A stretch of 64,000 nt of DNA from Thermoanaerobacteraceae bacterium (GTDB lineage: Bacteria > Bacillota > JADQBR01), in assembly GCA_017656305.1 (NCBI GenBank), contig JACDOG010000008.1:1-64000 (forward strand). The letters are read 5' to 3'. The notes beneath the pieces were generated by a model. The model saw nothing but the letters and a program-made list of their open reading frames with translations. It was not told the DNA's origin and did not search any database. Shown here piece after piece: positions 1 through 64,000 of this stretch (positions within the stretch are counted from its first letter, which is position 1; every line of letters begins with the position of its first letter). The position numbers and the translations under genes are program-made.

Positions 1-55
1 TCGCTGGATTTCTATGATTGCGTGAGCTTTTTCATCATATTAAGTTAACAGTACC
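1..55. mobile_element. Right end of an IS1-like insertion sequence
   Basis: The first 55 bases match the right end of the short element at 11515-11730 almost base for base, ending in the terminal repeat TTAAGTTAACAGTACC at 40-55. The reverse complement starts GGTACTGTTAACTTAA, which resembles IS1-family ends. The rest of the element lies outside the window. Confidence 0.7.
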
Positions 56-75
56 AATTTTATTTTAATTAAAAG

Positions 76-1140
76 CTATAAAACCAATAACTCCTTGGTA
101 CTGGCAGTCAGCACCTCGCAGCCGTCACCGGTGACCAGCACTATATCTTCTATACGCACGCCGCCCCACCCTGGTATGTATATTCCCGGCTCAACCGTGA
201 CCACCATTCCCGGTTTCAGTACGGTGTCGGCACCGGGAGCCAGCCGGGGGCCTTCATGGATGGCCAGGCCCACACCGTGACCCAAACCGTGCCCGAAATT
301 GTCACCGTAACCTTTATCCTTAATTATGTCCCGGGCAACCTGGTCCACCTCGGCCCCGGTCACACCCGGTTTAACCGCCTCAATGGCCGCCTGCTGCGCC
401 TCCAGGACAATATCGTAGATTTCGCGCTGTTTTTCCCCAAGTCTCCCGATATTTACAGTGCGTGTTATATCCGAATGGTAGCCCGCATAAACCGCACCGA
501 AATCCATCACCACCAGCTCACCCTTTTGAATTGTCTTATCCGAGGCGACGCCATGGGGCAGTGCTCCCCGGGGGCCGGAAGCAATAATGATGTCAAAGGC
601 GGCACCACTGGCTCCCTGCTTGCGCATGTAAAATTCCAGTTCCAAACTTATGTCCAGTTCGGTCTTGCCCACAGCTATATAGCCAACAATATGGCTGAAA
701 CCCTCATCAGCTATTTTCACAGCTTTTTTCAGCCTTGCTATTTCTGCTTCACTTTTCACCAAACGCAGTTGTTCAATCCATTCCCTGACCGGTTCGAGGG
801 CAACATCCAGCTTGTCCCGCAGTTTCCGGTACTGCCGGTAGGTAACGTGCTCCTCTTCAAATGCCAGGGTTCTTACCTCCAGTTCCTGGAGCAGCTTTGC
901 CAAATCCCCGTAAAAATCCTGACCATGCTGCACAATCTCCAGGTAAGGCGCCTGCTCCCGGGCTTGCTCAACGTAGCGAAAATCGGTAATCAGGTATCCT
1001 TCTTCCCGAGTTATCAGTACAAAGCCGGATGTCCCGGTAAAACCGCTCAAGTATCGCCGGTTCTCCGGCGTGGTAACCAGGATGCCGTCCAGACCGGTAT
1101 CCTGCAGTTTCCGCTGCACCTGTTCAATCCGCTGCTGCAT
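76..1140 (-). CDS. pepP: Xaa-Pro aminopeptidase (M24B family)
   Basis: A 354-residue cytosolic metallopeptidase that removes an N-terminal residue preceding proline. The C-terminal pita-bread domain shows the dinuclear metal ligands: Asp in DFGAVYAG and in HSDITRTV, His in GHGLGHGVG, Glu in TVEPGIY and in GGVRIEDI. The N-terminal creatinase-like domain (about residues 1-125) is present, so the length is normal for short clostridial PepP/YpdF/YqhT proteins. The ATG at 1140 follows AAGGAGGAAG. The start lies inside the 3' end of aroQ (17-nt overlap), so the two genes are co-transcribed. This aroQ-pepP order, often followed by efp, is common in Firmicutes. The specificity could be dipeptidase (PepQ) rather than aminopeptidase; the sequence alone does not decide. 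Confidence 0.9.
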
Positions 1141-1585
1141 GTTCTTCCTCCTTGCCAGCTCCCAGCATTTTTGCCGCTTCCAAGGCTAAAAAGTACCCGT
1201 GTTTGCCAAAACCACTTATCTGCCCGTAGGCCACCGGCGCCACCACGGACCGGTGCCGAAACTCCTCGCGAGCGGCAATGTTTGACAGATGTACTTCTAT
1301 CACGGGCAAGTCCACGGCAGCCACCGCATCCCTGATAGCAATACTGTAATGACTGTATGCCGCCGGGTTGAGAATGACGCAGTCGGCATTACCTGCCGCC
1401 TGCTGAATTTTTTCTACCAGCTCGCCTTCATAGTTGGACTGAAAGCAGGTGACATTCAGCCCTAATTTTTCCCCGTAGGCGATTATTTCTCTGTTAATGT
1501 CCTCCAGCGACTCTCGCCCGTAAATCTCCGGCTCTCTCCGGCCCAGCATGTTAAGATTGGGCCCGTTAATCACCCATACGTTCAC
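1124..1585 (-). CDS. aroQ: 3-dehydroquinate dehydratase, type II
   Basis: Catalyses the third step of the shikimate pathway (3-dehydroquinate to 3-dehydroshikimate). The 153-residue length matches the dodecameric type II family. Visible motifs are NGPNLNMLGRREPEIYG (active-site Arg/Tyr loop), NPAAYSHYSIAIRDA and EVHLSNIAAREEFRHRS (catalytic His and substrate-binding residues). The start is GTG at 1585 after AAGGAGTG. The other aro genes of this window sit 14-19 kb away (15976-20224), so the pathway is split into two loci. It overlaps pepP downstream. Confidence 0.95.
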   Translation of the reverse strand: MNVWVINGPNLNMLGRREPEIYGRESLEDINREIIAYGEKLGLNVTCFQSNYEGELVEKIQQAAGNADCVILNPAAYSHYSIAIRDAVAAVDLPVIEVHLSNIAAREEFRHRSVVAPVAYGQISGFGKHGYFLALEAAKMLGAGKEEEHAAAD

Positions 1586-1648
1586 CAGGCTTCACTCCTT
1601 TTAACCTGGTAGCATTTTACCACTTTTTACATTAAAGGACAATATTCA

Positions 1649-1731
1649 ATAGAATACAGGAATCAGAAGACAGAGTTCAGAATGGGGCCACTGCCCTTAT
1701 TCTGAATTCTGTCTCCTGTATTCTGACTTCT
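1649..1731. repeat. Imperfect palindromic intergenic repeat
   Basis: The left arm begins AGAATACAGGAATCAGAAG and continues through GACAGAGTTCAGAAT. The right arm is its near reverse complement (ATTCTGAATTCTGTC, then CCTGTATTCTGACTTC), with a short GC-rich loop around 1684-1698. It lies between aroQ and the tldE gene, which converge on nothing else here. The arms resemble short palindromic repeats dispersed in Peptococcaceae genomes. It could fold as a long hairpin in RNA, but there is no T-run after it. Confidence 0.6.
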
Positions 1732-1736
1732 TACAT

Positions 1737-3083
1737 TTAGCTTCCGCTGATTGTCATCCGGGAAATGCGTATGGTCGGTGAACCCTTGCCGACAAAGAAG
1801 GTGAGGTCCGTACCGATGCAGTCAATGGAGTTTAACAGATCCTTGATATTTCCCGCAATGGCAATACCCTTGACAGGCTGCACAAACTCACCCTTTTCAA
1901 TCCAGAGTCCGGAAGCACCAACGGAAAAGTCACCGGAGATGGGATTGGCCGTATGCATTCCCATGACTTCGGTTATGTACAGACCCTTGTCCACCTCACG
2001 CAGCAGTTTTTCCCGGGAAGTATTCCCGGGAGCAATATAAAAATTAGTGGTACCTACTTCCGGCGTTCCCTTGAAGGAAGCACGAATGCCATTTCCGGTG
2101 GAAGTCACCCCGTCCTTGGCAGCGGTGTACGTGTTATGCATAAATCCTTTTAACTTTCCCTTTTCAATTAGCACCGTTTTACCCGCCGGTACTCCTTCAC
2201 CGTCCATGGGTGCAGAAACCACAGCGCCCTCCATAGCACCGTCGTCAATAATAGTAAGCAGCGAAGACCCTACCTGCTGACCCACCTTACCAGCAAACAG
2301 CGATTTGCCCTTCTGTACGGCTTCGGCAGACAGGGCCGGGGCAATCACTCCCAAAAAGTTGGTTGCTACATACGGGTCCAGCACAATGGTGGCACGCTGG
2401 GTACCAATCTCCTTCGCTCCCAACATCCGAACAGCCTTTTCCGCTCCTTCTTCGCCCACCTGCTTAGGATCCAGCTGGTCAAATTTCAGCCGGTACTGCA
2501 GCCCAAACCCGGTCTGCTGCTCGTCACCCTCTTGGGCCACCAGGAAAGCATAGGCACCGCAGTAAGCTCCGCGGTATTCCTGATTAATACCGTTGGAATT
2601 GACAATAGCAACATGGTACAGGGCATCCTGGTAGCCACAGCGTTCGGTGATCTTCACGCGCCGGTCATATTCCCTGGCATAGCGCTCTATATCCTTGGCC
2701 AGCTGGATTTTTTTCTCTTCAGGGATTTGCTCGATAGCCGGGTCATAAATGTCCAACTGGGGGTACTTGTCGTCGCCCGGCTGCGGCAGCCGGTTAAACT
2801 CGTCTTGCGCAGCTATTTTGGCATTATCCAGTGCTTGTTTTACCACGAAGTCCAGCCCGTTGGCCGTGAGGTCCGCGGTGTACGCAAAGCCCATTCTGCC
2901 ATCCTTGATCACCCGCATACCCAGGCCCCTGGTTTCCGCCACTTTCATGTTTTCTACTTCCTGGTCGGCCACCTCTATGATCAGCTCTTTATCAAACATG
3001 ATAAAACTTTCCGCTTCATCCGCGCCCTGTTTCATGGCCTTCTGCACCGTTTCCTCACCTAATTTGGTTAGCTCTGTAAACAT
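1737..3083 (-). CDS. pmbA: TldD/PmbA family protein (TldE-like subunit)
   Basis: About 448 residues, with the fold of the TldD/TldE (PmbA) protease family, which in E. coli forms a heterodimer that digests unfolded peptides such as microcin B17 precursor and CcdA. This member lacks the HExxxH zinc motif seen in its upstream neighbour, so it is the TldE-type, non-metal subunit. Conserved family signatures include the central NFLGVI.PALSAEAVQKG-type segment and the C-terminal ISGDFSVGASGLWIEKGE. An ATG at 3083 preceded by AGGAGGTG fits better than the in-frame TTG two codons upstream. It sits 13 nt after tldD and is surely co-transcribed. The natural substrate in this organism is unknown. Confidence 0.9.
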   Translation of the reverse strand: MFTELTKLGEETVQKAMKQGADEAESFIMFDKELIIEVADQEVENMKVAETRGLGMRVIKDGRMGFAYTADLTANGLDFVVKQALDNAKIAAQDEFNRLPQPGDDKYPQLDIYDPAIEQIPEEKKIQLAKDIERYAREYDRRVKITERCGYQDALYHVAIVNSNGINQEYRGAYCGAYAFLVAQEGDEQQTGFGLQYRLKFDQLDPKQVGEEGAEKAVRMLGAKEIGTQRATIVLDPYVATNFLGVIAPALSAEAVQKGKSLFAGKVGQQVGSSLLTIIDDGAMEGAVVSAPMDGEGVPAGKTVLIEKGKLKGFMHNTYTAAKDGVTSTGNGIRASFKGTPEVGTTNFYIAPGNTSREKLLREVDKGLYITEVMGMHTANPISGDFSVGASGLWIEKGEFVQPVKGIAIAGNIKDLLNSIDCIGTDLTFFVGKGSPTIRISRMTISGS

Positions 3084-3096
3084 TTGCAATCACCTC

Positions 3097-4497
3097 CTAG
3101 TCCTCTTCCAGTATGCCACCGACAACCATCTCAGGAATCCGTATGGTGGGCTGGGCGTCGGACACGGGAACTCCCTGGCCGTCCTTACCGCAGGTACCTA
3201 TGGCAAAGCCCAGGTCACTGCCCACTTTATCCACAATCTGCAGCACCCTGGGGCCGTTGCCCGTCAGCGTGGCACCGCGTACCATGGGACCGACCTTGCC
3301 GTTTTCAATCAAATAACCTTCGGCAACGTCAAAAACAAACTCCCCGTTGGTAGTATTCACCTGGCCGCCGCCCATTTTCATGACCAGCAGTCCTCTTTCC
3401 GTGTCGGCGATAATTTCCTGCGGATCAGTGTCTCCCGGAGCAATGTAAGTATTGGTCATCCGCGGTATGGGCCGGTGCTGGTAGGACTGCCGCCGGCCAT
3501 TGCCCGTGGATTGACGGCCTTCTTTCATGGCGCTGAACTTGTCATACATGTAGCTTTTCAGGATACCCTTCTCAATTAAGACAGTTTTGCTGGCCGGAGT
3601 GCCCTCGTCATCGTACTGCAGAGAACCGTACTTCCCTTCCCGGGTGCCGTCATCTATAACCGTAATCAGCTCGGACGCAACCTTTTGTCCCAGCTTGCCG
3701 GCATAAACGGACAGCTTCTTCCGCACCAGGTCTGCTTCCAAGCCGTGACCGCAGGCCTCGTGAACCATGGTCCCTCCGGCTTCGGCAGCCATAACCACCG
3801 GCATCTTGCCCGCCGGGGCAGGCTTGGCCTCCAGCATCGCCACAGCTCGCCGGGCAGCCTTACGCGCCAGCTCAACCACGTCAACCTCGTCAAACAGCTC
3901 AAAACCTTTTAAGCCACCGGCAGATTCAAAACCGGTCTGAATAACGTCTCCATCCTGGGCCACCACGTTAATGATTATCCGGGTACGAACCCGTTCATCC
4001 TCTACAAAGGTACCCTCGCTGTTGGCAATGGTCACTTTTTGTTCCACATCTCCATAACCTACGGTCACCTGTTTCACGCGCCAGTCCACATCCCGGGCAG
4101 CCTTATTCGCTTTTTCCACCAGCGCCACCTTCTCTTCAATGGGCACGGTGCTGGGCTTCTTTTTGTAGCTGGGCTGCCAGTTGGCCGGAACTTCCATTAG
4201 GGAAAAATCCCGCCTGGGAGCTTTTCCCGTGGCAGCTTTGCCGACCACTTCGGCAATTTTTTTCAACCCATCAATGGTGATATCGTTGGTATGGGCGTAA
4301 GACGTGTTATCCCCCAAAATCACCCGGATACCTGCGCCCACATCCAAACCAGAGCTAACCCGTTCCACTTTTCCTGCCTCTAGACTGATGGCTGTTGTCT
4401 TCTTTTGTTCCACAAAAATATCGGCGAAATCCCCGCCGTTCTGCAGAGCAATCTTTAACACTTCTGCCAAGTCCTCTTTGTTAAACAATATTGTCAC
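3097..4497 (-). CDS. tldD: Metalloprotease TldD
   Basis: A 466-residue catalytic subunit of the TldD/TldE protease. The zinc motif HEACGHGLEADLV (HExxxH) is intact, and the distal Cys/Asp-rich segment FAIGTCGKDGQGVPVSD that provides the third ligand is visible near the C-terminus. Known family role: heterodimer with TldE that degrades unfolded polypeptides or matures modified peptides. The annotated start is GTG at 4497. A TTG at 4488 lies at better spacing from GAGGTG and is an alternative start. It is the first gene of a two-gene operon. Confidence 0.93.
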   Translation of the reverse strand: MTILFNKEDLAEVLKIALQNGGDFADIFVEQKKTTAISLEAGKVERVSSGLDVGAGIRVILGDNTSYAHTNDITIDGLKKIAEVVGKAATGKAPRRDFSLMEVPANWQPSYKKKPSTVPIEEKVALVEKANKAARDVDWRVKQVTVGYGDVEQKVTIANSEGTFVEDERVRTRIIINVVAQDGDVIQTGFESAGGLKGFELFDEVDVVELARKAARRAVAMLEAKPAPAGKMPVVMAAEAGGTMVHEACGHGLEADLVRKKLSVYAGKLGQKVASELITVIDDGTREGKYGSLQYDDEGTPASKTVLIEKGILKSYMYDKFSAMKEGRQSTGNGRRQSYQHRPIPRMTNTYIAPGDTDPQEIIADTERGLLVMKMGGGQVNTTNGEFVFDVAEGYLIENGKVGPMVRGATLTGNGPRVLQIVDKVGSDLGFAIGTCGKDGQGVPVSDAQPTIRIPEMVVGGILEED

Positions 4498-4539
4498 CTC
4501 GCAGTAACCTTACTTTGCCTAGTAGTATTATTCAAGTAA

Positions 4540-4573
4540 AAGAAAAATATTCCTGCTATTCAACAGCAGGAAA
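4540..4573 (-). terminator. Rho-independent terminator after the surface-protein gene
   Basis: On the minus strand TTCCTGCT pairs with AGCAGGAA across a 7-nt loop (4550-4572), followed by TATTTTTCTTTT. It lies about 85 nt past the stop of the 4658-5362 gene, the last gene of the pilus-linked block. Confidence 0.7.
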
Positions 4574-4657
4574 TAAAAAGGGGCGTATGCAGCAATTTTC
4601 CGCACAATTTCAAACCAATAACCGCAACAGGAAGAACGTTTGACAATGAGCAAGCAA

Positions 4658-5362
4658 CTACCACACTTTAAAATCAGCCAGTGCGGCAATAACATCTTCA
4701 TAATCTCCGGGACCGTCTGAAAACCACTCAACCCTTAACGTAACCGTCTCCATATTTTCCACGCCCAATTCGATGCCTATGGGGTATCTACCGGGTCTCA
4801 CTTCAGTGGGACCAAACAGCTGCCTGTTATCTCCCAGAATAGTCAATTTGTAGGCACCTTTACTATTTTGAGTACTGTCATCCACACCCACATAACCGCT
4901 TAATTTGGCATACTTGCCCCTAAGCTCTATTACGACTTCAGCCTGTTTTGTATCCTTCCCCAAATCAACTGCAATGCCGTCAGCAAATGAACGTCTCGTT
5001 ATGACAAAGCCACCTTTTCTGTCATAAAAAGGCCCCACATTGCGCAGCACGGGCAAATCCTCCAGTTTGGCCGGAGCTGCCGCGGACCTGGGCGCCGTGC
5101 CGATAATAATCCGCCCGGTTTCCTCCTCCCAGGTCACGCTTTTGCCCAGGGCTTCACTGAGTACGCGCAGGGGAACCATAGTGTGTCCCTGGTATATGAA
5201 CGGCTCCACAGGAGTGTCCAGTTGTTCACCGTCCACAAAGACGGTCAGGTTACGGTAAAATACATTTATCTGTTTTTTAAACCAGGTTGTTCCTGCAACA
5301 GCCTGGCCGCCCAGAAAAATCACTGCCGCAATAGTGAAAATAATTGTGCTCTTTTTTCTCAT
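4658..5362 (-). CDS. Secreted protein with copper amine oxidase-N and NPCBM-like domains
   Basis: A 234-residue exported protein. Residues 1-24 form a signal peptide (basic MRKKS, hydrophobic core, Ala-rich cleavage region). Residues about 35-90 are a copper amine oxidase N-terminal-like repeat (FVDGEQLDTPVEPFIYQGHTMVPLRVL then SVTWEEETGRIIIGT), a surface domain frequent in clostridia that has nothing to do with catalysis. The C-terminal 130 residues resemble an NPCBM/NEW2 carbohydrate-binding beta-sandwich. The ATG follows GGAGG. It ends the type IV pilus gene block only 11 nt after the PilO-like gene, so it may be a cell-surface factor expressed with the pili. That link is inferred from position only. 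Confidence 0.7.
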   Translation of the reverse strand: MRKKSTIIFTIAAVIFLGGQAVAGTTWFKKQINVFYRNLTVFVDGEQLDTPVEPFIYQGHTMVPLRVLSEALGKSVTWEEETGRIIIGTAPRSAAAPAKLEDLPVLRNVGPFYDRKGGFVITRRSFADGIAVDLGKDTKQAEVVIELRGKYAKLSGYVGVDDSTQNSKGAYKLTILGDNRQLFGPTEVRPGRYPIGIELGVENMETVTLRVEWFSDGPGDYEDVIAALADFKVW

Positions 5363-5373
5363 ACCATAGCCTC

Positions 5374-6117
5374 CTATTTCACAGGGAAATGATAGCTCGG
5401 GGTTTTGCCCGGGAGAAAACTAGCTTCGTTTGTCTCACTGGCTGCGCTTTCCCCGGGTATACCGGGCCCTGCCTGTTTTTCAGTCCGGTCCAGCAAGTAC
5501 TGCAGTACAGGACTGAACATGTCAAACCGCCCGGTCTCCCACTGACCTGGCACTTTTCCGGGCGCAGTTTCCTCCACACTATACAGCACCAGGGATATCC
5601 GAGAGTCCAGTTCAGGATAAGACCCGTCACCAGCGGCTGTCATTTCCAGCCTGGTTATTTCTGCCATACCGGGCATCTTTTCCAGCGCCTCAATAAAATC
5701 CAGCAGTGCCAGGTAAGAACCCCTTAGTTCCAGGTCAACAGGCAACACCTGGTAGCTGCCCTTGCCGACAACAGGCTGCGGCGTCACCTTTAATAAAGTG
5801 ACATTTTTCTGGAGCAGCATCCCCAGGTTTACATATGCACTGCCATCTGACAGATTGACCCGGAACTTGCGACGAATTTCTTCCAGGGAAGCCGCCAGCC
5901 TGCCGGCCTGTTCCTGCAACCCGGGCAATTTCTCCGTAGTTTTTTTGTCTCTCAACAAAGCAGTGCGCCCAGCCGCTATTTCCTTTTTCAAGCTGCTCCA
6001 CCGCGAATACTGACCTGCCAGTAAAAAGCGGTAACCTGTCACAATAATGATAACCGCCAACAAAACTACTATTAACCTTTTCTCCCTGTTAGTCAACCTC
6101 TCCCACAATTTAGTCAC
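5374..6117 (-). CDS. pilO: Type IV pilus alignment protein, PilO-like
   Basis: A 247-residue inner-membrane protein with one N-terminal transmembrane helix (LIVVLLAVIIIVTGYRFLLA), then a coiled coil (about residues 38-85) and a ferredoxin-like periplasmic-type domain. PilO forms with PilM and PilN the alignment platform under the pilus. The start is GTG at 6117, overlapping the end of pilN by 8 nt. A long acidic/proline-rich C-terminal tail beyond residue 180 is not typical of the Gram-negative protein. The assignment rests on topology and gene order more than on strong motifs. Confidence 0.75.
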   Translation of the reverse strand: MTKLWERLTNREKRLIVVLLAVIIIVTGYRFLLAGQYSRWSSLKKEIAAGRTALLRDKKTTEKLPGLQEQAGRLAASLEEIRRKFRVNLSDGSAYVNLGMLLQKNVTLLKVTPQPVVGKGSYQVLPVDLELRGSYLALLDFIEALEKMPGMAEITRLEMTAAGDGSYPELDSRISLVLYSVEETAPGKVPGQWETGRFDMFSPVLQYLLDRTEKQAGPGIPGESAASETNEASFLPGKTPSYHFPVK

Positions 6118-6658
6118 TTCCTTCTACCAGAAGCTGTGCCGTCACCTGAAATTCTGCTATTTCCGGTTGTTCCGGCAGGTACTCAAAGCGATTCAGCACC
6201 ACCACATCAAAGAAAGCCAGTTCTTTTAACCGGTTGATTAAAACCCCGACAGCAGCCAGGGACGGTGTTTTCCCCCTGATTACCAGCATGCTGCCGCCGT
6301 CAAGCACCAGCGACTCCAGCCAAACCTGCCTGGGCATGCTGTCGCTAACCTGTTCCAACAATTCACCCCAACGCATGCGACTGTCCACTACCTGCTGCAG
6401 TTGCTCCAGTTCCTGCTGTTTGGCAGCAATGGTTTTTTCCAGTTGTTTCACCTGCTGTAGTTCCTGCTGCAGGCTCCGGCGCTCATTTTTTAACCGTACC
6501 AGTTCCCTTTCCAGGCCGTGCAGGTAGGCAAACCAGGATAAGGCACCCAAAAAAATCAAAGCGGCAGCCCCCGCAACCGCCAACCACCTAAGCAGACTTT
6601 TGTCGCGCAGCAGCGGCTGCGGTCGCAGTTCCGGCGGCAACAGGTTTACCTGCGGCAT
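6110..6658 (-). CDS. pilN: Type IV pilus assembly protein PilN
   Basis: About 182 residues beginning MPQVNLLPPELRP, the hallmark N-terminus of PilN/GspL-C proteins, by which PilN binds PilM. One transmembrane helix (about residues 28-47) is followed by a Gln-rich coiled coil and a small alpha/beta domain. The ATG at 6658 overlaps the pilM stop as ATGA, which fixes this start over the longer open frame upstream. Translational coupling with pilM and pilO implies equal expression of the alignment complex. Confidence 0.88.
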   Translation of the reverse strand: MPQVNLLPPELRPQPLLRDKSLLRWLAVAGAAALIFLGALSWFAYLHGLERELVRLKNERRSLQQELQQVKQLEKTIAAKQQELEQLQQVVDSRMRWGELLEQVSDSMPRQVWLESLVLDGGSMLVIRGKTPSLAAVGVLINRLKELAFFDVVVLNRFEYLPEQPEIAEFQVTAQLLVEGSD

Positions 6659-7731
6659 CAGACCACCCCCCGCATGGCCAGGCCGACAGCAACCGCCCAC
6701 GAAGGGTGCAGGGCACCCTTTTCCCGGCCAGGCCCGTTTTCCTCCGCCCACGCGAGAGGCGGAATAAGCAGCTCTACTCTAAGGTCCAGCTCATACTGTA
6801 AAAACTCTACCAGCCCCTGTAGGCCGGCCGTGCCTCCGGTAAGAAAAACTCGTGATACCGCATTTCCTTTTGATTGGATTTTATAATAATCAATGGATCT
6901 TCTGATTTCATAGACCAGTTTGTTTACCCCTTCCAACACTGCCAGGTCCAGCAGTGACCGCTCAGATGATGCAGCACCATAACCTGCCGGCACTGCAGCT
7001 TTTTCACACTTCATACGATCGGCAGCGGCAAAATCCACGTGCAGCTTATCCGCTATAAGCTCCGTGATGTTGTCACCGCCGACACCGAAAGAACGGCTAA
7101 ACTCCAGTCTTTTCCCGTTTACAATAATTAAATTTGTTACCTTGGCACCGATATCCACTACGACAGTCGGTTCCGTACCGTTTCCCGCCTGTTGCAGCAA
7201 GCGCCACAAAACTACCGGTACTATCTCCACCGCAGTAAGCTCCCAACCTGCCAGGGAAAAAGCCTCATAGTACTGGTAAATATTCTTCTTGGGCGTCGCT
7301 ACCAGCAGCACGTCCAGCTGCTTTTCCTCATCATCCTGCGGCCCAAAATTGATGTATTCTATAATTAATTCCTCCGCCGCAAAGGGGACATATTTTTCCG
7401 CCTCCCACCTGAGTGTCTTGGCCACCTCAGTATCAGGCATGGGCGGCAGTTTTACATACCTGGTAATCACCTGCTTACCTGTAACAGCCGTTACCGCCTG
7501 CCGCCGGGACACTCCCATATTTTCTCTCAGCTGCTGCAATACCTCGGCAAGCTGCCGGGTATCCGTAACCACCCCGTTATCAATAGTCCCAGGAGGCAGG
7601 CCGGCGGTACCGGTACTTTCCACCCGCAAACCATCACCGGCTGCCTTAATCAACATTGCCTTTATGTCACGAGTTCCCAGGTCAATACCAAGACACTCCT
7701 TTTTTTTAAACAGCTTACGCCAGAAAACCAT
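6658..7731 (-). CDS. pilM: Type IV pilus assembly ATPase-fold protein PilM
   Basis: About 357 residues, actin/FtsA-like fold. The phosphate-1 motif is LGIDLGTRDIKAMLI near the N-terminus. The phosphate-2 region is VVVDIGAKVTNLIIV and the adenosine motif is VFLTGGTAGLQGL. PilM is cytosolic and binds the NLLPPE peptide of PilN, coupling the motor to the alignment complex. The chosen ATG is at 7731, after AAGAGGTGG; a GTG lies one codon upstream. It is 8 nt after the PilX-like gene. Confidence 0.92.
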   Translation of the reverse strand: MVFWRKLFKKKECLGIDLGTRDIKAMLIKAAGDGLRVESTGTAGLPPGTIDNGVVTDTRQLAEVLQQLRENMGVSRRQAVTAVTGKQVITRYVKLPPMPDTEVAKTLRWEAEKYVPFAAEELIIEYINFGPQDDEEKQLDVLLVATPKKNIYQYYEAFSLAGWELTAVEIVPVVLWRLLQQAGNGTEPTVVVDIGAKVTNLIIVNGKRLEFSRSFGVGGDNITELIADKLHVDFAAADRMKCEKAAVPAGYGAASSERSLLDLAVLEGVNKLVYEIRRSIDYYKIQSKGNAVSRVFLTGGTAGLQGLVEFLQYELDLRVELLIPPLAWAEENGPGREKGALHPSWAVAVGLAMRGVV

Positions 7732-7742
7732 CACGCCACCTC

Positions 7743-8915
7743 TTAACTTTCAGGTTCCCTAATTACCGGGTGAAGCTCTCGCCATTCTTTAATTTTAATC
7801 CCGCTTCCCGGCAGGTCAAAGTGCAGGTCATTTAAAAACCTGTCATTATAAATCAGCTTGTTGTTACCGGAGGCATTTATGGTCCGTGCCATCAGGTAAC
7901 CTTCCAAATCCACATTTCCGTTGGTAGTGTAAGTTCCCTCGGATACCAGCACACCCTGCACATTTTTGGCATTACTGCCAACTGCAATATTTTGCTGACT
8001 GATGATCACCAGATTGCTTTCCGCATCGGCAGGTGTTAAGTCACAGTTAAGATAAACGTTTTTTTCAGCCACTATAAGCCCTGTACCCGAATACCTTTCG
8101 CCGGCACACCTGCCCCTGGTCTTCCCTATGGTAACATCTCCCTTGACATAAATAATCTTATCGTCCATACCTGTCAAGTCTTCCTGCTTTAGCTCCTGGT
8201 CTTCCCCGTAAACCACATCCGCTTCAGCTTCCCATTTTTCATAATCAACGGAGGAAATCTCCGGCAACGAAACACTGGCGTATTCCTCCGTATAACCGGT
8301 TATCGTTCCGTTGTTGTCAATATAACCGCCGGCCCGTACATCACCGTCAATGCGGCCTTGATTTTCCAAGTTGCCACCCAGGGTAACGTCCCCCGTGACG
8401 GTTGTACTAGGCCCTATACGCAGGCTGCCGTTATAAATCAAGTCACCAATGATGGTGAAATTTCCGGTAAAAGTCAGGGTCTCGTCCTCTCCCTTACCCA
8501 CCACAAATGCTGGCACGTAAGGCAGTACTTCAACAACAGCATACATAGACTTCTTTGCCTTCACACTGCCATCGGGGCGTCTGATTTCGCCTACACTGGT
8601 AACTGTCAACTCATTGCCTGACTGCTGGACATTTAAGGATGCGAGAAACCCGTCACCGATGGGGATATTGGTGAAGTCCTTATCCCAGTCTGCCGGCCAG
8701 CTATTAAAGTTGGGGTTGTCCTGCAGCCCGGCAAGAAATTTGTTTATCCCCGCATCCGCTATGTACAGTGCCTTAACATCATCAATATGATTAATGCTGA
8801 TCTTTCGCTCGGTGGCAGCAACCTGCAGCAGGGTCGTGCCGGTAAGAAACAACACCAGAACCGCCATAAACACTATGATAAACGCCGCTCCCCGCTGGTC
8901 CTTCCACCAAAGCAA
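7743..8915 (-). CDS. PilX-like pilus-associated protein with polymer-forming beta-helix region
   Basis: 390 residues. The N-terminus (WWKDQRGAAFIIVFMAVLVLF, then TERKISINHIDDVKALYIADAGIN) is of PilX_N type: a pilin-like hydrophobic helix without the usual processed Gly-Phe and followed by the ALYIADAG motif. The middle (about residues 145-210) holds hexapeptide-like repeats of the bactofilin/DUF7305 kind, such as ITVTGDVTLGGNLE-like steps and GRIDGDVRAGG. The start is TTG at 8915 behind GGAGGAG. In Gram-positive pilus operons such proteins are presumed tip or minor-pilin complex members. The exact role here is unknown. Confidence 0.75.
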   Translation of the reverse strand: MLWWKDQRGAAFIIVFMAVLVLFLTGTTLLQVAATERKISINHIDDVKALYIADAGINKFLAGLQDNPNFNSWPADWDKDFTNIPIGDGFLASLNVQQSGNELTVTSVGEIRRPDGSVKAKKSMYAVVEVLPYVPAFVVGKGEDETLTFTGNFTIIGDLIYNGSLRIGPSTTVTGDVTLGGNLENQGRIDGDVRAGGYIDNNGTITGYTEEYASVSLPEISSVDYEKWEAEADVVYGEDQELKQEDLTGMDDKIIYVKGDVTIGKTRGRCAGERYSGTGLIVAEKNVYLNCDLTPADAESNLVIISQQNIAVGSNAKNVQGVLVSEGTYTTNGNVDLEGYLMARTINASGNNKLIYNDRFLNDLHFDLPGSGIKIKEWRELHPVIREPES

Positions 8916-8928
8916 ACCGGCTCCTCCT

Positions 8929-9378
8929 TTAATCCAAATTATATAATGAAACCTTGGTCTTCACCTGGTAGTCGCCGCTGGCCATGGAAACGGAGACCGT
9001 CCTACCGGACAGAAACTTGAATTCCACAGCGGTAATCTGGTAAGCTACCACCGTTCCCCTACCGTTTGTCCCCTTGACATAACGCCATACCTTTTCCTCC
9101 GCCGAGTCATGATAGTAGCGAATGGTCCTCCCCAAATAATCCTCAAACTCAATATATGTCTTTCCGTCAGTGTCCACCAGTCTCCGGCCATTGCGTATTT
9201 CCCTGGTCAACCGGTCCACCGCAATGCGCACGTTCTGCTGCCGGTCAACTTTCCGTTCACTTTGAAACCAAATATTCAGCCCGCTTTCAAAAACGGTATA
9301 CACTGCCCCTAAAAGCAGGACCAGAATTACAGCCGTTACCAGCACCTCAACAACGGTAAAACCTGCTTCATCACGCAT
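8929..9378 (-). CDS. Minor type IV prepilin (PilW/ComGF-like)
   Basis: A 149-residue protein with a class III prepilin leader: MRDEAGFTVVEVLVTAVILVLLLGAV. Cleavage by PilD is predicted after the Gly before FTVVE, and Glu+5 is present. The remainder is a small beta-rich domain. It overlaps or nearly touches the neighbouring minor pilin genes (spacing 5-13 nt), so the three minor pilins at 8929-10210 form one unit. Assignment to a specific minor pilin class is tentative. Confidence 0.82.
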   Translation of the reverse strand: MRDEAGFTVVEVLVTAVILVLLLGAVYTVFESGLNIWFQSERKVDRQQNVRIAVDRLTREIRNGRRLVDTDGKTYIEFEDYLGRTIRYYHDSAEEKVWRYVKGTNGRGTVVAYQITAVEFKFLSGRTVSVSMASGDYQVKTKVSLYNLD

Positions 9379-9382
9379 ACTG

Positions 9383-9748
9383 TCACCGCTTCCACAGCAG
9401 GGTGGTCAGGGCCACCCTGCCGCTGTCTTTTTCTGCCGTAGGATATATCACTAAAACCTGCACCCTGTACAGGCCACTGCTGTAAGCTTCCTGGCTGATA
9501 ATAACTTGGCGTCGGTACCCGCCGGGCAGCTGCTCTTCAACAGTTCCGGTGGATAGTGTACCTGCCGCCTTCAATTCTTCCATTTTTTCCTGGGCCAGGT
9601 TGAGGGCTTTGGTGGCATCTCCGGCCCGTTCGGTCATGATAAAGCCTGAAGTAAAAACATTGAGCATACCCAATACGGCCACCGTGAGAATGGCAAATGC
9701 AACTACCACTTCAACCAGGGTTAGGCCTTTTTCATCATACCAGGCCAT
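9383..9748 (-). CDS. Minor type IV prepilin (PilV/GspI-like)
   Basis: About 121 residues. The leader DEKGLTLVEVVVAFAILTVAVLGML has the Gly-Leu cleavage site and Glu+5. It is followed by ALNLAQEKMEELKA, a stretch typical of PilV/GspI pseudopilins. The ATG at 9748 is preferred because AGGTGAT precedes it; the open frame starts three codons earlier. Predicted to be processed by the PilD protein encoded upstream and to help initiate the pilus. Confidence 0.82.
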   Translation of the reverse strand: MAWYDEKGLTLVEVVVAFAILTVAVLGMLNVFTSGFIMTERAGDATKALNLAQEKMEELKAAGTLSTGTVEEQLPGGYRRQVIISQEAYSSGLYRVQVLVIYPTAEKDSGRVALTTLLWKR

Positions 9749-9757
9749 ATTGATCAC

Positions 9758-10210
9758 CTATCTGGGCTTTTTGTATACCCGCACCCTGCCGGTGGCAGGT
9801 AGGACCGTTATTTCCCGTCTTTCCCACGCATTGGAGATAGTAACAGTCCCGCCGCGAGTAGGCGAACCGTTCGCAGTAAATACAAGTTTGCCATCGCTAA
9901 AATTTACAGACTCCAGGTCAATTCCAACAGGCATATCCACACTTTCCAAAATAATCACTCCGTCTTTGATCCAGTAACAATCGCTGGCATGGAAAAATTG
10001 AACGGTATATATCTTCTCCTGGTTAATAGACCACTGCTGTACTTTTCTGATATCAGAAGCCATCTGCCTGGCCATTGTATCCAGCTTGTACCGGCTGTAA
10101 ATACGATTCAGATCCGGCACAGCAACACCTGCTAATATACCGATTATCGTAATTACAATTATCAGCTCTACAAGCGTAAATCCTTCCTGCCGTTTCATCC
10201 ACCAACACAT
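9758..10210 (-). CDS. Minor type IV prepilin (GspH/FimT-like)
   Basis: 150 residues with the leader MKRQEGFTLVELIIVITIIGILAGVAVP, cleavage after Gly, and Glu+5 present. The body contains the GspH/FimT-type sequence ARQMASDIRKVQQWSINQ and ends in a beta domain. It is the first of the three minor pilin genes downstream of pilD. Confidence 0.85.
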   Translation of the reverse strand: MCWWMKRQEGFTLVELIIVITIIGILAGVAVPDLNRIYSRYKLDTMARQMASDIRKVQQWSINQEKIYTVQFFHASDCYWIKDGVIILESVDMPVGIDLESVNFSDGKLVFTANGSPTRGGTVTISNAWERREITVLPATGRVRVYKKPR

Positions 10211-10305
10211 ACTTTCCTTTATTCGATAATTTCCGGGGTTATCCTGCTTTTTATAACTTGTCTGTCAAAATTTAACTGTCAGCCTGCCAGCACCTACACT
10301 GACGG

Positions 10306-11055
10306 TTAGAGCCGGCTTAAATACCAAGCAACTAGTTGTTGGCCCCACATAATAGCGGCAAAGGCTCCTGCAGCCAGAAAAGGACCGAATACCAGCGTGT
10401 CTTTCCGTCCCTTTTTACCCAGGAGCAGCAAAACCATACCTGCCAGTCCCGCCAGCAGGGAGCCCAGGCACAGTGCCAGCAGCACCAGCCGCGGCCCGAG
10501 AAACAGGCCCATGACGGCGGCCAGCTTGATATCGCCGCCACCCATACCGCCCCGGGATAAAACGGCCAGCGCCAGGAGCGGACCTCCCCCGGCAATCACT
10601 CCCAGCAGGTGCTGCTGCCAACCAAGTACGGGGTTGAAAAAACTCAATCCCAGTCCCAGTACAAACCCGGCCAGCACCAGGCTGTTGGGAATTATGCCAT
10701 GCCGGTAGTCGATCACCGCCGCACTGATGAGTACCGCTGCCAGCACCTGCAGGCTTACCAGCTGCCACCCGTAAAAACGTGACGCCAGAATAAGAAAGAC
10801 CATTCCAGTAGCCAGCTCCACCAACGGGTAGCGTACGGGTATCCTTCCGCCACAGTACCGGCACTTTCCCTGAAGCAGCAGCCAGCTAACCAAGGGTACC
10901 AGGTCAGCGGGTTTTAATCTAGCCCGGCAGAGAGGGCAGTGAGACAGAGGGTAGACTACCGACTCCCCCCGCGGCAGGCGATAGATGACCACATTCAAAA
11001 AACTTCCCATCACTAGGCCCAACAGAAAAATAAATAATGAAAACACCTTCTTCAC
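10306..11055 (-). CDS. pilD: Prepilin peptidase / N-methyltransferase
   Basis: 249 residues, polytopic membrane aspartyl protease (about eight helices) that cleaves prepilin leaders and methylates the new N-terminus. The cytosolic loop carries two CxxC pairs (CPLCRARL and CRYCGGRI) as in bifunctional enzymes. The catalytic Asp residues sit in DYRHGIIPN and GGGDIKLAAVMGLFLG. The start is GTG with a weak ribosome site. It serves the four prepilin genes in this operon and possibly also the PilX-like protein. Confidence 0.95.
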   Translation of the reverse strand: MKKVFSLFIFLLGLVMGSFLNVVIYRLPRGESVVYPLSHCPLCRARLKPADLVPLVSWLLLQGKCRYCGGRIPVRYPLVELATGMVFLILASRFYGWQLVSLQVLAAVLISAAVIDYRHGIIPNSLVLAGFVLGLGLSFFNPVLGWQQHLLGVIAGGGPLLALAVLSRGGMGGGDIKLAAVMGLFLGPRLVLLALCLGSLLAGLAGMVLLLLGKKGRKDTLVFGPFLAAGAFAAIMWGQQLVAWYLSRL

Positions 11056-11099
11056 CCCAGAAAAACAGAATAAGGCCCCGCTGGGGCCAGTCTAATGCT

Positions 11100-11501
11100 C
11101 TAATTTGGATAAATATCATCATCACTATTATTTTCATCTGGACCTTTTGAATAGAAAACATGTTGAGTAGTATCATATTGATATTCTCTTTCCCAAGGAT
11201 CTAAAGGCTTATCATTACGTCCCCCTCCCACACCATTATCTTCCAGTAAATCCCATGCGTCATTTTCGGTTTTTGGATAGACATCAGTTTCAGCATAGTA
11301 AATTTCTAAAATATTTTGCATAGTTCTTACCTCTGCTTGAGCAGCAGCTCGTTTAGCTTCATCAGTTTTGCTGGTAAACCTCGGGACCGCAATCGCTGCT
11401 AAAACTCCTAAAATAGCAACCACAATAATCAGTTCAATTAAGGTAAAACCCTTTTCGTTATGCTTTAACAGTCTTGCAAGGTTTCTAATCACTACCTTCA
11501 C
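11100..11501 (-). CDS. pilA: Major type IV pilin
   Basis: 133 residues. The leader ends in HNEKGFTLIELIIVVAILGVL, a textbook class III signal with Phe+1 and Glu+5. The mature pilin is about 115 residues with a short, acidic, Asn/Asp-rich C-terminus and no Cys pair. The sequence KPLDPWEREYQY resembles the GspG/pilin C-terminal segment of Gram-positive type IVa pilins. The start is GTG after AAAGGAG. It is the likely main subunit because it is the prepilin nearest to pilD and pilC. Confidence 0.88.
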   Translation of the reverse strand: MKVVIRNLARLLKHNEKGFTLIELIIVVAILGVLAAIAVPRFTSKTDEAKRAAAQAEVRTMQNILEIYYAETDVYPKTENDAWDLLEDNGVGGGRNDKPLDPWEREYQYDTTQHVFYSKGPDENNSDDDIYPN

Positions 11502-11514
11502 TCCTTTAGTAAAT

Positions 11515-11730
11515 AGTTCTGTTAACTTAAATCATATTTGCAATCGTAGAACCCCGTGTTTATCCTGTTGGTGTAAGTTACCAGCTTTCCCCCAGGAATA
11601 AACAGAGAAGGTTCTGCGAAAATGGTTAACTTATCCTGTCCTAAGTGCTCGAGCAAGTCTTTATGGAAGTAGTAACCGCTGGGTTTCTATGATTACGTAA
11701 GCTTTTTCATCATCTTAAGTTAACACTACC
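11515..11730. mobile_element. IS1-like miniature (non-autonomous) element with 8-bp target duplication
   Basis: The left end is AGTTCTGTTAACTTAA (11515-11530) and the right end is TTAAGTTAACACTACC (11715-11730), an inverted repeat with three mismatches in 16. The same 8 bp, TAGTAAAT, flank both sides (11507-11514 and 11731-11738). The left 160 bp match the IS copy at 62730, including its 5' UTR and the start MVNLSCPKCSS of the zinc-finger ORF. That ORF stops after 16 codons, and the sequence jumps to the same right end that opens this window. It is an internal deletion derivative, inserted between the pilC and pilin genes. Confidence 0.88.
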
Positions 11731-11760
11731 TAGTAAATTTTTATGCAACCCCAAAAGAGG

Positions 11761-12978
11761 CTACATGCCCGCAGCACTGTAAATGTTAAACATAGGCAGT
11801 AACACGGAAATGATTATAAAACCCACTACACCGCCTAACAAAACTATCAACAGCGGCTCGATGATAGACGACAGCCGCGTCACCAGGGCATCTATTTCCC
11901 GGTCGTAAAAGGCACTGACGTGGATCAGCAAATCATCCAGCGTGCCCGTCTCTTCCCCCACCTGAATTATCTGAATGACCATGGGCGGAAAGACACCGCA
12001 TTCTTTAAGCGGTTGGGCCATGCCCTGTCCCTCGCGAATGTTGTCCTGTGCCCTGGTAATACCTTCTTCAACCACGGCATTGCCCGCAGTTTTCTTGACA
12101 ACTTCCAGTGCCTGCAGTACCGGCACTCCGCCCTTCAACAGCGTCCCCAACGTGCGACTGAACCGGGAAACCACCGTCAACAGGTGCAGTTTCCTGATAA
12201 CGGGGAGCCGCAGCAGCACCCGGTGCCAGCGCAGCCGCCCGGGACCTTGGTTTGTATATTTCTTAAAAGCCACGAAAAAGGCCGCAGCTAAAATTACTAT
12301 TATATACCAGTATTCACGAACCAAAGCGCTGGCTCCCATGACAATCCGCGTGGGAAGCGGCAGCTCGGCACCCAAATTGCGCAGCATTGCAATAACAGTT
12401 GGCAGTACAAACACCAGCAGGAAAACCACAGCAAAAATCGCAATTGCCAGAATTACAGCCGGGTAAGTCAGCGCCGACTTTACTTTTTCCTGTATCTCGT
12501 GCTCGCGCTCGTAATGCACGGCAAGCTGCTCCATGACCTCATCCAGCACCCCGCCGGTTTCGCCTACTTCCACCATGTTGATGAACAGGTCGGGAAAAGT
12601 CCTGTCATGGGAGCGGAGAGCATCGGCAAAGGTGTTTCCCTCCTCAAGTACCGCAGCTACCTCGGCCACCGTCGTGCGCAGGCGGGCATTATCCAGCTGC
12701 TTGCTGAGAACTTCCAGGGACTGCAGCAGCGGCACTCCTGCCTTGATCAGGGTAGCCAACTGCCGGGCAAATACCGCCAGGTCTCTTTTTTTTGCTCTTT
12801 TGCAAGGCAGGGCAATTTTAATGTCCCGGGAAAACCGGCTGCTTTGCTGCCGCAGGTCAACGATATACACGCTTCGGTCATGCAGCTTTTCCGCTGCCTG
12901 CCGGGCAGTTTCCGCCTCTACAATGCCGGTTAATAACCTGCCGTGACCGTCTCTAGCTTTATATGTATACTGCGGCAT
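11761..12978 (-). CDS. pilC: Type IV pilus inner-membrane platform protein PilC
   Basis: About 405 residues, with two GspF domains (about residues 65-190 and 265-395) and three transmembrane segments. Typical motifs are FARQLATLIKAGVPLLQSL and FSRTLGTLLKGGVPVLQAL. The N-terminus MPQYTYKARDGHGRLLTG is characteristic and supports ATG 12978, preceded by GAGGTGGG. It forms the rotor platform driven by PilB and PilT, which are encoded immediately upstream. The element at 11515 separates it from the pilin gene. Confidence 0.95.
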   Translation of the reverse strand: MPQYTYKARDGHGRLLTGIVEAETARQAAEKLHDRSVYIVDLRQQSSRFSRDIKIALPCKRAKKRDLAVFARQLATLIKAGVPLLQSLEVLSKQLDNARLRTTVAEVAAVLEEGNTFADALRSHDRTFPDLFINMVEVGETGGVLDEVMEQLAVHYEREHEIQEKVKSALTYPAVILAIAIFAVVFLLVFVLPTVIAMLRNLGAELPLPTRIVMGASALVREYWYIIVILAAAFFVAFKKYTNQGPGRLRWHRVLLRLPVIRKLHLLTVVSRFSRTLGTLLKGGVPVLQALEVVKKTAGNAVVEEGITRAQDNIREGQGMAQPLKECGVFPPMVIQIIQVGEETGTLDDLLIHVSAFYDREIDALVTRLSSIIEPLLIVLLGGVVGFIIISVLLPMFNIYSAAGM

Positions 12979-13106
12979 AGGGCCCACCTCAAACGAAAGC
13001 AAAAATCTCTTATAAAGAAATTACGATGCAAAAAACACTTTAAATGTTATTAAGTTCGACAAAATCTCTTCTTTTCCTGCTATAGCAGCTAAATTTTACC
13101 GTTCTG

Positions 13107-14156
13107 TCAATAAAAGGTACCGCTGCCGGTACTTAACCGGGCAAACATGTCTTCCTGAGAAATAAGACCCTGCTGGGCCAGTTTTTTCAACGCCGCATCC
13201 ATGGACTGCATGCCGTGCTGGCCTCCGGTCTGAATGGCATTAATCAGCTGGTATGTTTTACCCTCCCGGATGATATTCCTGACGCCGGCGGTAACCACCA
13301 GCACCTCCACAGCGGCAATTCTTCCCCCCCCAATCTTGGGCACCAGCTGCTGGGAAACCACTCCCCTGAGAGTGTCAGCCAGTTGTACCCTTATTTGCTG
13401 CTGCTGGTGCGGGGGAAATACATCTATAATGCGGTCTACCGTCTGTGCCGCCCCGCTGGTATGTAGTGTGGCCAGCACCAGGTGCCCCGTTTCTGCAGCC
13501 GTAATGGCAACGGAAATGGTATCCAGGTCACGCATTTCTCCCACCAGGATAACATCGGGGTCCTGGCGCATGGCCGCCCGCAGGGCATTGGAAAAATCCC
13601 GCGAATCCGAACCAATTTCACGCTGGTTGACAACGCTCTTCTTGTGAAAATGTATGTATTCGATTGGATCTTCCAGGGTGATGATGTGACAGGCTCGCTC
13701 CCTGTTGATTAAATCAATCATGGCCGCCAGGGTGGTGGATTTACCGCTGCCCGCAGGCCCCGTAACCAGCACCAGCCCGTTGGATTTACGGGCCAAATCG
13801 CCCACGCTGGGAGGCAGTTGCAATTCTTCCAGGGTGGCTATGCGGGAGTTAATTCTCCGGATAGCCACCGCCAGACTGCCCCGCTGGTAATAGGCATTGA
13901 CGCGAAACCTGCCCAGTTCGGGTACGGAATAGGCTAAATCCAGCTCGCCGCTGTTCTGCAGTTCCTGAAACTGTGTTTCAGTCATAATTTCCCGCACCAG
14001 GCTTTTGGTGTCGTCCGGAGTTAAAACGGGAAAGTCATGTACGGGAACCAGTTCCCCGTCCCGGCGGAAAACCGGGGGCAAGCCGACAGTCAGGTGAATG
14101 TCTGAAGCCTGCTGTTCTACAGCCAGGTGCAGCACGTCAGCAATATTCACAAGCAA
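13107..14156 (-). CDS. pilT: Pilus retraction ATPase PilT
   Basis: 349 residues, hexameric secretion-type ATPase. Walker A is GPAGSGKSTTLAAMI, the Asp box is LEDPIEYIHFHKKS, Walker B is DPDVILVGEMRDLDTI, and the His box is HLVLATLHT. PilT powers pilus depolymerisation, giving twitching and DNA uptake; its presence shows that these pili are retractable. The start is TTG 14156 or GTG 14150 behind GAGGGGGG, 6 nt after pilB. Confidence 0.95.
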   Translation of the reverse strand: MLVNIADVLHLAVEQQASDIHLTVGLPPVFRRDGELVPVHDFPVLTPDDTKSLVREIMTETQFQELQNSGELDLAYSVPELGRFRVNAYYQRGSLAVAIRRINSRIATLEELQLPPSVGDLARKSNGLVLVTGPAGSGKSTTLAAMIDLINRERACHIITLEDPIEYIHFHKKSVVNQREIGSDSRDFSNALRAAMRQDPDVILVGEMRDLDTISVAITAAETGHLVLATLHTSGAAQTVDRIIDVFPPHQQQQIRVQLADTLRGVVSQQLVPKIGGGRIAAVEVLVVTAGVRNIIREGKTYQLINAIQTGGQHGMQSMDAALKKLAQQGLISQEDMFARLSTGSGTFY

Positions 14157-14162
14157 CCCCCC

Positions 14163-15866
14163 TCAGCTCTCATCCATGTACGCCACCCGCATTACTTCAT
14201 GAATAGTGGTCAAGCCCTGCCGGGCCTTTTCAATGCCGTCCTCTTTCAAAGTTGCCATACCCTGCGCCTTGGCCGTATCATGCAAGCCGTTGCCGGAATC
14301 CTTTTTGTTGATTAAATCCCGCAAGGCCTTGGTAATGGGCAACACTTCCTGTATTGCAAGCCGTCCCTTAAAGCCGGTATGGTCACAATAGCGGCAACCC
14401 TTGCCTTTGTAGAGTTGGACGGGTTCAGCAGCATCAAGGCCCATGAAGGCACGAGCCGGGTCATCCCGGTCCAACCGGTATGCGGTGCGACAGCGCGGGC
14501 AGATTCTTCGCACCAGCCGCTGGGCCACTATGCCCACCACCGATGATGCTACCAGGTAGGGCTCAATTCCCATGTCTATGAGGCGGGTTACCGTACCCAC
14601 AGCATCATTGGTATGTAGCGTACTCAGCACCAGGTGCCCGGTGGTTGCTGCACGGACCGCAATTTCTGCGGTTTCCCGGTCCCGAATTTCTCCCACCATG
14701 ATAACATCCGGGTCCTGCCGGAGAATAGAACGCAGCCCCGTGGCAAAAGTCAGCCCCGACTTAACATTAACCTGAATCTGGTTAATATCCTTCAACACGT
14801 ATTCCACCGGGTCTTCAATGGTAATAATGTTTTTATCCGGGGTGTTGATTTCGTTTAACGTGGCATAAAGAGTCGTCGTCTTGCCGCTGCCGGTAGGCCC
14901 AGTAACCAAAATCATGCCGTGAGAACTGCGAATGATACCCTCAAACCTTTTCTGCTGGTCCGGTAAGAAGCCCAATTTGCCCAGGCTTAACAGCACCTGG
15001 CTTTTGTCCAGGATGCGCAGCACTACCTTTTCACCGAAAACGGTCGGTAGCGTGGAAATTCGCAAATCGATCTCCCTGTTTTGCATTCGAACCTGCACGC
15101 GGCCGTCCTGGGGCAGTCTTTTTTCGGCAATGTCCATTTGCGCCATAATCTTTATCCTGGCAACCAAAAAGGGATGGACTTGCTTGGGCAGCTCCATCAA
15201 TTTGCGTAGTAGGCCGTCAATGCGCAGGCGTACTCTCACCTTTTCTTTCTGGGGTTCAATATGAATATCACTGGCCTTTTTCTGCACTGCCTGATTTAGA
15301 ATGGAATTCACCAAACGGACAACCGGTGCCTCATCGGCTAGTTCCTGAGAAAATTCATCTAGGTTAAAAGTTTCGCCGGCAGCGGCTGTTTCCGCACCGG
15401 TCCTTGCGAAATCAAAATTATTGTCAACCAGTTCCCGGGGTCCATACAAGTCGTCGATCAGTTGGTTGATGTCTGTTTCCGAAGCAACCAACGGCTGCAC
15501 TTCTAGCCCCGTAGCCATCCGCACATCGTCTATAGCTATTACATTGAGCGGGTCCGCCATGGCAATCTTCAATACATTCCCGTCCCTGGCTACCGGCAGC
15601 AACTGGTACCTGCGCACCAGGGCCTCAGGTACAAGCTCTTGAACATCAGGAGAAATTTCTCTTTCCTTAAGGTCCACCTGTTCTATTCCCAGCTGAAATT
15701 CCAGCACGTTCAAAATATCCTGTTCCGTGACATAACCCAAATTAACCAGTACCTGTCCCAGCCTGCCGCCGGTCTGCTTCTGCACGCGCAGCGCCTCCTG
15801 CAGCTGCTCTTCCGTAATCAAGTTGCTTTCCTTTAGTACCTCTCCCAGCTGTTTCTTGCGCGGCAC
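14163..15866 (-). CDS. pilB: Pilus extension ATPase PilB
   Basis: 567 residues. It has an N-terminal MshEN (GspE_N) domain, a candidate cyclic-di-GMP-binding region (about residues 1-140, with RLGQVLVNLGYVTEQDI), and a C-terminal ATPase with GPTGSGKTTTLYATL, DPDVIMVGEIRDRETAEI and HLVLSTLHTNDA. The tetracysteine zinc site is CPRCRTAYR and CRYCDHTG. The start is GTG 15866 after GAGGTGATG. It is the first gene of the pilus operon. A c-di-GMP link is inferred from the MshEN domain and from the HD-GYP genes at 25.8-30.8 kb. Confidence 0.95.
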   Translation of the reverse strand: MPRKKQLGEVLKESNLITEEQLQEALRVQKQTGGRLGQVLVNLGYVTEQDILNVLEFQLGIEQVDLKEREISPDVQELVPEALVRRYQLLPVARDGNVLKIAMADPLNVIAIDDVRMATGLEVQPLVASETDINQLIDDLYGPRELVDNNFDFARTGAETAAAGETFNLDEFSQELADEAPVVRLVNSILNQAVQKKASDIHIEPQKEKVRVRLRIDGLLRKLMELPKQVHPFLVARIKIMAQMDIAEKRLPQDGRVQVRMQNREIDLRISTLPTVFGEKVVLRILDKSQVLLSLGKLGFLPDQQKRFEGIIRSSHGMILVTGPTGSGKTTTLYATLNEINTPDKNIITIEDPVEYVLKDINQIQVNVKSGLTFATGLRSILRQDPDVIMVGEIRDRETAEIAVRAATTGHLVLSTLHTNDAVGTVTRLIDMGIEPYLVASSVVGIVAQRLVRRICPRCRTAYRLDRDDPARAFMGLDAAEPVQLYKGKGCRYCDHTGFKGRLAIQEVLPITKALRDLINKKDSGNGLHDTAKAQGMATLKEDGIEKARQGLTTIHEVMRVAYMDES

Positions 15867-15937
15867 TTCGCATCACCTCTTTTCTCATATGACTTGTTTC
15901 GCTTTTTTTTGACGCATATCCTCTTGTTATTGGCACA

Positions 15938-15968
15938 AAAAAGAAAAACTGCCGCATTTTTCGGCAGT
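15938..15968 (-). terminator. Terminator between the aro operon and the pil operon
   Basis: On the minus strand CTGCCG pairs with CGGCAG across AAAAATG (15949-15967), followed by TTTTTCTTTTTT. It ends the aroB transcript and separates it from pilB. Confidence 0.8.
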
Positions 15969-15975
15969 CTTCCGG

Positions 15976-17052
15976 TTAAAGATTAAGCAAAAATGCTTTC
16001 AGTTCTTCCGGTGAGATTTTCTCCAGCCGCACTCTACCGATAGTTTCCGGCAGTACAAAATTTATTTCGCCTTGGTACGCTTTCTTATCCTGCACCATCA
16101 GCTCCACCGCCCGCTGCACATCCCATTCTGCGGGCAGTTCCGTGTCCAGCGGCACGCTTTTTAACAGCCGGGATAAACGGTTCAACTCCGCATCCTTAAA
16201 CAATCCCCTGCTAACAGCCAGCCGGCCGGCCACCACCATACCCACGGCCACAGCTTCCCCGTGCTTTCTGAGCTGGTAATTCCCCAGTGCCTCGATGGCA
16301 TGGCCCACAGTATGGCCAAAGTTTAATACCGCGCGTAATCCCGCTTCTTTTTCATCATTCTCCACAATCTCAGCCTTTATCTCGCAACAGCGAACCACAA
16401 TTTTTTGGATCACCGCATCCTCCAGGGACATGACCCTGTCCATGTTGCCTTCCAAATAGTCGAAGAAAGAAGCGTCTTCAATCACCCCGTACTTAATCAC
16501 TTCCGCCATAGCCGCCCGCAATTCCCGCGGCGGCAGTGTGTGTAGCACGGAAGTATCGATCACTACCACCTGCGGCTGGTAAAAGGCGCCAATGATATTT
16601 TTGCCGCGGGGGTGATTTATGGCTACCTTGCCACCGACACTGCTGTCCACCTGCGCCAGCAGGGTAGTGGGCAGCTGGATAAAGGGGACCCCGCGCATGT
16701 AAGTGGCGGCAATAAACCCTGCCAGGTCGCCCACCACGCCGCCGCCCAGGGCCACCACGGGAGACTTACGGTCCAGTTTATGGTCAAACGCAGCATCATA
16801 CAGCTCTCTTGCACTGGCAAAGGACTTTAATGCTTCCCCCGGCGGCACCACTGCCTTTGCTACACTAAACCCGGCCTGTTCCAGCTTGCTGCTCACCTGC
16901 CGGCCGTAGTACCTGTCCACATGCGCGTCCGTAACCAGCAGGCAGCGGGGGGACAAACCGGGCGGCAGAAAGTCCTCAAGCCTGTCTAGCAGTCCCGGAC
17001 CGATATGTATGTCATAACTTCTTTTGTCCAGACCAACCTTAATCGTCCTCAT
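15976..17052 (-). CDS. aroB: 3-dehydroquinate synthase
   Basis: 358 residues, NAD- and metal-dependent conversion of DAHP to 3-dehydroquinate, second step of the shikimate pathway. Visible motifs include GGGVVGDLAGFIAATYMRG (NAD binding), PTTLLAQVDSSVGGK, and FGHTVGHAIE, which carries metal-binding His residues. Length is normal. The start ATG overlaps the aroK stop by 4 nt. It is the last gene of the aro operon, followed by a terminator. Confidence 0.96.
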   Translation of the reverse strand: MRTIKVGLDKRSYDIHIGPGLLDRLEDFLPPGLSPRCLLVTDAHVDRYYGRQVSSKLEQAGFSVAKAVVPPGEALKSFASARELYDAAFDHKLDRKSPVVALGGGVVGDLAGFIAATYMRGVPFIQLPTTLLAQVDSSVGGKVAINHPRGKNIIGAFYQPQVVVIDTSVLHTLPPRELRAAMAEVIKYGVIEDASFFDYLEGNMDRVMSLEDAVIQKIVVRCCEIKAEIVENDEKEAGLRAVLNFGHTVGHAIEALGNYQLRKHGEAVAVGMVVAGRLAVSRGLFKDAELNRLSRLLKSVPLDTELPAEWDVQRAVELMVQDKKAYQGEINFVLPETIGRVRLEKISPEELKAFLLNL

Positions 17053-17570
17053 GATATTTTTCCTTCCACCTGTGCCAGGATTTCCTCTACTACCTGTTCA
17101 TGTGTTTTTCCCCCGGTTTCGATGACGATATCTGCCGCTGCACTGTAATACTCCTCGCGTTTCCTGAACAGTTTTTGAATATCATCCAGGGTGGGGTTGG
17201 CGCGCAACAACGGCCTGTTGCGGCTGTGACCAATACGCTCCAGTACGATTTCCGGTGACGCTTTCAGCCAAATCAGAATACCGTTGTTCTTTAACAACCG
17301 CACATTTTCCTTGTTTAACGGGACACCGCCTCCCGTAGCTATCACCGTCCGGTCCAGCTTCGCTACCTTTTTGACCGTTAGTGCTTCTTCCGAGCGAAAC
17401 CTGATTTCCCCGTGTTTGATAAATAGCTGGGTGATAGTTAACCCAGTCAGCTTTTCAATTTCCGTGTCAGTATCAATAAACCGCCAACCCAACGTGCGGG
17501 CAAGGCGGTAGCCGATGGTAGTCTTTCCGGAACCCATAAAACCAATTAGCACCAAATTTGCCATCATCAA
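17049..17570 (-). CDS. aroK: Shikimate kinase
   Basis: 173 residues, phosphorylates shikimate at the 3-hydroxyl. It is a P-loop NMP-kinase fold: IGFMGSGKTTIGYRLA (Walker A), FIDTDTEIEK (shikimate-binding Asp), FRSEEALTV and ATGGGVPL (Walker B region), and a lid with RNRPLL. The ATG codon at 17567 next to AAAGGTGATTG is the probable start. It is coupled to aroB downstream. Confidence 0.95.
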   Translation of the reverse strand: MMMANLVLIGFMGSGKTTIGYRLARTLGWRFIDTDTEIEKLTGLTITQLFIKHGEIRFRSEEALTVKKVAKLDRTVIATGGGVPLNKENVRLLKNNGILIWLKASPEIVLERIGHSRNRPLLRANPTLDDIQKLFRKREEYYSAAADIVIETGGKTHEQVVEEILAQVEGKIS

Positions 17571-17609
17571 TCACCTTTCAGCACTGATATTCAGGAAACA
17601 TCTCAATTC

Positions 17610-18779
17610 TTAGAACTCCCTGACATATTCCTTCCATTCTTCCCAGCGCTTTGTTATCACATCCATGCTGTCGCCGCCAAACTGCTCCAAAATTGCCTGC
17701 GCCAGGGTAAAAGCCACCGCTGCTTCACCAACCACACTGGCTGCGGGAACCGCGCAGACGTCCGCCCGTTCCACGTCCGCCCTTTCCGTTTGCCTGGTAG
17801 CGATGTTAACACTGCGCAGGGGTTGCATTAGCGTGGGAATTGGTTTCATGACCGCCCGGATAACCAGTTCTTCACCGTTGGTCATGCCGCCTTCCAGGCC
17901 CCCGGCACGATTGGTGGCACGGTAATAGCCTTTTTCTTCGTCATAATGTATTTCGTCATGCACCTGCGAGCCGGAAAGCTCACCGGCCCGAAACCCAAAT
18001 CCTATTTCCACACCCTTGATGGCCTGAATACTCATGACACTTTGGGCCAGCCGTCCATCCAGCCTTCTGTCCCACTGCACGTGACTGCCTATTCCGGGCA
18101 GCAGTCCCCGGACGCGCACTTCAAATACACCGCCCAAAGTATCCCCCTGTGCTTTGGCCTCTTCAATGGCCGCCACCATCTCCTGTGCTGCCACGGTATC
18201 AGCGCAGTATACGGGAGATTCCCTACTGCCCTGCAGTTCCTCCCAGGTCAGGTCCCGCTCTACTTTAACGCCGCCTATCCGGACAACATGGGATAATATC
18301 TCCACACCCAAACTGTTGAGAAATTGCTTTGCCACAGAGCCGGCAGCCACCCGGGCAGCGGTTTCCCGGGCGCTAGAGCGCTCCAGGATGTTGCGCAGGT
18401 CACGCTGGCGGTATTTCATCCCCCCCGGCAAATCCGCGTGGCCCGGACGCGGGCGGGTGATGGTCTTTTTATTTCCGTCATTCGTAACTTCCACCGCCAT
18501 GATGTCACGCCAGTTTTCCCAGTCTTTATTGTTAATGACCAGCGTTATGGGACTGCCTAAAGTGTAACCGTGGCGCACCCCTGAAGTTATGTCTACCCTG
18601 TCCGTTTCGATTTTCATGCGCCCGCCGCGGCCGTAACCGCCCTGGCGGCGCGCCAGCATGTCATTAATTGCTGCAGCTTGCAGCGGCATGTTTGCCGGTA
18701 TACCGTCGATAATTGTTGTGAGACTAGGCCCGTGAGATTCTCCGGCAGTAAGGTATCTCAGCACTTGGTTTTCCCCCAA
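17610..18779 (-). CDS. aroC: Chorismate synthase
   Basis: 389 residues, FMN-dependent last enzyme of the shikimate pathway. Motifs are LTAGESHGPSLTTIIDGIPA, GYGRGGRMKIETDRV, RPGHADLPGGMKY and the RSSARETAARVAAG block. The TTG start at 18779 has no good ribosome site. A GTG at 18764 preceded by GGGGGAAAA would give the usual N-terminus just before LRYLTAGESHG and may be the true start. Operon with aroK and aroB. Confidence 0.95.
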   Translation of the reverse strand: MGENQVLRYLTAGESHGPSLTTIIDGIPANMPLQAAAINDMLARRQGGYGRGGRMKIETDRVDITSGVRHGYTLGSPITLVINNKDWENWRDIMAVEVTNDGNKKTITRPRPGHADLPGGMKYRQRDLRNILERSSARETAARVAAGSVAKQFLNSLGVEILSHVVRIGGVKVERDLTWEELQGSRESPVYCADTVAAQEMVAAIEEAKAQGDTLGGVFEVRVRGLLPGIGSHVQWDRRLDGRLAQSVMSIQAIKGVEIGFGFRAGELSGSQVHDEIHYDEEKGYYRATNRAGGLEGGMTNGEELVIRAVMKPIPTLMQPLRSVNIATRQTERADVERADVCAVPAASVVGEAAVAFTLAQAILEQFGGDSMDVITKRWEEWKEYVREF

Positions 18780-18812
18780 TCAACCGTATATTTACAAGCA
18801 ATTTCTCCTGCC

Positions 18813-19280
18813 TCAGCCGGCCTGCGAACTTTTACCTCCCAGGCGGCATTTGAGAAATTCCAGGATACTCTTGTTTTGCTCAGCAATTAAACGTTGTTCC
18901 ATCTGCTCCTTCTGCTGCCGCAGCAGCTCGATTTCTTTCGCTAGCTTCCGGCTTTCCTCCCGCGTTTTCTGCAGTTCCTCCATAATTGCCGAAAACATAA
19001 AAAGAACCGTACTGTTAAGGCTTTGTTCCACACCCAGTGCAGATGTCAGTGTACGTTCCAGATCCAACCGTCTTTTGGCGCCCTTAATGGTATATTGCTC
19101 CGTATACAACAGTTCCTTAATCTGGTTAAAAGTTTCCACGTGTTCCTGCGTGTACCGCCGCCGTTTATTTTTGCCTACCGCAGGCAGGTATTGCGCAAAT
19201 TCCTTTTCCCAGTAACGGACGGTACTGACCTCCACCTGCAATATGTTGGCCAGCTGCTGTATAGTCAATAACTGTGACAT
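18813..19280 (-). CDS. MerR-family transcriptional regulator
   Basis: About 155 residues. The N-terminal winged helix LTIQQLANILQVEVSTVRYWEKEF is the MerR DNA-binding domain (residues about 4-70), and the middle RRYTQEHVETFNQIKELLYTEQYTIKGAKRRL completes it. A long coiled coil (about residues 95-145) would mediate dimerisation. No Cys-based or drug-binding effector domain is seen. The ATG at 19280 is favoured by GAGGTGAGGGAG. It sits inside the aro operon between aroE and aroC, a position conserved in some Clostridia; the regulated target is unknown. Confidence 0.85.
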   Translation of the reverse strand: MSQLLTIQQLANILQVEVSTVRYWEKEFAQYLPAVGKNKRRRYTQEHVETFNQIKELLYTEQYTIKGAKRRLDLERTLTSALGVEQSLNSTVLFMFSAIMEELQKTREESRKLAKEIELLRQQKEQMEQRLIAEQNKSILEFLKCRLGGKSSQAG

Positions 19281-19366
19281 CTCCCTCACCTCTGTAAAGG
19301 AGATTCACTTTTGCGGTCCCAATTCCTCCCTCTTTTTTCCACCAGACATCTGGAAAAATCGACAGC

Positions 19367-20224
19367 TCAGCGGTTGAGCTTGGCCAGTGCCGCATCCGTC
19401 ATCACACCAACAGGTGCCGTTTTTCCCGTCCACAGCTCAAAACTTGCCGCTCCCTGGTAGACCAGCATGCCCAGGCCCGACACAGTCTTGCAGCCAGCCC
19501 GTTTCGCTGCTCTGAGCAGCCTGGTTTCCAGGGGATTGTAAATCAAGTCCACAACCGTCAACCGGGGCTGCAACAACTGGCCGGGAACCGGTGTGTTATC
19601 CGTGTGCGGGTACATACCAACTGTCGTGGTATTGATGACAATCTGACAGCACTGCAGGCTTTTTTGCAGGGTTTCGGGAGTCAGCGGCAAAACTTCCACC
19701 TGTACTAAATCATCTATTTCCCTCTTGAGATTTTGTGCACGTTCAACGGTGCGATTGACAAAAATAATTTCTCGGACACCGGCCTGGCCCAGGGCAAAAG
19801 CCACCGCCCGGGCAGCTCCACCGGCACCGATTACAAGAACAGTTTTTCCCCTGACGTCCACTCCTTCCGCCTGCAAGGACTGGATAAAGCCGGGCCCGTC
19901 AGTGTTGTAGCCAACCAGCTGCCCATCTTCCTTTACTATGGTATTTACCGCTCCCAATACCTGCGCGTAATGGTCCACCCGGTCCAGGCAATCCAGTACC
20001 CGCTCCTTATGCGGTACCGTTACGTTAAGACCCGCTATACCAGCCTGAAACAGTCCCCGTACCGCGCGGGCCAAACCATCAGGGTGAACGGGAAAAGGTA
20101 CGTAAACATAATCCAGCTGTAAATGGCGGAACGCCGCGTTATGTATTACCGGGGAAAGCGAATGTTCCACTGGACTGCCTATTAATCCCACTACTTTGGT
20201 GGTTCCCAAAATGCTTCCTGTCAC
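19367..20224 (-). CDS. aroE: Shikimate 5-dehydrogenase
   Basis: 285 residues, NADPH-dependent reduction of 3-dehydroshikimate. Substrate-binding GSPVEHSLSPVIHNAAF and NVTVPHKERVL (catalytic Lys), the Rossmann loop LVIGAGGAARAVAFAL, the NADP phosphate-binding NRTVERA, and the C-terminal LGMLVYQGAASFELWTG are all present. GTG start overlapping the yqeG stop by 4 nt. Confidence 0.95.
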   Translation of the reverse strand: MTGSILGTTKVVGLIGSPVEHSLSPVIHNAAFRHLQLDYVYVPFPVHPDGLARAVRGLFQAGIAGLNVTVPHKERVLDCLDRVDHYAQVLGAVNTIVKEDGQLVGYNTDGPGFIQSLQAEGVDVRGKTVLVIGAGGAARAVAFALGQAGVREIIFVNRTVERAQNLKREIDDLVQVEVLPLTPETLQKSLQCCQIVINTTTVGMYPHTDNTPVPGQLLQPRLTVVDLIYNPLETRLLRAAKRAGCKTVSGLGMLVYQGAASFELWTGKTAPVGVMTDAALAKLNR

Positions 20225-20727
20225 GGCCGCTCAACCTCTTCTTTATCCAGGTACGGCAGCACCAGCCGTTCAAACCGGCGCATAATCCGCGTCCCGATGA
20301 ACTCACGGGAACTCAGCGGCACTACCAAAATAGTGTACAGGCCCATCCTGTTGCCACCTAGAATATCCGTGAATATCTGGTCCCCTATGACCGCCAGCTG
20401 GTTTACCTCCAAATCCAGCAGCCGCAGCATTTTTTTAAAGGAACGACGCCGGGGTTTTCCCGCTTTGGACAAAAAGGGCACTTCCAGCACCCGCGCCACC
20501 TGCATCACCCGTTCCTCCTTGTTGTTGGAAGCTATACACAGTTTAAATCCCAACTGCTTGGCCCGGTTAAACCACTCTATGACTTCACTGGCAACTTCAT
20601 TTTTATTCCACTCGGTAATGGTATTGTCCAAATCCAGCACAAAACCTTTAATACCCTGCTGCTGCAGCCTTTCCAGTGGAATATCCGTCAGCGAGTCTAC
20701 GTAGAGGTTGGGACGAAGCAAGTTCAT
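20221..20727 (-). CDS. yqeG: YqeG-family HAD phosphatase (subfamily IIIA)
   Basis: About 168 residues. HAD motifs: GFVLDLDNTITEW (motif I, nucleophile Asp), CIASNN (motif II), and QLAVIGDQIFTDILGGNRMG (motif IV). YqeG is a conserved Firmicute phosphatase; related proteins act on phosphatidylglycerophosphate, but the substrate here is not proven. The ATG at 20727 after AAAAGGAGACTGACC is much better supported than the upstream in-frame ATGs. It heads the aro operon. Confidence 0.9.
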   Translation of the reverse strand: MNLLRPNLYVDSLTDIPLERLQQQGIKGFVLDLDNTITEWNKNEVASEVIEWFNRAKQLGFKLCIASNNKEERVMQVARVLEVPFLSKAGKPRRRSFKKMLRLLDLEVNQLAVIGDQIFTDILGGNRMGLYTILVVPLSSREFIGTRIMRRFERLVLPYLDKEEVERP

Positions 20728-20956
20728 GGTCAGTCTCCTTTTCATTATATTACCCAACTAATTATACCACAGGTAAATTCTGACTCAAAATGATACCGGC
20801 CTAAATTTTAAGCAATTTAACACTAACAACCCAGTTCCCATGTGAGACATTGAGAAACAGGGTTGCACTGATACAGGTTAAAGTTCCTCTGATTTTAGCA
20901 TCCAGCTTTTGGACAAACTGGTAACACTCTTCCAAGTTTTTCCCCTGTGGGCACGC

Positions 20957-21371
20957 ATTTCACTTCCAAACCGTCATCAATTCCTGCCTATTGTGCTCCG
21001 AAGACCTGGAGGGATTTGAAAACTTCCTCCTGGCTCAGGCAGAGAGGAGCGCTTCCACGCCATGAAATTATATATAACTTCATCAACGAAAGAGGCTGAC
21101 GCACCGTTCTTAAGAGTTTTGATGACCCGCCCAACGAATTTACTTCGCTGGAGCAGGTATTCGAACAAGCGTACAAGCACGAGCAGTTTGTCACCCGGTG
21201 CATTTACAAGTTTTTTGATGAGCAGGTGGAGGAAGAAGCCACCATAAACGATATTTTGAAAAAGTGCAGCGCTTTGGTGAGGACGGCTCAGGCATCATGA
21301 TGCTGGACAACGAGCTGGCGCAGCGGACCTTTACCCCGTCTGCAGACGCAAAAAAAATAACGCCGGTATAA
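20957..21371 (+). pseudogene. Decayed ferritin gene
   Basis: No frame is open throughout, but successive frames read ferritin-like sequence: a TYCAPKTWRDFENFLLAQA-like stretch near 20985-21040, FHAMKLY near 21052-21072, then SLEQVFEQAYKHEQFVTRC (from about 21150), a segment ending EEATINDILKK, and FGEDGSGIMMLDNELAQRT before the stop at 21371. At least two or three frameshifts are needed to join them, and the N-terminal third is missing or unrecognisable. It lies beside the oxygen-defence genes on the opposite strand. This is the main content of the gap from 20758 to 21409. Confidence 0.8.
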
Positions 21372-21376
21372 TAATA

Positions 21377-21408
21377 GAACCATGTAGTTTAAAACTGCAT
21401 GGTTTGCT
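21377..21408 (+). terminator. Hairpin terminator after the ferritin pseudogene
   Basis: AACCATGTAGTTT pairs with AAACTGCATGGTT (one G-T), followed by TGCTTTT. It could also serve in the minus direction for the cytochrome gene, but that gene ends after it. Confidence 0.6.
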
Positions 21409-21409
21409 T

Positions 21410-22111
21410 TTAAGGAAGCTCTTTCAAATATTCAACCAAATCCTCTAAATCCCCATCGCTCATGCGCCACCGCGGCATGGGCCACCCCAGTGGTTCGCCG
21501 TCGGGATTAATTCCCTCAATAATTGCCCGCTTAATGGTTCGTTCCGTGTAGTACGCGTGTTCCTCCGCAGAATCATGATTGTCCCCATGATCACCGGAAG
21601 TCAAATACTTGTAGGCTATCTTGGGCGTTTTCCACGTGCCCATATGCATGACCACTGTCTGTCCCTGTCCCTCGGGACCGTGGCAGTAGGCGCAGCCCCA
21701 GCGCATGTTGGTCATTTCCATCCCCATCATGCGGGCAGAAATCGGTTTGCCCGAATTGCTGGTAGCGGTAAAATAGATACGCTGGCCGTTGGATTTAAAA
21801 TTGGAGGGAATGTTAAAATTGTTATTGTAACCGTACCCCACCGGCGGTATCATCATCCCCGGCCCCATCATGCCGCCCGTCATGCCTCCCATAAAAGGTT
21901 GGCTGTAATACGCTCCTGGAGGAACATCTGCCGGCGGAACCTTGCTGTAACTACCATTCGGTGCAATAAATCCGTTAGGCACCCTATCAGTATCATAAAA
22001 ACCAAAGGGCTTAATTAGAAAATTCGGGGCAACTACGGGGAAAAATAAAACAGCTATAACAAAACCTGCTACCAAACCGCCAACCAGTAAAAGCAATCTA
22101 CTTTTTGTCAT
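21410..22111 (-). CDS. Membrane-anchored monohaem cytochrome c
   Basis: 233 residues. Residues about 5-28 form an uncleaved signal anchor (LLLLVGGLVAGFVIAVLFF). One haem site, CAYCH (CxxCH), lies near residue 142, and Met residues near the C-terminus (PMPRWRMSDGDLEDLVEYL) offer the axial ligand, giving a small class I cytochrome domain. A Met/Gly/Pro-rich linker (QPFMGGMTGGMMGPGMMIPP) separates anchor and domain. ATG after GAGGAGGAAAG. It probably carries electrons outside the membrane of an anaerobe; partner and direction are not shown by the context. It stands alone between a ferritin relic and the oxygen-defence operon. Confidence 0.85.
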   Translation of the reverse strand: MTKSRLLLLVGGLVAGFVIAVLFFPVVAPNFLIKPFGFYDTDRVPNGFIAPNGSYSKVPPADVPPGAYYSQPFMGGMTGGMMGPGMMIPPVGYGYNNNFNIPSNFKSNGQRIYFTATSNSGKPISARMMGMEMTNMRWGCAYCHGPEGQGQTVVMHMGTWKTPKIAYKYLTSGDHGDNHDSAEEHAYYTERTIKRAIIEGINPDGEPLGWPMPRWRMSDGDLEDLVEYLKELP

Positions 22112-22192
22112 CTTTCCTCCTCGCCTTCATGGGAAGACTGTCAAAGCTATTATTATCTATTAGCACAGATTTATACTTTGAATTTTTTGACA

Positions 22193-22234
22193 CAAAAAAA
22201 CCAACCATGTAAGTCTTGCCTACATAGTTGGTTG
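22193..22234 (-). terminator. Terminator of the oxygen-defence operon
   Basis: On the minus strand AACCAACTATGTA pairs with TACATGGTTGGTT across a 9-nt loop, followed by seven T. It lies just after the stop of the 22241-22624 gene. Confidence 0.85.
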
Positions 22235-22240
22235 TCACCC

Positions 22241-22624
22241 CTAACAATCGTTGCAACCACAGTCGTGAGTATAACAGTTATCATCTGCCAGTCTGATAAT
22301 GTCCGCCTCGGATTTGGCAGTATCCAGCAGTTGTTCCAGCCGTTCCAAATCTGCCAGCATGTGCGTTTCCACGGTACTTCTTACATAGTCTAAATACTCC
22401 CCTGCGTAGCTTTCCCTGGGATCTACCGCTTCAAAATCTTTCCCCAACTTCTTAAAATCCAGCTGGTGTTTTTCTTCTTCTGCAACTAAAAACAGCAGCA
22501 GTTCCCTGGCTGATTCCGTTTCCGCCTTTTCAGCCAGCTTTTTGTAAAATTCTGCACCTTTTTCTTCGATCTGTACCGCCAGGTCAATAATTTCACAGGG
22601 TTGCACATTTATAAAGGTAGCCAA
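22241..22624 (-). CDS. Small ferritin-like (rubrerythrin-fold) protein with Cys-rich tail
   Basis: 127 residues. Helix 1 has AVQIEEKGAEFYKKLAEKA and helix 2 FLVAEEEKHQLDFKKL, giving the ExxE/ExxH-type diiron ligands of the ferritin-like superfamily. The C-terminus ends CYTHDCGCNDC, four Cys that could bind a metal or form a short electron-transfer site in place of a rubredoxin domain. The start is TTG with a weak ribosome site. It follows rubrerythrin in the operon. Peroxide reduction or iron handling is likely; the precise role is not known. Confidence 0.72.
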   Translation of the reverse strand: MATFINVQPCEIIDLAVQIEEKGAEFYKKLAEKAETESARELLLFLVAEEEKHQLDFKKLGKDFEAVDPRESYAGEYLDYVRSTVETHMLADLERLEQLLDTAKSEADIIRLADDNCYTHDCGCNDC

Positions 22625-22673
22625 CTACCAATTCCCAAACAACCGGCTGTCCATGCAAAGTTCCTCTTCCAAA

Positions 22674-23213
22674 TTAATAGTTTTCACCTTTCAGCTCAAA
22701 AAAGGCTTGCGGGTGAGCGCAGACCGGGCAGGTCTCCGGCGCTTCCGGTCCTTCATGAATATGACCGCAGTTTCTGCACTTCCATTTTACCGTGTCGTCT
22801 TTTTTAAACACAGTACCGTTTTCTATGTTTGCCAGCAGCTTTTTGTAGCGCTCCTCGTGCTCCTTCTCGATCTTGGCAATACCCTCGAAAATTTCTGCTA
22901 TCTCATCAAAGCCTTCTTCCCGGGCTTCTCTGGCCATTCTGGGATACATATCTGTCCACTCATCGTTTTCACCTGATGCAGCCACTTTTAGATTATCAAT
23001 GGTGCTGCCGATACCTTGCAGCAATTTCAAGTGAATTTTTGCATGCTCTTTTTCGTTCCGTGCCGTCTCTTCAAAAATCTCGGCTATCTGCTGGTAGCCT
23101 TCCTTCCTGGCAACAGCCGCAAAATATGTATACTTATTCCTGGCCTGGGATTCTCCCGCAAATGCTTCCCATAGGTTTTTCTCTGTTTTGGTGCCTTTTA
23201 AATTTTTTGTCAT
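22674..23213 (-). CDS. rbr: Rubrerythrin
   Basis: About 179 residues, reduces hydrogen peroxide to water. N-terminal four-helix diiron domain with [35 protein letters not shown] and [21 protein letters not shown]-terminal rubredoxin-like domain with CRNCGH and [11 protein letters not shown]. The ATG at 23213 follows GGGAGGG. Co-transcribed with desulfoferrodoxin (36 nt upstream), it would receive electrons from the rubredoxin encoded at the head of the operon. Confidence 0.95.
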
Positions 23214-23249
23214 CAATAAACCCTCCCGCAGTATTTTCACTTAATTTTA

Positions 23250-23627
23250 TTATGCTTCCCAAAGCCCGTGCAGGTTGCAATAGCTCCTCACTGTCACTAC
23301 ATCCGCTTTGCTAACCGGAAACTCTGCAACCGGTAACTGGTCAGGAACAAGCTCGGCGCGAAACAACTTGTTTTCCGTCAATACCTCGATAAATTTAATG
23401 TAGTGTTTCTGCTCCATGGGATGGTGAACGTCACCAACCTCCACCCGAATACCATTACTGCTTTCTTTTATTACCGGTACGTGCTTTTCCTTACCCTGGT
23501 CTTCCCTCTTGGCCGCAATTTTTTCCATGGGCTGGTGGCAGCAAACCAGAGCCGGCGCTCCCTCGTGGACAATCTCCACGACATTGCCGCAGATGCTGCA
23601 TTTATACAACTCTTTTAATGCTGTCAT
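23250..23627 (-). CDS. dfx: Desulfoferrodoxin (superoxide reductase)
   Basis: 125 residues, two-iron type. N-terminal desulforedoxin domain: YKCSICGNVVEIVHEGA followed by LVCCHQPMEKI (four Cys for centre I). Centre II ligands are His in VGDVHHPMEQKHYIKFIEV and the Cys/His pair in SYCNLHGLWEA. It reduces superoxide to peroxide without making oxygen. Its ATG overlaps the stop of the FprA gene (ATGA). Confidence 0.95.
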   Translation of the reverse strand: MTALKELYKCSICGNVVEIVHEGAPALVCCHQPMEKIAAKREDQGKEKHVPVIKESSNGIRVEVGDVHHPMEQKHYIKFIEVLTENKLFRAELVPDQLPVAEFPVSKADVVTVRSYCNLHGLWEA

Positions 23628-24787
23628 GATAGTTCCCCTTTCAATTTATCGGTAATTTCCTGGAGCTCGCTGTCATCCGGAATGTACTGCACTTTGACCT
23701 GTTTAAGCAGGTCAAAACCACATTCTTCTAAAACCGCCTCTACCTGGCTAACGCTTTGGCCTCCCCAGCCGTAGGAACCGAAGGCCAGGCCCACCCTGTT
23801 TTTCGGTGCCAGTCCTTTCAGGTATGTTAAGAACCCGGCTACCGTGGGCAACATGTTGTTATTTAAAGTCGGCGACCCTACGCAAATATACTTAGCCGTA
23901 ACCACATCGGTTATAATATCCGAAATATGGTTTGTTTTTAAGTTGCGCATTTTGGTGGGAATTCCTTTGGCCTCAAACGCTGCCTGCACCGCATAGGCAA
24001 TCTTTTCCGTCGAAGTCCACATGGTATCATAAATGATAACAGCAGCTTCCTCCGTTTCGTTGGCACACCACTTCCTGTACTGTTCAATAATCTCCGGAAT
24101 ATGCGAGCGCCAGATAACCCCGTGGCTGGGAGCAATAATCTCTATATCCAGGTCCGCCGCTGCTTCTAAAGCTTTAGCCACTTGGTTTCCATATGGTAAG
24201 ACTATATTGCCGTAATATTTTTTCGCTTCTTCCAACACTATCTGTAGCGGAAGCTGGTCATCAAATCGCTCAGAAGAAGCTAAATGCTGCCCAAAAGCAT
24301 CATTGGAAAACAGTATCTTATCTTCTACAAGATACCCTATCATGTTGTCGGGCCAGTGAACCATAGGAGTAAGAATGAAGCTGATATTTCTCTTACCTAT
24401 GTTTAAATTATCTCCCGTCTTCACTGCCTGGAAATTCCATTCCTTTTTGTAATGTTTTTTCAGTCCCTGCAATCCTTTTGGCGAAGTTATTACGGTTGCA
24501 TTCTTGGCACGTTCCATCACTAGAGGTAAGCTGCCGGAATGGTCCATTTCCACATGATTGGCAATGATGTAATCAATCTTTTCCGGTTCAACTACCTGGG
24601 AAATCCTTTTCAACATCTCATCACAAAACTGCGGCTTAACCGTATCAATAAGAGTGATATTTTCGTCAACGATCAAGTAGGCATTGTAACTGGCGCCGCG
24701 CTGCGTTGTGTAACCGTGAAAGTTTCTGACATCCCAGTCGATAGCACCAACCCAGTAGATATCTTCCGCAATCTTTACCGGCTGCAT
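23624..24787 (-). CDS. fprA: A-type flavoprotein (FprA, oxygen/NO reductase)
   Basis: 387 residues. The N-terminal metallo-beta-lactamase domain holds the diiron site HVEMDHSGSL with other His/Asp in MVHWPDNM and APSHGVIWR. The C-terminal flavodoxin domain (about residues 250-387) has VIIYDTMWTSTEKIA for FMN. FprA reduces oxygen to water, or NO to nitrous oxide, taking electrons from rubredoxin, whose gene overlaps it upstream (TAATG). Placement with rubrerythrin and superoxide reductase marks an oxygen-scavenging operon. Confidence 0.95.
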   Translation of the reverse strand: MQPVKIAEDIYWVGAIDWDVRNFHGYTTQRGASYNAYLIVDENITLIDTVKPQFCDEMLKRISQVVEPEKIDYIIANHVEMDHSGSLPLVMERAKNATVITSPKGLQGLKKHYKKEWNFQAVKTGDNLNIGKRNISFILTPMVHWPDNMIGYLVEDKILFSNDAFGQHLASSERFDDQLPLQIVLEEAKKYYGNIVLPYGNQVAKALEAAADLDIEIIAPSHGVIWRSHIPEIIEQYRKWCANETEEAAVIIYDTMWTSTEKIAYAVQAAFEAKGIPTKMRNLKTNHISDIITDVVTAKYICVGSPTLNNNMLPTVAGFLTYLKGLAPKNRVGLAFGSYGWGGQSVSQVEAVLEECGFDLLKQVKVQYIPDDSELQEITDKLKGELS

Positions 24788-24948
24788 TATTTCACCTCTT
24801 CAAATTCTTCTTTTCCTACACCGCACAAAGGACAAACCCAGTCTTCCGGCAGATCTGCAAAGGCAGTTCCTGGGGCAATTCCGTTTTCGGGGTCACCCTG
24901 TGCTGGGTCGTAAACATAACCGCAAGCTGTGCATTCATACTTTGTCAT
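24787..24948 (-). CDS. Rubredoxin
   Basis: 53 residues, read directly from the sequence. It starts [19 protein letters not shown] and contains [15 protein letters not shown]; the two CxxC pairs bind one iron. ATG 24948 after AGGAGGAATAATT. The stop TAA overlaps the start of fprA. It is the first gene of the operon and the likely electron donor to FprA and rubrerythrin. Confidence 0.95.
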
Positions 24949-24995
24949 CAATTATTCCTCCTGTAGAAAGATTTTTTAAAAGCCCGACATTTTTA

Positions 24996-25024
24996 ATAAT
25001 AATTACTATTACTTATAATGTCAA
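24996..25024 (-). promoter_or_regulatory. Sigma-A type promoter of the oxygen-defence operon
   Basis: On the minus strand TTGACA (25024-25019), a 17-bp spacer, then TATTAT (25001-24996), about 45 nt upstream of the rubredoxin start. The spacer and -10 are made of repeated TTATAA/TAATAGTAAT segments that loosely resemble a PerR box, so peroxide control is possible but not demonstrated. Confidence 0.75.
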
Positions 25025-25084
25025 GTGTTTTACCAAATTTTTCTGTATTTCACTTGTTCTGCCTGTAGTATACATATGTAAGCG

Positions 25085-25640
25085 GTTCCTCATCTTTAAA
25101 CCGCTTTCTTGATGGCTTCAAGCCACTTTTCTTTAGTACCCATTTCTTCCGGGAGTTCGTCACCACAGCGGTTGCTATATTATTTTCCTCTGCCTGGTCA
25201 ATTTCTTCTGCCTGACGGAAAAGTTCTTCGATTTCCTTTTTTAAACGTTGTTCTACTCTTGCATATGAGCGTAACTCATGGCACTATGTTTGGAAACATT
25301 GGCCTTAATTTTGGTCCCGTCAACAGCAACCTGGTTGAGTTTGACCAACCTGGCTTTTTGAGCCAGTTTAACTGTTTGGATAAAAAGATTCCCCAGTGCT
25401 TCATAATGCCATCTTCTAAATTCAGAAATTATCCGCCCGGTTGCTGGTTTGCTGAAAGAAACCTAAAAGCTACTTCATCATAGAGGGGTTTTCAATCTCC
25501 GTGAGGACAAAATACCTTTCGAACAGGCGAAAATCCAAATCTTAACCATCGTCAGGGGATGCTTTGACTGATAGTCTTTTTTATTTGTTTCGGCAGGTGT
25601 ATAGGAAATCCCTGTATCTTTATACAGTTTTTTCACACAG
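25085..25640 (-). pseudogene. Decayed IS1182-family transposase fragment
   Basis: On the minus strand separate frames read KLAQKARLVKLNQVAVDGT followed by KIKANVSKHSAMSYA, then after a frame change RLKKEIEELFRQAEEIDQAE, and finally RGDELPEEMGTKEKW-like residues. These are the central conserved blocks of IS1182 transposases (VDGTKI contains the first catalytic Asp). An upstream piece (YTPAETNKKDY...) carries further transposase-like sequence. Several frameshifts and stops make it non-functional. It fills the gap between rubredoxin and the HD-GYP gene. At 25711-25776 a 15-bp inverted repeat (GAAGACACCCTTTCT / AGAAAGGATGTCTTC) may be IS end debris. Confidence 0.75.
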
Positions 25641-25791
25641 GCTGCTAGTAAAGGGGGCTTGAATTACTACTTTTTCAGGGGAAACTACCCAAAAATTTTT
25701 TACAAAAAAAAAAAAGGAAGACACCCTTTCTGAAAATAGATACTTGTTCAAAGAATCCAAAAGAAAGGATGTCTTCGAAATGATAGACAAA

Positions 25792-26466
25792 TCAGTTACA
25801 GTCAAGCATCCTCTTTACCCAGGCGTACTTTGCATCCCCGGAAACATTGGATTTAATTTCCTGATAGTTTCTAATAAAAACTTCAACCACTTCAGGATGA
25901 AACTGAGTACCGGAATTTTTTTGTATTTCCGCTAAAACTTCGGCTTCCGCCATCGCAACCCGGTAAGGTCGGCTTGATATCATAGCATCATAAGCATCTG
26001 CAACTGCCACAATAGCTGCACCCAGAGGAATTTCGTTACCTTTTAGTTGTGCCGGATATCCCAAACCATCCCAGCGTTCATGGTGGTGTCTTACGTATTT
26101 CAAAATCGGTTTAAATAAATCACCCGCAGACCGCAATAACAGGTATCCAGTTTCAGGATGCTTTTTTACCTCGGCAAATTCAGACTTTGTCAATTTACCG
26201 GGTTTTTGCAGTATGTAATCCGGAATCACAATTTTCCCAATATCATGCAACAGTCCGGCTAAATATATTTGCTCCACTTGTTCTTGATTCAATCCTATTT
26301 TTTCAGCTATTGCCTTAGCCAGAACTGCCACATAATATGAATGGTGGGTTGTATAAGTATCCTTTGCGCCAACAACTGACAACAACCAAAAAGCAACGGG
26401 TTCCAAGCCATTAATGGTTCTATCCATATTCTCGATTATGTTAATACACCCCCGGCTACCCGTCAT
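25792..26466 (-). CDS. HD-GYP domain protein (cyclic-di-GMP phosphodiesterase candidate)
   Basis: 224 residues consisting almost only of an HD-GYP domain. HHSYYVAVLAKAIA, LAGLLHDIGKIVIPDYIL (HD), HPETGYLLL, HHERWDGLGYPAQLKG (GYP motif) and ADAYDAMISSRPYR are all intact, so hydrolysis of c-di-GMP or a similar dinucleotide is plausible. There is no receiver or sensor domain. Two in-frame starts (26466 and 26427) are possible and neither has a strong ribosome site. A second, larger HD-GYP protein is encoded nearby at 28746. Confidence 0.88.
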   Translation of the reverse strand: MTGSRGCINIIENMDRTINGLEPVAFWLLSVVGAKDTYTTHHSYYVAVLAKAIAEKIGLNQEQVEQIYLAGLLHDIGKIVIPDYILQKPGKLTKSEFAEVKKHPETGYLLLRSAGDLFKPILKYVRHHHERWDGLGYPAQLKGNEIPLGAAIVAVADAYDAMISSRPYRVAMAEAEVLAEIQKNSGTQFHPEVVEVFIRNYQEIKSNVSGDAKYAWVKRMLDCN

Positions 26467-26667
26467 AGTTTGCTAGTTGCGAAAGTCTAAAACTTGAACA
26501 CGTTGCTCCGCATCTACAACTAAAGCAGTTAGTTACAGGGACTACTTTAATAAAGTCGCAAACTTTATCGGTACAACAAACCACCATAGGATTCCACACT
26601 GCACCGTCAGCATAAATTATTGAACAACAATACAGCTTTAAAATTTTGCTAATTGCTCCTTATTACA

Positions 26668-28560
26668 TTATGTTTTTTTTTCGGAAATAAAGAAGCATAC
26701 ATTGGTTTCTTTTTCAACATAAGTTTTTTTCATCCCGCCAACATTAATCTCAACCCCAGGCCAGGCCTGATTTATTTCTACGCTATTTTCCGCAGTGGTT
26801 TTTAGTTTTGTTGTACACCCAATCTCGGAACCCGCTTCAACAATCTGAATATTACCATTAGCAATTACTTCTCCACCTTTAAAAATCCCTTTATTCCCTT
26901 TGATACAAACATTGTTTCCCGCTCGCAACGAAGACTGGAAACAACCTTCCCCGCTAATTATTATGTCAGCACTGGCAACTAAAGTAGAAGACTGCACGTA
27001 ATTTCCGTAAATGCTCGAATGTTTATTGGCTAAACTCTCAAGAAAGTATATTGCTTCTTTAACTTTTTTCTTCAGCGTTAATAAATCCTTCATCCTTCGT
27101 AATTCTCTAATTGGTCCGTATGCATAGAACGTAACCGCAAGTTCATCTATTAAGTCTTTTACCGAAGCATCAAGCACCTCGTATTCTTCCCGTTGTTCCA
27201 TGCTTTTGGCAAAACTGACACATAGTTTTGGTAACTTGGTAAATTTTTTTTCAAGAAGTGCCTTTACCGCTCTTCCTACTGGAAGTTCTTTTTGGCCGTA
27301 CTTCTTTTTCAGTTGGTTAATAGCTTTGACCAATTTTTGGAGCTGAATATCTACATCATTAAGGTAATGACAAATTTCCTTACATAAGGCGGACATGCCG
27401 CCGGCAAATAACGTGCTGCCAATTATATTACCTTTAACAGTTATATTTCCCCCAGCATAAATTTTCGAGTTGGCTACATAGCCGTTTACCGATACATTGC
27501 CGCTGGCCCGCACTATCATGAAATCTTCCACATTACCGGTTATCAGCACATCGCCATTAAATTCAATATCTCCAGTTTCCGGCGTCACGTCGCCCACATG
27601 ATCATATATTGGAAACACGCTCAAATATCCATTGGACACATCCGGCCGTCCTTCTATTAACGCTACGGCTTTAGTTCCATCTTCAATCAACTGCACACCC
27701 CGGCGTACCTTTATTTCTACCCGTTTCGGCTCCCGGGGGTCTTTCACCGCACCCGTAAGGTCAATCCCGGGTTCACCGAGAACTGCCGGTTTTTTTACAG
27801 CCAGTACTTCCCCTGGCTTTACGCTAAGAACATTTTTAACCGGCCTATTACCTCCGCTGCTACTGGAAATATGTTTCTGTTGAAATATATACTCAACCTC
27901 CTCGTCAACAGGAGGTGTTGGATATATTCCCTGGGCAATTTTTTCCCTTTCCAAATTTTTTCCGGAAGCCAACAGTTTTTTGATTTTTTGTTCATCAAAG
28001 TAGACTATATTTTTCTGCACCAACTCTTCTAATACCGTGCAGTAGTCCAGCCTGGACGGGGGGATTTCCCTGTCCAATTTGGCGGTTATCACAAGATCTT
28101 CCACAGGAGGCGAGTCAACAATTTTGTATTTTTTACCTGGCTTGTAGCGGACGCTTAAATGGGCATTCATTAATTCTTCATCAACTTCAAGAACATAGTC
28201 CACTTCCGGGTCTTCCTCATCGGGAAGCACGATAACATCATCATTCTCAGTTACTACCGTCGTTCCGGAAACCTCCTCACCATTCACGAAAACCCTCACA
28301 TGCTGTCCCGGCGCAATTGTAGGGTACTTTCCGTTGTTTCGAGGAGCTGTTATGGTTATATTTCCATCCTGGATAGATACCAAACCGTTATTTGTCACTT
28401 CTCTGCTTTCCTCTTTACATTGAAAGGCCTGAATTTGTTTTTGCTCTTTGCGACTTTTTGTAGTTTCAAGAATTTCTCCGCCTTTAGCAGAAGACCCAAA
28501 GCATTCAGGGGTTCCATGATCTTCCAGTTCACTCAGTATTTCTTTCACCAAGCTGTCCAC
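26668..28560 (-). CDS. FapA-like (DUF342) polymer-like protein
   Basis: 630 residues. An N-terminal region with an FapA-type domain (CTVLEELVQKNIVYFDEQ..., then PPVDEEVEYIFQQ) precedes a right-handed parallel beta-helix built from short repeats (GDIEFNGDVLITGNVEDF, ASGNVSVNGYVANSKIYAGG, NITVKGNIIGSTLFAGG). A coiled-coil insertion (about residues 395-500) separates it from more beta-helix (GEVIANGNIQIVEAGSEIG). DUF342/FapA proteins are linked to flagellar assembly and surface organisation; a direct role here is unknown. GTG start after GGGGGGGA. The last 20 residues have no family match. Confidence 0.8.
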   Translation of the reverse strand: MDSLVKEILSELEDHGTPECFGSSAKGGEILETTKSRKEQKQIQAFQCKEESREVTNNGLVSIQDGNITITAPRNNGKYPTIAPGQHVRVFVNGEEVSGTTVVTENDDVIVLPDEEDPEVDYVLEVDEELMNAHLSVRYKPGKKYKIVDSPPVEDLVITAKLDREIPPSRLDYCTVLEELVQKNIVYFDEQKIKKLLASGKNLEREKIAQGIYPTPPVDEEVEYIFQQKHISSSSGGNRPVKNVLSVKPGEVLAVKKPAVLGEPGIDLTGAVKDPREPKRVEIKVRRGVQLIEDGTKAVALIEGRPDVSNGYLSVFPIYDHVGDVTPETGDIEFNGDVLITGNVEDFMIVRASGNVSVNGYVANSKIYAGGNITVKGNIIGSTLFAGGMSALCKEICHYLNDVDIQLQKLVKAINQLKKKYGQKELPVGRAVKALLEKKFTKLPKLCVSFAKSMEQREEYEVLDASVKDLIDELAVTFYAYGPIRELRRMKDLLTLKKKVKEAIYFLESLANKHSSIYGNYVQSSTLVASADIIISGEGCFQSSLRAGNNVCIKGNKGIFKGGEVIANGNIQIVEAGSEIGCTTKLKTTAENSVEINQAWPGVEINVGGMKKTYVEKETNVCFFISEKKT

Positions 28561-28711
28561 TGAAAATCCCCCCCAACTGCTAAAACTAAAACTGTAACTT
28601 TTTTATTATTAAATATTACGTTCTCAGACAAAATTTCACATCATACTAAAGTATTGTTTTAAATTCTACAAAATTCGACAATACGTCAGCATCGAAATCA
28701 TCCAAAAGTAT

Positions 28712-28744
28712 AAATAAAAAAACACCCATTTTAAAGCGTGGGTA
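28712..28744 (-). terminator. Weak terminator after the HD-GYP/LuxR gene
   Basis: On the minus strand ACCCACGCTTTAAAATGGGT folds as a short hairpin, followed by GTTTTTTTATTT. It overlaps the stop region of the gene that starts at 30830. Confidence 0.55.
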
Positions 28745-28745
28745 G

Positions 28746-30830
28746 TTAAAAGTTAAACCATCCTGCTTTTAGAGCATAAACGGCAGCTTTTGTACGGTCT
28801 TCAACACCTAACTTTTGCAATATTTTTGAAACATGACTTTTCACTGTTTGTTCAGTAACATACAAAGCCTGAGCAATTTCCTGGTTGTTGTAGCCGTCAG
28901 CTAGTAAAGCCAAAACTTCTTTTTCTCGTGTCGTCAGTTCATCAAATTTGCTTTTTATTATTTTAATTCCATGCTTAGTTATGCTGTTTTCCTCATATTT
29001 AAAAACCAATTCATCAAAAATAACTTCACGAAATAGCTCCACAAGCTTGGCATCATATTTCTTCCCTGCTTTAGCAACCAGCTCTTGGTACGCTTCGCTG
29101 GCTCCCATGGCCTCACGGTAAACCCTGTGGTGAGTCATAGCTTCGTAACTGTCAGCTATAGCAACAATTTTGGCAGACAACGGTATCTCATCTGCAGTTA
29201 AACCGTCGGGATATCCCGACCCGTCAAGTCTTTCATGATGGTACCTCACGACCTCATGCACGTAGGGTATATCAAATAAAGCCGCAACTATTTCAGCTCC
29301 TTTTGCCGGGTGAGTTTTTATTAACTCTTTTTCCCTATTGTTTAGCTGTTCTGTTTTCATTAGCAATTTATCGGGAAGAAATATTTTGCCTATATCGTGT
29401 AAAAAAGCAGCATTACCTATTTTCTCTGCTTCTTCTTCACTCAGCCCTGCCTTTAACGCCAATTTTCGGGAATAGATACTAACTCTTTCCGAGTGACCAA
29501 AGGTATACGGATCTCTCATTTCGATAATTTTTGCTAGCACTCGCAATGTACCGTTCAGCATGTTCTGGTAATGTGTACAACAATCGGCTTTAGACAACGC
29601 CACGGAAATAATATTACAGATGATTTGTAAAAACTGGTGTTCTACATCATTTAAGTTATTTTCCCTATAAAAGAGTAAGAGTCCTTCATTGTCACTATTG
29701 GCTGATTTCAGGGGAATTTGCAGATAGTGCAAAAAGTCAGTATAGTCTTTCGCATTTTTTATCTTCTCCAAAACATCCTTATTCTCACTTCTAACAATTT
29801 TTAACGGCCGACTTCCTTGGCTGTAAATTATAGCCAAGACTTGCGGTTTGAGTAAAGTTTGTACTAGGTCAATCACAAGATTAAAAAACTTATCAATGTT
29901 CAAAGAAAAATATGTTTCATCACTTACATGTCTAACAACATACATACATTCCAACTGTTCTTCGTACTTTTTTTTATTTATATTTTTTAAATAATTATTT
30001 GTCAGGCACTGGCAAAAAGTCTCTACTATTTTTTTGTACTGTTCTAATTGAGCAGGTTCATCCTGGTAAATAACATATAATAAACCCAAAACATCACTTT
30101 CTTCGCCAGCAAGGGGAATACAAAATAATAATTTGCCAGCATTGTGTAACTCTTTAAATATGGAATTTCGCAGCATTAACTTGTTTTCATTAACTTTACC
30201 TATGAAGGTTTTTTTACTGGTCAAAACTAAACTTTCCAAGCCGCTCTCCACGTATGTATTACGTAAATTATCCTGTTTTATGCCAATACTTATATATGGC
30301 TTTAACTGTTCACCTTCTATTACAGCAAATACTAGACAGTCATAGTTAACCACGGAGCCTAATTTCCTAAATAGTTTTTTGTAATGTTTCTTGGACAAAA
30401 CATTTACGCTACACGTTTCCTCTATCAGCTCATAAAATAATTCCACTTGTTTTTTTTCTATAAAACTTTCCACTAACGCCAATATACTTTTTTTGAATCT
30501 CTCAGCAGTTTCCTTTACGGTCAGAAAATCTTTATCTTCGCTATAAACGTATAACATCCCGATATCTAATTTATCTATTTTTAAGGGACTGAGGTATAAA
30601 TTGGCATCCTGAAAGCAGAAAAACGAATTTTCAGTAATAACCGCTGTATCGTTTAACGGACAACTGTAACTGCAGCCGCTGCAAATATTTTTGAAAGGCT
30701 GCTCCAAGTTTCGCTTCAATACTTCATCTTTTCCGATAAACCCGAAATTATATTGTGAAAAATCGTTAAATACCCCCACTAAATCTAAAATTTGTAAAAT
30801 CAAGTATTTTATAAGGTTGTTTTCACTCAT
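28746..30830 (-). CDS. HD-GYP phosphodiesterase fused to a LuxR-type helix-turn-helix
   Basis: About 694 residues. The N-terminal 450 residues contain a Cys cluster (NICSGCSYSCPL) and one or two GAF-like sensor regions. The HD-GYP domain follows (HSERVSIYSRKLALKAG, AAFLHDIGKIFLPDKLL, YHHERLDGSGYPDGL, ADSYEAMTHHRVYR). The last 64 residues are a LuxR/GerE DNA-binding domain (ELTTREKEVLALLADGYNN, then TEQTVKSHVSKILQKLGV). Having both a dinucleotide hydrolase and a DNA-binding output in one protein is unusual. The start at ATG 30830 follows GAGGTGGG; an open frame extends 14 codons upstream. A Cys-rich sensor suggests a redox or metal input, an inference only. Confidence 0.88.
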   Translation of the reverse strand: MSENNLIKYLILQILDLVGVFNDFSQYNFGFIGKDEVLKRNLEQPFKNICSGCSYSCPLNDTAVITENSFFCFQDANLYLSPLKIDKLDIGMLYVYSEDKDFLTVKETAERFKKSILALVESFIEKKQVELFYELIEETCSVNVLSKKHYKKLFRKLGSVVNYDCLVFAVIEGEQLKPYISIGIKQDNLRNTYVESGLESLVLTSKKTFIGKVNENKLMLRNSIFKELHNAGKLLFCIPLAGEESDVLGLLYVIYQDEPAQLEQYKKIVETFCQCLTNNYLKNINKKKYEEQLECMYVVRHVSDETYFSLNIDKFFNLVIDLVQTLLKPQVLAIIYSQGSRPLKIVRSENKDVLEKIKNAKDYTDFLHYLQIPLKSANSDNEGLLLFYRENNLNDVEHQFLQIICNIISVALSKADCCTHYQNMLNGTLRVLAKIIEMRDPYTFGHSERVSIYSRKLALKAGLSEEEAEKIGNAAFLHDIGKIFLPDKLLMKTEQLNNREKELIKTHPAKGAEIVAALFDIPYVHEVVRYHHERLDGSGYPDGLTADEIPLSAKIVAIADSYEAMTHHRVYREAMGASEAYQELVAKAGKKYDAKLVELFREVIFDELVFKYEENSITKHGIKIIKSKFDELTTREKEVLALLADGYNNQEIAQALYVTEQTVKSHVSKILQKLGVEDRTKAAVYALKAGWFNF

Positions 30831-31008
30831 CCAACCCACCTCATAAAACCAGCTGGTTCTGGATTTTTTCAAGCTTCAAACTAAGCAAATTATAGCAAAC
30901 TATTACATTTATATCATTTGCAATAGATGTAAATTATACTATAGTATTAATATTTGCTTTTACTTTCAAACTTCAGAATTATGTTTTTTTGGTTTCAGAA
31001 ATTCTATT

Positions 31009-31048
31009 TGAAAAAACGAAACCTGGCTCTAATTTATGAAGCCAGGTT
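31009..31048 (-). terminator. Terminator after the AIM24-family gene
   Basis: On the minus strand AACCTGGCT pairs with AGCCAGGTT across an 11-nt loop, followed by TCGTTTTTTC. Confidence 0.8.
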
Positions 31049-31062
31049 TTTTGAGAAAACTT

Positions 31063-31830
31063 TTAGTTATCTCCACCAAAAATACCCCCAAAAAGGCTCT
31101 CTCCCATACCGACAATTCCTTTCTGCTCACCTTTTTCCTGGAAACGAGCTGCTGCGAACAGCCGGTCAGCCAGGCGAGAGAAAGGTAGGCTTTGTAAATA
31201 CACGATTCCCGGTCCAGTTAGTTTCGCCAGGAATACACCTTCGCCTCCGAACAGCGCATTTTTAAACCCGCCAACAAACTGGATGTCGTAATTAACAGAC
31301 GGTTCAAAAGCCACCAGACAGCCCGTATCCACGCGTAATATTTCATTAAGTGCCAGTTCTTTGCGTATGATGGTCCCTCCTGCATGTATAAAAGCCATCC
31401 CGTCACCACTTAAACGTTGCAAGATAAAACCCTCACCGCCAAACAGTCCGGCACCGATTTTCCTGGTAAAGGCCACTTCCACCTCAACACCCTTGGCGGC
31501 ACAAAGAAAGGCATCCTTCTGGCATAAAAAATTGCCCCCAAATGATGCCAGGTCAACAGCAATTATCTTGCCGGGGTAGGGAGCGCCAAAGGCAACATAG
31601 CCCTTCTTGCTGCCGCTGTTTACAAAATTGGTGATAAAAAAGCTCTCACCTGTCAACTTCCGCTTTAAGCCTTTAAACACCCCCCCGCCGGTGGAGGTCT
31701 GCATCTCTATACCTTCTCCCATGTACATCATGGCCCCGGCTTCTGCCCTTACCCCTTCCCCGGGGTCCAGTTCCACTTCCACAATCTGCATGTCATCACC
31801 ATGAATCTTGTAATCAATGACATCGGCCAT
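31063..31830 (-). CDS. AIM24 / TIGR00266 family protein
   Basis: About 255 residues, one tandem beta-sandwich (Tim44-like/AIM24) protein. The family signature is clear: IVEVELDPGEGVRAEAGAM near the N-terminus, FITNFVNSGSKKGYVAFG, and GGEGFILQRLSGDGMAFIHAGG with the paired GGEGVFLAKLTGPGIVYLQS repeat. The function of bacterial members is unknown; mitochondrial AIM24 supports inner-membrane organisation. ATG 31830 after AGGGGGGAACG. Single-gene unit with its own terminator. Confidence 0.88.
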   Translation of the reverse strand: MADVIDYKIHGDDMQIVEVELDPGEGVRAEAGAMMYMGEGIEMQTSTGGGVFKGLKRKLTGESFFITNFVNSGSKKGYVAFGAPYPGKIIAVDLASFGGNFLCQKDAFLCAAKGVEVEVAFTRKIGAGLFGGEGFILQRLSGDGMAFIHAGGTIIRKELALNEILRVDTGCLVAFEPSVNYDIQFVGGFKNALFGGEGVFLAKLTGPGIVYLQSLPFSRLADRLFAAARFQEKGEQKGIVGMGESLFGGIFGGDN

Positions 31831-31951
31831 CAAACGTTCCCCCCTAAATTTTTAAAATCCTCTAAAATCAATACTATTAGTGATACATTTATTTTACACC
31901 TTTGTCTCGTTAAACACCGCATATATTTTAAAATTTCATGATTTCATGCGA

Positions 31952-32044
31952 TTATAGCGTTAATAAATTTTTCAATCCCTCATCATTTCCTGGAAAAAGT
32001 GATGCAAAAAATTCCTCGTCGATGTTAACATGATATAGGGTCAT
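31952..32044 (-). pseudogene. N-terminal stub of an IS256-family transposase
   Basis: Thirty codons open with MTLYHVNIDEEFFASLF and end with a stop. This N-terminus is typical of IS256 (mutator-type) transposases. A good ribosome site (CCGGAGGGATG) precedes it. The rest of the transposase is absent. Sequence to about 32130 is probably the upstream end of the same IS. Confidence 0.65.
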
Positions 32045-32142
32045 CGTTCATCCCTCCGGTTTCTTGGTTTGTTTTACCACTTATCAATTTGCCAGAGGAG
32101 GGCGATGGTCCTTTAAATGCTTTTTAAGCCTTTTTTACAGAA

Positions 32143-32303
32143 AATATCATACGTAACTGGGCCTTTTTCGAGAATAAAAAAGAAGTATTTACCTTAATAG
32201 GTTAAAAAAGCGACCAATTGTTACCTGGTCGCTTTTCATTATTTAATTTCAAATATTTTACGATGACAAATCTTTAATAAGTTTTTGAATAGCCTTTTTT
32301 TCG
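32143..32303 (-). pseudogene. Duplicate of the sigma-K 3' end and its terminator
   Basis: These 160 bp match 49508-49665: the last 14 codons of sigma-K (EKKAIQKLIKDLSS) plus the downstream terminator (GCGACCA pairing with TGGTCGC at 32207-32238) and the next 60 bp. Homology ends abruptly at 32303 inside the KK codons. The missing adjoining part of the gene is found at 39663-39749. See the finding on the split copy. Confidence 0.85.
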
Positions 32304-32321
32304 AAGTGTGCTCTTCTTTAT

Positions 32322-32857
32322 TTACCCTTCTGTAATGGGCCTATTCTCTTTGATAATGTCTTTCAACCAATCTATGGCCTCTGCATAATTTTGTGATTCT
32401 AAAACTGATAGCATAAAAATTAAAAGCGACAGGATGGACAAATTCTCGACAACTTGTCCTATGTCCAAAAACAGAAAAAATGCGGTGGAAGGCTCTTTTA
32501 AAGTGAAATTAATTCCCATTTCTACTCCTGAAGAAGCTCGAGAAGCGCTTGAAGCCGCCATTAGTATCATAATAGGGAGCGCTTCTGGAAGCAGTACTTT
32601 ATGCTGGACATACCTAAAGCACTATCATCTTTGTCGTTTTCCCCCTCAACTTGAAAATACCCTTCAATTTCCACAGTATCGGGACAGACGACTACACGTT
32701 TTACCAGTTTACGGACAATTTCCTGGCGTTTTTCAAACGGAAGATTGTGCCGGCCTGGTCGTCCAGGCAAAAAGAAAAAGTTTTTATAATACTTATGCAG
32801 CGGGAGTCCATGCCATTCTTTTGAGAGGGATAGAGTATATTTGGGTAGGACCACCAA
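32322..32857 (-). pseudogene. Remnant of a large serine recombinase and adjoining ORF
   Basis: At 32570-32857 the minus strand reads LPFEKRQEIVRKLVKRVVV, close to the C-terminal LSFEEKKELVRLLVKQVVI of the recombinase at 50160, followed by an equivalent of its last beta strand. The upstream catalytic part is missing. The next 82-codon frame (32322-32570) matches nothing I recognise. Together with the sigma-K tail just beside it, this reads like a decayed second copy of the sigK/recombinase junction at 49620-50300. Confidence 0.6.
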
Positions 32858-32875
32858 ATAGAGTCAAAAAAAGAT

Positions 32876-33031
32876 ATGACATTGGAAGGAAAAATTTACT
32901 ATTATTGCGAACCAATCAGAGTGCCAGGGGAAATAGAACATCTGGTAGATTTGATAAATAAGTCTGACTACCATCCGCTGGAATTAGGGGCCGGGGCACA
33001 CCACAAGTTAGTTGCAATTCATCCTTTTTGA
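32876..33031 (+). CDS. Small unknown ORF
   Basis: 51 codons from ATG 32876, beginning MTLEGKIYYYCEPIRVPGE and ending AHHKLVAIHPF. No strong ribosome site and no family recognised. It could be a fragment; it lies in the debris-rich stretch between the recombinase remnant and the radical SAM gene. I see nothing convincing in 33032-33243. Confidence 0.25.
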   Translation: MTLEGKIYYYCEPIRVPGEIEHLVDLINKSDYHPLELGAGAHHKLVAIHPF

Positions 33032-33243
33032 TGATGGTAATGGTAGGGTGGCCGACCCAACTATCCCACAGTAAGCGGAATGTCCATCTACTGGTTGATG
33101 AACCGATCATCCCTTGCGGGTAGGGATTTGCATTCTGATTTCAAGTTGTTCTTGTGATTTTTTCGAATCTCTCAGAGGTGTTTCCGAAAGTAATCACCGC
33201 CATTTGCTGCAAGCTCATTAATAATTAAGACTAACCTGAAAGG

Positions 33244-34620
33244 ATGGTGGCCTACTTGAAACTAGAATTGATCACCCCGGAATCAGAACCCTCGCGCCGA
33301 CTACGCAAGTGGCGCCTAATCCAGTTTCCTCAGTTGACCATGCCGTTGATTGCTGCCTTAACTCCGAAAGACGTGGAGATTCACCACACGGATGAAATTG
33401 TGGAACCAGTGAATTTCGAGCGAGAGGTTGATCTGGTAGCCATCACCTGTAATACGTCGGCCGCCAATCATGTTTACCGGCTGGCGGACGAGTTCCGCCG
33501 GCGGGGCCGAAAAGTGGTTCTGGGCGGCCCCCACGTTACTGTACTGCCCGAAGAAGCTCTCGCCCACGCCGATGCGGTGGTAATCGGTGAAGCTGAAACG
33601 GTCTGGGCAAAAGTAGTCGAGGACTTCCAGCGGGGTACCTGGAAGCGGATATACAGGGGGAAGCCAGCCAACCTTGCAGAGATACCCCGTGCCAGGAGGG
33701 ACCTTATCGTGGGAAGGGGTTATGGTCGCGGGGTTATCATTGCCACCCGGGGCTGTCCCAACCGCTGTGATTATTGTTCTGTAGGCAATATGTACGGTAG
33801 CGGCCAGCGGCGGCGACCCGTACAGGAGGTGGCCCGGGAGGTGGCGACGATTCCCGGCAAGGCGGTGATCTTTTGGGACGATCACTTGACCGCCAATCGC
33901 CGTTACGCCCTGGAACTCTTCAAAGCCATCGCCCCCTATCGCAAATGGTGGACCACGCAGACCACCATTCAGGTGGCCTTTGACCATGAACTGCTGGCGG
34001 CTGCTGCTGAAAGCGGCTGCAAGGCCTTCTTCATCGGCCTGGAGTCCATTTCTCAGGAGAGCCTAAATTCCCAGGGTAAGGGGTTTAACAAGGTGGCCCT
34101 GTACGAGCAGGCAGTGAAGAACTTGCACCACTATGGAATCGCCATTCAGGCTGGCACTATGTTTGGGCTGGATGGAGACGACCCGGGCATTTTCGAGCGC
34201 ACCTTGAAGTATTACCGTGAAATCGGTATCGACAGTGCAACGGTCAGCATTGTCGTTCCCATGCCGGGAACTCCTTTCTTTGCCCGATTACAGCGCGAAG
34301 GGAGGCTTTTGACCACCAACTGGGATAAATATAATGGAAAAGTGGATGCGGTCTTCCAGCCTGCAAAAATGACCCCTCGAGAATTGGAGCAGGGTGTAGC
34401 TTGGTTTGCCAAACAGTTTTATTCCCTTCCGTCGATCTTGGACCGTCTAGTTGTTAAATCTCGAGTAGGTCTGTGGTGGAACGCACCTCGCAACCTAGGT
34501 TATCGGTTAGCACTACTCTGGAGGGATGGGGTGGATTTTGACCATTTAACTAATGATTCCAACCAAATTGACTATGGGAAATCAATGCAGCGGGGAAATA
34601 CCAGCAATCCTCAACCATAG
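33244..34620 (+). CDS. Radical SAM protein with B12-binding-like N-terminal domain
   Basis: 458 residues. The N-terminal 145 residues form a Rossmann-like cobalamin-binding fold (VDLVAITCNTSAANHVYRLAD, VVLGGPHVTVLPEEAL, AVVIGEAE). The radical SAM core follows with ATRGCPNRCDYCSVGNMYG (CxxxCxxC 4Fe-4S site) and a TIM barrel to about residue 360. It belongs to the broad methyltransferase/methylthiolase-like group (COG1032), whose members include BchE-type enzymes and hopanoid or lipid methylases; the substrate cannot be told. Its codon use is GC-richer than the flanking AT-rich debris, consistent with import. There is no partner gene nearby. Confidence 0.85.
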   Translation: MVAYLKLELITPESEPSRRLRKWRLIQFPQLTMPLIAALTPKDVEIHHTDEIVEPVNFEREVDLVAITCNTSAANHVYRLADEFRRRGRKVVLGGPHVTVLPEEALAHADAVVIGEAETVWAKVVEDFQRGTWKRIYRGKPANLAEIPRARRDLIVGRGYGRGVIIATRGCPNRCDYCSVGNMYGSGQRRRPVQEVAREVATIPGKAVIFWDDHLTANRRYALELFKAIAPYRKWWTTQTTIQVAFDHELLAAAAESGCKAFFIGLESISQESLNSQGKGFNKVALYEQAVKNLHHYGIAIQAGTMFGLDGDDPGIFERTLKYYREIGIDSATVSIVVPMPGTPFFARLQREGRLLTTNWDKYNGKVDAVFQPAKMTPRELEQGVAWFAKQFYSLPSILDRLVVKSRVGLWWNAPRNLGYRLALLWRDGVDFDHLTNDSNQIDYGKSMQRGNTSNPQP

Positions 34621-34689
34621 ATGCACTTATTGTCAACCATGGTTTGCCGGCTACTCCTTTAATATATTAAGCTTGGGGGGGAGGATTTC

Positions 34690-35072
34690 ATGAATAAAGA
34701 TCTGGAAAGAGATTGGCGGGGGCCTTATCTCCACGGCAATCAAGCATTCCAAAATTGACCATGCACGGGAAAAAGCCAGCAAGGTGCAAAGTGCTTTATA
34801 CTCTCTTAAAAGAGAATTGCTGGATGTAGAAAATTAACACAGACCTGACAATTGAAATCGGCGGACTGGCCACTTTTGCAGACTACTTTTTTGACGGCCT
34901 GATTGTCAATTGGGTAGTACAATCCCGCATTAACGAGGCCCGCAAACGTTCTGAAACAGTAATGACGCAGGTGGAGCAAATACGGCAAAGCTTGAGAATA
35001 GAATTAGAAGAAACGGATGGAAAGCAAAAGAATTACAGGCAAGGAAGCAGAAAATTGTGGAACAGACTATAA
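34690..35072 (+). pseudogene. Frameshifted gene of unknown function
   Basis: An ATG at 34690 preceded by GGGGGGGAGG opens a short frame. After one frameshift a second frame reads KEIGGGLISTAIKHSKIDH, then a helical segment EKASKVQSALYSLKRELL and a stop. A third frame reads TIEIGGLATFADYFFDGL, then NWVVQSRINEARKRSETV and a coiled coil to TAA at 35072. The three pieces look like one small, mostly helical protein broken twice. Not recognised. It occupies most of the gap 34621-35321. Confidence 0.5.
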
Positions 35073-35243
35073 TTTAACAGTTTGGATATCGGTGACAGTA
35101 CATAGTCAGTTGATAATTCACTTTTCAAGGATTATGTTTGTTGGAAAATCTGGCTAAGGATCAATGAACGTCAAAGAAAAGGGAAAAGCAGAGGTTACTG
35201 GGATTATAATTTGAGGAATAAAGCGCTATTTCTTGTTTAGCTC

Positions 35244-35292
35244 TTGACAAAAAGATATTATAGGTATACTGTATATATAGGGTATATACAGT
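35244..35292 (+). promoter_or_regulatory. Promoter with palindromic operator for the GntR-ABC operon
   Basis: TTGACA (35244-35249) is followed by TATACT (35265-35270). Overlapping the -10 and start region is a perfect palindrome: ACTGTATATA (35268-35277), 5-bp centre TAGGG, TATATACAGT (35283-35292). The position and symmetry suit binding by the GntR dimer encoded 30 bp downstream and imply autorepression. Confidence 0.8.
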
Positions 35293-35321
35293 ATGTTTAA
35301 TTATAACGGGGAGAGTGAATT

Positions 35322-35711
35322 ATGCTGATTACTCTATCACCGCAAAATCCCACTCCGCTCTACCGGCAGATTGCGGAGCAGATCAAAAACAGAATCTTAC
35401 AGGGAGAGCTGGAGGCCCACGAATCCCTGCCTTCCATCCGGCAGTTGGCCAAGGAGCTGACCACCAGCGTGATTACCACCAAAAAAGCTTACGAGGAATT
35501 GGAAAGGGAGGGATGGATCTATACCAGGGCCGGAAAGGGCAGCTATGTGGCTCCCATAGATAGATCGGCAAGGCATGAGCGATTGCTCAACTCGTTAAAA
35601 AACCAATTTCAAAAGCTTATAACAGAGGCTGTGGATTCGGGCATTACGCCCCATGAACTTGAAAAAGCCTTTCAGGAAGTATTACAGCGATGCAGGGAGG
35701 AGGAAAACTGA
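35322..35711 (+). CDS. GntR-family regulator (YtrA-type)
   Basis: 129 residues. The winged helix occupies residues about 8-75 (PLYRQIAEQIKNRILQGEL, LPSIRQLAKELTTSVITTKKAYEELEREGWIYTRAGKGSYV). It is followed by a short helical tail of about 45 residues, as in the YtrA subfamily, which has no large effector domain and controls adjacent ABC transporters. It starts after GGGGAGAG. Its stop overlaps the ABC gene start (ATGA). The palindrome at 35268-35292 is its probable operator. Confidence 0.9.
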   Translation: MLITLSPQNPTPLYRQIAEQIKNRILQGELEAHESLPSIRQLAKELTTSVITTKKAYEELEREGWIYTRAGKGSYVAPIDRSARHERLLNSLKNQFQKLITEAVDSGITPHELEKAFQEVLQRCREEEN

Positions 35712-36592
35712 TGCAAATAGCTCTCTCCATGGAGAATGTCTCAAAGGAATACCCCAATTTCAAACTGCAAATAGCTTCTCTTAAACTTCCCTCCGGCAGC
35801 ATTATGGGTCTGGTAGGGCCGAATGGTGCTGGAAAAAGCACCATGATCAAAGCGATACTCAACCTGGTACCTCCGGATACCGGCAGGATAACCGTCCTGG
35901 GACGTGACCACCTGAAACAGGAAATAGAGGTAAAACAACTGGTGGGTTACGTGCCGGAAGAAAGCAATTTTTACGAAGAAGCAACTCCGGTTTGGCTTGG
36001 AAGGTTTGTAGCCCATTACTATGCCACATGGGACGATACGTACTACCGGGGCTTGCTGGAGAAGTTCCAAATACCGGTGAGAAAAAAGGTGAAACAACTT
36101 TCTAAAGGAAGCAAAATGAAACTTTCCCTGGCTCTACAACTGGCGCACCGGCCTGATTTGCTGCTTTTGGATGAACCTACGGCCGGTCTGGACCCTGTAG
36201 CCCGCCGGGATTTGTTACAGGAACTTTTGGAAGTAATACAGGACGAAAAGAGGTCTGTGCTTTTTTCCTCTCACATCGTGGGAGATGTGGAGAAGGTTGC
36301 GGATTATGTGGCCTTTCTGAAAGAAGGAAGCATTGTGCTCTGCGAGGATAAAGAGAAGTTGTTGGAGAACTGGCGGCAGGTGCAGTTTAAGGTTTCCCAT
36401 TCTGACAAGCGGAAAGAAATAGCAAATTTATTTACCTATGGTAAATACTGCGGTCATTACTTTCAGGGAATTACTGACCATTTTAACGAACAGTTGCTTG
36501 TTAGGCTGAAAGAACTTGGTGCAGAAAATATCCAGGCAGTGCCTTTGGATTTGGAGGATATCATGGTTATCCTTTCCCGGGGAGGGATTTGA
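35711..36592 (+). CDS. ABC transporter ATP-binding protein
   Basis: About 293 residues. Walker A GLVGPNGAGKSTMIKAIL, Q-loop YVPEESNFYEE, signature LSKGSKMKLSLALQL (a variant of LSGGQ common in this subfamily), Walker B LLLLDEPTAGLDP, and H-loop VLFSSHIVGDVEKVADY are all present. The true start is ATG 35711, coupled to the GntR gene with AGGAGG upstream. With the two following membrane proteins it forms an ABC-2 type exporter of YtrBCD style, usually concerned with cell-envelope stress or export of peptides. The substrate is unknown. Confidence 0.93.
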   Translation: MQIALSMENVSKEYPNFKLQIASLKLPSGSIMGLVGPNGAGKSTMIKAILNLVPPDTGRITVLGRDHLKQEIEVKQLVGYVPEESNFYEEATPVWLGRFVAHYYATWDDTYYRGLLEKFQIPVRKKVKQLSKGSKMKLSLALQLAHRPDLLLLDEPTAGLDPVARRDLLQELLEVIQDEKRSVLFSSHIVGDVEKVADYVAFLKEGSIVLCEDKEKLLENWRQVQFKVSHSDKRKEIANLFTYGKYCGHYFQGITDHFNEQLLVRLKELGAENIQAVPLDLEDIMVILSRGGI

Positions 36593-36593
36593 A

Positions 36594-37241
36594 TTGTGGC
36601 AGTTGGTAGTGAAGGACCTGTACTTACAAAGACGTCGAATCATTTGGACGCTGGGGATTGTACTTATTTTGCTTGTTGCTGCAAGAGTAATATTATCGGA
36701 TGCCGCACCCGTAATAATCTTTGCTACTGCTTATCCCCTGACAAATATTTTTACACTGCAGATCTGTTACAACGAGGAAAATAATGATAGTCTTGCCTTT
36801 TTGCGTTCGCTGCCCTTGTCCGCCAGGCAAATTGTCAATTCCAAATTTTGTGCAATGCTGTTAATTACCTTGTTAATATGGGCTGTTGCTTTTGTCGGCT
36901 TTATTTCCCTGCCTATTACAAATATTTTAGGTGCTGGAAAACAAGAAACTGCTATTATGCTAATTACTTTCGAAGAGCTATATCTGGTCATTAACAGCCT
37001 GCTCATATTCATATACTTTCACTGGGGATATACCAGGATGCAATTAATCTTTTCCCTAATCATGATGTTCATTGCTTTTGGAGGTATGAGCCTGCCGAAG
37101 CTTTTCCCGGAAGCCAGGTTTTTGGAGACAGGTCTAACCGGTGTCCAGGGGGCAATCACCGGGCTGATAGCAGCAATAATATTGATATTTCTATTCTGGT
37201 TTGGTTCTATCAAGGTCTTACAAAGGAAGGAACTATCGTGA
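36594..37241 (+). CDS. ABC-2 type membrane permease (first)
   Basis: About 215 residues with six hydrophobic helices (for example IIWTLGIVLILLVAARVIL and AAIILIFLFWFGSIKVL). The TTG at 36594 lies 1 nt after the ATPase stop, with GGGGAGGG as ribosome site, and suits the expected N-terminus ending in VVKDLYLQRR. The longer open frame upstream overlaps the ATPase and is unlikely. The motif YNEENNDSLAFLRSLPLSARQIV is typical of this permease family. Confidence 0.85.
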   Translation: MWQLVVKDLYLQRRRIIWTLGIVLILLVAARVILSDAAPVIIFATAYPLTNIFTLQICYNEENNDSLAFLRSLPLSARQIVNSKFCAMLLITLLIWAVAFVGFISLPITNILGAGKQETAIMLITFEELYLVINSLLIFIYFHWGYTRMQLIFSLIMMFIAFGGMSLPKLFPEARFLETGLTGVQGAITGLIAAIILIFLFWFGSIKVLQRKELS

Positions 37242-37267
37242 TTTAAAGCGTAGGGAGGTAAACCGGT

Positions 37268-37930
37268 ATGCGGGCTTTACTACAAAAAGAATGGCTTTTG
37301 TTTAAACCTTTACTCTGGCGCGTCTTGGTAATGGGACTGCCCGTCTTTTTCATCTTCTACTTTGCCTTTGACCGTGGCTCAGATGAGGTGGTTTTTGGCA
37401 TGGTTTACGGCTTCAATTTTATGTTCATTTTTGCTTACATTTTCCAGGTGAGTTTCCAGGAGGAGAAGGTAGGGGCCATGCGATTTTTACGCAGCCTCCC
37501 TATCAGCTGTTATAAAATTGTTGGTGTCAAGTTTCTGGTACTTTACCTGTTTGCGGCTGTTTCCCTGTTATTTGGATTTGTCTTAGCATATATTTTACAG
37601 ATTATAAATGTCTTACCGCAGTTGACTGTTCTTGATTTCCTGAGCGAAGGGCTCTCCAGCCTAGCCTCTGTCTTGCTTGTGGGCAATCTCATGCTCTGGG
37701 CCAATATTCGTTTCGGCAGAGACAAAATGGCATGGGTACTGTTGATTCTCTTTTTCCTTTTCCTGGGTGGTATTGGTAGTCTTGTGGCTGCAGTCAAGTT
37801 TTTTGATGTGTCCATGGCTGCAAATTACTTCAACTTGGACTGGTTGATACATTTGTTAGTATTTTTTGGGGTAGTGCCTTTTTGCTTTTGGGACTCCGTG
37901 CAGGCTTTACGGAAAAAGGACCTGGGTTAG
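37268..37930 (+). CDS. ABC-2 type membrane permease (second)
   Basis: 220 residues, six hydrophobic segments. The sequence VSFQEEKVGAMRFLRSLPISCYKIVGVKF parallels the EENNDSLAFLRSLPLSARQIVNSKF segment of the previous gene, so the two are paralogues that probably form a heterodimeric channel with the ATPase. ATG after AGGGAGGTAAACCGG, 26 nt downstream of the first permease. Confidence 0.88.
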   Translation: MRALLQKEWLLFKPLLWRVLVMGLPVFFIFYFAFDRGSDEVVFGMVYGFNFMFIFAYIFQVSFQEEKVGAMRFLRSLPISCYKIVGVKFLVLYLFAAVSLLFGFVLAYILQIINVLPQLTVLDFLSEGLSSLASVLLVGNLMLWANIRFGRDKMAWVLLILFFLFLGGIGSLVAAVKFFDVSMAANYFNLDWLIHLLVFFGVVPFCFWDSVQALRKKDLG

Positions 37931-38006
37931 CGCCCCGGAAAATTGTTTAACTTTTGTTCAGAGCAACAGTTTACTATATAAGAAAAAAATAAAGGGGGAG
38001 GATGTT

Positions 38007-39296
38007 ATGCGTAAAAGTATTGTTTTGCTGGCGTTGGTTGTAGTAGTGGCATCTGCCGGAGCGGCATGGGGAGCTGTGGAGGCAGATGACCTGATGTCCC
38101 TTGTCCCCGAACCGGACGGTGTTTTGACCAGGGGCGAGTTTGCAGCCATGCTGGTCGAGGCCGCCGGGATGGAGGGAGACTTGAGCGCGGCGAACTTGTT
38201 GGCCGAAAAGAAGATACTGAAGGGCTATCCCGACGGGGACCTGCACCTGGGACAAGGTATAACACGCGTTGAGGCCGTAAGTCTCGTGGCCAGGACGTTG
38301 GGGCTGAGGGACAGTATAGCCCCTCCAGAGGAAGCAGAGGCGCCTTTGGATTTACAACACTGGGGATACAATTTATATGCCTGGTTTAACCACCAGGGAT
38401 TGGTAACAGGAAATCCGGGGGATGTACTGAGCGAAAAGCAGGGAGCTGCTTTCCTGCAAAAAGTGTTCACCTCCGACCCGGCAGCAATCGAAATAATTGA
38501 AAAATTCCAGGCCAGCAAACGGGAAATGAAGCAGACATTGCGTACTGTAATGAGCGGTAGCATCAACATAATCCCGCGACCGGGGGTAAAAGGTGCTGAG
38601 GAAATACCGCAAGTGGGGACAGCGATGACGATTGTTCAGGAGATGGTTCTACCTGACAGGATACACCAAGAAAGCACGGTGACCATGGAACTTCCCGACG
38701 GTAATCTCAAGGAGTTTACTACAGAAATGTATCTGGCTGATGGTAAGATGTACCAGCAGATGCCTGCCCCGGAAAGCGGTAATATGAAATGGTACCGCTA
38801 CCCGCAAGGTCTATTACCCAATATGGAACAAATAGTAGAACAGGCTGAAAAGCAAGCGGAGGTAATTCCATCGGAATTAGAGGATTTTCTCCACTATAAA
38901 CTGCTGGGTACTATAGAGATTGGCGGTGAAGAAGTTTACCAACTAGCCTTTTACGGTAGAATAGACGATTTCAACAAATTCATGGAAGCCGCCATGGGGC
39001 AATTCGGGGATACACAGCAATTTCAGCAATCCATCAGCCAGGCCACAGCAATGATTGATTCCATGTCCTATTGGGGTATTGAATATATTGGTGTGAACGA
39101 TTATCTGCCCCGGAGTGCGGAATACAGCTCATTTATCACTTATGTAGAAGAAATGGAAGGAGAGCCCATTCCCCTGGCGGCCATAGAGATAAATATGAAG
39201 ATTAAAGAATACAGTCTCGGTGAGGATATTGTGATCGAGGTTCCCCGGGAAGCTTTGGAGGCTCCCGTGCTAGAACTGCCGGGATTAAAACAATAA
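38007..39296 (+). CDS. SLH-domain surface protein with C-terminal lipoprotein-like domain
   Basis: 429 residues. Signal peptide at 1-22 (KSIVLLALVVVVASAGAAWG). Residues about 30-150 contain S-layer homology repeats (VLTRGEFAAMLVEAAGM, KKILKGYPDGDLHLGQGITRVEAVSLVARTLGL), which anchor to cell-wall polymers. The C-terminal 260 residues resemble DUF6612/LolA-like folds of secreted clostridial proteins (VQEMVLPDRIHQESTV, MYLADGKMYQQMP, EYIGVNDYLPRSAEYSSF). GGGGGAGG ribosome site. Followed by a strong terminator. Function beyond surface attachment is unknown. Confidence 0.85.
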   Translation: MRKSIVLLALVVVVASAGAAWGAVEADDLMSLVPEPDGVLTRGEFAAMLVEAAGMEGDLSAANLLAEKKILKGYPDGDLHLGQGITRVEAVSLVARTLGLRDSIAPPEEAEAPLDLQHWGYNLYAWFNHQGLVTGNPGDVLSEKQGAAFLQKVFTSDPAAIEIIEKFQASKREMKQTLRTVMSGSINIIPRPGVKGAEEIPQVGTAMTIVQEMVLPDRIHQESTVTMELPDGNLKEFTTEMYLADGKMYQQMPAPESGNMKWYRYPQGLLPNMEQIVEQAEKQAEVIPSELEDFLHYKLLGTIEIGGEEVYQLAFYGRIDDFNKFMEAAMGQFGDTQQFQQSISQATAMIDSMSYWGIEYIGVNDYLPRSAEYSSFITYVEEMEGEPIPLAAIEINMKIKEYSLGEDIVIEVPREALEAPVLELPGLKQ

Positions 39297-39332
39297 TCGG
39301 AAAATGAAGAAGAATAAGTAGAACTCCAGTAT

Positions 39333-39372
39333 CCCCTTAAGCTGCGACGGCTTAAGGGGTAACAATTTTTAG
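39333..39372 (+). terminator. Strong terminator after the SLH gene
   Basis: CCCCTTAAGC and GCTTAAGGGG form a perfect 10-bp stem (39333-39359) followed by TAACAATTTTTAG. The rest of the gap to 39662 is AT-rich and I see no gene in it. Confidence 0.85.
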
Positions 39373-39662
39373 AAAGATTAAGTGGTAACATTACAGAAAG
39401 GGCATAACTTTCACCAAATAGTTTGCTTCTTGAAGGTAGACACTCGCCAGAAATTTTTTCTGTTTCTATTGTCTCAACCAAAAAAGCCGCAATCAAAAAT
39501 TAAAGAAAAAATTCACTTTTTTCCGTATTTCGTTTTTGACTTTTTTGAAGCTTATCTGGAAATAAAAAAAGAGGCGTGCCGCCTTTTGAAATTTCGTTTG
39601 GATTGCTCTTCGTTTAGAAGTTAGCAGCAATTAAGAAATAATAGTGCTTTAAGTTTCCCGTT

Positions 39663-39749
39663 TCTCAATCCTGGAAACATAGGAACGGGAGATACCCAAC
39701 TTATTAGCAATTTCCCTTTGAGTTTTCCTCAATCCATTTGCACTACCGG
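39663..39749 (-). pseudogene. Second fragment of a split sigma-K copy
   Basis: About 87 bp match 49674-49732, encoding GLRKTQREIANKLGISRSYV and SRIEK of the sigma region 4.2 helix-turn-helix, with one residue difference from the copy at 49620. The frame ends within ten codons of the break (EKRET then stop). Homology ends at 39749 in one direction and at the KK codons in the other, exactly where the fragment at 32143-32303 begins. Confidence 0.8.
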
Positions 39750-39807
39750 AGCTCGACGACAATAGGTTGCAAAACATGTGACCCATTGGACAGTGTATAA
39801 CCCTGGC

Positions 39808-41340
39808 TTACCCAACTTCCGAAGCAATATCCAGGAATTGGTATACCTGCTCCAATCTTTCCATATCCAACTGTCTTCCCTCCAGGTACTTCCTCAGCAG
39901 CTTATTCACCATTTCTTTGAACAGACTGTAGCTTTTGGGCTTAATGAAATCAAAACCGTGAGCAAAAACATTGTTATTCCTGATCTCGATCTGCTGGCGC
40001 AACCGCTTCAGGTTTAATCCCTCTACCAGGGGGTCTTTCAAAGCTGCGAGCAGAAGATAGCCATCAAACAAGGCAATTTGAGCAGGAAGAGCCTGATCCT
40101 TACTTTTGTATCTCTGACAAAGCTGCCGGTAATAGTTTTGCAGTTCTTCTACAGCAATACCTGAAACTTGAGAATAATCAGGAGCAGCAGTATCAATTCC
40201 ATATACAGCCAGGGAAGCCTGTGAAATCATCTCCAGTAAGCGGTATAAGAGCAAGGTTGCCATATCCAGCTTATTCTGTTTTTCTCGTCGCAGGGCGTTG
40301 CTGTATAGTACCATCATAACGGCAACCACAACTTCCTTATCCAGGAGGTACTGCAGGCTAGACTTTTTCTTTTTCTCTTGCACCCATGATGATAAAATTT
40401 CGAGTACTCGCTGTTGCTCCCTTAACAGTGGTAACTGCCGGGATAACAGGAAGTTTTTATCCATTCTGGAATACTGCTCAACCCTGGCAACCAGCTGCTG
40501 CATAACGTCAGCAGCGTCAATGAAATTCATGTTGTCCCACGCTCCATATGCTTCAGCAAGGAGGCGCAAAATCTCCGGTCTGCGCGGGTCAGGCACATGT
40601 CTTTCCAATCGAGCAAATATGAGTTTTGCGCCAGCGTAGTCATACTCGCTTAGAAGCTGTATCCCCCTTCTTTCCTCTAAGTCTCCGAAGACTTCATACG
40701 GATTGGGTATGAGCACCAGTTGCTCACTGCCGGGATAGGGTCTACGCAAATCTTTCATATAGCGTTGGTACCCTACATAGAAAAGGTCAGCATCAATCAA
40801 AGCCCCTGCCATAGCACATCCCCCTGACATGGCTTTAGTGCCACCAGTGAAGTCAATGGCTATGTGCCGGGGCTTTCCCCACCTTTCATAAGCCTTCTTA
40901 ACTGCTTCATAGATTTCGAGCGGGTTCTGTTCATCCACTTGAGTTGTTTCTACCTGGGCTGCGCTCAAACCCGTCATGGCCCATACCTTGTCAAGCAGCG
41001 GTCTGCTCTCTTCTGTATAAAGGATAAGAACTTTCTTTGGGTTTATTGCAGATATGGACAGGACCAGAGGTTGCCAGGAAGTACCTAAAGAAAGAATCAA
41101 TGCTTCGTACCTATTACCTAATTTACTGGCTTCCCGTTTGACAAAAAGCTCCCGAAGAAGGGGCATAATTTCTTGTTCGTAGTATTCTTCTGCAGCGTTA
41201 CGTTCCTCCTCTGTTGTCCTCGGAAAAGCCGACCACTTTCTGGTTTTTTCCTCTAGCTCAGCTTCAAGCTTACCCAGTTCCAACGTTTCTACCCCCCTTA
41301 TATAATAACTGATAGAAGTCTTCATGGTAAAACTTACCAC
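39808..41340 (-). CDS. CARF-HEPN CRISPR ancillary nuclease (Csm6-like, TIGR02710 type)
   Basis: 510 residues. The N-terminal CARF-like Rossmann domain has LILSLGTSWQPLVLSI and IDFTGGTKAMSGGCAMAG, sites that bind cyclic oligoadenylate in this group. The C-terminal HEPN domain carries the RNase motif RNNNVFAH (R454-x6-H461). In type III systems Cas10 makes cyclic oligoadenylate on target recognition, which switches on such RNases to degrade transcripts and arrest the cell. The annotated GTG start at 41340 has no ribosome site; TTG 41283 follows AAGGGGGG and could be the true start. It is the last gene of the csm operon, 13 nt after cas6. Confidence 0.85.
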   Translation of the reverse strand: MVSFTMKTSISYYIRGVETLELGKLEAELEEKTRKWSAFPRTTEEERNAAEEYYEQEIMPLLRELFVKREASKLGNRYEALILSLGTSWQPLVLSISAINPKKVLILYTEESRPLLDKVWAMTGLSAAQVETTQVDEQNPLEIYEAVKKAYERWGKPRHIAIDFTGGTKAMSGGCAMAGALIDADLFYVGYQRYMKDLRRPYPGSEQLVLIPNPYEVFGDLEERRGIQLLSEYDYAGAKLIFARLERHVPDPRRPEILRLLAEAYGAWDNMNFIDAADVMQQLVARVEQYSRMDKNFLLSRQLPLLREQQRVLEILSSWVQEKKKKSSLQYLLDKEVVVAVMMVLYSNALRREKQNKLDMATLLLYRLLEMISQASLAVYGIDTAAPDYSQVSGIAVEELQNYYRQLCQRYKSKDQALPAQIALFDGYLLLAALKDPLVEGLNLKRLRQQIEIRNNNVFAHGFDFIKPKSYSLFKEMVNKLLRKYLEGRQLDMERLEQVYQFLDIASEVG

Positions 41341-41353
41341 GTTTCAACCCACT

Positions 41354-42315
41354 CTAAAAGGAGCATTTATTTTTGGGTTCAAGCACATACTTTCCCAAGC
41401 CGAAAGTAGTGTTCTTGCCGATGTGTACCTCCTGCCCCATGAGAAGCAATGACCAGAAAGGACCAAGATCTCCTTTAAACTCAATCTCACCTATTATGCC
41501 TCCCAACTTCATGCGAGCACCATGGCGGCTGGAGTAGCGCTCCCAATCATACCAGGTAACTTCATGCTTAGTTGTAGTAACTTCCCGTGCCCTGGCAATC
41601 AGTCTTTTGACATCAAGGTCAAAAGTTTTTTCAGCAAAGTAGCCAGCAAGATACAGTATGCGTCTCAATACGGATCTTACCAAAAGTTCAAAATCGAGAA
41701 AATTGGCAAGCCGTCCATCTCTCTTCAGCCTGAGAGGCGTAACAAGATACACCCGGCAGGAACCGATATGCCTCATAGTAGCTGCTTCATTCTCTATATC
41801 AGACCAGGTTTTTCTGGTTATGCTCCGGTTGACTGTGCCGGTTTCCCGATCATATACGATGTTCCCTATGTAACCATCCGTAACTCGTGCGAGGATAAAT
41901 TTTCCTCGATTGCGCCCTATGCCCTTTTCTCCCATCCTGTCGAAAGTAGCGATAAAATATGGCAGGTAGTCAATACCCCGACCTATAAGAACCAAGCTCA
42001 CTGAAATGTATTCCCCATTCTTGTATGTCTCTTTATCCTCCAGCGGTGGCTCAAGTTCAAAAGGCCGGGGAACCCCACCCGTATCTACCACTTCCCGGCT
42101 TGAGAAGTAGATTCCCGTTTCAAATAAAAACGTATAGGCACACTTCCCCTTAACAGTACATACACTGCAGTCCCGGTCGCGGCGGATGCAAGCCATATCC
42201 TTTAAGACTCTTCCAACCGCATCCCGCACGTGGATCCCTTGAAGGCGGGGAGGGTGACAGTATCTATTACCTCGAGCTCCAGGGTGACCTTTGCTATTTT
42301 TATTCCTGCGCTCAT
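41354..42315 (-). CDS. cas6: Cas6 crRNA-processing endoribonuclease, frameshifted near its N-terminus
   Basis: The open 291-codon frame from 42229 has the C-terminal Cas6 signature (LLLMGQEVHIGKNTTFGLGKYVLE) and a Cys motif (CSVCTVKGKC). The expected N-terminus is in another frame: an ATG at 42315, only 5 nt after the csm5 stop, reads SAGIKIAKVTLELEVID, then TVTLPAFKGST, where homologous proteins continue LRxAxG. The downstream frame then gives RDAVGRVLKDMAC. One base is missing at about 42226-42232 (TGCGG where TTGCGG would restore the frame). It is either a real inactivating deletion, a slippage site or a sequencing error. Start in the short form would be GTG 42229. Cas6 cuts pre-crRNA within repeats, so loss would matter for the whole type III system unless another Cas6 exists. 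Confidence 0.8.
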
Positions 42316-42320
42316 TGTCT

Positions 42321-43475
42321 CTACCCCAGGGTTATCCGCACCCATCCTACCAGGCCGTGCGGTTTCCCGTGGTAAAAGACAACCTTTCTAGTTTTCGGGA
42401 ACTCAAACCCGTCGCGGCCCAGGTTGAATTCGTCTCGGACCTTTTTAAAATGCTCGGCATCAATGACCCATCCCGCTGCTTTAGCACGGTAGCCGGTTCC
42501 CCATGCCAGGGGGATTATCATTTGGTTTTCCCTGCAGGATGCAAGCTCTGAAATAAGCTTTTCAACCGCATCTATACAGGGCTTTAAACGTATACCCTGG
42601 AAAAACTCGAGCTCTTTATCCAGAAGCTTTCTGGTTTCTTTTCTACATACGCCAGTAAGATCGGTAATAGCTTTGATGCCCTGCGACCGGTACCCGAGCT
42701 CAGAGGCAACTTCTTTCTGCAAAAGGTCTCCATCTATCTTGAGAAAACCGGTAACAACGGTCCCGGAGGGTAAAGCTTCAAAAAAGATGGGAGTTGCATC
42801 TTCATAGCTGTCGACATTGGCACGTTTGCCCAGGTCCTTCCAGCAAAAGCCACGCCGTACCAGTGACAGCACCTTGACACAAGCTAGCTCGAGGTCTGAA
42901 GGATCTATTGTAGAGCTATCACCGACCTGCAAGGCCCTAAGAAGACTGAAGTTGGTACGACCCAGAACGCGTTCTTCTGCTGGAGTAGAGAAAAATTCCT
43001 TTTTAGTGTTCTTTTTTTCTCGCCTGGCTTTCAGTTGATCTGCTATGGCCTCCTCATACGGAAGAGGATTCAAAGAAACAAGATAGCGGAGCAAAAGGCT
43101 CCTTATAGCCCCTTTGAGGGAACTTCCCGGCAGATATGGCTTTCCGCCTTCCTTTATATGTTCCAGGATATTTCCTGCTGACCGCCCCAGATACCGGGTC
43201 AACTCAGCTACTGTTCCAGGCCCGGTAAACCTGTATTTTGGGTGCTTGAGTGCAAAGTTTTTGAACTCTTTATGCAGGCTGAAGCCCTGCTGTTTAACTG
43301 CATAGATAAACCGGTCCACGAGAAAACGACTGTCCCTAAGCATGCTTTCCATATCAACCCGTACCACGGTTTGTGAATCTGAATCGATAACATAGTCTGA
43401 GGGAAGCAAACGATCACCGCTGCCTACATGAACCGGAGTCAGAACTTCCAACTCATACCTCATCTTTCCTCTCAT
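42321..43475 (-). CDS. csm5: Type III-A effector protein Csm5
   Basis: About 384 residues, RAMP protein that caps the Csm complex at the 3' end of the crRNA. N-terminal ferredoxin-like fold with YELEVLTPVHVGSGDRLLPSDYVID and the Gly-rich loop GGKPYLPGSSLKGAIRSLLLRYLV. A C-terminal second domain ends near FYHGKPHGLVGWVRITLG. The ATG at 43475 overlaps the csm4 stop (ATGA); the longer frame upstream runs into csm4 and is not used. Confidence 0.92.
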   Translation of the reverse strand: MRGKMRYELEVLTPVHVGSGDRLLPSDYVIDSDSQTVVRVDMESMLRDSRFLVDRFIYAVKQQGFSLHKEFKNFALKHPKYRFTGPGTVAELTRYLGRSAGNILEHIKEGGKPYLPGSSLKGAIRSLLLRYLVSLNPLPYEEAIADQLKARREKKNTKKEFFSTPAEERVLGRTNFSLLRALQVGDSSTIDPSDLELACVKVLSLVRRGFCWKDLGKRANVDSYEDATPIFFEALPSGTVVTGFLKIDGDLLQKEVASELGYRSQGIKAITDLTGVCRKETRKLLDKELEFFQGIRLKPCIDAVEKLISELASCRENQMIIPLAWGTGYRAKAAGWVIDAEHFKKVRDEFNLGRDGFEFPKTRKVVFYHGKPHGLVGWVRITLG

Positions 43476-44458
43476 AACCGGCGCTCTCCTTTGCCAAGAG
43501 ATGAAGCTACGCTGAAGGCATAACCGTTTCGCCATACGCGGTGAAGGTTAAAGCCCGGAGGCGTGACATCGACCAAGCACCCCTGAGGAGGAGACGAGTT
43601 GTAGACGACCGCTCCCTCGGCGAGCATGATCACCGTTTTCCGTCTTAAAGCTGTCTCATCAGGCGAATACATGTAGCCAGACCTGATCATGAGCTGATAT
43701 TCGGCATCCAAATTTCTAGCTTCCTGGGAGGTGGGGTAGTAGCATGACAGAAGAACATAGTTTTCTGGGCTACTGATATCAGGGAACACCATCTCCCCCG
43801 GAAAGTCGACTCTGAATGCCCCCTTGCCCGAGCTGCGGTCACCGCCTATGCCTTCATCGCCGAGGACCCGAAAGCAGGTATTGACCCGGGGCCAGAGTTC
43901 GTCATCACAAGAGACCAGACAGTAGAACCCGGCCTCATCCGCCATTACCAGTTGATTGAAATAGTATATGTTGGACCCTGAAGTGATACTGTCCAGAGCT
44001 ACCCGGGGAACCTCCACTTCCCTGATAATTTCCACCCCTTTATATTTCGCAGGAAGCAGGATGCCTCTAGCTGGCTCTTCCAAATAGTCCTGAAAGCTAG
44101 CAGCCTTGAGCGAGTTTTCAAGAGCGCTGCAGAAAAGCTCATGATCAATATACCTAACCCGGCGAGCTTTCTTAGGCTCAAAACCAAAAGCGGTAAGGTC
44201 AAGATTCAAAGGGCGAGGAAGAAAGTATGTATCCCGGTAGTAAGGAAAGCCCGAGGAAAGCTTCAGAACCGGTTCTTCAAGCTGCCTTGCAAGGAATGTT
44301 TCTAATGCTCCTTTCCCGTACACGCTGCGATAAACCGTGCAAAAAGCAGAAAAAATGACATCGGAGGGTATGTGGTCCAGGGTGTTTTCCTGCACGGCCT
44401 CCCGGCTCCCCAGATGCAGGGGCGCGATAAATTCCATCTTCACTATCTTTGCCTTCAT
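43472..44458 (-). CDS. csm4: Type III-A effector protein Csm4
   Basis: About 328 residues, RAMP protein that holds the 5' handle of the crRNA beside Cas10. Beginning KIVKMEFIAPLHLGSREAV, with HIPSDVIFSAFCTVY and the glycine-rich segment DEGIGGDRSSGKGAFRVDF. The C-terminal part shows GDEALRRKTVIMLAEGAVV-like residues and VDVTPPGFNLHRVWRNGYAF. ATG 44458 after GGTGGAGAGATT is chosen over the upstream frame start. Confidence 0.92.
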   Translation of the reverse strand: MKAKIVKMEFIAPLHLGSREAVQENTLDHIPSDVIFSAFCTVYRSVYGKGALETFLARQLEEPVLKLSSGFPYYRDTYFLPRPLNLDLTAFGFEPKKARRVRYIDHELFCSALENSLKAASFQDYLEEPARGILLPAKYKGVEIIREVEVPRVALDSITSGSNIYYFNQLVMADEAGFYCLVSCDDELWPRVNTCFRVLGDEGIGGDRSSGKGAFRVDFPGEMVFPDISSPENYVLLSCYYPTSQEARNLDAEYQLMIRSGYMYSPDETALRRKTVIMLAEGAVVYNSSPPQGCLVDVTPPGFNLHRVWRNGYAFSVASSLGKGERRL

Positions 44459-44477
44459 AATCTCTCCACCGCTCTCC

Positions 44478-45308
44478 CTAGAGAGAACTAAGCCCGCCCT
44501 TAGCAAACAGCAACTCCATTAGCTCGCTCAAGCTATTTGACTCAAGCCAGGGCTCCTTGGTAGCAAGGTTAACATTGCCGGTCTCATAGTCCTCAACTGA
44601 ATTCCAGAAGACTTTGAGGCCTTCAAACTTTACCTGCCCGTACCCGCGGCTTCCTGCTCCCCCCAGATAGTCGTCTTCCAAAAGGCGCATGGCCTTGATG
44701 ACTTTGATAAAGTCCTCCCTGTCCTTGGAAGTGTAGATGGTGTAAATCACCTCGAAATTAAATTTAGCTCCCCGCGGTACCCGTTCCGTCTGCCTCAGGT
44801 TTGCTGCTGAAGTTATCCGGTCTATAGAGTTTTCAAATTTGACCTCGGTCCACTCGAGATCCAGGTTGTCCCTGACTCTCTCAGGTATACTGTCCTCATC
44901 AAGGTATGCATCTCTAACAATCAGCCTTGATACTGTAGTATTCGTGATGCTAATTTCACTGCCATTGAGTAGTTTCTTTTTCTTTAAATTGGTGCGCCCG
45001 AATATAGTACAGACAGAACATTCCTTTTCATTACACATATGGATACTAATTCGCTCTTCTATATCTCCTTCCCTGATGACAAGCAAGGACGAAGAAGTTA
45101 CCAGCCCTTCGCTCTTTTCAAGCAGGCTTCTCATCTTGCCTTTTAGAGAACTCCCGGGTATATAGGGCTTTCCTTCATGGTCCTTGATTACCGGGTTGTC
45201 AACGCCGCCTATGTTCAAGCCCGCAGGTGAACCGCCAATGCGCAATCCTGTGCAGGCAGCTATCTTACCCTGAATGATGATTTTTCCTTGCATTCTCAGG
45301 TCAGTCAC
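44478..45308 (-). CDS. csm3: Type III-A backbone RNase Csm3
   Basis: 276 residues, forms the helical backbone of the Csm complex and cleaves target RNA every 6 nt. RAMP motifs: LRIGGSPAGLNIGGVDNPVIKD, containing the catalytic Asp (about residue 37), YIPGSSLKGKMRSLLEKSEG and GGAGSRGYGQVKFEGLKVFW. A zinc-like CNEKECSVC motif is present. GTG at 45308 is 10 nt past GGAGGGG; Met6 is an alternative start. Six nt after csm2. Confidence 0.93.
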   Translation of the reverse strand: MTDLRMQGKIIIQGKIAACTGLRIGGSPAGLNIGGVDNPVIKDHEGKPYIPGSSLKGKMRSLLEKSEGLVTSSSLLVIREGDIEERISIHMCNEKECSVCTIFGRTNLKKKKLLNGSEISITNTTVSRLIVRDAYLDEDSIPERVRDNLDLEWTEVKFENSIDRITSAANLRQTERVPRGAKFNFEVIYTIYTSKDREDFIKVIKAMRLLEDDYLGGAGSRGYGQVKFEGLKVFWNSVEDYETGNVNLATKEPWLESNSLSELMELLFAKGGLSSL

Positions 45309-45314
45309 GGTTTT

Positions 45315-45755
45315 CTACCCCTCCTGTCCACCGTATTTCTTGTGATAGGCAACAATCGCTTCAAAAAAGTCAGCGAACCGTTGGTACTTTTCTTCGCTGG
45401 TACCTATCTCTCTTAAAGCGCGGTCCAGGACATCCTGCAGGTCCCTTACCTGGTCCTTATGCCGGCCAGCAATATATGCCAGTTTGGCTCGCATCAGATT
45501 AATGCGGTAGGATCCGTTTTCTTTTTTGAATTTGAGCCGCTTGACATCAGAATATAACTTGCGAATCTGGGAAGTGGTCATCTTGGTCTTCTTAGCAAGA
45601 TGCTCACCCAACGCTTCAGCCGTCTCTACCAAAAGCTTACCGTGTGGATCTTTTTCTTTGTCAAGAAGAAGAGGAACATTTTTTAAAGCTTTGTTGACAA
45701 CTGTTTCTTTCCCCCGTCTCGGTTTCCGGTCATTAGGCCAGTTGCCAGTCAACAT
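45315..45755 (-). CDS. csm2: Type III-A small subunit Csm2
   Basis: About 146 residues, helical small subunit that lines the target-RNA channel. Recognisable segments are AEALGEHLAKKTKMTTSQIRKLYSDVKRL, LMRAKLAYIAGRH and RFADFFEAIVAYHKKYGG. ATG 45755 shares its A with the cas10 stop (TAATG) and follows AGGAGGG. The N-terminal 25 residues are basic and probably disordered. Confidence 0.92.
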   Translation of the reverse strand: MLTGNWPNDRKPRRGKETVVNKALKNVPLLLDKEKDPHGKLLVETAEALGEHLAKKTKMTTSQIRKLYSDVKRLKFKKENGSYRINLMRAKLAYIAGRHKDQVRDLQDVLDRALREIGTSEEKYQRFADFFEAIVAYHKKYGGQEG

Positions 45756-48160
45756 TAATCCCTCCTTGTTCTCAGTTCTTTTTCTGCCCAACGAGCTGCA
45801 TATACGCTGTTTTTATATATCAATGTCCTGCTCGTTATTATCCGCTTTTCCAGTTCCTTCAGCGTGGCCCTGGCTTGTTTATGCCGTGCAGCCAGGCGGC
45901 TTAAAGCATATACCAGTCTCCATACCCGGTTCAACGGGTATTTGCCTTCGCAGTAAAAGCACTGGTCAATATAGGCAGAATTTATATAGGTTATCAGGGC
46001 TTTGGATACCCCTTCGGTTCCAATTGCTTTTACAATGAGGTCTTTTACCTCTTTCAGTTCTCCAAGCTCATCCCAGCTAAAAGCATGTCCAAGGAAACAG
46101 ATGCTGTCTTTTTCGTGGGATGAATCTCCAACCTCCCTGATACTCTTTGCCTTCCTATCCAGTTCTTCTCCTGCAGTATGGGCTACCTTAAAAAGAGGAT
46201 AGGTTATTCCCGGCGCGATGCTAATAGCACAGGAAAGGGTAAGATGCGGGTTGTTGGAGCAGTAGCGCCGGAATTCCTGGTTAATCTCCGCAGCTACAGC
46301 AGGGAGTACGCTCCAGCTTCCAACCAAAAAGAAGTCATCTCCGCCTGCGTAAATAACATACACCGAGTCTCTATGGCGCAGGCAAATCTGGTTGAAGATA
46401 GCACTAAAGAAGAACGATATTTCCCGACTCAAGGCCGCTATTTTGGAGATAGACCTGTCTTCTCCCAAGCCTTCCGAGAACACCCTGCCCAGGTTGTCAA
46501 CATCTCCGCGCAGAACTCCCCACATGTTATCCCCGGTGCTACTTTGAGCTATTTCTTCGAAGGTGGCAATTCTGCCCTCGGATTTTAAGGGAGCCACGTT
46601 AGCCAGCCAGTAAGTTTTGTCTGCCTGGTATTTTTCCACAGAAGTGCTGTTGATGACCGATACTATGGCCCGATTGTCGGGTTTTTCTGCGAATTCTAAC
46701 CGGTACCCCAGTGCAGTCAAAACGTCGGAAACATTATTCATGGTTGAAGTTTCTCTGGGCGAAAAGAAATATTCAAGCACATAAGGATGCTGCCGTGCAA
46801 TCTTATCTCCAAGTTCCTCGAAGCTTTCACAAAAGGAACATTTGTCCTGCGTAGTTTTCACTGTACTTCCGCACAGGACACAGACCTCCTGTCCTTCGTA
46901 AACCGGTCCCAGCACCCGCTCAGGAGCTTGTTTAATGAGTTCCAGAAACTTGCGGTTCTTTTCTTTCTGAGACAATGCCCCTACTTCCTTCCACTTGCTA
47001 CCAAAAGTTCTCCGGTCAAAATCAGATAGCGTTAGGGAAACACTGCTGAGGATTACAGCAAGTTTGCCCCGGTGAGCCCGGTAGAGGATCTCATCAACAT
47101 GCTTTTTGTAATCAGCAAGCCGAGACCGGGCTGATACCGGAAGGAGTAGGTAGAAGTGTCCCCCTCCCGAGTAGAGTATGTTGCAGGGGAACAGCCTTTC
47201 CTGATAAAGGATGTAGTTGGCAATGGCGTCGCAGAGAACAGACAGGTAAAAGGAACGTCCCCGCAACCCTTTGGCAGCCCCTTTGCTGGTTATGTCAAAG
47301 ACAAAATCCTGGATTCCTGAGATGTCCCCGCTTACGAGGAGCAGCATTGGTTCGTTCTTATCCTTTTTCTTTCCTCCGGGCAAAAGTGCCCTGTGCATAG
47401 ACTCAAGAGTTTCTTTGTCCAGTCCTTGCCTGTAGAAGGCAGAGGCTATTGCTGCAGTAGCCTTGGAGTGGTCAAACAGAGATATGGTCGGGCTAGAATA
47501 GTATGCGGCGGAAGGAATTGTCTGGGTATACCTCTGCAGAAGATGGTATAGCTGATAGAATTTTTTCAGACCAGAGTCCTTTCGCGCTAAAGTCGCAGTT
47601 ATTTTTTGTTTGAATTCATTCCACCACTGCTGGTAATCTCCTTCGAGTATGGCTTCTGAATCCCGGGAGACAGGGTAGGAATCTGAAATCACATCGAAGC
47701 GCAGTTTTTTATATCCAACGGTCCCGTCCTGTACACCCTGGCGGATGTGTTTGACAGTAGATAAAACCGAATACAGCGGAACGCTGCTGACATCCACCTT
47801 GCCTTCAAAACTGGGCCCTTCTTCATCCCGCTCTGCTGCCGAGAGCTTGTCAGCAATGGCTACCATAAGCTCAAGTTTTTTTTCAGGGGCGTGGTGTTTG
47901 AGAGCTATAATTTCAGTTCTTTCGTCTTTTAGAACTGTTCTCAGGAAATGAGCACTCCACTCCTGGTGAGTTATGTAGTGTTTCCCGAGTTGCGATAAAT
48001 ACCATTCATAGCTTTTCTCTACTTCGGCTTTATCGCGGGTGTTCCGGGTTCGTTGGTAGAACTTACCTATGTCGTGAAAAAGGGCACCGTATACCACGGT
48101 TTCAAATTCTTCTCCGTAAAATGGGCTGTCTATCTCCTCCACCTTCTTTCCTGGAACCAA
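45755..48160 (-). CDS. cas10: Cas10/Csm1, signature protein of type III-A CRISPR
   Basis: 801 residues. N-terminal HD nuclease motif GALFHDIGKF (H29-D30). A zinc finger, CVLCGSTVKTTQDKCSFC, in the middle. The second Palm domain has YAGGDDFFLVG (GGDD 606-609), so cyclic oligoadenylate synthesis and ssDNA cleavage should both be possible. The start is TTG 48160 without a ribosome site; GTG 48142 behind AGGAAAG is a good alternative. It heads an operon csm1-csm2-csm3-csm4-csm5-cas6-CARF/HEPN without cas1, cas2 or a reverse transcriptase, so it must share spacers acquired by another system. Confidence 0.95.
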   Translation of the reverse strand: MVPGKKVEEIDSPFYGEEFETVVYGALFHDIGKFYQRTRNTRDKAEVEKSYEWYLSQLGKHYITHQEWSAHFLRTVLKDERTEIIALKHHAPEKKLELMVAIADKLSAAERDEEGPSFEGKVDVSSVPLYSVLSTVKHIRQGVQDGTVGYKKLRFDVISDSYPVSRDSEAILEGDYQQWWNEFKQKITATLARKDSGLKKFYQLYHLLQRYTQTIPSAAYYSSPTISLFDHSKATAAIASAFYRQGLDKETLESMHRALLPGGKKKDKNEPMLLLVSGDISGIQDFVFDITSKGAAKGLRGRSFYLSVLCDAIANYILYQERLFPCNILYSGGGHFYLLLPVSARSRLADYKKHVDEILYRAHRGKLAVILSSVSLTLSDFDRRTFGSKWKEVGALSQKEKNRKFLELIKQAPERVLGPVYEGQEVCVLCGSTVKTTQDKCSFCESFEELGDKIARQHPYVLEYFFSPRETSTMNNVSDVLTALGYRLEFAEKPDNRAIVSVINSTSVEKYQADKTYWLANVAPLKSEGRIATFEEIAQSSTGDNMWGVLRGDVDNLGRVFSEGLGEDRSISKIAALSREISFFFSAIFNQICLRHRDSVYVIYAGGDDFFLVGSWSVLPAVAAEINQEFRRYCSNNPHLTLSCAISIAPGITYPLFKVAHTAGEELDRKAKSIREVGDSSHEKDSICFLGHAFSWDELGELKEVKDLIVKAIGTEGVSKALITYINSAYIDQCFYCEGKYPLNRVWRLVYALSRLAARHKQARATLKELEKRIITSRTLIYKNSVYAARWAEKELRTRRD

Positions 48161-48257
48161 TTTATATATATGCCAAAATTCTACATTTAACCTTATTTCC
48201 CTTCTTTTGCCAGATAATTTTTAACATTTAACCAGAACACAGAACTTCTCTAAAACA

Positions 48258-48294
48258 TACAAAAAACCAACCAGCCTCACACGAGCATGGTTGG
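48258..48294 (-). terminator. Terminator upstream of the csm operon
   Basis: On the minus strand CCAACCA pairs with TGGTTGG around a 14-nt loop (48267-48294), followed by TTTTTTG. It insulates the cas10 operon from transcription arriving from the right. No clear -35/-10 pair is visible between it and cas10. Confidence 0.6.
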
Positions 48295-48347
48295 CTCCCG
48301 GTTTCTGCTTTCTTTTGGAGAATAAGGTGCACTTCCACTTCAGTCGT

Positions 48348-48557
48348 CCCCTCTAGTCGGGTCAAAAACCCACCAAAATGCCCAAAAATAATACGTTTTT
48401 GGGATTTTTGTTTTTTTTAAAATCACTGCAAAAATTACCGTTTACCGAAGGAGATTCCGCCTGTACCCCGTCATTTGGTGATTTCAGCTATTTCGAATTT
48501 GTCGTCGATCCCCAGGGGGGGGGTACACTATTGAAGATCGACGACATGTTTCATAAT
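48348..48557. repeat. CRISPR-flanking block, copy A, with a palindromic solo unit
   Basis: Starting CCCCTCTAGTCGG at 48348, this shares most of its sequence with 61261-61470 and, from CCACCAAAATGCCC on, with 63622-63751 beside the CRISPR array. It contains a hairpin CCCAAAAA/TTTTTGGG (48381-48403) with a T-run. It ends in TTTCGAATTT, after which comes a unit (48501-48545) bounded by the perfect inverted repeats GTCGTCGATC and GATCGACGAC around a 25-nt G-rich core. Only one unit is present. It lies 200 bp from the start of cas10. Confidence 0.8.
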
Positions 48558-48630
48558 AGCAACCTATTTAGCCCCCTAACCAAATTGGACAACGAGAGCC
48601 TTAAATATTAAGGTATAGGGGGTAATAAGA

Positions 48631-48790
48631 ATGCAGAGAAAGAGTATTCTCCATAGTTCAAGCAACAGGTAGTTGAGGAAGCAATGGAAACAGGCAACAG
48701 CGCCGTAGTCTTTCCAAAGAAAACCAGAATGCTACCGGCATTTTGCAAATTCTGGCACTCAACCATGAGCAGGTGATCTGGAAGAAGCAC
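48631..48790 (+). pseudogene. Decayed IS3-family OrfA start
   Basis: With one in-frame stop the plus strand reads EKEYSP*FKQQVVEEAMETG then NSAVVF, matching the OrfA N-terminus of IS3-group transposases (KEYSPEFKQQVVEEAL...). No helix-turn-helix or OrfB remains. I see no gene in the remaining 48791-48985. Confidence 0.6.
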
Positions 48791-48985
48791 CGCGGTTGGT
48801 GACGAACCTATTCTTCGGAGGTACCATCTGAGGAAACTGTCAGGTCTGTTATCCAGGAAGATTTCTATCATAATTTCCACGATTTCCGTAATACTGCGAT
48901 TCACCGAATAATTATGTCCAAACGCAGGGAAGTATTGGCAAACCATGATAATGGTGCCGCATGGGGTTTGTGAAACTTTAGACTG

Positions 48986-49517
48986 TCAAGTTGAGAAATA
49001 CTTTATGCAAAAAATCTTCAAATAGAATGCAACCAATGTTGCAACGATTAACTGCTTCAACAACCCTAGAAACGGTGGTAACAATCTAGCTGTCAAAATA
49101 ATTAACAACATTGCAATAACATCTGATAGAAGTACTTTCATAACATTCTTTTCGTCAGAGATATATCGGTTTTTTACGACAAGCAAGATTCCACCGATCA
49201 ATCCCATACCAATCCATAAAAACTGAGGTGTATTTGGGTAAGAAAACATTCCTATAATAGAAGCACCAACTATAATATACGATGCCGCAACAAGAGGATG
49301 CAGCCTACTTCTCTGTTTGATATGAACACCTACTTTCGCCAAAAGAATAGGATTTAACCATCCCAAGTTCCTTGTACAATATTAGGAAATGGTCCATTCC
49401 ATACGATCCCAATATAAACTGAAGTACAAGATAACAAAAATTTGTTAATCCTGCAAGACCTATAAGAGATAAAATGGTAGCAACCATCCCCCCTGGGCCC
49501 ATATAAGCTAATATCAT
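48986..49517 (-). pseudogene. Frameshifted multi-span membrane protein
   Basis: The upstream frame (from ATG 49517) reads LAYMGPGGMVATILSLIGL and a second helix, then ILYKELG. The downstream frame resumes at about 49366 with WLNPILLAKVGVHIKQRSR followed by four more hydrophobic helices (LVAASYIIVGASIIGMFSY, FLWIGMGLIGGILLVV and others). A G-run at about 49366 is the likely break. Not recognised. It is downstream of sigma-K, outside the putative skin element. Confidence 0.6.
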
Positions 49518-49569
49518 ACGTAACTGAACCTTTTTCGAGAATATAAAAGAAGTATTCACCTTAATAATA

Positions 49570-49602
49570 AAAAAGCGACCAATTGTTACCTGGTCGCTCT
49601 TT
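49570..49602 (-). terminator. Terminator of sigma-K
   Basis: On the minus strand AAAGAGCGACCA pairs with TGGTCGCTTT around a short loop, followed by TTTTATTATT. The same hairpin exists in the duplicate at 32207-32238. Confidence 0.85.
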
Positions 49603-49619
49603 CATTAATTCCAAATATT

Positions 49620-49976
49620 TTACGATGACAAATCTTTAATAAGTTTTTGAATAGCCTTTTTTTCAATCCTGGAAACATAGGAACGGGAGATACCCAACTT
49701 TTTAGCAATTTCCCTTTGAGTTTTCCGCAATCCATTAAACAGGCCGTAGCGCCACTCCAGCACCTGCTTTTCCCGTTTGTTCAGCTTTTTCACATGCTCC
49801 AGCAGACGTTTCCTTTCCTGCTTATTCTCCACCATTTCCGCCACTATATCTGCTTCCGTGCCCAGCACGTCTTCCAGGCAGATTTCGTTGCCTTCCTTAT
49901 CTATACCGATGGGATCATACAGAGATACCTCACCCCTGGTTTTCTTTTTTGAGCGCAGGTGCATTAAGATTTCATT
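49620..49976 (-). CDS. sigK: C-terminal half of sporulation sigma factor K, interrupted (SpoIIIC-like)
   Basis: From NEILMHLRSKKKTRGEVSL onward this is the end of sigma region 2.4 through region 4 of sigma-K/sigma-E type factors (DPIGIDKEGNEICLEDVLG, EVLEWRYGLFNGLRKTQ, REIAKKLGISRSYVSRIEKK). The first recognisable residues are NEIL, preceded by unrelated codons and a stop, whereas complete SigK proteins have about 110 residues before this point. The break coincides with AATGA at 49972-49976, the same pentanucleotide and position at which the B. subtilis skin recombines sigK. The upstream gene is a SpoIVCA-like recombinase on the same strand. So the gene appears to need DNA excision to be expressed. 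Its own ATG at 49964 has no ribosome site. Confidence 0.88.
   Translation of the reverse strand, partial: NEILMHLRSKKKTRGEVSLYDPIGIDKEGNEICLEDVLGTEADIVAEMVENKQERKRLLEHVKKLNKREKQVLEWRYGLFNGLRKTQREIAKKLGISRSYVSRIEKKAIQKLIKDLSS
49972..49976 (-). other. Predicted recombination site in sigK (skin att half)
   Basis: Minus-strand AATGA directly before ATCTTAATG, with sigma-K homology beginning exactly here. In B. subtilis, sigK halves are rejoined at a 5-bp AATGA shared by both ends. The partner site next to the N-terminal half of sigK is not in this window. Confidence 0.65.
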
Positions 49977-50159
49977 CTTAATGTCTAAACCTTTGCGGAA
50001 TAATCTGCCAACTCAAAAAGAGCAATTATATCCAAAAAGCAGTAGAGTAATTGGTTGTTACTAAAGCTTACCTATTATGTTTTCCATTTATAAATAAAGT
50101 GGGCTTACCAGAAAAATTCTTCTTCCTATATTCTCCATCTACGCCATAAACCCTTTTTT

Positions 50160-51680
50160 CTATTCACCCCCACCAAGCTTTGCCACTACCGTTATTTCTA
50201 TATTGCCCCACTTATTCCCGTGGGTTTGTCTGCCGTGGATTACTACCTGTTTCACCAGGAGCCGCACCAGTTCCTTCTTTTCCTCAAAAGACAGATCGTC
50301 TAGCCGGTCCAGGAAATCCGCAGTAATCTTTTTAATTTCTTCCGCCCTGTACTTCAAGTTTTCTTCGCCGTTGATCTCATCTATTAATTCCCCCTTTCTT
50401 GCTTCCAGCCTGGCAATCCTTCTTTTCAGTTCCGACAGCATTGCCTCGGTCTTTTCATCCAGGTCCACCAGCCCGGAAGCCAGGGTGGACAAAATATTAT
50501 CCCTTCCCTTCATAGCTTCATTTAGTAGCTTATCCACTTTTTTTAGCTCTTTCTTCAAATTTTCCGCATCCGGCCTGCATCTGGAGGCCTCTTCCGCTAC
50601 TCCTTCCGGGTCAAAAACCCACTGCTTCACCTGCTCCCAGACAGCATCTTCAATAAGAGAAGCTAAAATCATTTTCCTAGGCCGGCAACCAACATTCTTT
50701 GCACCCTGAGTAGGCTTGGCACAGGTATAGCGCCGTTCTTTCCTTCCCCACCAATTTGCATAGACACCGGTCATGGTATTACCGCAGTCACCGCAGGAAA
50801 TAATCCCACTGAGAAGATAATTCTTGGTGCCCTTACTGGCCCACAGCCTCCTGGCCTCTGCCAGTTTTTCCTGGGCCCTAATAAAAGTCTGTTTATCAAT
50901 GATTGCCGGTACATTTATAGGAATCCAGTCTTTTTTATCCCTTGTTTCAAACTTATTTCCTTCACATTTACGCTTACGGTAATACCACACACCCATGTAT
51001 GTAGTATTAGAAAGGATCTGAATGATAACCTGCCTGTGCCATTTAGCCTTACGTGTCTTTGTCGGAATATCCTTATCATTTAAATACCTGGCAATACCGT
51101 TTGCCCCCCGGTCTTCCTCAATAAACAGCCGGAAGATTTCCCTAACAACTTCCGCTTCCCGTTCGTTTATCGTTATCTTTCCGGTTTCCGGATTATAATC
51201 ATAGCCGTAGGTATTAAAACCAACCGGAACGCCACCCTCCCTGGCCTTTTGTATTTTGCCTAAAGAAGTACGCTCCCTTATTTTTTCCTTTTCATACTCC
51301 GCAATGGCACCCCTGACCGAGTAAAACAGCCTCCCTTCCGGAGTATCCTTCCAGTCAAAATTCAAAAACTCCAATTTCACTCCTGCTTTTTCAAACTCTT
51401 CAGTGAGAACCAGCTGGTGCGATAACTTTCTTGATAACCGGTCAGGATCGCGGACAATTATACAGTCAACTTCTCCCCTTTTTACAGCCTCCCTTAAAGC
51501 AGTAAGTCCCGGACGCTCCATAAGAGAACCCGAGACCCCTTCATCGGCATATACGGTTATATCTTCTTCCGAAGCCCCCAACTCAAAAGCTTTTTGTTTG
51601 CACGATTCCTTCTGCTCCGAAAGGCTGTACCCACGCACCTGGTCTTCGGTGCTTACTCTGGCATAAACGGCAAAGCGCAT
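50160..51680 (-). CDS. Large serine recombinase (SpoIVCA-like)
   Basis: 506 residues. Resolvase domain (residues 1-150) with catalytic Ser10 in YARVSTEDQVRGYS and RDPDRLSRKL. Recombinase domain (about 165-265: GGVPVGFNTYGYDYNPETG, REIFRLFIEEDRGANGIARYL). Zinc-ribbon with CGDCGN and later Cys residues, then a long coiled coil (about 375-450) that controls synapsis. It closes with ELVRLLVKQVVIHG. Its position next to a broken sigK on the same strand suggests it excises the element from sigK during sporulation, as SpoIVCA does. In B. subtilis the recombinase lies beside the other half, so the arrangement is inverted relative to that element. Confidence 0.92.
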   Translation of the reverse strand: MRFAVYARVSTEDQVRGYSLSEQKESCKQKAFELGASEEDITVYADEGVSGSLMERPGLTALREAVKRGEVDCIIVRDPDRLSRKLSHQLVLTEEFEKAGVKLEFLNFDWKDTPEGRLFYSVRGAIAEYEKEKIRERTSLGKIQKAREGGVPVGFNTYGYDYNPETGKITINEREAEVVREIFRLFIEEDRGANGIARYLNDKDIPTKTRKAKWHRQVIIQILSNTTYMGVWYYRKRKCEGNKFETRDKKDWIPINVPAIIDKQTFIRAQEKLAEARRLWASKGTKNYLLSGIISCGDCGNTMTGVYANWWGRKERRYTCAKPTQGAKNVGCRPRKMILASLIEDAVWEQVKQWVFDPEGVAEEASRCRPDAENLKKELKKVDKLLNEAMKGRDNILSTLASGLVDLDEKTEAMLSELKRRIARLEARKGELIDEINGEENLKYRAEEIKKITADFLDRLDDLSFEEKKELVRLLVKQVVIHGRQTHGNKWGNIEITVVAKLGGGE

Positions 51681-51695
51681 ATAGACTACAGCCCC

Positions 51696-51848
51696 TTACT
51701 TTAACAACTCCTTTTTGTAAATCCTCCGGATAATTTTTCTCGCCAAAAGCCTGCTGGCGGCCTTACGATTATCCTCATCGCTGTATACAACCGTAAGCCT
51801 GACCTTTTCGTTTAGCTTTTTTGTAGTGCTTACGGGCCGAACACTCAC
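51696..51848 (-). CDS. Small basic protein preceding the recombinase
   Basis: 50 codons, GTG 51848 after GGGGGAGGG, reading SVRPVSTTKKLNEKVRLTVV and YSDEDNRKAASRLLARKIIRR, then KKELLK. Basic C-terminal helix. It ends 15 nt upstream of the recombinase ATG, so the two are probably transcribed together. Not recognised; it could be a recombination directionality factor, which would be an inference from position, size and charge only. Confidence 0.5.
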   Translation of the reverse strand: MSVRPVSTTKKLNEKVRLTVVYSDEDNRKAASRLLARKIIRRIYKKELLK

Positions 51849-51934
51849 TTAACCCTCCCCCCCTTTAGTAAATCATATGAAATAAACTCATTGTCCTATA
51901 ATGGAAAAACCAGGAAACAATACCGCTCCGGTCT

Positions 51935-52110
51935 TTATGTTCTTGCTTTCTCCTCAAACAAACCGACAGACATCGTATTCCATGAAAAGTCACAGTCCAA
52001 ATTGGTACAGTGCAGCGTTACGAATAGGCCGTGCTCTTTGCCTCAATATACCCCGGCCTACTACAGTTCGGACAGTAAGCTACAGCCTCAACATTTACAT
52101 AAGCAACCAT
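51935..52110 (-). pseudogene. Frameshifted zinc-ribbon mini-protein
   Basis: From ATG 52110 the minus strand reads AYVNVEAVAYCPNCSRPGYI and stops; one base shift continues VTLHCTNLDCDFSWNTMSVG to a stop at 51935. Joined, the two halves make one zinc ribbon with CPNC and CTNLDC. A single-base deletion near 52020 would explain it. Confidence 0.5.
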
Positions 52111-52125
52111 ACATTTATCCCCCCA

Positions 52126-52157
52126 ATAAAAAATACCTACGGCATAGAAACCGTAGG
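52126..52157 (-). terminator. Terminator (bidirectional hairpin)
   Basis: CCTACGG (52136-52142) pairs with CCGTAGG (52151-52157). On the minus strand it is followed by TATTTTTTATT. It lies after the structured RNA region and would end a transcript coming from the right. Confidence 0.65.
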
Positions 52158-52309
52158 AATTTATATTAAATAATCTACATCCTGCTACTTTATCCAGAAA
52201 AAAAACTAAAACTACTGAGTATTAATGTTATGTAAACTAACACCCCTATCCAAATAACTCAATTCTTTAGAAATACCAACTGTGTACTAAAACTGGAATA
52301 TAAACCAAA

Positions 52310-52600
52310 ACCGGTTGCGCTCACTAACGCGCTGCCTTCCCCGCCTTCGGGTCCCACCGCGGGTTTTTACCCCGCAGCCGACGGAGTCACTCTACGCACA
52401 TGCACTTCTGGGGTAAGTGCGGTTCCCCGAACCGGAAAAGCCAACTAAGCCTTACACCGTATGAAAGCAAGAACACACTTTCACCGTTGTGCTCGGCTGT
52501 CATTGCCGGCTCAACCGGTCAGGTACACCGGCGTAAGCCCGGTCAGACTCTCTCCCTCCGAAGTTTTCTTGCCCCATCCTCCGGAGAGCTAAGTTTTCAA
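52310..52600 (-). ncRNA. GC-rich structured RNA candidate
   Basis: A 290-bp GC-rich island in AT-rich sequence with no supported ORF and at least six short perfect hairpins: ACCGG/CCGGT (52527-52543), CCGG/CCGG (52506-52518), GGTTC/GAACC (52421-52433), CACTT/AAGTG (52403-52419), GCGGG/CCCGC (52359-52375) and GCGC/GCGC (52317-52332). CTCTCCG near 52590-52580 and CGGAGGGAGAG near 52550 can pair as an outer stem. The strand is chosen because the only terminator faces that way. It may be a HEARO/omega-RNA-like or intron-derived RNA without its protein; I cannot confirm a family. Confidence 0.55.
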
Positions 52601-52685
52601 AGAACGAAAAGTTATATGTTACACCAAAAAATGGTATAATAGCATTTAACAGAAATTAAAAAAAATGCCCTTTATCGTTGCATTC

Positions 52686-52874
52686 TTAATCAAAAAAAAT
52701 TTCGTCAATGTTGGCCTCAAAATACCTAGCAATCTTCTTAGCAAGCTTTAGAGTAGGATTTCTCGTATTTTGTTCAATCATCCCATAGAAAGCCCTTGAA
52801 ATTCCTAGTTCTTCAGCAACTTCTTTTTGTGTAAGTTTGCGCTGCTTTCTAAGTTTTACTAAGTTACGCCTCAT
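52686..52874 (-). CDS. XRE-family regulator (Cro-like)
   Basis: About 62 residues, a single helix-turn-helix: NLVKLRKQRKLTQKEVAEELGISRAFYGMIEQNTRNP, then LKLAKKIARYFEANIDEIFFD. ATG 52874 follows GAGGGGG; the frame start 21 nt upstream has no support. Divergent from the XRE repressor at 53028 with shared operator-like repeats between them, as in a phage-type switch. Confidence 0.85.
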   Translation of the reverse strand: MRRNLVKLRKQRKLTQKEVAEELGISRAFYGMIEQNTRNPTLKLAKKIARYFEANIDEIFFD

Positions 52875-52890
52875 ATGCCGCCCCCTCGTT

Positions 52891-53004
52891 TGCAACCAAT
52901 AGTGGCAATTGTTGTGTCTTATTATAATGCAACCATTCGTGGCATGTCAAGAGTTTTTGCAACTTTTTAGGGTATTTATTTTTTGATGCCACATATTGTG
53001 GTAA
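52891..53004. promoter_or_regulatory. Three operator-like repeats in the divergent XRE promoter region
   Basis: TGCAACCAATAGTGGCAA (52891-52908), TGCAACCATTCGTGGCAT (52928-52945) and TGCCACATATTGTGGTAA (52987-53004) share a partly palindromic TGC(A/C)AC...(T/G)GTGG(C/T)A pattern. They lie beside both start sites, the arrangement expected for sites recognised by one or both XRE proteins. Confidence 0.7.
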
Positions 53005-53027
53005 TATTTACTTGAGGTGCTACAATA

Positions 53028-53405
53028 ATGGATTCCTTAGGAAGAAGAATACAAAAGCTTCGTAAGCAAAAAAATCTAACCCAACAAGAACTTGCTACAG
53101 TTATTGGAATCTCCAGAGGGTCTCTATCTATGATAGAAATAGATAAACGTGAACCTGATAATCAAACCTTAAAGAAGTTTGCAGATTTTTTTAACGTCAG
53201 CACCGACTATCTTCTCGGCCGCACCGATGACCCTTCATATCAAACGGACGAGCTTTCTGAAAAAGAACTGGAAGAAATTATTAAAAAAGAAGGTATTATG
53301 TTTGATGGTATCCCACTGGATGAGGAAGATAAAGAAGACATTATAGAAGTAATGAAAATTGCCTGGAAAACTCTTCAAAGGCGGAAACATAATAAGTCCA
53401 AGTAG
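53028..53405 (+). CDS. XRE-family repressor (SknR/Xre-like)
   Basis: 125 residues. The HTH domain is residues 5-60 (RIQKLRKQKNLTQQELATVIG, SRGSLSMIEIDKREPD). LKKFADFFNVSTDYLLGRTDD is the usual end of the domain. The C-terminal 55 residues are an acidic/helical tail probably used for dimerisation. With the ImmA-type protease 130 nt downstream it forms the repressor-antirepressor pair known from phages, ICEs and the B. subtilis skin element. AGGTG ribosome site. Confidence 0.88.
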   Translation: MDSLGRRIQKLRKQKNLTQQELATVIGISRGSLSMIEIDKREPDNQTLKKFADFFNVSTDYLLGRTDDPSYQTDELSEKELEEIIKKEGIMFDGIPLDEEDKEDIIEVMKIAWKTLQRRKHNKSK

Positions 53406-53443
53406 AACTTGTAACAAACAATTAAGGCATTTGAGTCAAAACA

Positions 53444-53475
53444 GACTGCTGCTTTCAAAAGCAGCAGTCTTATTA
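53444..53475 (+). terminator. Terminator after the XRE repressor
   Basis: GACTGCTGCTTT pairs with AAAGCAGCAGTC (53444-53469), followed by TTATTAAT. The GACTGCTGC arm recurs in the terminator at 54220. Confidence 0.75.
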
Positions 53476-53534
53476 ATATCGGCAGATTTCGACAAATTAC
53501 CGTCCCAAAAAATGACAGTAGTGGAGGAACTTCA

Positions 53535-54032
53535 ATGAACTACGTGTTAAAAGAAGCACATAAACTGATGAAGCAGTTTGGTACCGGTGAACCACATCAA
53601 CTGGCAGAATACCTTGATATTGAAGTAATAAAATATCCTTTCTCTAAACTTAGGGGAATGTTCTTTACCATAAAAGGTCAAAAATTCGCTGCAATAAATA
53701 ACAACCTAGGTATTTCAGAACAAAAGTTTACTCTACTCCACGAAATTGCCCATGCAAGGCTGCACCCTGAGATAAACTACTTTTTTATTAAAGAAAATAA
53801 TCTAATTGTAACCGGGAAGTACGAACACCAGGCACACCTCTTTGCCGCTGTGCTTCTGCTCCGGGAAACGCCAGAAGAGTACCGGGCCCAAATAGCACGT
53901 AACCTTACAAAGAAAATTCCCAGCCTTTACATAAAAAAACTTCTAAATTGGGAAGAAACAAAAATGCATTCACCGGTAGTAACAGAAGAGACGAATGCAT
54001 TTAAAAAAGAAGTGTCCATCAAAATGAGATAG
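53535..54032 (+). CDS. ImmA/IrrE-family zinc metallopeptidase
   Basis: 165 residues. The zinc motif is LLHEIAHARLHP (HExxH), with a downstream Glu-containing helix (YEHQAHLFAAVLLL) supplying the third ligand. ImmA-type enzymes cleave the cognate XRE repressor after DNA damage or conjugal signals, starting element transfer. The GGAGG ribosome site is 7 nt from ATG. It follows the repressor on the same strand with a terminator between them. Confidence 0.9.
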   Translation: MNYVLKEAHKLMKQFGTGEPHQLAEYLDIEVIKYPFSKLRGMFFTIKGQKFAAINNNLGISEQKFTLLHEIAHARLHPEINYFFIKENNLIVTGKYEHQAHLFAAVLLLRETPEEYRAQIARNLTKKIPSLYIKKLLNWEETKMHSPVVTEETNAFKKEVSIKMR

Positions 54033-54219
54033 GGCTAATTAGGAAAAAAATCGGCTAAAAGAGATGGGAATCGAATGTTGAGAATAGAGGATATTAAGGA
54101 GAAGAGTTAAATAACGAAAAAATTATAACAGCGCACCGGTGCGAAAAAACGCAAACATTGTCGAATGCAGTAGACAAAAATTACTTAAAATACTCAAAAG
54201 AAAAGCTATATACATTTTA

Positions 54220-54254
54220 AAAGACTGCTGCCTAACCGGCAGCAGTCTTTTTTA
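54220..54254 (+). terminator. Terminator in the gap after ImmA
   Basis: AAGACTGCTGCC pairs with GGCAGCAGTCTT, followed by TTTTTAG. Same stem core as the terminator at 53444. Between 54033 and here no gene is seen. Confidence 0.75.
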
Positions 54255-54464
54255 GTGTCAGCAATTTTTGAAGAAATTAGCAGGTAGTGTCAATAATTGC
54301 GTCCTCCGGCTGTTTGAACATCTTCTATTACACAGAAACATGTATAAAGATCTCGTGCATAATAAATTACTGTAATTTTCCCGGCCGTCATTACTTCTCC
54401 GGTAATTTTTACGCCCCAAAAACGCGTTAAGTTTCTGCTTTACTACCTGTTAAATTACTTGATA

Positions 54465-54506
54465 AACATGCTTATATACTCAGTAAATTGATTTCCAAAG
54501 GTGTAT
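54465..54506. repeat. 41-bp repeat shared with 63411-63452
   Basis: The sequence starts AACATGCTTATATACTCAG and ends TTCCAAAGGTGTA, with one difference from the copy at 63411. In the second copy it is directly followed by an inverted repeat (AAGGTGTACC ... GGTACACCTT, 63444-63507), so both may be ends of one small mobile element. Confidence 0.6.
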
Positions 54507-54777
54507 CCTCAAAATAATAAATTACAAAAGTTTCTTGGGAAAAACTTAGATATAAGATTCTTCTCCAAAATAGTTGGTTAAGGGTTAAGCTAATATATCT
54601 AACAAACTTTACCTAGAAAGACACATGGGTTAGTTAGATAGCCTTGCCGGCTTGAGAAATTTTATACCGGCCAGCTTCGGCTGTCAAGGCAACCCTCAGG
54701 AATACACCTTACGGCGGCTTTGACTGTCTCGTTGCCAGGTGTAGATCCGAGCCTAACCGGGCAAAGGAATTCACGTA

Positions 54778-54942
54778 TATTTGGCTGTCAGGCTGTAGTT
54801 GATTAAAGCACGCTGCTCCGCTTCATCAAAAACCTGGACTGCAGTCATCGAAAAAACGGTTCTTCCCTTTTCCGTGACCATTGAAATCCCGAATATTTGT
54901 GAAATACATTCGCTGTTTTTGAAATATCCGGTCAATTCTTAA
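54778..54942 (-). pseudogene. C-terminal gene fragment of unknown type
   Basis: An uninterrupted frame without start codon runs ELTGYFKNSECISQIFGISM, then TEKGRTVFSMTAVQVFDEAE and QRALINYSLTAKYT to a stop at 54778. It reads like real coding sequence but is cut at its 5' end. The neighbourhood 54650-54770 also has GC-rich inverted segments (GCCTTG near 54652 pairing with CAAGGC near 54688) that might be structured RNA. The family is not recognised. Confidence 0.35.
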
Positions 54943-54962
54943 CAACTAAAAAGCCTTCGGAT

Positions 54963-55021
54963 GGGTTCTGTCAAGGGCCCGTAAGGTGGCGGAAGCGTAA
55001 CCTTTACTCTTGGCAGAACCC
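54963..55021. repeat. Inverted repeat, possible IS-end or small element
   Basis: GGGTTCTGTCAAG (54963-54975) and CTTGGCAGAACCC (55009-55021) form a 13-bp inverted repeat with one mismatch around a 33-bp centre. No T-run follows. It may be the two ends of a degenerate IS or a cruciform element. Confidence 0.5.
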
Positions 55022-55144
55022 AGGAGAAAGCTATAATGATTTAACTATTGACCGAATTGGGTTTGCATGATATTTAACTTAACTAAAATGGAGGTAACCT
55101 TTTTTCTAATCATTAGACTTCTCAAATTAACGGGGTAAGCCATC

Positions 55145-57733
55145 TTAATCACCATTGTTTTCCAATAAGTTCTCTAATTCACACCTGAATTTTTCTTGAC
55201 CTTCTAACAATCTTCCATCTTTTAGATATTCAAAAAATTCCGCATATCCGTTGGGACTTAAAAAATGAAAAATATACTTCTGTTTAATTCCTTGTTCTTC
55301 CAATTTTTTGTTTAATCTTTCAAAATGTTCTTTAGAATATCTGTATTTTGCTTTATTCTCGTCAGAATCATCTCCATCAGATTTGATTTCAACAACAATG
55401 AAATATTCAATTTCATCTTTCTTTATCTTTATAAAGAAATCTGGATTAAAAGTTGAGTTCGGTTTTTGATGTCCTCCCTTTCTCCAAGTATATTCTATGC
55501 TATAAAATCCTCTATCTCTTGATTTTATCCACGCATCTATTTTTTCTGCATTTTCTTTTTTACATAAAAGTTCAACAAATTTTCTTTCTGGATCTGCATT
55601 TGTAAAAACTATATTTAAAGGTGTTTTAAATAAAAATTCATTTTGTTCTTTAAGTGCATATCTTGGTAGGGTTTCATCTTTAATTAATTCCTTCAACAAT
55701 TCTTTTTGCTCGTCACTTTGGATTTCTTCTTCAAAATTATTAGTATAAAATATGGAACAATTTCTTCTTAAATTTCCAATTCCTATACTTTCCCTTCGAA
55801 TATCTATAGTTTTGATCTTAATAGGTTCATTAATTTTTTGAATTGTAGTTACTGTTTTCCCTTTCTTTCTTAAAAGAGTTCCGAAGGCTTGCAAAATCTT
55901 ATTAACATTTTTCTGGGTCAACCTATCTCCTCTTATTCCTACTCTTTTCATGGATTTAATAATTATGTCTTTAATCCTATCTCTTGGAGGAAGATTATTT
56001 TTAGTATATTGATCTTCTCCTAATTGTAAAACTCTTCCTTCCCAGTCTCTGATAGAAAATTCGTCATATATTTTATCTACAACTTCTTCCACGCTCCACG
56101 TATTATACTCTATAGCATAGTATTTTTCTCTTAACCCTCCTGATATCGATTCATAAACTGTTTCTTTGTTAACAATTTCAACTTGTGATTCTAGTTTTAT
56201 CCCCTCTTGTTCGATTCTGGAATAATCATAAATTTCTTTATCTCTTTTATGCTCTATCTCGATTTCTTCTTTACTATAATCTAGATTATATACTTCAAAG
56301 TTATATTTTGCTCTTTTCCCTTTTTTTATAACTTCACTATAAATTCTTGTTTCGATTTCAAGAATTTCATCAACAAGTCCTCTAATATTTCTACTCCAAG
56401 CATCATGATTAAATACAATAACTCTTGGCTGTGGTGATTTGTATTCTTCAGGAATTCTTAAACCTCTTCCTAAAACCTGAGCTATTAGCAATTTCGAATT
56501 AAATGCCCTATCTTCCCATGGAACAATTTGAAAAACATTTTTCACATCCCAGCCTTCTGTAAGCATAGATACCGATACAATCCATTCTGTTGGATCGTTT
56601 TTATCGTCAACAGTTTCAAGTTTTGGTATATTAGCTTTATGTTCTTGAGCAGAGGTAACAATTAAAACTTTTTGTTCTATATTTTCTCTTGAAATCTGTT
56701 CTTTCTCGACTAATAGATCAATTAAATCTTCTCTTAAATTTTTTGCACTTGATATATCTTTTGTAACTAAAATGGTCAACGGCTTTATTCTTGAATACTT
56801 TTCTTTATTTTCTAAGTGATTTTGATATATCTTTTGAAATTTTTCACCATTAATACTATCGTCTTTTTGGACATACTCAATATTTTTAACAATTTTATCT
56901 TCAATTGCCTCTCTTAAAGAATATCTGTAAATAACATCGTTAAAATATTCGTTATCAATATACGCCGTTCCAGTAAAACCTAAAATATATTTAAAATTAT
57001 AATCTGGGTTTAATAAAAAATTTTTCCATTTTTTAATACTTTGACTTTCTTTATTTTTACCTGTTACTTTATTAAAAATATGATGAGACTCATCATTTAA
57101 AACTAAAACTCTTTCTCCTTGATTTTTAAAACTATCTTCAATTGACGATCCAGTTCTTTCATAAACCGCATGAATGTTTTCAACACAGATATCTCCATTT
57201 TTAACAGTTACGTCAGCATTTACAATTCTTGGATTTTTATATTTTGCACTTTTAGGAATAGATTTTTTGAGTCTTGCATCACCACTTAATTTTTTAAATT
57301 TCTCGGTTAATCCTGATTCTATCGTTAATGAAGGGCATAGAACTAACACTTTATCAACCAGGTCAAGGCCTAATATAATTTGGGCTATTCCATAAATAAC
57401 ATAAGATTTTCCTGTTCCTGTTGCCAAGTCAATGTTTGCAGAAAGTTTTCCTGGGAGTTGCAAATGCCTTTTATATTCATTCAAAGAGGAATATTTTACC
57501 TTTAACTCAGGATTTTTTTCAAAATTCTCTTCTACTAAATCTTCAATTTTTCCATATCTCCCTGAAGCCAAATAAATAACAGCATTCCTGATTGCTTCTT
57601 TTTGATACTCTCTATCTCCACAAAGCACTTCTAAAAAAGATTCCCAAGCATCCAAATCTAATTTAGTAGGATCATAAACCGTATTAACTTTTAAAACCAA
57701 ATCTTTTGTTTTATATATTTTTATTTCTTCCAT
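55145..57733 (-). CDS. res: Type III restriction endonuclease subunit (Res)
   Basis: About 862 residues. SF2 helicase motifs: LATGTGKSYVIYGIA (Walker A, about residue 107), LNDESHHIF (DEAH-type), VSMLTEGWDVKNV and QVLGRGLRIP (motifs V/VI). The C-terminal nuclease domain has NPDFFIKIKKDE and VVEIKSDGDD, a PD-(D/E)xK site. Type III enzymes need two inversely oriented sites and ATP-driven communication. ATG 57733 follows GTAGGTGATAACT; an in-frame GTG is three codons upstream. It is 9 nt after the Mod gene, an operon. Confidence 0.93.
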   Translation of the reverse strand: MEEIKIYKTKDLVLKVNTVYDPTKLDLDAWESFLEVLCGDREYQKEAIRNAVIYLASGRYGKIEDLVEENFEKNPELKVKYSSLNEYKRHLQLPGKLSANIDLATGTGKSYVIYGIAQIILGLDLVDKVLVLCPSLTIESGLTEKFKKLSGDARLKKSIPKSAKYKNPRIVNADVTVKNGDICVENIHAVYERTGSSIEDSFKNQGERVLVLNDESHHIFNKVTGKNKESQSIKKWKNFLLNPDYNFKYILGFTGTAYIDNEYFNDVIYRYSLREAIEDKIVKNIEYVQKDDSINGEKFQKIYQNHLENKEKYSRIKPLTILVTKDISSAKNLREDLIDLLVEKEQISRENIEQKVLIVTSAQEHKANIPKLETVDDKNDPTEWIVSVSMLTEGWDVKNVFQIVPWEDRAFNSKLLIAQVLGRGLRIPEEYKSPQPRVIVFNHDAWSRNIRGLVDEILEIETRIYSEVIKKGKRAKYNFEVYNLDYSKEEIEIEHKRDKEIYDYSRIEQEGIKLESQVEIVNKETVYESISGGLREKYYAIEYNTWSVEEVVDKIYDEFSIRDWEGRVLQLGEDQYTKNNLPPRDRIKDIIIKSMKRVGIRGDRLTQKNVNKILQAFGTLLRKKGKTVTTIQKINEPIKIKTIDIRRESIGIGNLRRNCSIFYTNNFEEEIQSDEQKELLKELIKDETLPRYALKEQNEFLFKTPLNIVFTNADPERKFVELLCKKENAEKIDAWIKSRDRGFYSIEYTWRKGGHQKPNSTFNPDFFIKIKKDEIEYFIVVEIKSDGDDSDENKAKYRYSKEHFERLNKKLEEQGIKQKYIFHFLSPNGYAEFFEYLKDGRLLEGQEKFRCELENLLENNGD

Positions 57734-57742
57734 AGTTATCAC

Positions 57743-59809
57743 CTACCTAATATTAAAAATTTCCGCAAAATCATTTCCGTATATATCTGAGTAAACTACC
57801 ATAATTTGCTTACCCACCTTTAATTTATTTAATTCAATAACCAATCCATTATCTTTTATCTCTTTCAATTTATTTCTAATATCTTTTTCATTTTCATCTT
57901 TTTTCTTAGATTCTTTAGGTAATAATTCGTCTGCAAAATAAACCTCATCCATTTCAAAATATTTTCCGTTATAGTTTTTATCAATAAACACTGCCGACAA
58001 TGTTTCAAGATTTTCTAAAATTTTCCCTTCTTCATCTTTATAATATTGGCTCCTAAATTCTTTAATTATTATTTTCACTTTTTCACTGTCTATTTTTAAT
58101 TCAGTCTTTACTTCTGGCTGTCTTATAAAATGAAAACCTATTACTTCTTCTAAATCATTTACATTTTTCTTACTTTGTGGTTGTCTTAACCTTTGAAATT
58201 GTATTTTATGCAATTCTTTTATCACCTGATAAGGGATTTTTAAAAAGTAATATCTTAATTCATCTATTTCATAATAATCTGTTAAGAAATCAATGTAATT
58301 TGCAGGAGCTATAATATAAACTCTTCCCGATACTCTATTTCCTATCGTTTTATGTATTTCGTTTAGATAATTTTCATCTACTGACGCATTTTTAAATTTT
58401 CTATAATCAAATACTTTTACAGGATATTCTCCTTTTTTACCATCAAACTTAAACCCTGCAATCTCAAAAGGATTTATATCTACTTCAAAAAGCTGAGATA
58501 CAAAACTTAAATATCTCTCCCATTCCATATCCAAAGCCTGCTTTAAATCATATAGTCCAAGCCTTGCTGTTATAAAGCTCTTCGCTTTTTTGCCATATTT
58601 CCTTTTGGGATTTTCCAAATCTTTACTGCTTTGTATTGTCAAAATCCTTTTTTGCATAGTGTAGTAAGAATATTTTCCAATATCACAAACTATCCATCTT
58701 CTACCAAGTTTTTCAGCTACTGCTGCTGTTGTACCTGAGCCTGCAAAGAAGTCTAAAACAAGATCTCCTTCTTTTGTAACTGATTTTATAATTCTTTCCA
58801 ATAATTCTTCGGAGTTTTCTGTTGGATAATCATATTTTTTTGAATATCCCGGGATATCTGTCCAGTTAGAACCTATTGTTTCCCACTTAGTTAAAAATTC
58901 TGGCATTTGTTTTTCTTCATTCCATCTTACCAATCCCTGAGCAATTGCATCATCAAATCCTTCTTGACTTAACGCCCACCTTCTACCCTCTGGAGCTTTA
59001 ACTTTTTTCCCAAAAATATTTCTATATAATAAACTTTCGTCTTTTCTACTTCCAGGTAAGTGCATATCTACCCATTTCCATTCTTTCTTTGGTTTTAATT
59101 TTCTGTACCCGTAAAAATTCAAAAAATCTTTATTTTTAGCATAAAAAAAGATTGTATCTGTTGCTGTGGCAAATTGTTTATGTTCTCCTTTCAGTGTCCT
59201 GGTTCTTTTTACTACAATTTCATTTCTAAAATTCTCTTTTCCAAAAATTTCATCCATTATAACTTTTACGTAATGTCCAAAATGATAATCAAGTCTTACA
59301 AAAATACTACCATCATCTGCTAAAATTTCTTTCGCTAAAATTAGTCTTCTCCTTAAAAATTCAACAAATTCAGCACCTTTTCTTTTAGCACTATAAGCAC
59401 TTTGCCCTTTATTTCCATCATATTCATCACCTGTTCCGAACGGTGGATCAATATAAATAAGCTTTACTTTGCCTTTGACCTTATCTTTTATTAAAGGATC
59501 TTTATTTTCATAAATCGTTTTTAGAAACTGCAAATTATCCCCAAAAACAATCATATTTTTCCAGTTATCGTCAAAGGCCTCATGTTCTTCTCCGTTAAAA
59601 ACTTTATCAATCTGTAAAGGAACAGGGAAAACACCATCTTCATTAGCAAGTAAATCTTCTTTTCTAATCTTACCTGCATAAACAAGCTCATATTCTTTCT
59701 GTTTTGTAGGGAAAAGTTGATACTTAAATTCTTCAGGCAATTCTTTTCCTTCTTGAATAAGTTTTATAATAAATTCCTTTTGTTGTTTTGTTAATTTTTT
59801 TTCTATCAT
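57743..59809 (-). CDS. mod: Type III DNA methyltransferase / specificity subunit (Mod)
   Basis: About 688 residues, beta-class order: DPPF (motif IV) at about residue 124 in LIYIDPPFGTGDEY, then target-recognition region, then LDFFAGSGTTAAVAEKLGRR (motif I) at about 358. N6-adenine methylation is the usual product, and Mod alone sets the recognised sequence of the system. ATG 59809 after GAGGTG is preferred to the GTG three codons upstream. It is AT-rich and much less GC than the housekeeping genes on the left, consistent with transfer. Confidence 0.93.
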   Translation of the reverse strand: MIEKKLTKQQKEFIIKLIQEGKELPEEFKYQLFPTKQKEYELVYAGKIRKEDLLANEDGVFPVPLQIDKVFNGEEHEAFDDNWKNMIVFGDNLQFLKTIYENKDPLIKDKVKGKVKLIYIDPPFGTGDEYDGNKGQSAYSAKRKGAEFVEFLRRRLILAKEILADDGSIFVRLDYHFGHYVKVIMDEIFGKENFRNEIVVKRTRTLKGEHKQFATATDTIFFYAKNKDFLNFYGYRKLKPKKEWKWVDMHLPGSRKDESLLYRNIFGKKVKAPEGRRWALSQEGFDDAIAQGLVRWNEEKQMPEFLTKWETIGSNWTDIPGYSKKYDYPTENSEELLERIIKSVTKEGDLVLDFFAGSGTTAAVAEKLGRRWIVCDIGKYSYYTMQKRILTIQSSKDLENPKRKYGKKAKSFITARLGLYDLKQALDMEWERYLSFVSQLFEVDINPFEIAGFKFDGKKGEYPVKVFDYRKFKNASVDENYLNEIHKTIGNRVSGRVYIIAPANYIDFLTDYYEIDELRYYFLKIPYQVIKELHKIQFQRLRQPQSKKNVNDLEEVIGFHFIRQPEVKTELKIDSEKVKIIIKEFRSQYYKDEEGKILENLETLSAVFIDKNYNGKYFEMDEVYFADELLPKESKKKDENEKDIRNKLKEIKDNGLVIELNKLKVGKQIMVVYSDIYGNDFAEIFNIR

Positions 59810-60047
59810 AGTCAACACCTCATTTTATAATCTTATTTATAATTTAGATCCGTAGGTAAACAATAAAAATGCCAGAATATGCGCATATTAAGAGCTAAAA
59901 TCTCCTAAACAATTCAACGGCCTTCTTTTAAAAAGGTCGTACAATTTGTTTATATTCGAACAGGTCGGATATCTTTCCATATTTGGAAGATATGCGACTA
60001 TGTTGCATATACATCTCTCTGGTCGACTGTGTATCACTCGCATTCTT

Positions 60048-60158
60048 TCACTCATATTTCATTTTCTGTGTTAAAAGCTTAGAAACCAGCGGGTAACTTT
60101 CACAAAGATATCCTTTCCCCCTCCATTCCTGGCTCAGTTTCGTTATAACCTGATACAT
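60048..60158 (-). CDS. Small ORF beside the integrase
   Basis: 36 codons from ATG 60158, MYQVITKLSQEWRGKGYLCE, then SYPLVSKLLTQKMKYE. AGGAGGAAG lies 12 nt upstream (a TTG two codons before the ATG is also possible). No family recognised. It follows the integrase gene and may be co-transcribed with it. The rest of 59820-60196 holds no other gene that I can support. Confidence 0.4.
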   Translation of the reverse strand: MYQVITKLSQEWRGKGYLCESYPLVSKLLTQKMKYE

Positions 60159-60196
60159 ATTCAATTTTATCTTCCTCCTAAATACCTCAGCAAAAT

Positions 60197-61066
60197 TCAT
60201 TCCCAAGCCAGCTTGTCTACGCTGTTCTGAAGGTCCTTCCTTGTAGGTCTGGTATATTTAGCTGTTGTGTTCAAATCAGCATGGCCAGCAAGCACCGCCA
60301 CCCTGTCCAGACTCTCCCCGGCATCCACAAGAGACTTGCAGAAAGTGTGTCTTAAAACGTGCGGGGTTACGTTCTCCAGTCTGGCGTCATAGGCATACCT
60401 GGATATCATATACTCAATATTCCGTGCGGTTATATGCCTGCCTCCCCTTCCTGGAAACAGTGGACCGGGATCGTTCCCCCTTACTTCAAGCCAGCCCTTC
60501 AATGCTCTTCTGGCCGTAAGGTTTAACGGCACTTCCCGGTATTTATTTCCTTTCCCTGAACGGACAATAATATGCCCGCTCCTTTCCTTAATTGTTACAT
60601 CATCTATATTTAATGCACACAGCTCGGAAACCCTTAAGCCCGTGTGCAAAAGTAAAGTAATAATAGCAATGTCTCTTTCCCTGCCGGATTTCTGCACGGC
60701 CCGCATTAAGGCCTGCTGTTCTTTCCTCCCCAGTGCCCTAGGTGCATTCTTGACTTCGGATACGGGTTTTATGTCCCCGGCAGGGTTCTGGTCGATGCGG
60801 CCCTTTTCTACAGCCCACTTAAAAAATGCCTTCAAAGAACGTAAAGCCCGGTTTATCGTGGCCGGTTTCTGCTTCCGGTTTTGAAGGTACCTCTTGAATT
60901 CTGCTATATCCAGCGGGCCGACTACACCCACTTCAGGTAGTTCACCGACCGTATCCCGATACCATTTTATAAATTTTTTCAGGTCAGAAAGGTATGCATG
61001 TACGGTGAAAGGACTTGCATCCTTCTCCCTGAGGTGGACTTCAAATTCAAAAACAAGGTCGTACAT
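60197..61066 (-). CDS. Tyrosine recombinase (XerC/D-like integrase)
   Basis: 289 residues. An N-terminal SAM-like core-binding domain (VHLREKDASPFTVHAYLSDL, residues about 1-85) precedes the catalytic domain with Arg145 (HTGLRVSELCAL), Lys173 (SGKGNKYREVP), His236 and Arg239 (TPHVLRHTFCKSL), His262 (LAGHADLNTTAKY) and nucleophile Tyr271. All catalytic residues are present. Such XerC-like enzymes integrate phages and genomic islands. With the serine recombinase at 50160 it gives this island two separate integration systems. Confidence 0.92.
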   Translation of the reverse strand: MYDLVFEFEVHLREKDASPFTVHAYLSDLKKFIKWYRDTVGELPEVGVVGPLDIAEFKRYLQNRKQKPATINRALRSLKAFFKWAVEKGRIDQNPAGDIKPVSEVKNAPRALGRKEQQALMRAVQKSGRERDIAIITLLLHTGLRVSELCALNIDDVTIKERSGHIIVRSGKGNKYREVPLNLTARRALKGWLEVRGNDPGPLFPGRGGRHITARNIEYMISRYAYDARLENVTPHVLRHTFCKSLVDAGESLDRVAVLAGHADLNTTAKYTRPTRKDLQNSVDKLAWE

Positions 61067-61260
61067 AGGACATCATTTCCGTATAAAGAATATCCGAAAT
61101 AATTTTTTCTAGTTAGAGGGTAATTTTTCCTGCATTATCAGAAAAATTTCTAATATTTTTTTCGAATAAGATTTCTTATGCGAAAAAATTAAACAAAAAT
61201 AAGTATGTTTTCTCATTTTACTCAGATTATGGAGTTTGTCGGCAGTTAATTTAATTTCTT

Positions 61261-61470
61261 CCCCTCTAGTCGGATCAAAAACCCACCAAAATGCCCAAAA
61301 ATAATACGTTTCTGGGATTTTTGTTTTTTTTAAAATCACTGCAAAAATTACCGTTTACCAAAAGAGATTCCGCCTGTGCCCCGTCATTTAGGGCTTTCAG
61401 CTATTTCAAATTTGGCGTCGATCCCCAGAGGGGTTTTTACACTATTGAAGATCGACGAAATGTTTCATAA
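61261..61470. repeat. CRISPR-flanking block, copy B, with a palindromic solo unit
   Basis: Starting CCCCTCTAGTCGG at 61261 and running parallel to copy A (48348) through TTTCAAATTT. The solo unit at 61414-61459 is bounded by GGCGTCGATC and GATCGACGAA with a core of CCCAGAGGGG, T-run and ACACTATTGAA. Identity with copy A continues to ATGTTTCATAA before the sequences part. It sits just downstream of the HNH gene, outside any array. Little else is visible between 61067 and 61260. Confidence 0.8.
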
Positions 61471-61552
61471 TTTAGGGGGTCAGCCCGGTTTATTGTTTTC
61501 ATCTGTTCCAATTGTTACTATGACGGAGACTAGATTTTTAAAACCAGCGAAA

Positions 61553-62719
61553 CTAACGGTTATTTTTGTACAAGTGTTTCAATTGCTCAATTGTAATCCA
61601 GGGTCTTTTCCTATGCAACATTCGATGACAGTTTGAACAAACCAGAGCAAGATCCGTTAGCTTTGTTTTTGCTCCGAGGTCTAACTCAGAAACAGGGATA
61701 ATATGGTGACACTCAATGTATCCCTCCCCTATTTCACCATATGCTTCTCTAAAGTCAAACCCACAGACTTCACATTTCAACCTTCCGTTATTCTGTCTTA
61801 ACGCAATTTCTTTAGCCTTTCTTACCAGCGTTTGATTACGTTCTCTAGCTTTATGAATACGGTAAAGTATTTTTCCCTCTGGGAACTCTAATTCTTCTTC
61901 GTCTTCCGAAGAATTTGCAACTGATTGAGCAATTTCGCCAGCAACTGTGTTTCTAATTTGCTGCGCTACTCTGGACAGCAATTTTCTATCTGTGGCAAAT
62001 TCGTCCCAAATTTCTGTTTCTAATTTTCCTCCTCTCTGTAAGCCCTTTCCGGGGTAGTTTGGATCAATGGCTCGAAAATTCATCAACTTCATATGTACTC
62101 CGTTTGGATTACAAAATTTTTCCTGGTTTGGCCTGTTAGAATGGATCGGGAGCTTGTTTAATAACTCGCTAAGTTCAATGACATTTGGGTGTTCTGGACT
62201 ACTTTTGTTTAAGTCAATTTTAAAGTAGAGGTCTAAGGCTAATATCAGTTCGTCTCTATGCCATTTCGGATTTTTAGCAATTACTTGTTTTTGATCAGGA
62301 GCGGCTACTTTGGTTATCCTGTAATGATAGGGTTTTGCAGTACTGAATATATAGAGGTATTCAGTTTTATCATCCGGAATTTTACGTTTCCGTAACTCGC
62401 CACTGACAGGATCACATAAAAAGTTGTAACTCTCAGGAAAGAGGGCTTTCATTAGTTGCCTAAGCTCTGGACCCTGATACAAAATTCTAAGAGTATCATT
62501 TTTTCTACCGATGGCATCAGCATTGCCTATTCTTATTGGATACTCGGTCCCGTTATAAACCAAATAACCGGTTATAGAATGCCCTCGGGGAATGTGTTTT
62601 ATCGGACCATTGAGAAACTCCCTGTGAAGTCTTTGTGGAATGGTTAGACCATATTTGAATAAAGATAAATCTACTTTCTTTTTATAGAGCAATTTTTCTT
62701 CCACATTTAACCACCCCAT
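61553..62719 (-). CDS. HNH endonuclease, McrA-like restriction candidate
   Basis: 388 residues. The C-terminal HNH domain shows CEVCGFDFREAYGEIGEGYI, ECHHIIPVSEL and LALVCSNCHRMLHR, with the HHI catalytic His and two CxxC pairs. The middle (KWHRDELILALDLYFKIDL, then ELSELLNKLPIHSNRPN, then MKLMNFRAIDP) is the N-terminal recognition-like region seen in type IV, modified-DNA-dependent restriction enzymes. The N-terminal 140 residues are less typical. Type IV restriction would fit the defence context, but modification dependence is not visible. The start is uncertain: ATG 62719 has no ribosome site. Confidence 0.8.
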   Translation of the reverse strand: MGWLNVEEKLLYKKKVDLSLFKYGLTIPQRLHREFLNGPIKHIPRGHSITGYLVYNGTEYPIRIGNADAIGRKNDTLRILYQGPELRQLMKALFPESYNFLCDPVSGELRKRKIPDDKTEYLYIFSTAKPYHYRITKVAAPDQKQVIAKNPKWHRDELILALDLYFKIDLNKSSPEHPNVIELSELLNKLPIHSNRPNQEKFCNPNGVHMKLMNFRAIDPNYPGKGLQRGGKLETEIWDEFATDRKLLSRVAQQIRNTVAGEIAQSVANSSEDEEELEFPEGKILYRIHKARERNQTLVRKAKEIALRQNNGRLKCEVCGFDFREAYGEIGEGYIECHHIIPVSELDLGAKTKLTDLALVCSNCHRMLHRKRPWITIEQLKHLYKNNR

Positions 62720-62729
62720 TAAGTAAAAT

Positions 62730-63021
62730 AGTTCTGTTAACTTAAATCATATTTGCAATCGTAGAACCCCAGTGTTTATGCTGTTGGTGTAAGTTCCCAG
62801 CTTCACCCCCAGACATAAACAGAGGAGGTTCTACGAAAATGGTTAACTTATCTTGTCCCAAGTGCTCAAGTAACTTTTTGTGGAAGTACGGCCGCGATCG
62901 TAAAAGTCGTCAAAAATACTGCTGTAAACAATGCCGTACTCAATTTGTACCTGAAGCAAATCAACGTAAACAGCTTAACATTAAATGCCCTTGGTGCGGC
63001 TGTGCTATGGAAGTGTTATAA
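62730..63021 (+). mobile_element. Left end of an IS1-like element with truncated InsA-type ORF
   Basis: The terminal repeat AGTTCTGTTAACTTAA (62730-62745) is the same as in the element at 11515. The ORF begins MVNLSCPKCSSNFLWKYGRD at 62839, then SRQKYCCKQCRTQFVP; its four-Cys zinc finger (CPKC / CKQC) resembles InsA of IS1. It is cut after about 60 codons, where an IS3-like end begins. Confidence 0.8.
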
Positions 63022-63180
63022 TGGCCCCAGAAATTCGGACAGCATAAAAGGCTAATTTAAGATACAATAAAACCATGAGAAAAAATTATTCAGCCGCCTT
63101 TAAGGCGAAAGTAGTTCAGGAAGTATTAAAAGAAGAAAAAACAATATCGCAAATTGCCTCAGAGTACGGTGTTCATCCTT
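63020..63180 (+). mobile_element. Left end of an IS3-family element with OrfA start, truncated
   Basis: TGGCCCCAGAAATTCGGACA (63021) has the TG start of IS3-family ends. An ORF at 63075 reads [19 protein letters not shown] and then [16 protein letters not shown], the OrfA N-terminus with its helix-turn-helix. Homology stops at about 63180; the rest of that frame is unrelated. Nothing convincing is visible in 63181-63410. Confidence 0.75.
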
Positions 63181-63410
63181 ACACAGACTTGGGAGCCACC
63201 CCTTGGAGGGAGGTGCCTGTGCAGCTGGACAGCTTACCATGCGGGCCACTCACTGTCAAGGGTAAAATGAACGGGCTTACTTTACGGTTAGAAGCCGGGG
63301 TCGGCTTTTAAATAAACTGGGATCCCTAGATTAGTCAAACACATTATGAGAGGAGGCACTTTTGTATCTTAAATTTCATTTTCTGGTGTCTTGACAATGG
63401 GATCCACTTT

Positions 63411-63507
63411 AACATGCTTATATACTCAGTAAATTGACTTCCAAAGGTGTACCATCCTTTTAGAATTGTTTAGTGCTATCATTAGCCAATATAAGAGGGT
63501 ACACCTT
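63411..63507. repeat. Second copy of the 41-bp repeat with an adjoining inverted repeat
   Basis: 63411-63452 repeats 54465-54506 (one difference). AAGGTGTACC (63444-63453) and GGTACACCTT (63498-63507) form a perfect 10-bp inverted repeat 44 bp apart, perhaps ends of a short IS remnant. Confidence 0.55.
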
Positions 63508-63621
63508 ATACTTTTTTCAATCGCTATTTACACAAAAATATTTTTCACTACTTTAGTTTAGAGCAAAAACAGGTCATACAAAGATTTGACAACAGAACAA
63601 ATAGACTTAGACTGTTTCAAT

Positions 63622-63751
63622 CCACCAAAATGCCCAAAAATAATACGTTTTTGGGATTTTTGTTTTTTTAAAATCGCTGCAAAAATTACCGTTTACCGAA
63701 GAAGTTTCTGCCTATGCCTCGTCATTTAAGGCTTTCAGTTTTTTCGAATTT
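63622..63751. repeat. CRISPR-flanking block, copy C, next to the array
   Basis: Matches copies A and B from CCACCAAAATGCCC to TTTCGAATTT with a few substitutions, including the CCCAAAAA/TTTTTGGG hairpin with T-run on the plus strand (63633-63668). It runs straight into the last part of the first array repeat (TGGACGATGGTTAC). Whether it is the leader or the trailer side is discussed in the findings. Confidence 0.8.
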
Positions 63752-64000
63752 GGACGATGGTTACATGCTGCTTGCTGTTACATATATCGCTTGATTAGGT
63801 TCAAATTCCTCTATGGACGATGGTTACAATCCAGAAGATGCAACAAAAGTTAGAATAAGTTCGTTCAAATTCCTCTATGGACGATGGTTACGGTTGATAA
63901 TATTGGTTAAACCTTATCCTTATTTGAGTTCAAATTCCTCTATGGACGATGGTTACGGGGTTGAAACAAAAGAAATAAATAAAGTTCTTGGGTTCAAATT
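63736..64000. CRISPR. CRISPR array (end of array in window)
   Basis: Three perfect 29-nt repeats at 63799-63827, 63863-63891 and 63928-63956, and a fourth cut by the window end (63992-64000). They begin GTTCAAATTCC and end GGACGATGGTTAC. A first unit (63736-63764) matches only its last 14 nt. Spacers of 34-36 nt lie between (63765-63798, 63828-63862, 63892-63927, 63957-63991), all different. Read on the other strand, repeats end in GAATTTGAAC, similar to repeats ending in ATTGAAAC, and the degenerate unit is then at the trailer end, as is usual. No cas1/cas2 is nearby; the csm operon is 15 kb away. Confidence 0.93.

Follow-up and report, generated by a model that had tools for sequence, protein, structure and literature searches.

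We find that the minus strand at about 52305-52606 of the window, by which we mean the whole 64,000-nucleotide stretch analyzed here (contig JACDOG010000008.1 of a Thermoanaerobacteraceae bacterium), encodes a genuine structured RNA. Judged from its sequence, the RNA is best read as a boxA leader to which a conserved RNA domain has been added, and seems to represent a new family of RNAs. Because its boxA is of the rRNA type and it stands at the head of excision genes, the RNA probably helps decide whether its host mobile elements can move.

An earlier note, made from the sequence letters of this stretch, had proposed a structured RNA at 52310-52600 on the basis of GC content, hairpins, and the lack of an ORF. 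The GC content does lie well over that of the surroundings, at 58% vs. 36% in either flank and 45% in the whole window, and exceeds that of 96% of 291-bp windows. The hairpins do not carry the same weight: six perfect ones had been claimed, and we counted four perfect stems of at least 5 bp, compared with 2.0 ± 1.2 in shuffled sequences, and because 37 of 300 shuffles reach four stems, the hairpin count alone is unconvincing. The minus strand folds better than its shuffles (z = -2.3, with 3 of 100 shuffles as good); no such excess is seen for the plus strand (z = -1.2), and that of the minus strand is weak when taken alone. What is convincing is covariation in homologues, as described below. 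The claim that the island holds no ORF was essentially right, since frame lengths are not kept in homologues, although there is a 79-aa ATG frame at 52400-52639 on the plus strand; antisense protein frames across the island were rejected on the same ground. The proposed interval is indeed RNA, but the unit is larger, because it begins at a promoter/operator near 52641 and has its boxA at 52605-52592. The terminator that the note had seen 3′ of the island on the minus strand is present as an 8-bp stem at 52157-52136 followed by TATTTTTT, about 150 nt beyond the 3′ end of the conserved fold.

Searching 61 genomes at the DNA level, we matched copies of the RNA in G001 (82% across 204 nt) and G048 (69% across the full length), and a phylum-wide DNA search added two further copies in G120 that lie 2.2 kb apart. 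When a covariance model of the 3′ part of the RNA (R1) was run on 398 genomes of the phylum, it turned up diverged copies, three in G284, two in G111, and one in G350, and a second model (R2), built partly from these diverged copies, recovers the same set with E values between 2e-33 and 3e-9. The total is 11 copies in seven genomes including the window (10 copies in six other genomes of the phylum). Nine are intact and two are damaged, namely the G001 copy, which is missing its 5′ part, and the degenerate G111:C56 copy. The latter (L051, oriented strand, near 8587) adjoins the end of an apparent tyrosine recombinase gene near a tRNA, and it is a possible remnant of another element. We attributed to chance the model matches at E 0.003-0.009 (G009 and G214) and the short blastn matches in G065 and G249.

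With nine copies in an alignment that was fitted to its own structure and whose sequences are few and related, 97.8% of cells are paired, vs. 87.5% for shuffles and at most 58% when the partners are slid, and 10 of 26 pairs have changed on both sides. The slid-partner controls agree with this covariation, as do the counts for P1 and P2. These two helices lie outside the models and were counted in a MAFFT alignment of eight copies from which the variable apical domain had been removed; there they are 98.9% paired with three pairs altered on both sides. The changes in P1 are A-U to C-G or U-G and C-G to U-A, and P2 has a C-G to U-A change in G048. The search of related genomes for covarying copies that the note had called for therefore came out in favor of a structured RNA read from the minus strand within a skin element, with pairing retained through compensatory changes. 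Long unpaired stretches of the fold (motif A, motif B, and the P6 loop) are near-invariant, and hairpin P0 forms in all eight of the distinct copies folded despite differing sequence. P2 is mutually exclusive with a local GGUUC/GAACC hairpin; both are able to form in the copies examined, and because the bases involved are nearly invariant, covariation can hardly pick between them.

Table 1. Features of the RNA locus and its neighborhood in the window
Feature	Position	Strand	Basis or remark
sigK C-terminal half, outside the element	about 49620..49964	-	SigK model positions 116-226 of 227
Large serine recombinase (LSR; Resolvase, Recombinase, and Zn_ribbon_recom domains)	50160..51680	-	domain matches
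Possible 50-aa ORF just 5′ of recombinase	51696..51848	-	no Pfam match
Possible 30-aa Cys-containing micro-ORF	52018..52110	-	read from sequence
Intrinsic terminator separating RNA from recombinase	52128..52157	-	predicted from sequence
Conserved core	52305..52544	-	covariation
P1 closing helix	52544-52535 with 52316-52305	-	covariation
P2	within core 52305..52544	-	covariation
Variable apical domain of P2	52436..52514	-	20-102 nt among copies
P3	52420-52402	-	part of conserved core
Motif B	52397-52387	-	part of conserved core
P4-P5	52386-52339	-	part of conserved core
P6	52332-52317	-	part of conserved core
Hairpin P0, directly 3′ of boxA	52550..52588	-	folding
boxA GTTCTTTGAAAACT	52592..52605	-	sequence identity to rRNA leader site
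Palindromic operator-like site TTATACCATTTTTTGGTGTAA, overlapping the -10	52639-52619	-	conserved with G048 and both G120 copies; function inferred
Promoter -10 TATTAT	52641-52636	-	conserved with G048 and both G120 copies; function inferred
XRE-type regulator upstream of RNA	52686..52895	-	own 12/12 sigma-70-like promoter at 52950-52921
Divergent XRE-type regulator	53028..53405	+	Pfam
ImmA/IrrE-like peptidase (Peptidase_M78)	53535..54032	+	Pfam

The boxA is the sole exact copy of GTTCTTTGAAAACT in the host genome. It is identical at 14 of 14 positions to the 23S rRNA leader boxA of G002, which is of the same family as the host, and of G086, which is of the same genus as G048; the comparison is with relatives because the host assembly is without its own 16S rRNA. 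In all nine intact copies there is a boxA that differs from GTTCTTTGACAA at no more than two positions. It lies 157-159 nt before motif B in the compact type, whereas the window, G048, and G120 have a longer interval of about 208-238 nt. That boxA is a general habit of LSRs was considered and rejected, with a boxA-like site in one of 30 sampled LSR loci and there without this fold. At L069 (G086:C4), a boxA-like GCTCTTTGAAAA is found about 780 nt before the recombinase motif of another serine recombinase, in a different long leader and with the RNA absent.

Two types of control region precede the RNA, and the promoter is conserved inside each. The window, G048, and both G120 copies have a -10 such as TATTAT together with a palindrome that reads TTATACCA-N5-TGGTRTAA or close to it; the window promoter has no clear -35. 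In these loci, the RNA has XRE-like genes immediately upstream of it, with Pfam having been run on those of the window only, and the two XRE genes and the ImmA-like peptidase of the window form, as read from their sequences, an immunity module. The palindrome is conserved but the XRE proteins next to it differ, and for this reason we make no claim that the neighboring XRE binds it. The promoter of the G284/G111/G350 type differs, with GTTGWCAAAA and TTTCTCTTTRT separated by 10-11 nt; each of the five copies has it upstream, it occurs one further time in front of a sigma-like ORF of G111, and it was not found in the other loci scanned. The G284a, G111, and G350 elements encode a sigma-70 region 4 protein, which in G284a and G111 is preceded by an HTH_16 ORF, and the elements at L046, L047, and L048 possibly have a split sigma factor of their own with its own promoter class. 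G284a and G111a also have a c-di-GMP-I riboswitch (L039:88-181, plus strand; L040:2857-2947, minus strand), placed about 1.3 kb upstream of the RNA and before the sigma-like ORFs, which it may control. Two unlike control systems ahead of one RNA would fit a role in element induction.

The skin element that the note had only supposed is real, with sigK split in two and the serine recombinase at one edge. It is about 50 kb long, and the N-terminal half of sigK is found on the same contig near 99.8-100.1 kb (minus strand). Its cargo includes a type III-like methyltransferase (57743-59818, minus strand) and restriction enzyme (55145-57742, minus strand), and the Cas10/Csm1 gene of a type III-A CRISPR system is located near the sigK end of the element (45755-48160, minus strand).

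All 10 copies with readable surroundings are oriented toward the gene that follows them, which is on their own strand. The RNA is about 0.4 kb ahead of a same-strand LSR in G284 (three copies), G111, and G350, where the recombinase appears frame-broken, and 0.6 kb ahead of the LSR in the window, with small ORFs and an intrinsic terminator intervening. One G120 copy is 1.3 kb ahead of a recombinase with cargo in between and the other precedes a Fic gene, as does the truncated G001 copy; in G048, an NTase and HEPN pair follows the RNA and the recombinase comes 3.5 kb on. The RNA-to-recombinase interval contains a recognizable intrinsic terminator in the window and G048 only, none is recognizable from the RNA to the LSR in G284, G111, and G350, and in most copies none is seen shortly past the RNA. 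Two of the insertion sites are of interest in themselves. At G048:C16 (L005:3071-6098), the recombinase gene runs into the beginning of a YifB-type Mg chelatase-like gene, of which the first ~25 model positions are missing, so the element seemingly inserted at the start of that gene. At L047 (G111:C60), a C-terminal spoVK half (TIGR02881 positions 135-261) lies directly after the recombinase, and spoVK is apparently a further sporulation gene split by a serine-recombinase element.

LSRs occur in 216 of the 398 genomes of the phylum and none of 30 sampled LSR loci has a copy of the RNA, so the RNA marks a subset of LSR loci. The RNA-associated LSRs share ~24-34% identity, and tree building did not group them with support, a result that is indicative only, the G120 and G284a LSRs having been dropped from the larger tree by the extraction filter. 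Exclusive pairing with one LSR lineage was rejected on these grounds, and the leader RNA and the recombinase may be a loose pair. The covariance-model searches covered this phylum only. We also scanned 84,980 species for an exact pattern that was modeled on the window-type 3′ end and would miss the G284/G111/G350 type; the scan gave three matches (the G120 locus, the G001 locus, and a Pseudomonadota contig, L025), which suggests that the RNA family is rare or diverged. Distant blastn searches that used the window copy and a G111 copy as queries matched no phage or plasmid record. IMG/VR pattern scans gave two and five matches, which were rejected as chance because they have no further similarity (the five are also without a model match), and two other IMG/VR patterns gave zero matches. 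Unlike neighbors had prompted the idea that the RNA is a small mobile insertion in its own right, and this was dropped when the recombinase/cargo pattern emerged.

The rRNA-type boxA and the consistent same-strand place before recombinase or cargo argue for a leader RNA rather than a guide RNA, and we think it rather probable that the island RNA is a nut/put-like 5′ leader of the excision/cargo operon that works through boxA antitermination or leader folding. Transcription would start near 52628 from a promoter overlapping the conserved palindrome, and about 24 nt past the start, boxA would bind NusB-S10 as in an rRNA leader, followed by hairpin P0 and then the conserved P1-P6 fold. The assembled complex would ride with the polymerase and give resistance to Rho, and possibly also to the intrinsic terminator at 52157, and/or the boxA complex would aid leader folding. 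Transcription would then reach the recombinase gene 0.6 kb downstream, recombinase and cargo would be expressed on induction, and excision would need the RNA. The switch would be turned on by the element's regulators, i.e., the XRE/ImmA module in the window type and probably the split sigma factor in the G284/G111/G350 type. In E. coli, a 567-bp noncoding leader causes a Rho-dependent loss of expression that boxA relieves, and for rRNA, the main role proposed for the Nus complex is correct maturation rather than antitermination (PMC4807359; Nus complexes are summarized in PMC12691694). Either role of boxA would fit a structured untranslated leader before a recombinase. Because recognizable intrinsic terminators are found only in the window and G048, processive antitermination is something we infer, and in G284, G111, and G350, which lack one, only a Rho or folding role would fit. 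Against a leader, the long near-invariant core exceeds the needs of known nut sites and the RNA is missing from most LSR loci. It is possible, though on balance doubtful, that the P1-P6 fold itself modifies RNA polymerase, or is a switch or cofactor tying serine-recombinase expression to the excision decision.

The near-invariant unpaired stretches, which suggest an elaborate fold, could instead belong to a trans-acting element RNA of ~300-490 nt that stops at the terminator and has its target elsewhere, for example in excision or the toxin-like cargo, with boxA serving only full synthesis and folding as for rRNA. The terminator after the RNA in the window and the two copies within one G120 locus speak for this, but the constant facing of a same-strand next gene is not needed in trans and in most copies no terminator is seen shortly after, so we regard it as unlikely. 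The strong conservation of the core and the two exclusive pairings could also mean a sensor leader (riboswitch-like or a protein-binding attenuator) in which P2 and the GGUUC/GAACC hairpin exchange to control recombinase and cargo. However, in most copies, no obvious expression platform (terminator or sequestered start) is coupled directly to the core, boxA would be unusual for a riboswitch, and the downstream genes, being varied, give no hint of a metabolite, which makes this more improbable still. The note had offered a HEARO/omega-RNA, an intron core, or an undescribed RNA. Size and GC content are what recommends a HEARO/omega-RNA, an intron, or some other large ncRNA of a known kind, yet no Rfam 15 family matches the island RNA in the window at the gathering threshold, and neither HEARO/omega-RNA nor intron came up when the island and 10 homologous loci were scanned permissively; these identities are therefore unsupported and we give them very little credence. 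The intron models gave one sub-threshold match outside the island (20 bits, cut-off 140), no covariance model of GOLLD, ROOL, OLE, or any other Rfam 15 family matched in the window or the 10 homologous loci, and no IscB/IsrB/TnpB-type gene was noted in the ORF lists of the loci, of which some ORFs were scanned. Of the offered identities it is the undescribed RNA that holds, and the open-access literature on boxA, antitermination, serine recombinases, and structured RNAs yielded no description of such an RNA.

Elements with serine recombinases break up and restore genes of their host, among them sporulation genes, here sigK and, in G111, spoVK. Serine recombinases are widely used tools, and control of their elements is usually framed as promoters and directionality factors. 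If the island RNA is a leader as we propose, a ribosomal-type boxA leader would add an RNA layer to this control, boxA function outside rRNA in Firmicutes would gain a testable system, and a family absent from Rfam 15 would be added. If the P1-P6 fold acts as suggested above, the RNA would represent a class of mobile-element RNA that combines a host-type rRNA boxA with its own ornate domain.

HK022 put RNA is small and is not known to depend on boxA, and our RNA, compared with it by description, would work in a similar way if its fold itself alters the polymerase. The sigK skin elements of B. subtilis and C. difficile also have a split sigK with a serine recombinase at one edge (PMC5025042), but no report of such a leader RNA was found for them in the literature searched. 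GOLLD, ROOL, and OLE are likewise ornate bacterial RNAs, some of them from phages, with long invariant stretches (PMC12286853), whereas the island RNA has no Rfam match, is smaller, and is tied to serine-recombinase operons. It resembles lambdoid phage nut (boxA-boxB) in having a promoter-proximal boxA with a hairpin at once after it, in the early operon of a mobile element under a repressor module (cf. PMC12691694), but no N-like protein was identified here, the hairpin sequence is unconserved, and the RNA is far larger. With the rRNA leader it shares an identical 14-nt boxA soon after the promoter and before a long untranslated structured RNA; unlike that leader, it is unlinked to rRNA and has its own conserved 230-335-nt fold followed by recombinase or cargo.
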